From: an uncultured Bacteroidia bacterium
GTDB lineage: Bacteria; Bacteroidota; Bacteroidia; NS11-12g; UBA9320
Length of the DNA stretch: 36,648 nucleotides
Direction: 5' to 3'
Assembly (NCBI GenBank): GCA_905478335.1
Contig: CAJQIC010000041.1
Coordinates: forward strand, 1-36,648
Shown here: positions 1-36,648 of the stretch, piece after piece
Layout: each line of letters opens with the position of its first letter
Position numbering within the stretch: position 1 is the stretch's first letter
The notes under the pieces: model-generated
The model's database searches: none
Told to the model about the DNA's origin: nothing
What the model saw: only the letters and a program-made list of their open reading frames with translations
Made by a program: the position numbers and the translations under genes

Positions 1-576
1 TGTTGCGCAAGCGCGTATTACCCAGTTGCCATTAACGCCAATACCGTCGTTTGAGTTCCATGTGCCGTCCTTATCTTTTAGCCAGTTCTTGGTTTCCTCA
101 TAGGCGCCATCAAACTCTTCAGCAAAAGAAGGGAAGCCTTTGGTGTCAAGTATTTCGAATGCCACACGAACATCTTGACCCGCCTCTAGACGGACGTTGC
201 TAGATTTTATGTTTAAATCGGTAAGAGAGGTTAATGCAGAGGCCATTGTGTGTTTGGAAGAATGAATCATTTCACCCGGATTCGCTTCGCCGTTGTCTTT
301 ATATATTTTTAAGGTTAACTCTCTATTTGCTGGCGTGTTCCCAGTTCCGCCAAACAAGCATTGAATGTTGGTTATCTGATAAGAGCCAGGCAATCCTTCA
401 AGAGTTACAGCAACCTCTTCTCCAATTACATCTGTGCCTCTAAATTTTGAATCACCGCCATCGCTGTAGCCATGAAACTGCATTTCTACACGTCTGGTTG
501 ACGGACCGTCATCAGAATTACAAGAGAATAATAAAAGACCACAGGTCGCAAGAGAAAGAAGAATTAGTTTTTTCAT
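1..576 (-). CDS. Putative lipoprotein, C-terminus cut by window edge
   Basis: Reading the minus strand from an ATG at 576 gives 192 codons open to the window edge. The protein begins MKKLILLSLATCGLLLFSCN: a lysine n-region, a hydrophobic core and a lipobox LFSC with the lipidated Cys at residue 19. It is therefore probably anchored in a membrane on the periplasmic or outer side. The mature part is followed by an acidic SDDG linker and a beta-rich sequence with an 'NGNWVIRA' segment near the cut end, a type of sequence seen in secreted Bacteroidota proteins. I do not recognise a named family. It is divergent from hmgA. The true end lies outside the window. Confidence 0.8.
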   Translation of the reverse strand, partial: MKKLILLSLATCGLLLFSCNSDDGPSTRRVEMQFHGYSDGGDSKFRGTDVIGEEVAVTLEGLPGSYQITNIQCLFGGTGNTPANRELTLKIYKDNGEANPGEMIHSSKHTMASALTSLTDLNIKSSNVRLEAGQDVRVAFEILDTKGFPSFAEEFDGAYEETKNWLKDKDGTWNSNDGIGVNGNWVIRACAT

Positions 577-782
577 ATATGACAATACTTTTCGATGTGA
601 TAAAATTACAAAAACTAAATACAATCTAAGTCTTGGCGAACCAAAGAATCTTAGAATACGATTGATGTACATGGGATATAACATTTGTCATACGGTTATC
701 TCACCATCGTCAGGCGGTGAAATCAAGTAATGGTGACATTTGCATCAATGTATAGGTCATTCTTCTTTTATGGGTTTTTTGA

Positions 783-801
783 TTTAACCATTTTGGTTAA
801 A
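783..801. promoter_or_regulatory. Candidate operator palindrome upstream of hmgA
   Basis: Perfect inverted repeat TTTAACCA-TTT-TGGTTAAA (8-bp arms, 3-base spacer), about 95 bases before the hmgA start. There is no T-run, so it is not an obvious terminator. Its size suits a dimeric regulator, for example one controlling the aromatic catabolic operon, but no regulator gene is visible nearby. Function is inferred. Confidence 0.35.
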
Positions 802-854
802 CGTAACCCAGAGTGAGTTAAGGCGGTAAGCCAACCATAAGGCTCATCGTCCTT

Positions 855-893
855 CAGACATTCAATCATCCAATCATTCAAAACTCAACATTA
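855..893. repeat. Short 8-bp-periodic TTCAATC-type repeat
   Basis: Degenerate units spaced by eight bases (attcaatc, atccaatc, attcaaaa, ctcaacat) run up to the hmgA start. The first 15 bases, ttcagacattcaatc, recur exactly at about 28465, inside a longer array of the same kind. Confidence 0.55.
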
Positions 894-897
894 CCAC

Positions 898-2064
898 ATG
901 CCTAGATATCATACATTAGGTCAAATACCGAATAAAAGACATATCACCTTTGAAAAACCTGAGGGTGGATTATACCAAGAAGAACTTTTTGGAACAGCAG
1001 GTTTTGCAGGAATGTCGTCGTTAATTTATCACCTTTATCCGCCAACAGTGGTCAGTGAGGTGAAACGATTAACCGACGTTACACCAATAATTGCCATTGA
1101 AAAGAACATGCAAGCCCTAAGTTTTCAAGGCTTTAGTTTAACTCCTGAAAAGGATTATTTAAAAAGTAGGAAGACTCTGTTTGTCAATAATGACCTACAC
1201 ATAGGTTTGGCTGCACCCATTGAATTTTCTTCAGACTATTTCTACAGAAACTCTGATGCTGATGAAATGTTATTCGTGCATGCAGGTTCAGGAACGTTAA
1301 AAACCATGTACGGAAACCTCAAATTTGCATACGGCGATTATTTGATCATCCCGAGAGGAACAACGTACCAAATTGACTTTGATACAGAAGACAACAGGCT
1401 ACTGTACATCGAGTCGTTTAGTGAAATAACAACACCGCGCAGATATAGAAACGACTACGGCCAGTTTCTTGAACATTCACCATTTTGTGAACGTGATTTT
1501 AGGTTACCAACAGACCTGCAAACACATAATGAAAAAGGGTCATTCAAAGTGATTTCTAAAAAGCAAGGTGTGTTGTGGGAGTATACGCACGCAAACCACC
1601 CATTTGACGTCGTAGGATGGGATGGGTTTAATTACCCTTACCCTTACGCTTTCTCGATTCTCGATTTTGAACCACTAACAGGCCGAATACATATGCCGCC
1701 CCCAATCCATCAGCAATGGGAGTCTGCAGGATTTGTTGTGTGTTCATTTGTGCCGCGATTGTATGATTATCATCCCAAAGCGATACCCGCTCCGTACCAT
1801 CACAGTAATGTGGACTCTGAAGAGATTCTCTATTACGTTGATGGGGATTTTATGAGCAGAAATAACATCAAAAAAGGGCAAATTACCTTACATCCTGGAG
1901 GCATCCCACACGGGCCACACCCTGGTGCCATTGAACGAAGTGTTGGGAAAACCAAAACTGAGGAGCTAGCCGTGATGATTGACCCGTTTGCACCGCTTTC
2001 AATAACCAAAGCAGCCATGGACTTACAAGTGGACGATTATTACAAATCTTGGATTGCAGAATAA
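898..2064 (+). CDS. hmgA: Homogentisate 1,2-dioxygenase
   Basis: Cytoplasmic non-haem iron dioxygenase that opens the homogentisate ring to maleylacetoacetate in tyrosine and phenylalanine breakdown. The 388-residue protein has the cupin-like layout of the family, including a 'DEMLFVHAGSGTL' first cupin strand set. The iron ligands can be placed by spacing: His302, Glu308 (in HHSNVDSEE) and His338 (in HPGGIPHGPHPG). These offsets of +6 and +36 equal those of the human ligands His335, Glu341 and His371. It is shorter than the human enzyme (445 aa), as is usual for the Bacteroidota form. It starts at ATG 898 and is the first gene of a tight operon, with hppD 12 bases downstream. The product of HppD is its substrate. 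Confidence 0.95.
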   Translation: MPRYHTLGQIPNKRHITFEKPEGGLYQEELFGTAGFAGMSSLIYHLYPPTVVSEVKRLTDVTPIIAIEKNMQALSFQGFSLTPEKDYLKSRKTLFVNNDLHIGLAAPIEFSSDYFYRNSDADEMLFVHAGSGTLKTMYGNLKFAYGDYLIIPRGTTYQIDFDTEDNRLLYIESFSEITTPRRYRNDYGQFLEHSPFCERDFRLPTDLQTHNEKGSFKVISKKQGVLWEYTHANHPFDVVGWDGFNYPYPYAFSILDFEPLTGRIHMPPPIHQQWESAGFVVCSFVPRLYDYHPKAIPAPYHHSNVDSEEILYYVDGDFMSRNNIKKGQITLHPGGIPHGPHPGAIERSVGKTKTEELAVMIDPFAPLSITKAAMDLQVDDYYKSWIAE

Positions 2065-2076
2065 AAATATAGAACA

Positions 2077-3241
<1,165 letters not shown>

Positions 3242-3242
<1 letters not shown>

Positions 3243-4186
3243 TGAGTAAAATGACAAGACAGGAGCTGCTGGATGCTATTGAAGCCAAGTACGCAGCTCA
3301 AGGACAAGATATGGACGTCCATTTATCGGGATTGTTGCATGCAGAAACAATGACCTATTGGGATTTTGCCAATGTTGATGCATTATTGTCTCTGCAAATT
3401 AAGCGGACAAACCTGCCCGATGAGATGGTATTTATCATGTACCATCAGATCAACGAGCTCTTGTTTAAAATGATTTTGTGGGAGATTGAACAGATCTCTC
3501 ATAATGATGACATCAAACCCGAAAATTTTGCCATGCATTTGGCTCGGATTAGTCGGTATTTCGACATGCTTTCTAATTCTTTTGATATCATGGCTGAAGG
3601 TATGGAGATTGAGCAATACATGAAATTCCGGGATACCTTGACGCCGGCCAGTGGGTTTCAAAGCGCACAGTATCGAAAAATCGAAATTGCCTCGACAGAG
3701 TTAATCAATCTAATCGATTATAGATTTAGAGCGGATATAGACAGAGATACACCATATTCTCATGCATTTGAGCATATGTATTGGATGGCGGCAGGTAAGG
3801 ATTATAAAACGGGTAAGAAAAGCAAGTTGATGCAGAATTTTGAAAAGAAATACCGCGTTGAGCTTATTAACTACATGACCGAGTATAACCTCGTTAACCT
3901 GTGGACGAAATTCAAACAACTACCTAAGGAATATCAAGAAGATAAGCAGTTGATTAACGAGATGCGTCATTACGATCATACCGTCAATATTAGCTGGGTA
4001 ATGCATCATTACAATGCGGCTTCAAAGTATCTCGACAGCGGTGAGAAAGGTGCTAAAGCCACTGGAGGAAGCGATTGGCATAAATACATGCATCCGCGTT
4101 ACCAACGTCGTATTTTCTTCCCTGAATTGTGGAGTAAAGAGGAGCTTGACAATTGGGGGGTTACGAATCTTGAAAATCACAAGTGA
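3242..4186 (+). CDS. kynA: Tryptophan 2,3-dioxygenase
   Basis: Haem-dependent cytoplasmic dioxygenase that converts L-tryptophan to N-formylkynurenine, the first step of the kynurenine route. The 314-residue, mainly helical protein shows the family blocks YHQINELLFKM, RDTLTPASGFQS, SWVMHHYNAASKYL and the C-terminal KATGGSDWHKYMHPRYQ. The start ATG at 3242 overlaps the restored hppD stop (TAATG), so translational coupling is likely. It is the last gene of hmgA-hppD-kynA, which places tyrosine and tryptophan breakdown under one promoter. Later kynurenine genes are not adjacent, but a RidA-type deaminase at 27672 may belong to the same route. A long repeat block follows, with no clear terminator. 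Confidence 0.95.
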
Positions 4187-4228
4187 TTTTTAATGTTTAA
4201 TTTTTAATGATGAATGTTTAATACCGTC

Positions 4229-4271
4229 ACATCATATTATGTGCTCCTGAATTTCATAGTGCTTAATTAAT
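4229..4271. repeat. 43-bp direct repeat, copy 1
   Basis: Begins ACATCATATTATGTGCTC and ends GCTTAATTAAT. It matches 42 of 43 bases with 4583-4625; the difference is at 4260 (T) versus 4614 (A). The copies are 354 bases apart, and each is followed by an ATTGAG-rich run and then a TTTRTCCATGA motif, so the whole module looks duplicated and then diverged. Confidence 0.85.
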
Positions 4272-4537
4272 TGAGAGTTGATAATTGAGAGTTGAAAATT
4301 GAAAGTTGGAAACGCTTGATTTATCCATGAATTAACAATTGATTTTGGCGAGTAAGGCTTACAGAAATGCGAGCCGGCGAAGGAGTGAATTGAGGATGCC
4401 TTAGAAAATCAATAAAAGTGCTTGCATTTGTCTGCCAGAGGCCGACTATCTTTTATTAGCTTTTCTTGGCATTTGAAAGAGCGTGCGGAAGCATATTTCT
4501 GTTAAGACTTTTTGTTTCGTTTTTGGTCTCAAAAATG

Positions 4538-4570
4538 AAATCGGGTTATAGGGCGGAAGCCCTAATGGAA
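4538..4570 (+). repeat. REP-like hairpin unit, copy A
   Basis: Contains AAATCGGGTTATAGGG followed by CGGAAGCCCTAATGGA. The core AGGGC-GGAA-GCCCT can form a 5-bp stem closed by a GNRA-type loop. Its leader GTTTCGTTTTT...AAAAATGAAA matches the reverse complement of the sequence at about 36535-36577, so these are members of one dispersed family. Confidence 0.7.
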
Positions 4571-4582
4571 AAAAAATATTAA

Positions 4583-4625
4583 ACATCATATTATGTGCTC
4601 CTGAATTTCATAGAGCTTAATTAAT
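4583..4625. repeat. 43-bp direct repeat, copy 2
   Basis: Partner of 4229-4271. It lies 12 bases after REP-like copy A and is followed by a shorter ATTGAG run and REP-like copy B. Confidence 0.85.
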
Positions 4626-4675
4626 CATTAATCACTAATTGAGAATTGAAAATGTTGGATTTGTCCATGATTTAA

Positions 4676-4706
4676 AAATCGGGTTATGGGCGGAAGCCCT
4701 AATGGA
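4676..4706 (+). repeat. REP-like hairpin unit, copy B
   Basis: Same sequence as copy A minus one A (TTATGGG instead of TTATAGGG). It retains the GGGC-GGAA-GCCC hairpin and the CCCTAATGGA tail. Confidence 0.7.
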
Positions 4707-4746
4707 CAAACAACTATTAAAAAGTAAACATTAAGAATTAACAATT

Positions 4747-4769
4747 GATTCCAGCGAAGCTGGAATCTA
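4747..4769 (-). terminator. Hairpin overlapping the ccmB stop codon
   Basis: Perfect inverted repeat with 9-bp arms GATTCCAGC / GCTGGAATC and a 3-base loop, beginning at the ccmB TAG on the minus strand. The following bases (AATTGTTAATTC) are AT-rich but not a clean T-run, so it may be a weak terminator or an mRNA 3' end stabiliser. Confidence 0.45.
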
Positions 4770-5429
4770 ATTCTGCCATAAAAACCTAAACAGAACCGTC
4801 GCTAACAAAGCAATCATTACGTCCATAAGCAGTAAAACAGATGCGTTCTGAAGGAAGTTTGTGTGGTCTCCCATAACGATTAGAACACCACCAGCTACGG
4901 CAACCATAATCATAGGAATGATTAGCGGAAAGCTCAGTAAGGGCATAATTATGCCACCGGCTTTGGTCTTTGAAGCAATAGCCGATATCGTTGTAAATAA
5001 CACCCCTAAACCTATTGAAAATAGTAAGATAAGCGTTCCGTAGCGCCATATATCCCATTGGATGCCATTAAAAAATATCGCAAACATGAGGAGCGTTAAA
5101 AGGGTAATGGTAATCGATAGCAATGTGTTAAACAACATTTTGCTAAACAAGACCGCCAAAGGATTCACCAAGGTGTGAAAATACAAGCGTCTGTCGTCGC
5201 GTTCTTGAATAAAACTTCTTGCAATGGCGTTGACAGCCGAAAACAATACGATAACCCAAAATAATGCATTCCAAGTCGCAGGTTTTATGGAAGGGAAACA
5301 CAGGTTTATGATAAAAACTGCAGAGACGAGTTGCACCAATATGCCGTTGATCGCATATCGATTACGCCATTCCGTTTTTATCTCCTTTAAAAAAAGGATT
5401 TTTGCCTGCCTAATTAGCCCTATTTGCAT
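4767..5429 (-). CDS. ccmB: CcmB-like haem exporter permease
   Basis: Inner-membrane permease of 220 residues resembling CcmB, the membrane subunit of the CcmAB ABC complex of cytochrome c maturation system I. About six transmembrane segments are visible (for example 24-50, 96-120, 128-150 and 160-180). The cytoplasmic 'FIQERDDRRLYFHTLVNPLAVLFSK' stretch fits the coupling region of the family. ATG 5429 is chosen because a TAnnTTTG box lies 11 bases upstream. Neither ccmA nor ccmC is adjacent, so it stands alone here. The gene is divergent from the TerB-like gene. Function as a haem-related exporter is inferred by family. Confidence 0.8.
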   Translation of the reverse strand: MQIGLIRQAKILFLKEIKTEWRNRYAINGILVQLVSAVFIINLCFPSIKPATWNALFWVIVLFSAVNAIARSFIQERDDRRLYFHTLVNPLAVLFSKMLFNTLLSITITLLTLLMFAIFFNGIQWDIWRYGTLILLFSIGLGVLFTTISAIASKTKAGGIIMPLLSFPLIIPMIMVAVAGGVLIVMGDHTNFLQNASVLLLMDVMIALLATVLFRFLWQN

Positions 5430-5440
5430 ATTTTTGCCCG

Positions 5441-5448
5441 CAAAATTA
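5441..5448 (-). promoter_or_regulatory. Bacteroidota -7 promoter box for ccmB
   Basis: TAATTTTG on the minus strand, matching TAnnTTTG, 11 bases before the ccmB ATG. The leader would be only a few bases long. No strong upstream TTG element is seen. Confidence 0.5.
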
Positions 5449-5454
5449 CGTTAA

Positions 5455-5916
5455 ATGGACTTCCCACTTAGAAATTTAAACGAAACCGAAAAAGACAGCC
5501 TGAAAACAGCACCAATTTATGTTGGTTTGTTGATTGCATCTGTTGACGGTGAGGTGTCAGAAAATGAGTTAGCTCGTATCGAAGACATCATCAAAACGAA
5601 AACATTCTCTGAACAGAACGATGTACATTACTTGTACACAGAGCTAGCAAACAACGACTTGTTAGGGAATATCAATACCATATTCAACGGATTGGGTGAT
5701 TCTACTGAAGCGCGTGTTTCTGGGGCGACTGAAGCATTGAAAAACCTAAATTCAATTTTACCAAAAGTGAGCCCTACTTATGCATTGCAGTTTCGCGATT
5801 CTTTACACGACATTGCAGTGGAAGTAGCTAAAGCGTCTGGTGGAATATTTGGTATGGGAAGCATCAGTGATGAAGAGAAAGAAGTGCTTGACTTGCCAAT
5901 GATCGATAAAGTGTAA
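5455..5916 (+). CDS. TerB-like domain protein
   Basis: Soluble 153-residue helical protein without signal peptide. The segment 'TAPIYVGLLIASVDGEVSENELARIEDI' (about 19-46) matches the start of TerB-type domains, where an acidic DGE/E-rich motif may bind metal. The C-terminus is 'SISDEEKEVLDLPMIDKV'. Its biochemical role is unknown; TerB domains are named from tellurite resistance operons, but most family members are not tied to tellurite. The ATG at 5455 lies 25 bases from the divergent ccmB start. The biotin carboxylase gene begins 7 bases after its stop, so the two are probably cotranscribed. Confidence 0.65.
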   Translation: MDFPLRNLNETEKDSLKTAPIYVGLLIASVDGEVSENELARIEDIIKTKTFSEQNDVHYLYTELANNDLLGNINTIFNGLGDSTEARVSGATEALKNLNSILPKVSPTYALQFRDSLHDIAVEVAKASGGIFGMGSISDEEKEVLDLPMIDKV

Positions 5917-5923
5917 ACACCTT

Positions 5924-7411
5924 TTGGGTAGCTTAAAAAAAATATTAATCGCCAATAGAGGCGAAATTGCCGTTCGAGTTATTCGAACTTGCCAAAAACT
6001 TGGTATCAAAACGGTTGCCGTTTATTCAGAGGCAGACCGGTTCTCTAAACATATTCAGCTTGCAGACGAAGCATTTTGTTTAGGACCTGGACCAAGTGCC
6101 GATAGTTATTTACGTGCCGACAAAATCATAGACATTTGCAAGAAGCATGAAGTTGACGCGATTCACCCAGGATATGGGTTTCTATCTGAAAATGCTGGAT
6201 TTGCACGGTTACTAAGCCAAAACAACATTGTGTTAATTGGGCCATCTCCTGAGGCAATGGAGGTAATGGGAAGTAAGCTGGCGTCAAAGGCAGCTGTGGC
6301 CAAATACAACGTCCCAATGGTGCCAGGCATCAACGAAGCTGTTGAAGATCCTAAGAAAGCGATTGAAGTAGCCAGAGAAGTTGGATTTCCTGTTTTAGTT
6401 AAAGCAAGTGCTGGTGGTGGCGGTAAAGGCATGCGCATTGTGCACGAAGAATCTGAGTTAGAAAGTCAAATGAAAATGGCTATCAGCGAAGCAATTTCTT
6501 CATTTGGCGATGGAGCTGTTTTTATAGAGAGATTTGTTCAAAATCCACGTCATATTGAAATACAGGTTCTAGGAGATAATCATGGAAACATTGTCCACCT
6601 TTTTGAAAGGGAATGCAGTATTCAGAGAAGGCACCAAAAGCTTGTAGAAGAGGCACCGTCGGCTGTGCTCACTGAAGCCTTACGATCAGCTATGGGAGAA
6701 GCAGCAGTGAATGTGGCTAAGGCTTGTAATTACTCTGGGGCAGGAACAGTTGAGTTTCTGTTGGACAGCAACCACAATTTCTATTTTCTTGAAATGAATA
6801 CTCGGTTACAGGTTGAACATCCAGTAACCGAATTAATAACGGGTTTGGACTTGGTCGAGCAACAAATTAGAGTTGCGGAAGGCGAGCCTTTGGCTTTTCA
6901 GCAGTCTGACCTAACCATTAACGGACATGCACTTGAATTACGCGTTTGTGCAGAAGACCCGATGAATGATTTTTTGCCTACCATTGGTAAAATTGAAACG
7001 TATAATCCGCCAAAGGGTGAACATATACGAGTTGACGATTTTGTTGACGCAGGTTATGATATTCCTATCTTTTACGACAACATGATTTCGAAACTGATTG
7101 TTTGGGCACCTACCAGACTTGAGGCAATCGAAAAAATGAAAGATGCCATTAACCGTTATGAGATTGAAGGTCTGGAAACGACGTTAAGTTTTGGCAGCTT
7201 TGTGTTAAACCATCCAAACTTTGTCAACGCAGATTTCGACACGCAATTTGTTCCAAAATATTTTAGTAAAGAACAAGTACTTAAGTCAGAAGAGTCTACA
7301 TCAATGGCGGCAGCTTTATTGGCTATTGAATTGCTGAAATCTGGCGATAAGCCTGTTATTTCTGAAGGAAAACGGGACTCAGACTGGTTCTTAAATCGCC
7401 GTAACGCTTAG
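5924..7411 (+). CDS. accC: Biotin carboxylase subunit of an acyl-CoA carboxylase
   Basis: ATP-dependent carboxylation of biotin, feeding an acetyl-CoA or propionyl-CoA carboxylase in the cytoplasm. The 495-residue protein has the biotin carboxylase N-domain (KKILIANRGEIAVRVIRTC), the ATP-grasp glycine loop (KASAGGGGKGMRIV), the metal and catalytic block FLEMNTRLQVEHPVTELITG and the C-domain HALELRVCAEDP. No biotin-attachment domain is present. It has about 45 residues beyond the usual end. The start is TTG 5924: the nearest upstream in-frame stop is at 5900 and no ATG lies between. accB and carboxyltransferase genes are not adjacent, so whether it serves fatty acid synthesis or propionyl-CoA metabolism is open; the sequence resembles the acyl-CoA carboxylase group. 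Confidence 0.88.
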   Translation: MGSLKKILIANRGEIAVRVIRTCQKLGIKTVAVYSEADRFSKHIQLADEAFCLGPGPSADSYLRADKIIDICKKHEVDAIHPGYGFLSENAGFARLLSQNNIVLIGPSPEAMEVMGSKLASKAAVAKYNVPMVPGINEAVEDPKKAIEVAREVGFPVLVKASAGGGGKGMRIVHEESELESQMKMAISEAISSFGDGAVFIERFVQNPRHIEIQVLGDNHGNIVHLFERECSIQRRHQKLVEEAPSAVLTEALRSAMGEAAVNVAKACNYSGAGTVEFLLDSNHNFYFLEMNTRLQVEHPVTELITGLDLVEQQIRVAEGEPLAFQQSDLTINGHALELRVCAEDPMNDFLPTIGKIETYNPPKGEHIRVDDFVDAGYDIPIFYDNMISKLIVWAPTRLEAIEKMKDAINRYEIEGLETTLSFGSFVLNHPNFVNADFDTQFVPKYFSKEQVLKSEESTSMAAALLAIELLKSGDKPVISEGKRDSDWFLNRRNA

Positions 7412-7477
7412 TCTTTACGTTACCAACACTCGTCTTGTAATTATAGGTATTGGTCTTAACGCATTAAGCCGATAGAC

Positions 7478-7485
7478 TATATTTG
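7478..7485 (+). promoter_or_regulatory. -7 promoter box for the ABC/membrane protein operon
   Basis: TATATTTG matches TAnnTTTG, 34 bases before the ATG at 7520. A TTGG lies 25 bases upstream of the box (7452), slightly beyond the usual spacing. Confidence 0.45.
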
Positions 7486-7519
7486 TTTCTATTGCGTTTT
7501 TAAACCATCACGCCTAATT

Positions 7520-8431
7520 ATGATTTTTACTGCAAACAACATAGTCAAACAATACCCGCGTTCTAAATTTAAACTTCACGTACCCAATGTTACCTTGTCT
7601 GAAGGGGCAATTGTGGGCGTTGTTGGCGAAAACGGAAACGGTAAAACAACGTTACTTAATATTATCGCTGGCGAACTGGAGGCCAATGGGTCGCTTAACT
7701 ATTTTGGAGAGGATGTGGCTCAAGATACCAATTGGAGTGCTTTGAAGTCCAAAATCGCTTTTATCCCGCAGCGTATTCCGAGATGGTATGGAAGCTTGAT
7801 TCAGAATCTCAAATTGAAAGCGGCATTAGATGGTATTCCTGCGGAAGAAAGTGATACCTACTTAGATGAAATTCTGTCCTTTCTCGGTTTGATGGATTAC
7901 AAACATCTTAAATGGACTGAAATATCGACGGGATATAGGCTGCGTTTTGAACTTGCTCGTATGTTGATTGGCAAGCCCAATTTGTTGGTTTTGGATGAAC
8001 CCTTGGCCAATTTGGATATCAATACACAACAAAAGTTTTTAAGCGATTTAAAAAATATTCTTCAGGACAAGAGTTATGAAACGGCGGTAATTCTGAGCAG
8101 TCAGCAACTGCATGAAATAGAAACTGTGAGCGATCACATGATCTTTTTAAGAAACGGCGAATCGGTATTTAGCGGTGCTGTAAACGAACTTGAAGCAGAT
8201 CACGAACAATTTGTTTTTGAGGTTCAAGTGGAGGCAGAAGATAAGGATAGACTGTTGACGTTTCTTAAGACTAACAATCTTAGTTACGGAGAAACAGGAG
8301 AGTACCTACAAGTATCATTTGATAAGTCGGCAACCAGCAATGATTTTCTTACGGTGTTAATTAAGGAGGGGTTTACGATTAAATACTATCGAAACATCAG
8401 TAAATCAACCAAAAGACTATTTAATCAGTAA
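7520..8431 (+). CDS. ABC transporter ATP-binding protein with atypical motifs
   Basis: Cytoplasmic ATPase subunit of 303 residues. It has Walker A GENGNGKT (about 37-44), a Q-loop region around FIPQR and Walker B with catalytic Glu (LLVLDEP). Two motifs are unusual: the signature position reads 'ISTGYRLRFELAR' in place of LSGGQ, and the H-loop reads 'LSSQQLHE', with Gln where the switch His normally stands. A C-terminal domain of about 85 residues follows the nucleotide-binding domain. ATG 7520 begins 34 bases after a TAnnTTTG box. Two paralogous membrane proteins follow directly, spaced by 2 and 6 bases, and are the likely partners. The substrate is unknown. Confidence 0.85.
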   Translation: MIFTANNIVKQYPRSKFKLHVPNVTLSEGAIVGVVGENGNGKTTLLNIIAGELEANGSLNYFGEDVAQDTNWSALKSKIAFIPQRIPRWYGSLIQNLKLKAALDGIPAEESDTYLDEILSFLGLMDYKHLKWTEISTGYRLRFELARMLIGKPNLLVLDEPLANLDINTQQKFLSDLKNILQDKSYETAVILSSQQLHEIETVSDHMIFLRNGESVFSGAVNELEADHEQFVFEVQVEAEDKDRLLTFLKTNNLSYGETGEYLQVSFDKSATSNDFLTVLIKEGFTIKYYRNISKSTKRLFNQ

Positions 8432-8433
8432 GG

Positions 8434-9846
8434 ATGAAAGCATATTTTAAGAAAATCGATTATCACCTTCTGCAAAAATATCCGAACCTTTGGGTTCTGG
8501 GTGTTCACATATATCTGCCCATCATTCTCGTTTTATATTTGGTTATTGGACTAACTGGTTTGCTTTACCCGCTAGACCCTTTACCTGAGTTTTATCGCTA
8601 TCGAGACTTTTTCCAGAATACTTCTGTAACGATGATTTTACCCACCATTTTGCTGGTGGTTGTTTTTATCATTCGGCAGGTGAAGTTTAATTCGAAACGC
8701 GTGCATCTAAGTTTACCCTACAAACAGCAGTTTCTCGTTTTTCTATACTTCATTTTTTTATTTCTATCCATTACGACGCTGCCATTGGTTGGCAACATAA
8801 CTGCATATATCAAATCGGATATCGTGCTTGATCAAGAGCAGTTTTCGGAAGATGCGAAGGTAATGCGAAGGGGCTTCGTCCATTTTTTTCTAGAGAAATC
8901 ATACGTAGATGACCCAGAAGATTGTGCTGAGGCAGAAGCAAATGGATTTTATATAGACGCGTATGGAGACCAACGCAGCTATAAGCGGTATGAGTTAAAC
9001 AATACAAAAGACAGTTTAATTGTTTACCGACATTTTGTCGACTACAGTTACAGCAACGATTTAGATACTATTTCGTTGGATCAAGCGTATCGTGAGATTG
9101 ACTCGTTTATTGCCTTGTCGCACAAGTATCAGGGCGATGTTACACATGTCGATCCTGTACAAATTGTAAACGCGAACCTGAAAACGGATCGGTATTACAC
9201 AAAGTTTGAGAAGAACGTACGACCGGCATTTTCTTACTTACAGGATTATGGCGCATTCGACAACAACATAAATTTTCATAACAAGGTAATAAGCAAAGGG
9301 TCATTCTTTTTTTCTTTAGAGTGGGATTTTTGGCGTGGATATTTGTTTATCACGCTTGTATTATCTGTACTGCTCATTATACTATGCTCGGTAAACATTG
9401 CAGAGTTTGGATGGGGTATGTTGGTGGTTGCTTTACACCCTACGGTTTTTGGAATTGTTGCCGCGCTTGTGGCCTTTTTATTTAGAGAAGTTGATGGGGA
9501 AATGGCCGCAACAATTGGGATATTTTTATTGTTACTGTTTACGGCGAATGCATACTTCTTCGCTTTTAATAAGCGGTTTAAGCCGGCTTTACGCAGGGCT
9601 TTTGCCATTGCTTGTCATGTCTACACGCCCATAGTTGCATGCCTGCTAATCGTTATGTACAAGGAAGCCTCCGATTGCTGTTATTTGGATTCTACATACC
9701 GCGAGAACTGTGACTGTATTCTTCCATTTACCAGGGAGCAGTACAACTTAATTACGTTGAATACCTTAATTATCGGCTCGATTATTTCTACCTACGTTTT
9801 TGGTAAATATTATAAAAAGCAATACACGAACCCGCAAATCAAGTAG
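8434..9846 (+). CDS. Polytopic membrane protein, paralogue 1 (putative ABC permease)
   Basis: Unrecognised 470-residue integral membrane protein. The N-terminus MKAYFKKIDYHLLQKYPNLW is followed by three transmembrane segments (about 21-45, 63-83, 96-122). A soluble loop of about 170 residues follows, containing 'SLDQAYREIDSFIALSHKY' and a Cys pair. About five more segments follow, starting with FFSLEWDFWRGYLF. It begins two bases after the ABC ATPase stop, which argues that it is the membrane partner. It is clearly homologous end to end with the next protein. The cytoplasmic 'RQVKFNSKRVHLSLPYKQQ' between segments 2 and 3 could be a coupling region. Function is not known; role as permease is inferred from context. 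Confidence 0.75.
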   Translation: MKAYFKKIDYHLLQKYPNLWVLGVHIYLPIILVLYLVIGLTGLLYPLDPLPEFYRYRDFFQNTSVTMILPTILLVVVFIIRQVKFNSKRVHLSLPYKQQFLVFLYFIFLFLSITTLPLVGNITAYIKSDIVLDQEQFSEDAKVMRRGFVHFFLEKSYVDDPEDCAEAEANGFYIDAYGDQRSYKRYELNNTKDSLIVYRHFVDYSYSNDLDTISLDQAYREIDSFIALSHKYQGDVTHVDPVQIVNANLKTDRYYTKFEKNVRPAFSYLQDYGAFDNNINFHNKVISKGSFFFSLEWDFWRGYLFITLVLSVLLIILCSVNIAEFGWGMLVVALHPTVFGIVAALVAFLFREVDGEMAATIGIFLLLLFTANAYFFAFNKRFKPALRRAFAIACHVYTPIVACLLIVMYKEASDCCYLDSTYRENCDCILPFTREQYNLITLNTLIIGSIISTYVFGKYYKKQYTNPQIK

Positions 9847-9852
9847 TCCATT

Positions 9853-11136
9853 GTGAAAAAATATTACCAAAAGATTGATACTTATTTGCTTGCGCGGTAT
9901 CCCAATATATGGGTGCTCGGTGTTCATATTTTTGTACCAATCATAGTCGTTACGTTTTTGGCACTGGTCATTATCGGTGCGGTATTGGTCAATGTGTACA
10001 AAGGAATTTATTCACTTGACGATAGCTTTGAACAATTGGGTTTAGCTATGGTGTTACCCGTCATTCTGTTGCTGATATTGTTCATTATACGTCAGGCTAA
10101 ATACAATGCATTAAGGGTCCATCATTTTCTTCCATTTAAAAGACGTTTCGCCTTTTTTTTATCCTTTTGGCTGATTTTCGTTGGTATAACCAGCCTTCCG
10201 TTCTCGACGTATTTTGGTAGTTATTTTACTCCAGGAATCAACCATGATAAAAAAGGTTATTTCGAGGACAGGGCTTTAATGGGTAAGTACATGACGCACT
10301 TTTATCTTAAAAAAAGTCGCTATACCACTTCAGATGATCAACCAAACGATTACCGACTAAGTAAACGGGGTTCAAGCTTGATGCTTGATGTTCATCGGTA
10401 CAACTGGGATTTTGCTAAATACTATAATGGAACGCCCGCTCAGATAACGTTACAAGAGGCGGAAAAAGAAATTGCTGCATTTTTCGTTATAGCGAAACGT
10501 TATAACGCTGAATTCAAAACGGAAAACGTCGGTAGCATTTTGGAAATGAACACCACAGAGAAAGGCATTGTTTGGGATAATTCGAATGGCACGGAAATGG
10601 ACTTTTATACCCATATCGCCAATCTATCAGAATTTGAAAGGTGTGTGACTTGGAGTAAATACTACCACAACGACAGACAAGTATTCCGCATGTTTAATTG
10701 GGAGTTTTGGCGCTATTATTCGCTGGTTGGATTCTCTTTGGCATTTTTGCTGATTATCTATTGTTCCACCAGTAAAGGGGAGTTTGGCTGGGCATTATTG
10801 GTCTGTGCGTTATTTCCAACGGTTTACGGCATTGTTGCTGGCTTACTAGCTATACTTGATATTTTAGATGGGGAAACTGGAGCTCAATTATTGCTCGCAT
10901 TATTTACCGGGGCGTTAATTTATGTTGCCTTTATAGGGAACTATAAACCAAAACTGAAACGAATATTTGGTATAAGCATCAATGTTATGCTACCGATACT
11001 ACTCCCAATAATCGTAAATATCGAAATGTTAGATGAGGTTGAATTTTTTGTCTTTGCCTTTGTTATGGGCTTGGTAACCACCTATTTGTATTCCTTTTAT
11101 TACCAATACCAATATCTTCATCCGGGAAAAAGCTAG
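9853..11136 (+). CDS. Polytopic membrane protein, paralogue 2 (putative ABC permease)
   Basis: 427-residue paralogue of the preceding protein. Shared blocks are YPNxWVLGVHI at the N-terminus, LPxILLxxxFIIRQxKxN, the loop motif 'EAEKEIAAFFVIAKRY', WEFWRYY and EFGWALLVCALFPTVYGIVAGLLA. The same topology is predicted: three membrane segments, a soluble loop of about 140 residues that is shorter than in paralogue 1, then four to five segments. The start is GTG at 9853, six bases after the previous stop; no in-frame ATG is closer. The ATPase and two paralogues could form a heteromeric transporter. The stop TAG overlaps the pnuC stop on the other strand in a shared CTAG. Confidence 0.75.
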   Translation: MKKYYQKIDTYLLARYPNIWVLGVHIFVPIIVVTFLALVIIGAVLVNVYKGIYSLDDSFEQLGLAMVLPVILLLILFIIRQAKYNALRVHHFLPFKRRFAFFLSFWLIFVGITSLPFSTYFGSYFTPGINHDKKGYFEDRALMGKYMTHFYLKKSRYTTSDDQPNDYRLSKRGSSLMLDVHRYNWDFAKYYNGTPAQITLQEAEKEIAAFFVIAKRYNAEFKTENVGSILEMNTTEKGIVWDNSNGTEMDFYTHIANLSEFERCVTWSKYYHNDRQVFRMFNWEFWRYYSLVGFSLAFLLIIYCSTSKGEFGWALLVCALFPTVYGIVAGLLAILDILDGETGAQLLLALFTGALIYVAFIGNYKPKLKRIFGISINVMLPILLPIIVNIEMLDEVEFFVFAFVMGLVTTYLYSFYYQYQYLHPGKS

Positions 11137-11714
11137 TTGGATAATTGTAGCCTTAAGCGCTTTCTCCATGCGACGTATCCAACTACGCTAAAAATGGTAA
11201 ATCCAAACATCATGAGTGCCAGTACAGGAAGAGATCGTGTATGGTAGAGCCAGATACTGAATACGTTAACCCCGATCCAATACATCCAATGATGTAGTAC
11301 TTTTTTTGCCTCCAAATAGGTGGCAACAAATGCAAACGAGGTAGAACATGCGTCTGCCCATGGCAGATTCGAATCTGTATAGGTTTTAAAAAAGAAGCCA
11401 AGCCCAAACCAAACCAGCACGCCAATGGCCAATGCCTGTCCGTGATATAAGATTGATTTCGTTTGAATAGGCATGGGGGCTTTTTTGCTATTTGTATGCC
11501 AATGTATCCAAGCATAAATCCCTAAGATGACGTAAACAGAATAAAGTAATGTTTCAGAATACAGCTTGGCCTCAAAGAAAAGTACTACTGAAATTAAAGA
11601 GGCTACTATTCCGAATATCCAGCACCAGATATTTTCGCGAATAAGCAGAAGTAAGAAGACCACATTCAAACTCAATACAACCCATTCCAATACCGAAGAC
11701 ACTGTTTCTGACAT
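11133..11714 (-). CDS. pnuC: PnuC-family nicotinamide riboside/vitamin transporter
   Basis: Inner-membrane facilitator of the PnuC family, which takes up nicotinamide riboside (some relatives carry other vitamins such as thiamine or riboflavin). From ATG 11714 the protein has 193 residues and about seven hydrophobic segments. It has the family pattern IRENIWCWIFGIVAS near the N-terminus and ILGIYAWIHW in the middle. A longer reading from TTG 11762 is rejected because it would run through a hairpin and a promoter box. TACTTTTG lies six bases before the ATG. No kinase gene that might reveal the substrate is adjacent. It is convergent with the ABC operon. Confidence 0.85.
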   Translation of the reverse strand: MSETVSSVLEWVVLSLNVVFLLLLIRENIWCWIFGIVASLISVVLFFEAKLYSETLLYSVYVILGIYAWIHWHTNSKKAPMPIQTKSILYHGQALAIGVLVWFGLGFFFKTYTDSNLPWADACSTSFAFVATYLEAKKVLHHWMYWIGVNVFSIWLYHTRSLPVLALMMFGFTIFSVVGYVAWRKRLRLQLSN

Positions 11715-11720
11715 CGTTGG

Positions 11721-11728
11721 CAAAAGTA
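11721..11728 (-). promoter_or_regulatory. -7 promoter box for pnuC
   Basis: TACTTTTG on the minus strand, six bases before the chosen ATG at 11714. It supports that start and an almost leaderless transcript. Confidence 0.5.
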
Positions 11729-11751
11729 AACATACGGTAAAAGAGAAAAAT

Positions 11752-11780
11752 AAAAAAGGCAACTGTTGTTGCCTTTTTTT
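11752..11780 (+). terminator. Bidirectional-type intrinsic terminator
   Basis: GGCAAC-TGTT-GTTGCC (11758-11773), with A6 before and T7 after. On the plus strand it would stop transcripts that pass through antisense pnuC from the ABC operon, before they reach the antiporter gene. Confidence 0.75.
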
Positions 11781-12013
11781 GATAACATGCGATTTGACCT
11801 ATGTCAAAATTTTGTTTGATGGAATCACTCCACCAGCTTGATTAGTGCTGAACGTAATTCAAACGACATGCCACAAAGTTTAAGTTATAACATATTGATA
11901 ATAAGCAATTTGTGATTTGTTGTCTGAAAAGTATTTTTCAAATTGAGTTTAGAAGTCCAATTTGTAGAAACATCAACGACGTTGGTTATTTTTGGTTCGA
12001 TAATTCATATTCA
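11781..12013 (+). promoter_or_regulatory. Antiporter upstream region with promoter
   Basis: About 230 bases without a gene. A good Bacteroidota promoter lies at its right end: TTTG (11961-11964), 22 bases, then TATTTTTG (11987-11994), 19 bases before ATG 12014. Nothing else is recognised in it. Confidence 0.55.
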
Positions 12014-12964
12014 ATGATCCTACCGTTTATAATTTTTATCATCAGTCTTGGCGTGTTAATCGTTGCCGCAAAGTTTTTCACTGAGGCTGCTGAGAGAATC
12101 GGTTTGTCCCTAAAGATGTCACCATTCATGGTTGGGGTCGTAATTGTGGCAGTCGGCACATCTCTTCCGGAATTAATTTCAGGCATTATTGCCACGGCAA
12201 CAGGTCATTCGGAAATTGTCATTGGTAACGTATTAGGAGCCAACATTTCTAACATTTTTTTGATTTTAGGAATGGCTACGATTGTATCGCGAAGGAGTAT
12301 TAAGCTTGGAAAAGAATACATTTTTATAGACCTACACTTTATGCTCGGTTCGGCAATTTTCTTGATTTTGTTTCTGTTAGACGGAGAAATATCACGAATT
12401 GAAGGCGCTTGTTTGGTTATTGGTTTTATAGTCTATCAGATTTACTTGATGAAGTCTGATAAGCCAGATGAGATGCCTACGTTAAACGACCCAGAAACCG
12501 TCAAAAAAATGACTTCGGTGCGGTTGATCGATGGGCTAATTCTATTGGTTTCAGCTGTGGGAATATATGTCGGTGCGAAGTATGTGGTCCAATCTATTCA
12601 GGATATAGCCACAGCGCTTGATGTCGATAAAACCCTCATAAGTTTAACGGTTCTGTCGTTCGGTACGACGTTGCCGGAGTTAGCCGTGACCATATCGGCT
12701 GCCCGCCGCGGACAACCAGAAATTGCTTTAGGGAACATATTGGGTTCGTGTATTTTTAATTCGTTTATGGTCACTGGTGTGGCGTCTTTAATTCGCCCAA
12801 TTGCCATGCCCTTTGAATTAGCCAAAACCTCGGTTGTGTTCTTAATTGTGGCAGCCGCATTCTTTTACTTGTTAAGTCAAGATAAAAAAGTGTCGAAGTG
12901 GGAAGGGATGTTGTTTTTGTTATTCTATGTCGTTTTTATCTTAAAAATTACGGGTGTAGCATAA
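12014..12964 (+). CDS. Calcium/sodium antiporter of the CaCA family (YrbG-like)
   Basis: Inner-membrane cation/Ca2+ exchanger of 316 residues. It has the two inverted alpha-repeats of the family: GTSLPELISG with GNVLGANISN in the first half, and GTTLPELAVT with GNILGSCIFNS in the second. The acidic Glu of each PEL motif is the expected ion ligand. About ten transmembrane helices are visible, with a short cytoplasmic loop near 155-170 (KSDKPDEMPTLNDPE). ATG 12014 is chosen over an in-frame upstream ATG at 11912, because the extra 34 residues are not membrane-like and the promoter box lies between the two. aat begins three bases after its stop. Confidence 0.9.
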   Translation: MILPFIIFIISLGVLIVAAKFFTEAAERIGLSLKMSPFMVGVVIVAVGTSLPELISGIIATATGHSEIVIGNVLGANISNIFLILGMATIVSRRSIKLGKEYIFIDLHFMLGSAIFLILFLLDGEISRIEGACLVIGFIVYQIYLMKSDKPDEMPTLNDPETVKKMTSVRLIDGLILLVSAVGIYVGAKYVVQSIQDIATALDVDKTLISLTVLSFGTTLPELAVTISAARRGQPEIALGNILGSCIFNSFMVTGVASLIRPIAMPFELAKTSVVFLIVAAAFFYLLSQDKKVSKWEGMLFLLFYVVFILKITGVA

Positions 12965-12967
12965 CAT

Positions 12968-13555
12968 ATGGAAGAGGAAGAATCACACCTTACACCAGCT
13001 CAGCTGATTTACGCTTATTCAAATGGATACTTCCCGATGGCAGATGATCCAGAAGATGGTGGTGAAATATATTGGCATCGACCAAATCAGCGTGGCGTAA
13101 TCCCGCTAGACGCGTTTCACATCAGTAAAAATCTAAAACGACTTTATCGGAATCACCCATATCAACTCAAGATAAACACAGCCTTTAAGCAAGTCATGTT
13201 AGCTTGTGCTCAGCGGGACAGAACGTGGATAAACGATGACATAATCAATGCGTATTGTACACTTCAAGAAATGGGTTACGCCATGAGTTTTGAGGTATGG
13301 GAAGGAGCAGAGCTCGTTGGTGGTTTGTATGGCGTTACTTTAGGAAAAGCATATTTCGGGGAGTCTATGTTTAGTCGAAAAACAAATACAAGCAAACTGG
13401 CCTTAATTCACTTAGTAGCGTATTTAAAGAAGAACAAGTACACACTTCTAGATACGCAGTATCTGAACGCGCATTTGGAACAATTTGGCGCTATCGAAAT
13501 ACCCGACAAAAAATATATGGAGCAATTAGAAGCGGCTATCGCTAATTCGCTATAA
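12968..13555 (+). CDS. aat: Leucyl/phenylalanyl-tRNA--protein transferase
   Basis: Cytoplasmic transferase that adds Leu or Phe from aminoacyl-tRNA to the N-terminal Lys or Arg of proteins, making them N-end-rule substrates for ClpS/ClpAP. The 195 residues carry family blocks YSNGYFPMA (near 16-24), IYWHRPNQRGVIPL, DRTWINDDIINAY, LVGGLYGVTLGKAYFGESMF and the C-terminal 'HLEQFGAIEIP'. It is slightly shorter than E. coli Aat (234 aa), as is usual for compact forms. The ATG at 12968 follows the antiporter stop by three bases, so the two are probably cotranscribed, although functionally unrelated. Confidence 0.93.
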   Translation: MEEEESHLTPAQLIYAYSNGYFPMADDPEDGGEIYWHRPNQRGVIPLDAFHISKNLKRLYRNHPYQLKINTAFKQVMLACAQRDRTWINDDIINAYCTLQEMGYAMSFEVWEGAELVGGLYGVTLGKAYFGESMFSRKTNTSKLALIHLVAYLKKNKYTLLDTQYLNAHLEQFGAIEIPDKKYMEQLEAAIANSL

Positions 13556-13561
13556 TTGTGT

Positions 13562-15427
13562 GTGATAACCCCTAACAAATCCAATACTACTTTTAGAAGT
13601 TTAATCTGGTTGTTGACGATGTCAATGTCATTTATCGCTTCGGCTCAAGTCATTGATTACAACGACACACTATCTCTTTCAAATCGCAAGATTATGAAGG
13701 GTTTTTCCGCACTTGATTCTGTAGTTCCGCACAAAAAATTATTTATCGCAGGAGAGAATCATACCTATAGAGAGAGTAACAGTAAACTATGGGTGCAAAA
13801 TATTAAATACCTGTATAAGCACGCTGGCGTGCGTAACGTGGTTATGGAAAGCGGATTGTCAACCTCTTGGCTGGCAAATGAATACGTTCAGACGGGAGAC
13901 ACCGCCATTTTTAACATCATTGAAAAATACGTGTACAAGGAGTATGCTGAAAGATATAAGCAGCTTTATCGATTTAATCGAGACTTGGACAGCGGAGAAA
14001 AAGTACACATTTTTGGTATCGACCTCGAAAGAGGCTCTTTTGGAGCGCTTAAAGTACTCAGTTTGCTTTTGCCAGATTCTAGGCAGCCGCATGATAGCAT
14101 TGATTTGCACATTGAAAGCATTAAGGGTATGGCCATGTATCAAGATCGCGAAGTATTTGATGGGGATGAAGATGAAGGGCTTAGCGGGTATACCTATTCG
14201 GTAAGCAGTACACTCAAATTGGTGATTAAAAACTTTCGTAAACAAGAGTATGCGTATAAAGCGTATTTAGGAAGTCAATATGACCTCTTTGAAAGAATAA
14301 TTGGTGGATTAGAACAAACCATAAAATGGCGTAGTTTAAATTATGAAGATACGCCACATGGGTACGTGTTTAGGGAAAAGTACATGTACAACAGTTTCGT
14401 TGCTTTGCTCGATAGCAATCCCGGAAAATACTATGGGCAATTTGGGCGTTGTCACGCAACTAAAAAGAAAGCGGATAAAAATTCTTGTGAGTGGTTTGTT
14501 TTTAAAAGTTTAGCCAATCGTTTAAAGCAGGATGAAGCACTTCATTTAGAAAATGATATTGTCACGTTTGGGATTATTTATGGGGAAGATGACGATTACG
14601 AAGACGATGATTGGCAGTTGGTAGAAGACGAATTAATGGCACTTTTTGAGCAGTTGGATGCCAATCGGGTTATGCTTTTTGATATTGCCAAAGACAGCGT
14701 ATTGGCCGATTTCTTTGCAGACGATTTTGATTATTTCTTTTTGAATTCTTACCAGCCAAGCGAGAAAACACCATACTATGAAGATATATACGATATCACA
14801 GATTATGAAGAAGAAAGTAAGGTAACACTAAGCTATGCTTATGGTCTTCAAGAATTGGATTTGTGGCCGTTAGCAGAGCGGCACAACCCGTCAAACCAAG
14901 AAGTGTTTGATAACTTAATTGTTTGGCAAGGAGGAAACATAACGTTTAGCGCAGAAGGTGTTGCGAGTACGTCGAACCTGTCGTTCATGTCGCCGATTGA
15001 AACAACAAATACCAATGGCAATAACGCAGTAACCACAAGACTATCAGGTTTTTCATACAACAGTTACTTGTTCTATGATTTACTCAGTAATGTGAAATTT
15101 ATGGACTTTCTGTTAGGCGGGTCAATAGGCTATTCTCAGTTCAATTTTAAGGTAGAAGAAACCACTCAGAATCCCGGTAATATATCAACAGGGTTTCTTG
15201 GCACAACCAAAAAAAGTGTTTACAAAAACCCTGGTATTACAGGAAGGTTGTCGGCAGGTCTGCTTTTTAATATTGGTCGGTTGACTTTTGGTGGAGAAGT
15301 AGGGAATTCATTTGATTTTAGTAATACAGAATGGCGGCTTGATGGCAACACGATTAGTGAAGGGCCTAAAACGTCTTTTTCTGGCCTTTACGGCACCGCT
15401 CATTTAGGGGTAAACTTTGACCTTTAA
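13562..15427 (+). CDS. Secreted erythromycin-esterase-like protein with C-terminal beta-barrel-like region
   Basis: About 621 residues. The N-terminal signal peptide ends near FIASAQ. Then comes a domain resembling the erythromycin esterase/ChaN-like fold: LFIAGENHTYRES (conserved Glu-x-His), NVVMESGLS, HIFGIDLERG and a later GRCHA His. This type of domain can hydrolyse esters, but its substrate here is unknown. From about residue 440 the sequence changes to alternating aromatic and glycine-rich strands ('FMDFLLGGSIGYSQFNF', 'GRLSAGLLFNIGRLTFGGEVG'), ending 'GTAHLGVNFDL', as in small outer-membrane barrels. The start is uncertain: GTG 13562 or TTG 13556, right after the aat stop. It overlaps menF tail to tail by 4 bases. 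The fusion is inferred from sequence character. Confidence 0.65.
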   Translation: MITPNKSNTTFRSLIWLLTMSMSFIASAQVIDYNDTLSLSNRKIMKGFSALDSVVPHKKLFIAGENHTYRESNSKLWVQNIKYLYKHAGVRNVVMESGLSTSWLANEYVQTGDTAIFNIIEKYVYKEYAERYKQLYRFNRDLDSGEKVHIFGIDLERGSFGALKVLSLLLPDSRQPHDSIDLHIESIKGMAMYQDREVFDGDEDEGLSGYTYSVSSTLKLVIKNFRKQEYAYKAYLGSQYDLFERIIGGLEQTIKWRSLNYEDTPHGYVFREKYMYNSFVALLDSNPGKYYGQFGRCHATKKKADKNSCEWFVFKSLANRLKQDEALHLENDIVTFGIIYGEDDDYEDDDWQLVEDELMALFEQLDANRVMLFDIAKDSVLADFFADDFDYFFLNSYQPSEKTPYYEDIYDITDYEEESKVTLSYAYGLQELDLWPLAERHNPSNQEVFDNLIVWQGGNITFSAEGVASTSNLSFMSPIETTNTNGNNAVTTRLSGFSYNSYLFYDLLSNVKFMDFLLGGSIGYSQFNFKVEETTQNPGNISTGFLGTTKKSVYKNPGITGRLSAGLLFNIGRLTFGGEVGNSFDFSNTEWRLDGNTISEGPKTSFSGLYGTAHLGVNFDL

Positions 15428-16452
15428 ACCAAGATAGATTTAATCACGTTCAGTTTATTATTTGTTTCCTCCCATTCGCTTTGGGGGTTTGAATCTCTAT
15501 TTATTCCAGCACCAGCAAATAATTGAGCAGATTCATTAAACAAACGAGCACAACGAATATTAACAAAGTACTCCATACCTCCAGCATCCATATATCCGAT
15601 ATAGCCGCCATACAAGTCGCGTGAAAACACTTCAGTTTCATTGATTAACGACTTAGCAGCTGTCTTCGGAAACCCCGCGAGTGCTGGAGTTGGGTGTAAG
15701 GCACTGAGTAGTTTTGTTACATCCAAATGGTTGGATTTTGTTGCCGTAATCGAGTTGCATATGTGTTGAATATGTCCAACTGTTTTGGTGAACGACGTAC
15801 CTACGGTGATGTCTGAAAAGTCTAAAGCTTCAAATGTTTCGGTTAAATACGTTGTAACGATTGATTGCTCTTGTATTTCTTTTTCACCCCATGCATCACT
15901 GGCATTGGTAGCCAGTCGTGTACCTGCTAACGCTACAGTTTCAATGGTTGTGTAATCGCTTTTTAAGAACAATTCAGGGCTTGAACCAATCCAACATTCA
16001 CCGCCCACATACGCTAAATAGGCATAAGAATCTATAGCCTTGCAGGCCCGCCGAAATGCTTCTATGGGGTTGATAGTGATATCTTTTAACCAGTGCGTTT
16101 GGGCGAGCACCACTTTTTCTAATCCACCTGACTGGATGACTTGTAAAGCTTTATCGACCTGTTCCATGTATTGATGTTGTGCTGTCGATACCATTTTTGA
16201 TGGTTCAAGCTCAGTTGGTAGCTGAAACGAAACAGTAGGAAGTGCGTCAACATCTAATGATGTTTCCTGTTGTATGGAATAATATGCGGGGCTATCAGAA
16301 TTAAACGGACATATGGCAACCGATGAATGCGTTGGTTCCTTCTGAGGCTCTCCTAAACCGAAACAAAGGACTTTATTTTGGCCTGGTTTACGTAACCATA
16401 AAAAGTCTCGACCTGAACTGACCCATTTATGTAAATCTGATGGTGTATTCAC
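15424..16452 (-). CDS. menF: Isochorismate synthase
   Basis: Chorismate-binding enzyme that isomerises chorismate to isochorismate, the entry step of menaquinone synthesis. The 342-residue protein has a short N-terminal region. The core then shows EKVVLAQTHWL (catalytic Lys region), ETVALAGTRLAT, LHPTPALAGFPK, DLYGGYIGYMDAGG and the final GAGINRDSNPQSEWEETNNKL. The start is GTG at 16452, which overlaps the TGA of the upstream thioesterase (GTGA). This coupling with a MenI-like gene argues for the menaquinone branch and against a siderophore (EntC). menD and the other men genes are not in the window. Confidence 0.88.
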   Translation of the reverse strand: MNTPSDLHKWVSSGRDFLWLRKPGQNKVLCFGLGEPQKEPTHSSVAICPFNSDSPAYYSIQQETSLDVDALPTVSFQLPTELEPSKMVSTAQHQYMEQVDKALQVIQSGGLEKVVLAQTHWLKDITINPIEAFRRACKAIDSYAYLAYVGGECWIGSSPELFLKSDYTTIETVALAGTRLATNASDAWGEKEIQEQSIVTTYLTETFEALDFSDITVGTSFTKTVGHIQHICNSITATKSNHLDVTKLLSALHPTPALAGFPKTAAKSLINETEVFSRDLYGGYIGYMDAGGMEYFVNIRCARLFNESAQLFAGAGINRDSNPQSEWEETNNKLNVIKSILV

Positions 16453-16874
16453 TTTGGGTTTGGAAAAACAGCTAAGGTCATTCTTGATTTACACACGAGG
16501 TCACCCTCCTCGTCTTTGATGTCAATATTCCAGACGTGGGTGCGTTTGCCGATGTGAATAGGAGTCGCAGTGCCATACACAAATCCCTCTCGAACAGACT
16601 TCGTGTGGTTTCCATTTATTTCAAGTCCAACACAGTATTTGTCTTCAGATCTAACCAATATGTTGCCCGCATAACTAGCCACGGTTTCGGCAAGCGCCAT
16701 ACTCGCACCGCCGTTTAAGATTCCATAAGGTTGAATGGTTCTGTGGTCTACAGGCATTTTCATCGTGAGAAAGTTCTCTCCGAGTTCTACGATCTCCATG
16801 CCCAATGTATCGGACATAGTCCCTTTTAAAAAATGTTGCAGCTGCTCATTTTTAATATTTTTGTGATCAAACAT
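16449..16874 (-). CDS. menI: Hotdog thioesterase, probably 1,4-dihydroxy-2-naphthoyl-CoA hydrolase
   Basis: 141-residue single hotdog-fold protein of the PaaI/YdiI type. In menaquinone synthesis such enzymes hydrolyse DHNA-CoA. The core helix reads GILNGGASMALAETVAS, with the catalytic Glu present. The usual HGG at its start is NGG: an Asn (AAC) replaces the His, one base from CAC. The 'HVWNIDIKDEEGDLVCKSRMTL' C-terminal strands fit the family. It is translationally coupled to menF by a GTGA overlap, which supports the menaquinone role. The ATG at 16874 faces the start of the divergent phosphatase. The gene symbol is given from context, so it is less certain than the fold. Confidence 0.7.
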   Translation of the reverse strand: MFDHKNIKNEQLQHFLKGTMSDTLGMEIVELGENFLTMKMPVDHRTIQPYGILNGGASMALAETVASYAGNILVRSEDKYCVGLEINGNHTKSVREGFVYGTATPIHIGKRTHVWNIDIKDEEGDLVCKSRMTLAVFPNPK

Positions 16875-16888
16875 TGGCTGGAAATAAG

Positions 16889-17521
16889 TTGACTACAAAT
16901 AAAAGGATTTATCTAATCAGACATGGTCAAACCGACTATAATCTAAAGGGAATCGTTCAAGGCAGCGGGATAGATAGCGACTTAAACGCTACAGGGCAAA
17001 AACAAGCTGCGTCGTTTTATCAGTATTATAAAGATGTACATTTTGATTTTGTGTACACGTCTGAGTTGAAACGAACACACCAAAGTGTATCCGGATTTAT
17101 TAATGATGAACTGCGATGGGGCAAGCTTCCCGAATTAAATGAAATTAACTGGGGCGTTTTTGAAGGTCTTGAAACCACGCCTGAATCTCGTAAGGCATTT
17201 CAACAAATCGTGTCTTCTTGGCAAAATGGGGAGTTGCATAAGCCCATTGAAGGTGGAGAGAGTCCGAATGACATGTATCAGCGACAAGAACGCGGTTGGG
17301 GTAAAATACAGGCGGATGGATATGCCAATATTTTAGTTTGTATGCATGGACGCGCCATGCGTAGTTTTTTGTCTTTATTGCTTCAAACACCATTAGCGCA
17401 AATGGATCAATATCCGCATTCGAATTTGTGTTTGTATGTGCTTGAAAAAAATGGAACAGAGACTTGTAAGTTAATTACAGCCAATTCTGTTGATCACTTA
17501 GAAGACGTTAAACCGTCATAA
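16889..17521 (+). CDS. Histidine phosphatase family protein
   Basis: Phosphoglycerate-mutase-like phosphatase. It has the phospho-acceptor block RIYLIRHGQTDYN near the N-terminus, the ELNEINWGVFEG acidic motif and the second active-site His in VCMHGRAMRSFL. The substrate is not predictable; cobalamin-pathway and broad sugar-phosphate phosphatases look alike. The start is uncertain. The frame opens at TTG 16874, which would share its first base with the ATG of the divergent thioesterase gene. TTG 16889 gives the family-typical N-terminus MTTNKRIYLIRHG and is preferred. The 3' end overlaps frr, encoded on the other strand, by 14 bases. Confidence 0.82.
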   Translation: MTTNKRIYLIRHGQTDYNLKGIVQGSGIDSDLNATGQKQAASFYQYYKDVHFDFVYTSELKRTHQSVSGFINDELRWGKLPELNEINWGVFEGLETTPESRKAFQQIVSSWQNGELHKPIEGGESPNDMYQRQERGWGKIQADGYANILVCMHGRAMRSFLSLLLQTPLAQMDQYPHSNLCLYVLEKNGTETCKLITANSVDHLEDVKPS

Positions 17522-18071
17522 TCTCTTTTTCTTTATCAGCGAAAATGGCATCGATTTTATCCGAGAAGCCATCGGTAGACTTTTGAACTTCTGCTTCAGC
17601 GTCTTTAGCCATGTCTTCTGATAATCCGTCTTTCTGCAGCTTTTTTATAGCTTCGTTCGCGTCTCGACGAATATTGCGCAGACTCACCTTTCCGTGCTCT
17701 GCTTCTTTTTTTGCATTTTTCACCAATTCTCGTCTTCGCTCTTCGGTTAGCGGTGGGATGTTGATAATAATCACTTCACCATCGTTCTGAGGGTTGTAGC
17801 CAAGATTGCTGTTAATAATAGCGCGTTCGATATCTTGAACGATCGACTTTTCCCAGGCCTGTACCACAAGTGTCCGGGCATCTGGTGTGTTTACGTTCGC
17901 GACCTGATTTAAGGGTGTTGGAGAACCATAATATTCAACCATGACACCAGATAGCATAGACGGAGAAGCTTTACCAGCTCGCAGTTTTAACAACTCCTTG
18001 TTTAGGTGATCGATGGCTTTTGACATTCTTTCTGCTACAGAGTCAAATACGGGTTTTAATGATTCGTCCAT
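17508..18071 (-). CDS. frr: Ribosome recycling factor
   Basis: Cytoplasmic factor that, with EF-G, splits the post-termination ribosome. The 187-residue length is standard. Recognisable blocks are LLKLRAGKASPSMLSGVMVEYYG, PLNQVANV, LVVQAWEKSIVQDIERAI and IPPLTEERRRELVKNAKKEAEHGKVSLRNIRRDANE. The ATG at 18071 has a TAATTTTG promoter box 16 bases upstream. pyrH, the usual upstream neighbour in many bacteria including Bacteroidota, is not adjacent; the next minus-strand gene encodes an unrelated membrane protein. Confidence 0.97.
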   Translation of the reverse strand: MDESLKPVFDSVAERMSKAIDHLNKELLKLRAGKASPSMLSGVMVEYYGSPTPLNQVANVNTPDARTLVVQAWEKSIVQDIERAIINSNLGYNPQNDGEVIIINIPPLTEERRRELVKNAKKEAEHGKVSLRNIRRDANEAIKKLQKDGLSEDMAKDAEAEVQKSTDGFSDKIDAIFADKEKEIMTV

Positions 18072-18087
18072 TCTTAAATTATTTATA

Positions 18088-18095
18088 CAAAATTA
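18088..18095 (-). promoter_or_regulatory. -7 promoter box for frr
   Basis: TAATTTTG on the minus strand, 16 bases before the frr ATG. It suggests that frr is transcribed on its own, not only by read-through from the upstream membrane-protein gene. Confidence 0.5.
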
Positions 18096-18160
18096 ATGGT
18101 TTTGATGCTATGTAGTAAAATGGTTTTACCCATTTTCTGCACGTTATTGGTTCGTCACTT

Positions 18161-19114
18161 TTACAGTTTTAAATATTCCAATTGTATCAGTACCAATGCA
18201 AACAAAGCAAATAGTACACCAAGATTTGCTAACCATCTTTTTTTAATATGATACATGCCAAAACTAAGGGTAAAACTTAACGGCAAAGCAACCAAGTGCA
18301 TAGAGGTAAACGCGTTTTGTCCAGAGAATACGGCAATGCCAAGCACCATGAATATTTGTAAAAACAACATGTTTACGACACTCCGATTTTTGGTTTGCAT
18401 AAAAGACAGTTGATTGTACATCACCGGAGAAACAATTAAGAGGGTGGCAAAAAGTGTAATGTAGGTATAGAGCTTTCCACTGTTGAATAACGTTGAGATG
18501 TCTAAAGACATAATTAATCGCTCTGGAAGGCCAACAACCCATTCTGGCGATACAAAGAAATAGCCTATTCCGATTGTGCTGAAAACAACCAACACAAACG
18601 ACAATAACACGATAAAGAATTTGTTTAGGTTACTGGCTGTAAATTGGTTCAACAGAATGTAAAGGAAGGGTAATAAATAGATGGATTTCGGGTAGATAAA
18701 CGCGCCTACACACATCAGTATTCCAATGTCCATAAATATCTGGGAATTGGATGTTACTTCATCGTTGTCATAAAAAAGCTTTTGATAAAATACCAACCAA
18801 ACGTAATTGACGGCCAGCGTGTCCCAATGGTGCAACTGATCGGGTAATAAACAGATAATAGCTACATATACAACGGCAGGTAAGGTCGACCACTGGTCAA
18901 AGAATCTAGATTTATGTACGACCCGTTGAAACCAAATGGCTTGCGTAACGACCATAATTACGGGTACAATAAATTTAACTACAGGTTGGTTGAAACCGGC
19001 ATTTTCAAAAGTATAGAAATACAGGTTGCTCAGCGGAATTAATCCGACCAGTGCTATCACCACAATGGAGACAACAACGCTTGTTAAGCCACCTTTTTTT
19101 ATTGTTTTAATCAA
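18161..19114 (-). CDS. DUF6427-type polytopic membrane protein
   Basis: 317-residue inner-membrane protein with about ten hydrophobic segments and short loops, for example 'PLSNLYFYTFENAGFNQP' after the first segment and 'LPDQLHHWDTLAVNYVWLVFYQKLF' in the first third. It resembles the Bacteroidota family DUF6427, which has no known function. Its ATG overlaps the stop of the upstream secreted-protein gene (ATGA), so the two are translationally coupled and may act together. About 90 bases separate it from frr. Confidence 0.65.
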   Translation of the reverse strand: MIKTIKKGGLTSVVVSIVVIALVGLIPLSNLYFYTFENAGFNQPVVKFIVPVIMVVTQAIWFQRVVHKSRFFDQWSTLPAVVYVAIICLLPDQLHHWDTLAVNYVWLVFYQKLFYDNDEVTSNSQIFMDIGILMCVGAFIYPKSIYLLPFLYILLNQFTASNLNKFFIVLLSFVLVVFSTIGIGYFFVSPEWVVGLPERLIMSLDISTLFNSGKLYTYITLFATLLIVSPVMYNQLSFMQTKNRSVVNMLFLQIFMVLGIAVFSGQNAFTSMHLVALPLSFTLSFGMYHIKKRWLANLGVLFALFALVLIQLEYLKL

Positions 19115-20598
19115 TTGGTATAATCCAATTTGAGCAAAGAAAATTTGCGATCTTTAGTTACTGGCAATATTACCCGATTGTAATTAATTTGTTTTGCTTC
19201 CGAAGGAATAATTGAAACAAAATGATTGTCTGATCGCACCAATATTTTATAAGATACTTGGCCATCGGCATCAAACATGTACTGCATCACATCGCCATTG
19301 CTTCTCAGTCTGTCGTTGTAAATGATGTACAGGTGCGACCGCGTATTGGCCACAACAACTGAGCTGTAATAGCCATTGTCGTTAAGTGAACTTTGGCTTT
19401 TGTTGATTAAATATTTCCACTTGATGTTATAGGCAGAATCTAAAGATATGACCAGTACGTCGTCAAAATTGTAAATGTTTCTTGCCATGGTTGTTGGCAT
19501 ACCGTTGATATACGTAATGTCTGTTTCGTTAGAGATAGAAGACCGTTCGGCTACCATGGTAATACCTCCATCTGTATTTGGAATGGCCCTTAACAATTCA
19601 AAATTCCTCACGTCTTCAAATACCGAAGTTTCTTCATCGCCAAACAATTGTTGTTTGAAGTCTTCGGTAAATGCCTGATAGGTAGTTTTTGGCGTTGATT
19701 GACCATCGGGGCTTAAACTGAAATGGAAAATGCCATCTGTGTTTCTGTCTTCGGTTGAAGAATAAAATGCCGTTAGGTTAATTTTATCCTCACTGCGGTC
19801 CCAGGTAAATTGTGCTTTCCGAAGGCTTTTGCCAGAATCTAGTACTTCGTAGTCCCAAAGGCTGTCTTTGGCTGCATTGAACCAATATACTGTGGCTTTT
19901 GGTGTGGCCAGTGCTGTTTTTCTATGTTCTACTTTACGTTGAGCGACTAAGAAAAAGGCATTGCTTCTATCATCAATCAACAAGTTTGTCATAAAAAAAT
20001 TGTTGTATCGAATATCGAGTTTGTAACTGTGTTTTTTGGTCAAGTTTAAATCTTGATCGTACACCTGAACGTTGAGAATTCGTTTATCGTCATCAGACTT
20101 TTCTGTGTAGGCAACCAGTATTTTTTTTCTGTCGTTGCTGAATCGTATGCGGAAGTCTCCTTTATCATAAAAATCCGACAAACTAGACGACACCAAAACA
20201 CGTTGTTTGCCAATTGGGTTGATGTTGTGGTCGTACCAATGACAGTGTACTTCATTCTTCATTGCTTTACGGTCGTAGTGTGCAGTCAATAGCAGCAAAC
20301 CCTTTTTCTGCAACTCGGCATAAAGTAATCTAGATTTTTTTAGTGTTATGTTTTTAGATAAGGCATAACCGAGGTGGTTGCGATAGCGCTCTATGACTAT
20401 GTTTTTGGTTAAAAACTGGTTGCGGTATCTGAGTAAATACAATCCGGTTTCATCCTGGCCAATTACACTGGTGTATGCCGTGCTGCCTTTCAGTTTTCGT
20501 GGGTTAGACCACTCAATATCTTGAGCGGAGGCGTAACCACTAAAAATGAATAGTGAAATGAGTGTCCATCTAATGAATAAAATACCCAACTTTGCCAT
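19111..20598 (-). CDS. Secreted hypothetical protein
   Basis: 495 residues with a clear signal peptide (MAKLGILFIRWTLISLFIFS, cleavage near GYASAQ). The mature protein is rich in short beta strands with repeated patterns such as 'DNHFVSIIPSE' and 'LYIIYNDRLRSNGD'. This hints at a beta-propeller-like or solenoid fold, but I see no repeat clear enough to name one. I do not recognise the family. No lipobox and no C-terminal sorting domain are seen. It is the first gene of a coupled pair with the DUF6427 membrane protein. Its start is 37 bases from the TTG start of the divergent hflX. Confidence 0.6.
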   Translation of the reverse strand: MAKLGILFIRWTLISLFIFSGYASAQDIEWSNPRKLKGSTAYTSVIGQDETGLYLLRYRNQFLTKNIVIERYRNHLGYALSKNITLKKSRLLYAELQKKGLLLLTAHYDRKAMKNEVHCHWYDHNINPIGKQRVLVSSSLSDFYDKGDFRIRFSNDRKKILVAYTEKSDDDKRILNVQVYDQDLNLTKKHSYKLDIRYNNFFMTNLLIDDRSNAFFLVAQRKVEHRKTALATPKATVYWFNAAKDSLWDYEVLDSGKSLRKAQFTWDRSEDKINLTAFYSSTEDRNTDGIFHFSLSPDGQSTPKTTYQAFTEDFKQQLFGDEETSVFEDVRNFELLRAIPNTDGGITMVAERSSISNETDITYINGMPTTMARNIYNFDDVLVISLDSAYNIKWKYLINKSQSSLNDNGYYSSVVVANTRSHLYIIYNDRLRSNGDVMQYMFDADGQVSYKILVRSDNHFVSIIPSEAKQINYNRVILPVTKDRKFSLLKLDYTN

Positions 20599-20635
20599 CT
20601 ACAAACAAAGAACGTAATAAATAACATTCTTAGCA

Positions 20636-21826
20636 TTGAAGAAAGATTCGTATCAAGTAAAAACTGCGGAGTCTGTCGAAAAAGCAGTACTTATCGCTGT
20701 TGAAATTCAAACCCAGAGTCGGGAACAAACAGACGATTTTCTAGCCGAGCTAGAATTCTTGACAATAACGGCGGGAGCACAAGTTGAAAAAATGTTTGTG
20801 CAGCGACTGGCTGCGCCAAATCCAAAAACGTATGTTGGCTCTGGTAAGATAGACGAGGTCGCCAACTATATTGAAAAGAATGGTATCGAAACGGCCATAT
20901 TCGACGATGAATTGTCGCCATCACAAATTCGAAATTTGGAAGCAGAGCTTAAATGCAAGATTATAGATCGAAGCACGTTAATCTTGGACATTTTTGCCAA
21001 AAATGCGAAGACCAATCGAGCAAAAACACAAGTTGAACTGGCGCAAAGCGAATATCTATTACCACGGTTAACCCGGATGTGGACCCACCTTGAAAAACAA
21101 CGTGGAGGAATTGGTATGAAAGGGCCGGGTGAGAAGGAAATCGAAACGGATAGACGGATAATTAGGGATAAGATATCGTTACTTAAAAAGAAATTAGAGC
21201 ACATCGACAAACAAGGTGTTACCCAACGTAAAAGCCGCACAGGTGAATTGCGCTTGGCCCTTGTTGGTTATACCAATGTTGGTAAATCAACCATCATGAA
21301 TGCTTTAACAAACGCCAATATTCTTGCCGAAAACAAGTTGTTTGCGACCTTAGATTCGACCGTGCGAAAGTTGGTGTTGACCAAAGAAGCGGAGGTTTAT
21401 ATCCCGCCTATAATTACGTTGATTTCGGATACTGTTGGGTTTATCCGTAAGCTGCCACATCAGCTTATTGAGAGTTTTAAATCAACTTTAGACGAAATCA
21501 AAGAAGCGGACGTGTTGCTGCATGTTGTAGATATTTCAAGCCCAACGTTTGAAAGTCAGATGCAAATCGTGCAAGAAACGTTAAGTGAAATAGGTGCGGG
21601 TGATAAAAGAACGCTTACTATTTTTAATAAGATTGATGCCTACAATCCTCGCCCAACGTCAGAGGATATATTCGAAGATGAGACGTTACACAATCTAGAG
21701 GATTTTAAGAAAACGTGGTTTGCCAACGAGAATTTGCCGGCTATGTTTATTTCGGCAAAAAATAAAGACGACATCAATATGTTAAGAGCAGAACTATTTG
21801 AGATCTGTAGCAACGTGTATCGGTAG
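20636..21826 (+). CDS. hflX: GTPase HflX
   Basis: Ribosome-associated GTPase that can split stalled 70S ribosomes under stress. The 396 residues comprise the N-terminal HflX domain (KTYVGSGKIDEVANYIEKNG, IFDDELSPSQIRNLE), the coiled-coil linker with RGGIGMKGPGEKEIETDRR, and the G domain with G1 GYTNVGKS (211-218), G3 DTVGFIRKLPHQLIESFKSTL and G4 NKID (near 331). The start is TTG at 20636: an in-frame stop lies six codons upstream at 20618 and no ATG or GTG lies between. The gene stands alone, with 73 bases before the ABC exporter. Confidence 0.95.
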   Translation: MKKDSYQVKTAESVEKAVLIAVEIQTQSREQTDDFLAELEFLTITAGAQVEKMFVQRLAAPNPKTYVGSGKIDEVANYIEKNGIETAIFDDELSPSQIRNLEAELKCKIIDRSTLILDIFAKNAKTNRAKTQVELAQSEYLLPRLTRMWTHLEKQRGGIGMKGPGEKEIETDRRIIRDKISLLKKKLEHIDKQGVTQRKSRTGELRLALVGYTNVGKSTIMNALTNANILAENKLFATLDSTVRKLVLTKEAEVYIPPIITLISDTVGFIRKLPHQLIESFKSTLDEIKEADVLLHVVDISSPTFESQMQIVQETLSEIGAGDKRTLTIFNKIDAYNPRPTSEDIFEDETLHNLEDFKKTWFANENLPAMFISAKNKDDINMLRAELFEICSNVYR

Positions 21827-21899
21827 GTATTTAGCCAATACAAATCCACATTTGTCGAAGTATTGTGTTTGATTTCAGAACCGCTCTTATCTTCGGCCC

Positions 21900-22808
21900 A
21901 TGGCATTTCTTGAAGTGAGTAATGTAACCAAAGGTTACGAAGGTCATTTGGCAATTAAGGATCTAAATTTTTCCATTCCTAAAGGAAGTATTTACGGTTT
22001 ACTTGGACCAAATGGGGCAGGAAAAACGACACTGATTCGAATCATCAATCAGATAACTGCAGCAGATACCGGTGAAGTTGTTTTCGACGGCGAAAAACTA
22101 AACCCAAGTCACATTGCGCGCATTGGATATCTGCCAGAAGAACGTGGTCTGTACAAAAAGATGAAAGTTTTGGAGCAGATTATTTATTTCGGTCGCTTAA
22201 AAAATCTGACTAAAAAGGAAGCGCAGAAACGGGCCTTACATTGGCTCGAGAAATTCGATTTGCTCGACTGGAAATACAAAAAGATTGAAGAGCTCAGTAA
22301 AGGCATGGCGCAAAAGGTTCAGTTTATTTTAACTGTGCTGCACGAGCCTGAATTGATTATTCTAGATGAACCATTTAGTGGTTTTGATCCGGTCAATACA
22401 GAACTCATTAAGGACGAAATCCAACACCTGCGCGACAATGGTGCGACGATTATTTTTTCAACCCATCGAATGGAATCTGTTGAAGAGATATGCGACTATG
22501 TAGGAATGATTAACCTCTCGCAGAAGGTGCTTGAAGGAAGTATTTCTGACGTAAGAAATTCGTTTAAGGAAAACGAGTATGAAGTGTATTACCGAGGTGA
22601 ATTGAACGGTTTGTCTTTCGATGCTAAAGAGGTGAGTAGGGAAGATAGGTTGGCGCTGAACAAAGCCGTTTTTGTGATCGAGCCAGAAAAAGCAAAGGCG
22701 CTTATAAAGGAATTAAACGACACGGTAGACATTGCTTCATTTAGCGAGCAATTGCCAAGTATTAAAGATATTTTTATTAAAAAGGTAGAGGAGGGTAACC
22801 ATGGGTAA
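21900..22808 (+). CDS. ABC exporter ATP-binding subunit (NatA-like)
   Basis: 302-residue ATPase: Walker A GPNGAGKT (about 38-45), signature ELSKGMAQKVQ, Walker B LIILDEPFSGFD, switch His in STHRMESVEEICD. A C-terminal extension of about 75 residues follows, as in NatA/CcmA-type subunits of ABC-2 exporters. The permease gene overlaps its 3' end by eight bases. A near-consensus promoter lies upstream: TTTG, 16 bases, TATCTTCG, 8 bases before the ATG. NatAB relatives export sodium or drugs; the substrate here is not predictable from sequence. Confidence 0.9.
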   Translation: MAFLEVSNVTKGYEGHLAIKDLNFSIPKGSIYGLLGPNGAGKTTLIRIINQITAADTGEVVFDGEKLNPSHIARIGYLPEERGLYKKMKVLEQIIYFGRLKNLTKKEAQKRALHWLEKFDLLDWKYKKIEELSKGMAQKVQFILTVLHEPELIILDEPFSGFDPVNTELIKDEIQHLRDNGATIIFSTHRMESVEEICDYVGMINLSQKVLEGSISDVRNSFKENEYEVYYRGELNGLSFDAKEVSREDRLALNKAVFVIEPEKAKALIKELNDTVDIASFSEQLPSIKDIFIKKVEEGNHG

Positions 22809-24144
22809 GATTGGATTAATTACATGGCGCGAGTATATCACACGCGTACGGAAGAAGTCATTCCTTATAATGACCATATTGGGCCCAGTTTTGATTGCTG
22901 TGTTTTACGGCATCATCATTTTCTTAGCGGTTAACGATAGTATTGGGAAAGACACGGAAAAAGTGTTGGTGTATGATGAATCGAATGCAATTGAAGGCAA
23001 GTTGTATAACGACGACCGAATGGCATTTGAGTACACATCCGATTGGGATGGAAGGGACACAGATTCACTAAATGCCGGGGGCTATACAGGTAGACTCCTT
23101 ATCCCCAATAACTTCAATATCTATAACCCGGACGGGGTTGTTTACGAATCCGAAAATTCGTTATCCATTGAGTCGAAAGAGCGTATAAATAGGCGGATAG
23201 AAAACGCGATTGAGGATGAAAAAATGAGCCAATTGGGTGTGTCGGAAACGGCTATGGATAGTTTGAAAACCTCAGTCTCTTTAAATGCACTGACTTTGGA
23301 TGAGGACGGAGAAGCAAAAAGCAGTAGTACCGAGCTCAATACCGTTATTGGTATGGGTGCCTCATTTGTTATTTATTTCTTCATATTCCTTTACGGTGTT
23401 CAGGTTATGAAAGGTGTGATTGAGGAAAAAACGAACCGTATTGTTGAGGTCATTGTGTCGAGCGTAAAGCCTTTTCAATTAATGATGGGGAAGGTGTTTG
23501 GTCTGGCCCTGGTTGGATTGACACAAATAGTCATCTGGCTCGTCTTTTCTGGAATATTGATGGGTGTCATCTCCTTTATCTTTATCGGAAGCGACATGGG
23601 TAATATTATGGATATGGCCAATTCTGTTCAAGCCATGCCTGCCGATCAAATGGCAGAACTTGGCGTAAATTCAATGATGGTGAATGTGGTGTCGGGCATG
23701 ATGGCGATTAACTGGCCTTTTATCATTCTGTCGTTTATCATTTACTTTTTGGGTGGTTATCTTATGTACTCTGCGCTTTTTGCAGCAGTTGGGGCAGCGG
23801 TAGATGCAGAAACAGATACACAACAGTTTATGCTTCCAATCACCTTGCCATTGGTATTTTCAATTGCGCTTTCCACAAGTGTGGTATTACGCGACCCAAA
23901 CGGTGCCTTAAGTTTTTGGTTAAGCATTATTCCCCTAACTAGTCCGATAGTGATGATGGTGCGTGCACCGTTCTTGAATCTGGCAACACAATGGTGGGAA
24001 GTAGCGTTGTCGATCGGATTGCTAATTACAACATTTTGCTTCACCATTTGGCTGGCTGGTAAAATCTACCGAACAGGTATCTTGATGTACGGTAAAAAAG
24101 CAACCTACAAAGAGTTGTTTAAATGGTTGTTTTATAAGGGGTAG
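22801..24144 (+). CDS. ABC-2 type exporter permease (NatB-like)
   Basis: 447-residue inner-membrane protein of the ABC-2 class. It has one N-terminal helix after 'TWREYITRVRKKSFLIMT'. An extracytoplasmic domain of about 140 residues (roughly 45-185) follows, then about five C-terminal helices. The block 'MKGVIEEKTNRIVEVIVSSVKPFQLMMGKVFG' after the second helix is characteristic of NatB-like permeases and contacts the ATPase. It overlaps the ATPase gene by eight bases, so both are one transcription unit. The start is ATG 22801. Confidence 0.9.
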   Translation: MGKIGLITWREYITRVRKKSFLIMTILGPVLIAVFYGIIIFLAVNDSIGKDTEKVLVYDESNAIEGKLYNDDRMAFEYTSDWDGRDTDSLNAGGYTGRLLIPNNFNIYNPDGVVYESENSLSIESKERINRRIENAIEDEKMSQLGVSETAMDSLKTSVSLNALTLDEDGEAKSSSTELNTVIGMGASFVIYFFIFLYGVQVMKGVIEEKTNRIVEVIVSSVKPFQLMMGKVFGLALVGLTQIVIWLVFSGILMGVISFIFIGSDMGNIMDMANSVQAMPADQMAELGVNSMMVNVVSGMMAINWPFIILSFIIYFLGGYLMYSALFAAVGAAVDAETDTQQFMLPITLPLVFSIALSTSVVLRDPNGALSFWLSIIPLTSPIVMMVRAPFLNLATQWWEVALSIGLLITTFCFTIWLAGKIYRTGILMYGKKATYKELFKWLFYKG

Positions 24145-24185
24145 GGAAATGAAAAGCATTAATAAGGAAATATGCTCTCACTAGT

Positions 24186-24326
24186 TTAATTGCCTGAGGC
24201 CGTCTTGTTTCTTCTACAACGCTCACTGCAAAATTTAACATTTTCCCAATCTCTTTCCCATTTCTTGCGCCATGTAAAGGAGCGATTACAAACGGGACAA
24301 GTTTTAATTGGGAGGTTTTGCTTCAT
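24186..24326 (-). CDS. DUF2256 small zinc-ribbon-like protein
   Basis: 46-residue protein matching DUF2256. It has two Cys pairs, CPVC and CSERC, in the signature '[21 protein letters not shown]', and a basic tail. A bound zinc is likely; function is unknown. A longer frame opens at TTG 24383, but ATG 24326 gives the compact family form and is preferred. In many marine bacteria this gene travels with DUF2805 and a photolyase/cryptochrome-like gene. Here DUF2805 is 72 bases upstream, but no photolyase is in the window. Confidence 0.8.
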
Positions 24327-24398
24327 AACTTTTTCTTCAGAAAGACCATTTGGGGATTTAGAAACATCAGCTAAGCGTACCAAATGATGTACGGTGTA

Positions 24399-24668
24399 TT
24401 AGCGTTTCGATATCTTGTTGTTCGAAATAATCTTTTGACTAGTGGATTTGAAGCGTTGAATTGCTTCACTTCTTTTGTGCAGGTGTTTACTGCTGACGCC
24501 ACTATTTACACGCTTTCTCCACCGTTTAAATGAACTTTCTTTTAATTCTTTCCGCATCAGTTTGATGACATCTGCCTCCGTGCAACCAAATTGTATTTTA
24601 ATGGCTTCAAATGGCGTTCTGTCCTCCCATGCCATCTCAATGATTCTGTCTATTTCCGATTCTGTCAT
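24399..24668 (-). CDS. DUF2805/TIGR03643 family protein
   Basis: 89-residue basic helical protein. The N-terminal 'SEIDRIIEMAWEDRTPFEAIKIQFG' and the following helix-turn-helix-like 'TEADVIKLMRKEL' with 'FKRWRKRV' match the TIGR03643/DUF2805 family. The function is unknown; the basic C-terminus (KHLHKRSEAIQRFKS) could bind nucleic acid. The start is ATG 24668. It is followed in the same direction by the DUF2256 gene, its usual companion. Confidence 0.8.
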   Translation of the reverse strand: MTESEIDRIIEMAWEDRTPFEAIKIQFGCTEADVIKLMRKELKESSFKRWRKRVNSGVSSKHLHKRSEAIQRFKSTSQKIISNNKISKR

Positions 24669-24747
24669 GTCTACTATTAATCTGATATAACTTTATACTA
24701 GAACATAATAAATCTTAGAAAGTGTTGAATAATTTGATTAGAGTAAT

Positions 24748-25029
24748 CTATCTATTCATATAGTCCGAAAACTGCTCGGCATAATCATCATAGTTTTCTT
24801 CTAACATGGTTCTGTATTGCTTCATGAAATAGTCCACTACTTCTTCCTTAGACGCCTTCATGTCATCTGCCGTGTCAAAACCACGAGCACTTACCCAAAC
24901 GTTAAACCTTGAAGTAGCATAAAGCATTGATGCACTTACTTGACCCGGCTTTTGCGCCTGACATTGATTGTTAGACAAGTTTATGTGTTCGTCTGCGCGC
25001 TTGTAAAATTCGTTATCTTGATCTGTCAT
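24748..25029 (-). CDS. DUF3144 family protein
   Basis: 93-residue soluble acidic protein matching DUF3144: 'EFYKRADEHINLSNNQC', 'QVSASMLYATSRFNVWVSA' and 'VDYFMKQYRTMLEENYDDYAEQF'. Function unknown; the family is best known from Proteobacteria. A TTG three codons upstream (25038) is in frame, but ATG 25029 is preferred. It has about 80 bases to the DUF2805 gene downstream. A terminator separates it from the nitroreductase gene upstream. Confidence 0.8.
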   Translation of the reverse strand: MTDQDNEFYKRADEHINLSNNQCQAQKPGQVSASMLYATSRFNVWVSARGFDTADDMKASKEEVVDYFMKQYRTMLEENYDDYAEQFSDYMNR

Positions 25030-25098
25030 GGGGTACAATATATGATTTTGGCCAATGTTGGCAATATTATTTAGTCTTTAACTACACTATCTTAAACA

Positions 25099-25131
25099 CA
25101 AAAAAGCGGTTCAAGTTTCCACCCAAACCGC
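25099..25131 (-). terminator. Intrinsic terminator after the nitroreductase gene
   Basis: On the minus strand GCGGTT...AACCGC (6-bp stem, 14-base loop) is followed by a T6-7 run. It lies 33 bases after the nitroreductase stop and ends that transcription unit. Confidence 0.7.
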
Positions 25132-25163
25132 CTAAGCTTTAAATCTTTCTTACAAGAAGTATT

Positions 25164-25795
25164 TTACTCGACAACCTTAGAAATTGAATTGACCGACTTG
25201 CGAACCTTATTGCCGTGCTGAGTCGCATCTTCATCGCTGCGATACCCGATGGCCAATATCACTGCTGCTTTTAAGCCTTTTTCTTTTAAGCCCAATATTC
25301 TTTCATATTCATCTGCGTCGAAACCTTCCATCGGTGTGCTGTCAATTTTTAGTTCGGCACAAACAGCTAGCGCATTCGACAGCGGGATGTAGGTTTGTTT
25401 GGCAGTCCAGACTTGTTTGTCTTCAATCGACCGGTCATTCATTTTAGCCTTTACAAAGTCACATAACCTTGTAACGCATCTAACGCTATACCTTGTAAAT
25501 TGGATTTAAGCTGCATATACGCATCAATATGTTCAGGCGTTACATCGGCGTAATTACAGAATACAAAAAGATTCGAAGCATCTGTTATTTGGCTTTGCCC
25601 CCATGAGGCAGGTTTAAGTTGCTTTCTAGTTTCAGAAGATTTTACCTCTAATACTTTATACAATTGAAGTCCGTATGAAGAAGCGGATAACCGAATGGCT
25701 TCTTTTATTTTAGCAAGATCTTCTTCACTTACTTTTTTTGAACTGTCGTATTGCTTTGTGGCATATCGCCAGTTTAAATTGTCTATTAACTGCAT
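25164..25795 (-). pseudogene. NfsB-like NAD(P)H nitroreductase, frameshifted
   Basis: Flavin-dependent nitroreductase-family gene split by one missing base. From ATG 25795 the frame reads NLNWRYATKQYDSSKKV..., an FMN-binding type N-terminus, and ends after 'ALDALQGYVTL' at 25451. The next frame begins inside the same protein: FVKAKMNDRSIEDKQVWTAKQTY... to 25164. Inserting one C in the plus-strand CACAT at 25460-25464 (GGTTATGGTGAC on the coding strand) joins them as LQGYGDFVKAKMNDRS and gives 210 residues, the normal length. Both halves are otherwise well conserved, so the break is recent or a sequencing error. It lies 23 bases after the truncated pirin gene, in the same direction. Confidence 0.85.
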
Positions 25796-25818
25796 TGAAT
25801 TGATTTATGGATAAAAAA

Positions 25819-26217
25819 TTATAGGCTCATCGGTACTTCCATTAAAAGCACCCAAGCATTTTCCGATGCTTTTACTTTAAGCATATCAGTTCCCCAAACA
25901 CCCATGCCGTCTCTTTTGTTTAGTTTTTCACTATTTATTTCCACTTCGCCTTCCAACACAAATGCATACATGCCGTTGCCTTCCTTTTTGATTTTGTATT
26001 CGTCCGATTTCCCTTTCGTAAATTTTCCTAAATGGAACCAAGCATCCTGATTTGCCCAAACCCCTTGGTCATCTTTGTTCGGCGAAAGCACCTGGTAAAA
26101 CGCATTCTCTTTTTCGATATCTCTAATCGATATTTGGTCGTACCGAGGCGTTACATTCTTCTTATTGGGAAACACCCCAATTTGTAAGAACTTGACTTCC
26201 TTGTCCTTGTTTTTCAT
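25819..26217 (-). pseudogene. Pirin-family protein, N-terminal half missing
   Basis: 132 residues corresponding only to the C-terminal half of YhaK-type pirins. It begins within the linker 'VKFLQIGVFPNKKNVTPRYDQ' and runs through 'GVWANQDAWFHLGKF' to the end 'VLLMEVPMSL'. Full-length relatives have about 235 residues, and their N-terminal cupin carries the metal ligands (HPH...), which are absent here. The 240 bases upstream show no convincing remnant of that half in any frame. The open frame starts at ATG 26217 and could still be translated, but quercetinase-type activity is not expected. It is paired with the broken nitroreductase. Confidence 0.75.
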
Positions 26218-26315
26218 ATGTAACTTATTTCAATAGTTTTCAGTTCCACGGTTAACTATAACATCAGGAAGTTTATTGAGTTATTTTAAATTGAGGAATG
26301 AAACACAACTACTAA

Positions 26316-26340
26316 ATAAACGAATATAACATTCGTTTAT
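26316..26340. promoter_or_regulatory. Perfect 10-bp inverted repeat, candidate operator
   Basis: ATAAACGAAT, 5 bases, ATTCGTTTAT. It lies between the divergent pirin remnant and the WD40 gene. There is no T-run, so a regulator site is more likely than a terminator. It could have controlled the pirin/nitroreductase pair. Confidence 0.4.
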
Positions 26341-26446
26341 CAATCCATATGTGAAGGATGAACACCTTAAATTGGTCTAACACACTGGCTATTATTCAAT
26401 CCTTATATACGCTTTATGTTTATAATACGTTCTGTATACATATGGA

Positions 26447-26483
26447 CATGTACGGGTATTGAAATTGTACATGGGTATATTTG
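26447..26483 (+). promoter_or_regulatory. Promoter region of the WD40 gene with inverted repeat
   Basis: A TATATTTG box (26476-26483) lies five bases before ATG 26489. Just upstream are inverted arms CATGTAC (26447-26453) and GTACATG (26467-26473), 13 bases apart, which could be an operator. If the box is used, the transcript would be leaderless or nearly so. Confidence 0.4.
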
Positions 26484-26488
26484 AAGTC

Positions 26489-27679
26489 ATGCAAAAAACT
26501 ATTGCATTTATTATAAGCTTACTCTGCTTAATGGTGTGTATTACGAACTTGAGTTATGCTCAAAATGACGTGTCGTATGTTACCCTCGGAAGTCACACCG
26601 ATGATGTGGAATCTGTTGCCGTTTCTGGTAATGGAGATTTTGTTGCCACAGGATCGTGGGACAACACAGTTCAAGTATTTAAAGGGGATTCCACTTTTCC
26701 TTACTTTCAAACACTCACGGGGCATCGTGCTGCTGTGTCCGCGCTAGGTTTTAGCGGGAGTGGAGACATATTGGTTACGGGTGGAAATGATTTTAAACTC
26801 ATGGTGTGGAGCAAAACGGATGCAGACAAATACACATTAAAAAAGGAGTTCAACAATGTGCACTCGGCGGGTATAAATAGTATTGTAGTGGGTCCTTCGG
26901 GCAATATGGTGTACTCTGCCGGAGACGATGGAAGAATCGTCATCCACAACCAACGCAGCAACTCGAAATGGGTAATCAATAATAAAATTCCAACAAACTG
27001 TATTGCATTAAAAGGTAGGAGTTATGTGTTGTGCGCTGATGAATCGGCGGTAGTTAAACTGTATGATATAAACGGTAACAAACTAAAAGAGTACAAAGGA
27101 CATAAAGACGTGGTAAACTCAGTTGCATGCAATGGTAGATATGTTGTGACAGGAAGTAGTGATAAAACGGCTATTGTTTGGGATGCCTTTAGCGGAAAGC
27201 AGAAAAGCGTGCTCATTGGCCACAAGTGGAAGATTAATTCGGTAACCATAAGCACAGACGGTAAATACGTCATTACGGGAAGTAGCGATGGTATGACGAA
27301 AATTTGGAATTTGGAAACCGGAGATCTTGTTGATAGCTACGCCGAGCAAAATGGCAAAGTCCGACAAGTAACTATGTCTAAAGACATGCGCTATGTTTTT
27401 TCTGCTTTTCAAGTAGATTCAATAGAAAATCAACCCACCTACGGTTTGTCTGTTTGGAAAACAGGAATGAAATTCGAATTTTCAAACACCGACATTGCCA
27501 AGCAGTTGAAGCGGATGGAAAAGCAACGCAGGTTGTCTGGAACTCAAACGCGCAACCCAAGAGGGTCAGACGGTTTGGGGACAACGAATCAAAATAAACC
27601 CGTTGTTGAGAAACCAGAATTAAAAGGTGAGATTATAACCGATACAGACGAAATTCAAATTACAATAGAAGATGAGTAA
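26489..27679 (+). CDS. Secreted WD40-repeat protein
   Basis: About 396 residues. A signal peptide (MQKTIAFIISLLCLMVCITN, cleavage near SYAQ) is followed by a beta-propeller. WD40-type units are visible: SHTDDVESVAVSGNGDFVATG, LTGHRAAVSALGFSGSGDILVTG, VHSAGINSIVVGPSGNMVYSAG, YKGHKDVVNSVACNGRYVVTG and IGHKWKINSVTISTDGKYVITG, with degenerate units before and after, so seven blades are plausible. The C-terminal 60 residues are polar and acidic. It is probably periplasmic, acting as a protein-binding scaffold; the partner is unknown. In-frame starts also exist at ATG 26471 and TTG 26459; ATG 26489 gives the cleanest signal peptide. The ridA-like gene overlaps its end by eight bases. Confidence 0.85.
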   Translation: MQKTIAFIISLLCLMVCITNLSYAQNDVSYVTLGSHTDDVESVAVSGNGDFVATGSWDNTVQVFKGDSTFPYFQTLTGHRAAVSALGFSGSGDILVTGGNDFKLMVWSKTDADKYTLKKEFNNVHSAGINSIVVGPSGNMVYSAGDDGRIVIHNQRSNSKWVINNKIPTNCIALKGRSYVLCADESAVVKLYDINGNKLKEYKGHKDVVNSVACNGRYVVTGSSDKTAIVWDAFSGKQKSVLIGHKWKINSVTISTDGKYVITGSSDGMTKIWNLETGDLVDSYAEQNGKVRQVTMSKDMRYVFSAFQVDSIENQPTYGLSVWKTGMKFEFSNTDIAKQLKRMEKQRRLSGTQTRNPRGSDGLGTTNQNKPVVEKPELKGEIITDTDEIQITIEDE

Positions 27680-28088
27680 CCAAAAATTTGATTCAAATAA
27701 AGCACCAGAACCGGTAGGTTCGTATCCGCATGCCCGTAAAGTTGGAGATTTGTTATTTTTAAGTGGGGTAGGACCTCGAGCCCGTGGGACTAAAAAAATA
27801 CCAGGTGTTGAACTCGAAGAAGACGGAACAATCAAAAGCTACGACATTGCCGAGCAGTGTCATTCTGTTTTCCAAAACATTAAATACATTTTGGAAGATG
27901 CAGGAAGCAGTTGGGATAACATTGTTGATGTAACCGTGTTTTTGACCAACATGAAAGATGATTTCAAAACATATAACAAACTATATGCAGAATACTTCAA
28001 AGACAATCAGCCCTGTAGAACGACATTAGAGATCAATTGTCTGCCAACACCTATTGGTATTGAGCTTAAAGTAATTGCAACGATATGA
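27672..28088 (+). CDS. RidA-family deaminase, possibly 2-aminomuconate deaminase
   Basis: 138-residue YjgF/YER057c/UK114 family protein. Blocks: PVGSYPHARKVGDLLFLSGVGPRARGTKKIPGVE (N-terminal), DIAEQCHSVFQNIKYILEDAG, IVDVTVFLTNMKDDF, YNKLYAEYF, CRTTLEI and the C-terminal PTPIGIELKVIA. The Arg of the CRTTLEI block is the expected carboxylate-binding residue. The 'SYPHARK' and 'RGTKKIPGVELEEDG' blocks resemble the 2-aminomuconate deaminase (NbaF-like) group of the kynurenine route more than the general imine deaminase RidA. That would link it to kynA at 3242. It overlaps the WD40 gene by eight bases and is followed by a terminator. Confidence 0.8.
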   Translation: MSNQKFDSNKAPEPVGSYPHARKVGDLLFLSGVGPRARGTKKIPGVELEEDGTIKSYDIAEQCHSVFQNIKYILEDAGSSWDNIVDVTVFLTNMKDDFKTYNKLYAEYFKDNQPCRTTLEINCLPTPIGIELKVIATI

Positions 28089-28172
28089 CAAATAAGTTGT
28101 CAGTAAGAATTTAGACCAACGACACCATAAACGTATACTAGAATTTTTAGAGCAAGATTTAGGTACTTCATG

Positions 28173-28200
28173 AGCCCTTCACATTGTGGGGGGCTTTTTT
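28173..28200 (+). terminator. Intrinsic terminator after the RidA-family gene
   Basis: AGCCCTTCAC-ATT-GTGGGGGGCT forms a ten-pair stem including G-T pairs, followed by a run of six T. It lies 85 bases after the stop at 28088. Confidence 0.75.
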
Positions 28201-28502
28201 ATGCAAGATTTTCTCTGTTGTATGATTATGCCAAAGAGAATAGAGCAGAGAACATAGAGAATAGACTTATCAGGTTTTAGAAGAACAAGTCACTACTTTA
28301 TTCATTAGCAGCCAAAAGCAAATAGCTAACAGCCAAAGGCCAATAGCAATTAGTGTGTATAGAAATGAGAATATAGATAATAGAGTAAAGACTGTCTCTG
28401 CATGCGATTTAATCGCGTTTACTTATTCACGTGTTCAATCCTTCAATCCTTCAATCCTTCAAAATTCAGACATTCAATCCTTCATTCTTCAATACTTCAA
28501 AA
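28201..28502. repeat. Intergenic mosaic of short-period repeats
   Basis: About 300 bases without a gene between convergent units. From left to right: purine-rich AGAGAATAGA/AGAACATAGA units (about 28234-28266); AGCCAAAAGCAAATAGCTAAC-type units of roughly 14 bases (about 28306-28351); more AGAATATAGATAATAGAG units (about 28360-28392); then an array of 8-base units, with three exact TTCAATCC copies at 28434-28457 and degenerate copies to 28500. The array ends three bases before the ribE stop. Confidence 0.7.
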
Positions 28503-29090
28503 CTACCCCCCCGGTAACATTCTAGCTATGTACTTCCCAAGTATATCAAACTCAAGGTTGACTGTAGAATCCACTTCGATGGACTTGAAATTCGTGTGTT
28601 CGTAGGTAAAAGGAATGATGGCTACAGAAAAGGTGTCAGGAGTGGAATCAAACACCGTTAAGCTAGTTCCGTTAATGCATATGGAGCCTTTTTCTACAGT
28701 AGTGAAGTTTAGATGACGCTCGTGCTTAAAGCTAAACACCCAACTCCCATCAGCATCTTTTTTCTCTATGCAAGTCGCCATTGTATCTACATGACCCTGC
28801 ACCATATGTCCGTCTAGTCGGTCACCAACTTTAAGACATCGTTCTAAATTGACATCGGAACCTACTTCCCATTTGCCAATGTTGGATTTTTGAATTGTTT
28901 CCTGAATCGCTGTAACCGTATGCGTTTTATCATCGCAAGCCGTTACGGTAAGGCAAACCCCATTATGGGCTACGCTTTGATCGATTTTAAGTTCGTTTGA
29001 AATCGAAGAGGCAATGGTGAAATGTATATTCGATCCTTCATGTTCTATTTTGGTCACCTGACCAAGCGCTTCAATGATTCCGGTAAACAT
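28503..29090 (-). CDS. ribE: Riboflavin synthase, alpha chain
   Basis: Dismutates two 6,7-dimethyl-8-ribityllumazines to riboflavin. The 195 residues form two similar lumazine-binding barrels: MFTGIIEALGQVTK...VAHNGVCLTVTAC in the first half and LDGHMVQGHVDTMATC...GSICINGTSLTV in the second. The C-terminal helix 'LEFDILGKYIARML' is as in the trimeric enzyme. It starts one base after the sdhB stop, so it is very probably cotranscribed with the succinate dehydrogenase genes. Riboflavin is the precursor of the FAD bound by SdhA. No other rib genes are present in the window. Confidence 0.95.
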   Translation of the reverse strand: MFTGIIEALGQVTKIEHEGSNIHFTIASSISNELKIDQSVAHNGVCLTVTACDDKTHTVTAIQETIQKSNIGKWEVGSDVNLERCLKVGDRLDGHMVQGHVDTMATCIEKKDADGSWVFSFKHERHLNFTTVEKGSICINGTSLTVFDSTPDTFSVAIIPFTYEHTNFKSIEVDSTVNLEFDILGKYIARMLPGG

Positions 29091-29091
29091 C

Positions 29092-29841
29092 TTAGTCTTC
29101 AGTTACTGACGCCGACAAATACTCACGGTTCATACGCGCTATGGTTGTCAATGAAATGCCTTTTGGACATTCAACCTCACATGCACCTGTATTGGTACAG
29201 TTTCCAAAGCCTTCTTTATCCATTTGATTTACCATGTTCATCACACGGTCTTTGGCTTCAACTTTTCCTTGAGGCAGTAATGCATATTGCGAAACTTTTG
29301 CACCGACAAAAAGCATAGCACTCGAGTTCTTACACGTTGCTACACAAGCACCACATCCGATACAAGTGGCAGCATCCATGGCTTCATCTGCATCAGGTTT
29401 AGGGATTGGAATAGCATTGGCATCTTGTGTATTCCCAGACGTATTTACAGAAATATAACCACCCGCTTGTTGGATGCGATCAAACGCACTGCGGTCTACT
29501 ACCAAATCCTTAATTACTGGAAATGCTTTTGCTCGGAATGGTTCAATGAAGATCGTATCACCATCGTTAAACATACGCATGTGCAGTTGGCAGGTTGTTA
29601 CACCACGGTCAGGTCCATGAGCTTCACCATTTATATATAGAGAGCACATGCCACAAATCCCTTCACGACAATCGTGATCAAATGCAACTGGCTCTTCACC
29701 TGAGCTCACTAATTGCTCATTTAAGACATCTAGCATTTCTAAAAACGACATGTGTTCAGATATATCTGTCACGTTATATGCCACCATCTTGCCTTTGTCT
29801 TCTGCGTCTTTCTGTCTCCAGATTTTGAGTACTAAATCCAT
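29092..29841 (-). CDS. sdhB: Succinate dehydrogenase/fumarate reductase iron-sulfur subunit
   Basis: Electron-transfer subunit of complex II, on the cytoplasmic face of the inner membrane, with three Fe-S clusters. The N-terminal ferredoxin domain carries the 2Fe-2S motif CREGICGMC with a later Cys (TTCQLH). The C-terminal domain holds [15 protein letters not shown] for one cubane cluster and [15 protein letters not shown] for the remaining cluster. The 249-residue length is normal. It is separated from sdhA by 626 bases that include a four-helix-bundle ORF, although sdhA and sdhB are normally adjacent. No TAnnTTTG box is seen right before it. ribE follows by one base. Confidence 0.95.
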
Positions 29842-29917
29842 AACTATTTTTAGTTTAACATTAGATTATAGAACATAGAAAAGAGAAAATAGACTTTGAT
29901 GTGCTATCAATTGTGTC

Positions 29918-30304
29918 TCACTTTACTGTATTAGTTGTCAACCTGTTTTGAAAACTCATTGTCATGCGTTGGAATTCTTCAATTTTTGATTCAAACTTTT
30001 CTAATGCCTTTTCACTTAGGTATCTTCTATGATATGCGATTAGTAATTGAGTGCCAAGCTCAAATGACGAACCAAGTGCAATATCAATAAAGTGTGAGAA
30101 TGATTTCGTTGAACGTGCTGAGCCTTCTGCAATATTGCTAGGCATCGATATGGAGCATCTACTTAACTGAGACCTTAAATTGAACATCTCTTGATGTGGT
30201 AAGGTGCCAATCAAATCGGATACGTCATATGAGATTTCAAGAGCCAACTGCCAGATTATTAATTTCTTGTAGTTGTGTCTTTTATTTCCAGTGCTCGCAA
30301 CCAA
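29918..30304 (-). CDS. Four-helix-bundle protein (23S rRNA IVS/S23-like)
   Basis: 128 residues matching the four-helix-bundle (TIGR02436) family first found as ORFs in intervening sequences of 23S rRNA genes and related to the Avd accessory protein of diversity-generating retroelements. Blocks: YKKLIIWQLALEIS, FNLRSQLSRCSISMPSNIAEG and HFIDIALGSSFELGTQLLIA. Individual copies are scattered widely in Bacteroidota genomes; their function is unclear and nucleic-acid binding is suspected. The frame starts at TTG 30304 and no ATG precedes the first conserved block. It sits in the same direction between sdhA and sdhB, with purine-rich short repeats on both outer sides. No reverse transcriptase or rRNA is nearby. 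Confidence 0.85.
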   Translation of the reverse strand: MVASTGNKRHNYKKLIIWQLALEISYDVSDLIGTLPHQEMFNLRSQLSRCSISMPSNIAEGSARSTKSFSHFIDIALGSSFELGTQLLIAYHRRYLSEKALEKFESKIEEFQRMTMSFQNRLTTNTVK

Positions 30305-30467
30305 TCTATCTTCTTTTATCCGTTTTTATCTTGTTATACTTTTCTAATTTAATTAATCCTTATTTCATTTGAATAGAATTCCTCCTTATGTAACCGCCAA
30401 GTCTCTAATCTTTATTCTATTCTCTTTAAGTCTTGTGTTTTTAACACAAAAAAAGCTTTACTGCCTT
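30305..30467. repeat. AT-rich spacer between sdhA and the four-helix-bundle ORF
   Basis: Contains, on the minus strand, purine-rich AGAGAATAGAATAAAGATTAGAG (30399-30425 region), similar in type to ATAGAACATAGAAAAGAG at 29871-29896 on the plus strand beyond the other end of the ORF, so the two flanks are in inverted orientation. It also holds a 7-bp inverted repeat TTGTGTT-TTT-AACACAA (30433-30449). That repeat has its T-run on the wrong side to act as a terminator for sdhA. Confidence 0.5.
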
Positions 30468-32483
30468 CTATTTATAACTCCTCTGCTTTAATTCAATATC
30501 CTTAAACTCGAGTTCTTCTTTATGCAGAATTGCATCTTTTGGTTCTCCCGTATATTCCCAAGCGGAAACATATGCGTAATTTTTATCATCACGTTTCGCT
30601 TCTCCTTTTTGTTCGCCATCAAGCTCGACAGATTCTTCACGGAAGTGACCTCCGCAAGATTCATTTCTGTCTAAAGCGTCTTTAGCAAACAACTCCCCAA
30701 GCTCCAAAAAGTCAGCCACTCTGCCTGCTTTTTCCAATTCAGTATTCATGCCGTCGGCTCTACCTGGAACTAAAACATCGCTCCAAAACTCTGCGCGAAT
30801 GCTTTGAATCTCTTCAATTGCTTCTTCTAGTCCTTTGGTATTTCGAGACATGCCTACTTTGTCCCACATCACCTTACCTAAGCGTTTATGGAAGTAATCT
30901 ACCGTTTTGGTTCCTTTGTTATTGACCAACTGATTGATACGGTCAGTAACATTTTTTTCCGCTTCCTCAAATTCTGGTGTATCCGTAGGGATTTTTCCTG
31001 TTCGAATGTCGTCTGACAAGTAATCTCCTATTGTATAAGGCAACACAAAATATCCGTCAGCCAAACCTTGCATCAACGCTGAGGCACCCAAACGGTTGGC
31101 ACCATGGTCCGAAAAGTTTGCCTCACCAATGGCGTAACAACCGGGTATGGTCGTCATTAAATTATAATCAACCCAAACGCCTCCCATGGTATAATGTGTG
31201 GCTGGGTAAATCATCATTGGCGTTTTGTATGGGTTTTCAGCGACGATTTTCTCATACATCTGAAACAAGTTACCATATTTGGCTTCAACAACTTTTTCAC
31301 CAAGTGAGGTGATTTCTTCTTTGGATGCGTTTACAAGGCCTTTTAATTTCGCTTGTTCGCTTCCGTATCGCTCAATGGCTGCACCGAAGTCAAGGTAAAC
31401 TGCTTCACCCGTTTCATTGACACCATATCCAGCATCGCATCTTTCTTTAGCAGCACGTGAGGCAACATCTCTAGGTACTAGGTTCCCAAATGCCGGATAC
31501 CTTCTTTCTAGATAGTAGTCTCTATTTTCTTCGGTAATTTCTGTTGGCTTCAACTTTCCTGACCTAATGGCTTGCACGTCGTCCATGTTTTTAGGTACCC
31601 ATATACGCCCGTCATTTCTTAATGATTCAGACATCAATGTTAATTTCGATTGATAGTCACCTGAACGCGGAATGCACGTTGGGTGGATTTGAGTATAACA
31701 TGGGTTGGCAAAATATGCGCCTTTCTTGTGGATCTTCCATGAAGCAGTTACGTTCGATCCCATTGCATTTGTTGACAGGAAATAAACGTTTCCATATCCA
31801 CCTGAAGCAATAACTACTGCATGTGCCGAGTGTCTTTCGATTTCGCCAGTTACCAAATTTCGAGCAATGATTCCTCTTGCTTTACCGTCCACAAGTACAA
31901 CGTCCAACATTTCATGTCTGTTGAACATCTCAATTTTACCACGAGCGATTTGACGGTTCATGGCAGAGTAGGCGCCAAGTAACAATTGTTGACCAGTTTG
32001 CCCTTTTGCGTAGAAAGTACGGGATACCAAAACACCACCAAAAGAACGGTTGTCTAATAGGCCACCGTATTCTCTGGCGAATGGTACACCTTGAGCAACA
32101 CATTGGTCGATGATATTGGTCGAAACTTCAGCCAGACGATGCACATTCGCTTCGCGAGATCGATAATCACCACCTTTTACCGTATCGTAAAAAAGTCGAT
32201 AGACAGAGTCGCCATCGCCTTGATAATTCTTGGCTGCGTTTATTCCGCCTTGAGCAGCAATGGAGTGCGCTCGACGAGGAGAATCTTGATAGCAAAATGC
32301 TTTTACATTGTAGCCTAATTCAGCCAATGTAGCTGCGGCAGAACCACCTGCCAATCCTGTACCTACAACAATTACATCGATGTGTCTTTTGTTGGCAGGG
32401 TTTACCAAGTCAATTTTATCTTTATATGTGGTCCATTTATCTTTAATTGGACCCTTAGGTATTTTAGAATCTAACTTACTCAT
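30468..32483 (-). CDS. sdhA: Succinate dehydrogenase/fumarate reductase flavoprotein subunit
   Basis: FAD-containing catalytic subunit of complex II that oxidises succinate to fumarate. The 671 residues show the Rossmann motif [19 protein letters not shown], the covalent FAD attachment region [23 protein letters not shown] (His), a substrate-binding and catalytic region ([17 protein letters not shown] with the catalytic Arg), GGVWVDYN, and [21 protein letters not shown]. The length matches the larger type-B enzyme of Bacteroidota and Epsilonproteobacteria. It starts 15 bases after the sdhC stop and is followed by an unusual insertion before sdhB. Confidence 0.96.
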
Positions 32484-32498
32484 ATCTAAATTGAAGGC

Positions 32499-33185
32499 TT
32501 AAGCGTGTTGATTGAAATAATGAAAAAGAGCAATAAAAATGAATACTGCAGGAATGACTATCGCGTACAAATTACCCAAACGTTTTATCGTTGGCGTGTA
32601 TTTGTTGTGATTGAAACCAACGCTTTGAAATGCGGATTGGAATCCATGTAAAAGGTGTAAACTTAGAAACACAAAGGACAAAACATACAGAATAACGCGT
32701 CCACCATTGTCAAATTTGTGTGCCATTTCTTCCATATATCTGAACTCGCCGGCAGCATTTAAACCAGACATATCACCTTGTATAAATTTTGTATTTAACT
32801 CTGGTAGCCAGAAGTCAATAAAGTGCACGGCTAAAAACAGCATAACCATAATGCCAGTGATTATCATGTTGCGGGACATCCAACTCGAGTTTGTTGCAGG
32901 TTTGTCCATTGCGTATTTGATTGGTCTAGCACTGCGATTTTTTCTTTCAAGGTAGATTCCCATGATTAAATGGAAAAAAACACCAAAGGCCAATACGGGT
33001 TGTAACGCATATTGAATTAGTGGGTTAGTTCCCATGAAATGCGACACGTTGTTGAACGCGTCGGGTGCTACCACGGATAGAAAGTTTATTGTGCAATGCT
33101 GGAGTAGAAATACGATCAAGAATAATCCTGATAACGCCATTAAAATTTTCCTCCCAACGGAAGTCGTTCCTTTGCGATTTGACAT
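32499..33185 (-). CDS. sdhC: Succinate dehydrogenase cytochrome b subunit
   Basis: Single membrane anchor (228 residues, five helices) of a type-B succinate:quinone reductase. It binds two haems b and reduces menaquinone, so no sdhD is needed. Candidate haem His residues lie in the membrane segments: LLQHCTINF, FGVFFHLIMG, LAVHFIDFW and LHLLHGFQSAF. It is the first gene of the sdh operon, with sdhA 15 bases downstream. The start ATG 33185 follows a strong promoter match: TTG, 18 bases, TACCTTTG, about 27 bases before the ATG. Confidence 0.93.
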   Translation of the reverse strand: MSNRKGTTSVGRKILMALSGLFLIVFLLQHCTINFLSVVAPDAFNNVSHFMGTNPLIQYALQPVLAFGVFFHLIMGIYLERKNRSARPIKYAMDKPATNSSWMSRNMIITGIMVMLFLAVHFIDFWLPELNTKFIQGDMSGLNAAGEFRYMEEMAHKFDNGGRVILYVLSFVFLSLHLLHGFQSAFQSVGFNHNKYTPTIKRLGNLYAIVIPAVFIFIALFHYFNQHA

Positions 33186-33212
33186 ATTATTTTAGCTTTT
33201 CTATATAGCTAA

Positions 33213-33241
33213 CAAAGGTAATCCAAGGATGTTTTTCCCAA
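33213..33241 (-). promoter_or_regulatory. Promoter of the sdhCAB operon
   Basis: On the minus strand TTG (33241-33239), 18 bases, then TACCTTTG (33220-33213). Both elements and the spacing fit the Bacteroidota -33/-7 consensus. This is one of the two best promoter matches in the window. Confidence 0.65.
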
Positions 33242-33321
33242 CTGATTCGAGGCATATTAGAACTGTTCTAAATAGTAAATTGTGTGGTAAAACTTAAGCC
33301 ATTTTTGGTTTACTGATTGGC

Positions 33322-33329
33322 TACATTTG
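33322..33329 (+). promoter_or_regulatory. -7 promoter box for ftsX
   Basis: TACATTTG four bases before the ftsX ATG at 33334. The closest TTGG upstream is 14 bases away, shorter than usual. A leaderless transcript is implied if the box is used. Confidence 0.45.
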
Positions 33330-33333
33330 TGGC

Positions 33334-34200
33334 ATGCAAACAAAGAAAAGATTTACAGGCTGGTCAGTGATGATAAGTGTTTGCATGGTCTTGTTTGTTC
33401 TCGGTTTATTCGGAATGTTGTTGATTAACACCCAAAAACTGACTGCATATCTTCAGGAGAACGTTTTGGTGATTTTGTACTTCGATAATCAAAGTGGAGA
33501 AGAAGCCTTAAAAACTCGTACCGCTGAGATTAGTGATTTGTCATACGTCAAAAGTGTTTCTTACGTCACCGGAGAGCAGGCCGCGATGGATTACAAAGAA
33601 GTTTTAGGTAAAGACTTTGTTGAGGTTTTGGGCAACAATCCATTGCCTGCTTCTATAGAGGTTAACTTAAATGCCGTAGCGCTTGACAATGATTTGAGTG
33701 CAGCGTTGACATACTTTGAGGAAATTGACGGTGTTACAGGGGTAGAGTTTCAGAAGGATCTTGTAGACCAAATAAGTAAGAATAAACGCATTACCGGGTT
33801 TGTAATGATTGGTGCGGCTATGATTCTGCTCATTGTTTCACTTGTGCTCATTAACAATACGATAAGGCTGGATGTTTACGCAAAGCGATTTGTTGTTAAA
33901 AGCATGCAGTTGGTTGGGGCCAGTGAGTGGTTTATAATAAAGCCATTTGTGCTGAAAGCAGCTCGGTTAACGTTTCTGTCTTCTGTACTGGCTTTTGTTT
34001 GCATCGTGCTATGTAATAAGGCCGTTACAAATTGGGTTGAGTCTAACTTTTTTGAAGTCGATCATATTTTTAAATCGGATATTACAATATATTCTATTTT
34101 ATTTGCATGCATAGCGATTCTAGGGTTTTGTATTGTGTTGCCAAGTACGTATTTCGCAACCAAAAAGTACCTTAGACTGCGTGTAAACGATTTATATTAG
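33334..34200 (+). CDS. ftsX: Cell division protein FtsX
   Basis: Membrane partner of the ATPase FtsE; in other bacteria FtsEX controls septal peptidoglycan hydrolases. 288 residues: one N-terminal helix (about 9-31), an extracellular domain of about 135 residues with 'ENVLVILYFDNQSGEEALKTR', then three helices (about 152-173, 208-230, 250-275) and a short basic tail. The FtsX-type motif 'VKSMQLVGASEWFIIKPFVLKAA' lies between helices 2 and 3. It starts the run ftsX - DUF3098 - uppP, a conserved order in Bacteroidota. ftsE is not adjacent. Confidence 0.93.
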   Translation: MQTKKRFTGWSVMISVCMVLFVLGLFGMLLINTQKLTAYLQENVLVILYFDNQSGEEALKTRTAEISDLSYVKSVSYVTGEQAAMDYKEVLGKDFVEVLGNNPLPASIEVNLNAVALDNDLSAALTYFEEIDGVTGVEFQKDLVDQISKNKRITGFVMIGAAMILLIVSLVLINNTIRLDVYAKRFVVKSMQLVGASEWFIIKPFVLKAARLTFLSSVLAFVCIVLCNKAVTNWVESNFFEVDHIFKSDITIYSILFACIAILGFCIVLPSTYFATKKYLRLRVNDLY

Positions 34201-34210
34201 CGCAAAGATT

Positions 34211-34516
34211 ATGGCAGCAAAAAATAAAAAAAACACTGAGCCTCAAAAGTCTAAACCGACCTATGAGATGGCCTTTACAAAGGACAACTACAAGTGGATG
34301 GTCATAGGGTTTGCCATCATAGTAATAGGATTTATTCTAATGATGGGGAAGACGGATGATATCTTCAACAATGCTGAAATTTTCACTACCGGGAAGAAAA
34401 GTTTTAGTACGACACTTAAGGTGACTATAGCTCCTTTGGTTGTGTTGATAGGCTTTGCTGTAGAAGTTTACGCTATTTTTAAAGGAAGCGCTAAGTCAGA
34501 GGATGAGCCTAGTTGA
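34211..34516 (+). CDS. DUF3098 small membrane protein
   Basis: 101 residues: a basic N-terminus (AAKNKKNTEPQKSK), the motif 'FTKDNYKWMVIGFAIIVIGFILMMG' with the first transmembrane helix, a short outer loop 'TDDIFNNAEIFTTGKKSFSTTLKVTIAP', and a second helix. It matches DUF3098, a Bacteroidota family found between ftsX and uppP, and so perhaps linked to cell-envelope synthesis. It overlaps uppP by 14 bases and starts 10 bases after ftsX. Confidence 0.88.
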   Translation: MAAKNKKNTEPQKSKPTYEMAFTKDNYKWMVIGFAIIVIGFILMMGKTDDIFNNAEIFTTGKKSFSTTLKVTIAPLVVLIGFAVEVYAIFKGSAKSEDEPS

Positions 34517-35303
34517 GGCCATAATCCTTGGTATCGTTCAAGGATTAACTGAGTTTTTGCCAGTGAGTAGTTCTGGCCATATTGAGTTGGTTAAAGCGAT
34601 TCAGGGAACAGAACTAGAAGAAGATTTACTATTCACCGTTTTTCTTCATTTAGCCACAGCGTTAAGTACTGTTGTTGTTTTTCGTAAAGATTTAGTAGAG
34701 ATATTTAGAGGTGTTTTGACTTTTAAATGGAACGAGGAAACCAAGTTTGCATGGTATGTCGTTGTATCGATGATTCCTGCTGCATTGGTCGGTTTGTTCT
34801 TGAAAGATCAGATAGAATCGTTGTTTGATAAGAACGTATTGCTGGTAGGGTCTATGTTATTGTTAACCGGTATTCTGCTTTACATTTCGGACAAGGTGAA
34901 ACGCGATAAAGGTGAGACCCTGTCGACGGGGAAATCGATTGTCATGGGTGTTGTCCAAGCCATTTCCATATTACCTGGTATTAGTCGGTCAGGGTCAACA
35001 ATCGTAACTGGCGTATTATTGGGTCTCCCACGGACTAAAGCGGCTCGTTTTTCGTTTATAATGGTGCTGCCTTTGATTTTAGGCGCAGCGGCAAAAAGCC
35101 TTAAAGATTTTATGGATATGCCGGCAGTAGATCAAGCATCGTCGCCCATATTTGAAATGTCGATGGGATTTTTGGTTGCATTTATTAGCGGGCTATTTGC
35201 TATTAAATGGATGATAAAACTTGTAGAAAAAAGTCAATTGAAATGGTTCGCATATTATTGCTTTTTAGTCGGTTCGGCTTCGGTTGTTTACTCTTTGGTT
35301 TAA
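34503..35303 (+). CDS. uppP: Undecaprenyl-diphosphatase
   Basis: Inner-membrane phosphatase that recycles undecaprenyl diphosphate for peptidoglycan and other envelope polymers; overexpression gives bacitracin resistance. 266 residues with about eight helices. Family motifs: EAIILGIVQGLTEFLPVSSSGH (about 5-26), with catalytic Glu and His, and GISRSGSTIVTG (about 159-170), with the key Arg. ATG 34503 lies inside the 3' end of the DUF3098 gene. truB, the usual next gene in this neighbourhood in Flavobacteria, is absent. Confidence 0.96.
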   Translation: MSLVEAIILGIVQGLTEFLPVSSSGHIELVKAIQGTELEEDLLFTVFLHLATALSTVVVFRKDLVEIFRGVLTFKWNEETKFAWYVVVSMIPAALVGLFLKDQIESLFDKNVLLVGSMLLLTGILLYISDKVKRDKGETLSTGKSIVMGVVQAISILPGISRSGSTIVTGVLLGLPRTKAARFSFIMVLPLILGAAAKSLKDFMDMPAVDQASSPIFEMSMGFLVAFISGLFAIKWMIKLVEKSQLKWFAYYCFLVGSASVVYSLV

Positions 35304-35599
35304 GTTTTGGGTTTTCAACTCATGCTTTCGCTCAGCACAAAGATTGTGATACATCAGGTAGGAAGGTTACCTGCTCAATCAAGGATAGTTTGGGTTACGT
35401 TTTAGAAATACATCGATATAAAGATGGACTGAAATGGGGGAGTTGGGAGCGCTACAATTATAACGGACAACTCATAGAGAAAAATTATTACAAACGAGGT
35501 GAACGTAAGTGGACATTTTTCTATCGAAATGAGGAGTTAATTAAAAGCATCAATAAAAAAGGGAAAGTCAAAAAATTTAAAGGTTGTGGATGCACATAA
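35243..35599 (+). CDS. Secreted MORN/YwqK-like repeat protein
   Basis: 118 residues from ATG 35243: a signal peptide (MVRILLLFSRFGFGCLLFGL, cleavage near THAFAQ), then short repeats of the type G-x-W-x-x-Y-x-x-N-G ('GLKWGSWERYNYNGQLIE', 'YYKRGERKWTFFYRNEEL'), as in YwqK/MORN-variant proteins, and a Cys-containing tail GCGCT. Function unknown. The first 61 bases, coding for most of the signal peptide, overlap the uppP 3' end in another frame. No start codon exists in this frame after the uppP stop, so the overlap seems real. A strong terminator follows immediately. Confidence 0.65.
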   Translation: MVRILLLFSRFGFGCLLFGLSFGFSTHAFAQHKDCDTSGRKVTCSIKDSLGYVLEIHRYKDGLKWGSWERYNYNGQLIEKNYYKRGERKWTFFYRNEELIKSINKKGKVKKFKGCGCT

Positions 35600-35634
35600 A
35601 AAAAGGCCATCGGTTTAACCGATGGCCTTTTTTG
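35598..35634. terminator. Bidirectional intrinsic terminator
   Basis: GGCCATCGG-TTTAA-CCGATGGCC (35605-35627), with A7 on the left and T6 on the right. It serves the ftsX-uppP unit on the plus strand and the convergent DUF4389 gene on the minus strand. Confidence 0.9.
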
Positions 35635-35647
35635 TATAACGTATTTC

Positions 35648-36289
35648 TTATGCGTCGACCAAATGGTTGGCAGCAGCGTCGGCATCCATGTTCTGGTTTT
35701 CGTGCGGTAATACACGTCCGTGAAATGGTGGGTAATCTTCAGTGTAATACACCAAATAATTATTCATTCTATAGTTCCATCTAAAGGTTTCGACTGAAAA
35801 TTTGAAAACGCCATCTGGGAATTTTTTGGTGAACAATACCACAAAAAATGCGTAAATGTTTGCGAACATGACGCCGTAAATTCTAAATACGAGTATAAAT
35901 ATATGGGGGATAACCATGAAAGCACCAAATAATGCTCGAACAATAAGTCGTCCTCTGCTGATTGTTTCTACGTACGGCATGTCAAAAACAATTCCATCGT
36001 CTTCCGCTTCCAACGTAAATGGTGGATATCCATCGCGTAGGTTAAACATACGTGCCGTTAGGCGTAAGTTATACCTGCCAATTTGCACCATAGCATTATG
36101 CGCATTTCTTGGGAATTTGCCGGTAATTAGAATGGAGAAAAATCGAATAACACCGATGACCATTAGGACAAGGCCATAAAAAAATGATACGATCATATGT
36201 GGTATCATTAGGTATAGAAAACCTAAAAAGTTTCTGAGTAATAGTTCACCCCTCGAATAGGATTCTTGTTGTTCGATGTGGAAGTTCAT
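35648..36289 (-). CDS. Membrane protein with two DUF4389 repeats
   Basis: 213 residues made of two similar halves of about 100 residues. The first: ESYSRGELLLRNFLGFLYLMIPH...ITGKFPRNAHNAMVQIGRYNLRLTARMFNLRDGYPPF. The second: ETISRGRLIVRALFGAFMVIPH...FTKKFPDGVFKFSVETFRWNYRMNNYLVYYTEDYPPF. Each half has two hydrophobic helices, then an amphipathic segment and a DxYPPF end, as in DUF4389. Function unknown. It is transcribed alone from a TAAGTTTG box 32 bases upstream and ends at the shared terminator. Confidence 0.85.
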   Translation of the reverse strand: MNFHIEQQESYSRGELLLRNFLGFLYLMIPHMIVSFFYGLVLMVIGVIRFFSILITGKFPRNAHNAMVQIGRYNLRLTARMFNLRDGYPPFTLEAEDDGIVFDMPYVETISRGRLIVRALFGAFMVIPHIFILVFRIYGVMFANIYAFFVVLFTKKFPDGVFKFSVETFRWNYRMNNYLVYYTEDYPPFHGRVLPHENQNMDADAAANHLVDA

Positions 36290-36321
36290 TGTGGTAAATT
36301 TTTGTTTTTTTTCAGTGATAG

Positions 36322-36329
36322 CAAACTTA
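36322..36329 (-). promoter_or_regulatory. -7 promoter box for the DUF4389 gene
   Basis: TAAGTTTG on the minus strand, matching TAnnTTTG, 32 bases before ATG 36289. Confidence 0.45.
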
Positions 36330-36369
36330 AGGATTTTCGTATAAGTTTTAATGGGGTATTTATATGGGA

Positions 36370-36577
36370 TTTCAAACGTTTAAAGTTGGGTTTTATTTTT
36401 TCTTGACGGGTTCATCTCTTAGGGGTTGCCACCCCTATGACCCGGCTTTCATTTTTTTCTTGATGAATCATTACTTAGGGCTTTCCAGCTCTATAACCCT
36501 GGATTTCATTTGTGCTTGCTTAGGGGTTAGCACCCCTATAACCCGCTTTTCATTTTTTTCTTGATAAAAAAACGAAA
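36370..36577 (-). repeat. Tandem REP-like hairpin units
   Basis: Three units starting CTTAGGG at 36418, 36474 and 36519 (spacing 56 and 45), each a hairpin (TAGGGG-TTAGCA-CCCCTA type) followed by ACCCnnnnTTTCATTT; units 1 and 3 continue into TTTTTCTTGAT. A degenerate fourth unit may begin near 36390. The reverse complement of unit 3 (CGGGTTATAGGGG, with GTTTCGTTTTT beyond it) matches the REP-like unit at 4538-4570, so the family is the same, in opposite orientation. I see no coding function. Confidence 0.7.
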
Positions 36578-36648
36578 CAAACGTGTCCGCCTGCCGGCGG
36601 AAAAATCAAGACTTGAGAAGTTTTCTTTGAACTCTACGAAAGTCTTTT
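36578..36648. other. Window-end noncoding sequence with hairpin
   Basis: TCCGCC-TGCC-GGCGGA (36586-36601) is a 6-bp GC-rich hairpin next to the REP-like units. Nothing else can be assigned before the window ends. Confidence 0.4.

Follow-up and report, generated by a model that had tools for sequence, protein, structure and literature searches.

An insert between sdhA and sdhB

The window considered here, which is the whole 36.6-kb stretch of DNA that was analysed, comes from a genome designated G000; G001 is its closest relative and G004 is a more distant congener. The genes for the flavoprotein and iron-sulfur subunits of succinate dehydrogenase are parted in the window by an insert with an ORF and two repeat arrays, and further arrays without an ORF lie outside the insert. 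The features are as follows.

30468..32483, minus strand: sdhA, succinate dehydrogenase flavoprotein subunit, upstream neighbour of the insert
29842..30467, minus strand: whole insert, from the sdhA stop to the sdhB start, exactly 626 bp
30398..30425, minus strand: 5′ array of 4 in-register AGAnnA heptamers in the same direction as the ORF, 25 bits
29918..30304, minus strand: ORF of the PF05635/TIGR02436 four-helix-bundle family (S23p, 23S-IVS type), 128 aa, TTG start
29863..29897, plus strand: 3′ array, in inverted orientation to the 5′ array, of 5 AGAnnA heptamers in register, 31 bits
29092..29841, minus strand: sdhB, succinate dehydrogenase iron-sulfur subunit, downstream neighbour of the insert
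28433..28495, plus strand: TTCAATCC (8-mer) array without an ORF, of the family that forms the arms of the G000 PF05635 element on contig C55, adjoining a folA-like gene
28361..28395, plus strand: AGAnnA array without an ORF, 5 units, same family as the insert arms, 29 bits
28310..28336, plus strand: AGCnAAn array without an ORF, of the family that forms the arms of the G000 PF05635 element on contig C29
28235..28269, plus strand: AGAnnA array without an ORF, 5 units, same family as the insert arms, 33 bits

An earlier note on this DNA had described sdhA and sdhB as separated by 626 bases carrying a co-directional ORF of the S23/IVS type, with inverted purine-rich repeats on either side of the ORF and ORF-less copies of the repeat near 28234-28266 and 28360-28392. 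Each of these observations was borne out. The gap is exact, the ORF matches PF05635 with an E-value of 1e-28 and exceeds the curated cut-offs of PF05635 and TIGR02436 (100 bits versus 33.8 and 93.5 bits versus 24, respectively), the repeats are the AGAnnA arrays at 29863-29897 (+) and 30398-30425 (-), and the ORF-less copies are the arrays at 28235-28269 and 28361-28395. The repeats had thus been noticed, but the heptameric nature of the arrays and their apparent specificity for a protein subfamily had been missed.

Both AGAnnA arms of the ORF lie inside the insert, phase-locked and mutually inverted, and the AGA triplet is spaced at exactly 7 nt in all four arrays of the window, each with 4-5 repeats. 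When the whole 36.6-kb window was scanned on both strands, no AGA-type array beyond those four exceeded 18 bits; the 99th percentile of the shuffled-arm reference is 16.7 bits. The position of the insert is between two protein genes and not in a 23S rRNA helix. A perfect hairpin, TTGTGTT-AAA-AACACAA, lies at 30430-30450, after the sdhA stop and before the 5′ array; it was not seen in the G004 copy of the insert. In the convergent intergenic region between a RidA-like gene and riboflavin synthase (28110-28500), three array families form a mosaic, and each of them matches the arms of one PF05635 element of G000.

Inverted arrays flank PF05635 genes

Five PF05635 ORFs are present in G000, and 23 of 29 relatives have some. 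The flanks of 63 PF05635 ORFs carry inverted arrays of short degenerate words that differ between elements: the two arms of one element score 15.3 against each other versus 8.65 for swapped arms (z 25), likeness in direct orientation is much weaker, and autocorrelation peaks at lags 7 and 14 in both flanks. The same holds within one genome (own arms 15.5, other elements 8.8, p 2e-9) and for 30 class-wide elements (15.3 versus 8.7). An arm score of at least 13 is reached by 60% of PF05635 ORFs versus 4.9% of ordinary ORFs; the approximately 40% of PF05635 ORFs in relatives that are without clear matching arms may reflect decay or another type of element. Where arms could be scored, G exceeds C in the 5′ arm of 33 of 38 elements, with the reverse in 4.

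The architecture extends to a second phylum. Twelve PF05635 loci on cyanobacterial plasmids have own-arm scores of 19.0 versus 9.6 (0 of 20000 permutations) and a lag-7 autocorrelation of 0.41, with arm words that include AGGGAAC and GTAGGGA; exceptions exist, such as locus L318, where the arrays are in direct orientation. The occurrence of inverted 7-8-mer arrays around about 60% of Bacteroidota PF05635 ORFs, and around those of cyanobacterial plasmids, is new here, as are the link between word and protein subfamily, the low likeness of neighbouring units, the dispersed arrays that match the arms and the near absence of arrays from six sampled PF05635-free genomes, each described below.

Neighbouring genes are co-directional with the ORF in 75 of 76 AGA-type loci, 27 of 30 class-wide elements and 39 of 57 loci in relatives, and this near-constant co-directionality suggests that the module is probably expressed together with its host operon. 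In one fad operon (contig C3 of G015), two PF05635 ORFs with unlike flanks (L038 and L060) are found before and after the thiolase gene. Among the plasmid loci, PF05635 genes also lie inside cas operons (L317, L318 and L320), between cas6 and cas4 in Anabaena 90 and Pseudanabaena and between cas10 and cmr3 in Picosynechococcus. The family has been listed earlier as CRISPR-associated (PMC3936711, PMC10910872), and hitchhiking, which offers a simple reason for finding PF05635 genes inside operons such as cas loci, is likely the simpler reading of that association.

The array word follows the protein subfamily

When GTDB representative genomes were scanned with the AGA-type protein as query, 80 close homologues were found, mostly in Flavobacteriaceae and in many genera. 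They occupy 14 junctions, mainly that of thiolase and acyl-CoA dehydrogenase, then homogentisate dioxygenase-4HPPD and sdhA-sdhB, followed by single sites. Both flanks carry AGAnnA arms at 51 of 55 fad, 8 of 8 hgd, 3 of 3 sdh and 3 of 9 other junctions; the earlier note had proposed a search for further copies of the ORF, and their flanks are indeed alike. Most of the 80 homologues are at one old site (fadA-acyl-CoA dehydrogenase) where they are apparently vertically inherited, which implies that movement at that site is infrequent. The ORF tree needs 14 site changes, at least three of which are forced by well-supported branches.

Among 172 elements, when the two compared differ in both site and genome, the likeness of their arms rises with protein identity, from 8.6 at <45% to 11.7 at 55-65% and 15.2 at ≥65%, and arm pairs at the same site score 15.0, equal to the pairs of at least 65% identity elsewhere. 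None of 300 permutations reaches the observed correlation between arms and proteins. With the 80 AGA-type loci left out the trend remains (r 0.09, 1 of 300), in a set with few close pairs. Judged from these sequence comparisons, the array word belongs to the protein subfamily rather than to the site or the host, and travels with the protein. The word can also change. An orthologous element at a folA-like junction has TCAATCC arms in G000 (L104, C55) and G001 (L097, C46) and TWATTC arms in G004 (L101, C2), and the genome-wide array family differs in step with the arm word, suggesting that arms and dispersed arrays changed word together.

Structure of the arrays

The heptamer of the AGA family is fixed at positions 1-3 and 6 and free at positions 4, 5 and 7. 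At the free positions, adjacent units resemble each other no better than units drawn at random from other elements do (0.374 versus 0.368), and an origin of AGA arrays by slippage was rejected on this ground. The number of units per arm is narrow, with a mode of 5 in the 5′ arm and 4 in the 3′ arm; other array families have a median of 4.6 units with a period of 7 or 8. Fixed and free positions, a narrow unit number and the lack of likeness between neighbours together form the pattern of repeated recognition sites, not of slippage. Arms of 4-5 units fit one unit per subunit of a pentamer, a compatibility that is suggestive only.

Arrays without an ORF

Arrays of the same families are dispersed in the genome. 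Most of the sequences analysed are draft genomes or MAGs. Counts were made by whole-genome pattern matching, with patterns that were picked after the arms had been seen; the numbers for G000 and G004 therefore follow in part from the choice of pattern, whereas the contrasts with relatives do not. On this basis, three repeats of AGAnnAk occur 22 times in G000, 11 times in G001 and 20 times in G004, never in G002 or G003, and at most once elsewhere. Three repeats of TCAATnCn occur 34 times in G000, 9 times in G001 and not at all in 27 others, and three repeats of TWATTCnn 47 times in G004, twice in G001 and once in G023. AGCnAAn, again in three repeats, is found 29 times in G000 and 35 times in G004 and is sparse elsewhere; its cognate ORF is present only in these two genomes, on different sides of a gmd gene. 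The less specific pattern WTTGANA is spread across G000, G001 and a few others. A de novo scan of sampled stretches, in a small sample of related genomes, found 1 array in 430 kb from six PF05635-free genomes versus 15 in 471 kb from six genomes with PF05635, with no more than one at control periods.

Convergent intergenic regions hold many of the ORF-less arrays, with several families mixed. A 0.9-kb convergent intergenic region of G000 (L135) consists almost entirely of alternating array families, with the near-repeated blocks TTGAGAGTTGA, GACTCAGGACGCAGGACT, TTCAATCC and AGAATATAGA. Slippage has probably expanded some dispersed arrays that are near-perfect (AGCCAAT, TTCAATCC).

The sdh junction in relatives

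In the 29 relatives the gap between sdhA and sdhB is mostly 1-44 bp. The earlier note had proposed a search for the empty site in close relatives, and it is found in G001, whose SdhA is 97% identical and whose gap is a clean 30 bp; the gap is 25 bp in G003 and 91 bp in G002. An occupied junction is found in G004 (SdhA 93% identical), where the gap of 648 bp holds an ORF 74% identical to that of G000, with AGA arms. An AGA-type ORF also lies at the sdhA-sdhB junction of Bizionia arctica and Arenibacter troitsensis, and two genomes (G020 and G021) of a genus in another family (g14) have there a distant PF05635 ORF (33%) of a different subfamily and with a different word, WTAACCN. In G026 (L025) the junction holds a short AACCAAT array and no ORF, and two congeners carry at that place a PF05635 element with a similar word; the array is possibly an ORF-less derivative.

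The reading of the insert as a small element, inserted into the operon, appears largely right on these comparisons. The earlier note had called it a recent insertion, and of that description the small ORF-carrying element with inverted repeats, co-directional with the operon, stands, while its recency is not established, an ORF of this kind occupying the junction in other hosts as well. Its recurrence in G004, Bizionia, Arenibacter and g14 implies that the junction has been used repeatedly or for a long time, and presence of the ORF is patchy even within a genus. G001 retains AGA arrays in its genome with no ORF at the sdh junction, and because these arrays are kept, G001 may as well have lost the ORF as G000 gained it. 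Vertical descent from a single arrival at the junction was considered and set aside, as the sdh-site ORFs are ungrouped in the best tree, although they may share one origin. No target-site duplication was evident on reading the sdh gaps, where occupied and empty sites have diverged in their intergenic DNA.

The PF05635 protein

The predicted monomer of the sdh ORF product (pLDDT 89.5) has four helices, and its fold matches 2GSC best, as well as 2RLD and Avd. The solved homologues 2GSC and 2RLD have five chains each, and 2GSC has been reported to be a pentamer (PMC4990558, PMC10053308). Homology suggests that the sdh ORF product may likewise form a ring of five four-helix bundles. No catalytic residue was recognised in the protein.

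Purifying selection acts on the ORF, yet its non-synonymous rate is about three times that of sdhA and sdhB (dN 0.16 versus 0.05), and stops interrupt 5 of 63 PF05635 copies; the fast dN and the stops fit the expectation for a selfish gene. A partner acting in trans was sought in two protein families. Reverse transcriptase proteins (PF00078) are lacking in 26 of 29 genomes, G000 (100% complete) among them, and the Y1/RAYT family PF01797 has no match in G000; neither was retained as a general requirement. A single-protein query found no viral copies of the element.

A proposed hitchhiking element and its alternatives

The sdh insert is one copy of a widespread and patchily distributed module, consisting of an S23p/PF05635 gene framed by a pair of inverted arrays, each with about 4-5 degenerate heptamers. 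The reading that we favour, with a probability of about 0.58, is that it is a hitchhiking element whose pentameric protein would recognise the arrays of its own module. The reading draws on the architecture of the module, the linkage between heptamer and protein, the change of site, the empty site, the dispersed matching arrays, co-directionality and the fold. The ring would read the arrays unit by unit at both ends of the module, at about one heptamer per subunit, and this recognition would mark the DNA (or RNA, or a single-stranded copy) as a unit to be kept, copied or moved. That a gene is bounded at both ends by putative recognition arrays in inverted orientation suggests a unit of DNA. 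With no obvious promoter of its own, the module would sit co-directionally in operons and be expressed with them, making insertion cheap for the host, and array-only derivatives would be left scattered in intergenic DNA, as REPs are around RAYT genes. Mobility would be driven by the PF05635 protein and some catalytic partner; the model requires neither a reverse transcriptase nor a RAYT.

The strongest competitor, which we consider unlikely, places the constraint in RNA. The arms would pair in the sdh mRNA to form a stem enclosing the ORF, and either RNase III would cut it or the sdhA stop and the sdhB start would be brought together, so that the heptamers are constrained by pairing or processing and not by the protein. 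The intervening sequence (IVS) of Coxiella is a precedent, with a 28-bp terminal stem, GACAGAT heptamers before the S23p ORF and excision by RNase III (PMC4990558), and the nearly invariable co-directionality of the module would be expected. Own arms also pair slightly better than swapped ones (-20.8 versus -18.4 kcal/mol), and better than arms permuted internally at their free positions (-20.0 versus -19.3, 0 of 40), which amounts to weak in-register complementarity. Free positions, however, match only weakly between arms (0.544 versus 0.518), and the sense strand has no excess of G.U-compatible over A.C mismatches (25 versus 37; 66 versus 59), a count for which sense-RNA pairing was rejected as the main constraint, with the weak complementarity remaining. 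Nor would pairing explain the use of one word per protein subfamily across unrelated hosts and sites, or the unpaired arrays dispersed between convergent genes.

Regulation of the host operon is a less probable alternative still. TRAP offers the analogy of a ring protein that recognises multiple spaced sites, and a similar protein could bind the array in mRNA (or DNA) and tune its own gene and the next gene of the operon, making the module a domesticated regulatory cassette. The arrays, with their regular spacing and their fixed and free positions, look like targets for a ring that contacts several sites. The 5′ array stands ahead of the ORF start, the 3′ array ends near the start codon that follows it, and the host operons are frequently catabolic (fad, sdh, hmgA-hppD, scoA-scoB). 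Against this, the arms are inverted and the mRNA would thus carry the motif in one arm only, the dispersed arrays lie in 3′-3′ intergenic regions and not at promoters, and a domesticated cassette sits poorly with patchy presence even within a genus, with a dN about three times that of the neighbours and with stops in 5 of 63 copies.

It is very improbable that the arrays are simple repeats born by slippage and common in Bacteroidota, with the ORF an unrelated passenger: heptameric repeats are over-represented in many bacteria, with slippage proposed as their source (PMC4692102, PMC4679880), and some dispersed arrays (AGCCAAT, TTCAATCC) are near-perfect, but neighbouring units are not alike at their free positions, unit number is narrow, arms match and are inverted within an element, the word follows the protein subfamily, and arrays are nearly absent where PF05635 is absent.

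Comparison with known systems

IVSs of 23S rRNA with an S23p ORF are known in Leptospira and Coxiella and have been called selfish elements (Warrier et al. 2016, PMC4990558). As cited there, Ralph and McClelland (1993) suggested mobility of the IVS by way of its ORF; the Coxiella S23p ORF has been reported as probably not expressed (PMC4990558). The sdh module shares with these IVSs the protein family and the terminal inverted repeats that frame the S23p ORF, and with the Coxiella IVS the tandem heptamers upstream of that ORF (PMC4990558). In contrast to the IVS, which sits in an rRNA helix, the sdh-type module is found between the protein genes of operons, its arms are degenerate arrays with a subfamily-specific word, and matching arrays are dispersed in the genome.

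The module also resembles the REP/RAYT system (REPtron), in which a gene is flanked by inverted copies of a repeat that is dispersed intergenically and follows the gene lineage; the inverted repeats that flank the sdh-junction module are likewise dispersed in the genome. The RAYT protein, however, is a nuclease of the Y1/HUH class and its REPs form hairpins, whereas the module has a small helical-bundle protein without a known nuclease motif and heptamer arrays, and no PF01797 protein was detected in G000. Avd of diversity-generating retroelements (DGRs), described as homologous to PF05635 (PMC10053308), has the same fold as the sdh ORF protein (4DWL; DGR RNP 8UB7; Foldseek probability 1.0, TM 0.65-0.78). 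A DGR has a reverse transcriptase and G000 has none; no TR/VR-like arrangement was noticed around the module, and flanking arrays are not a described part of DGRs.

Known heptanucleotide repeats (cyanobacterial STRR; TAACTGA arrays, PMC4679880; G-rich heptamers, PMC4692102) are, like the arms, tandem or degenerate, intergenic and found in the same phyla, and the cyanobacterial arm words AGGGAAC and GTAGGGA resemble them. They differ in that no protein is linked to them in PMC4679880 or PMC4692102, whereas the arrays described here frame PF05635 genes and their word follows those genes. Searching the literature open without subscription, we found nothing beyond the remark on Coxiella that links PF05635 to heptamer arrays.

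To our knowledge, S23p/PF05635 has been without an established function since 1993, and no maker is known for heptanucleotide arrays. Their linkage ties a protein family without a function to arrays without a maker, makes binding of a protein's own word versus its neighbour's directly testable and, with many natural pairs of protein and word, would allow a recognition code to be read. We tentatively extend this, at somewhat less than even odds, to the family as a whole: PF05635 proteins may, in two phyla or more, be trans-acting readers, and perhaps makers, of families of heptamer arrays, each protein a five-fold ring that would step along DNA or RNA in 7-nt units with a word set by its subfamily. 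The heptanucleotide repeats of Bacteroidota and Cyanobacteriota would then be footprints of S23p elements, and the IVS of 23S rRNA would be one special insertion site among those that such elements occupy.
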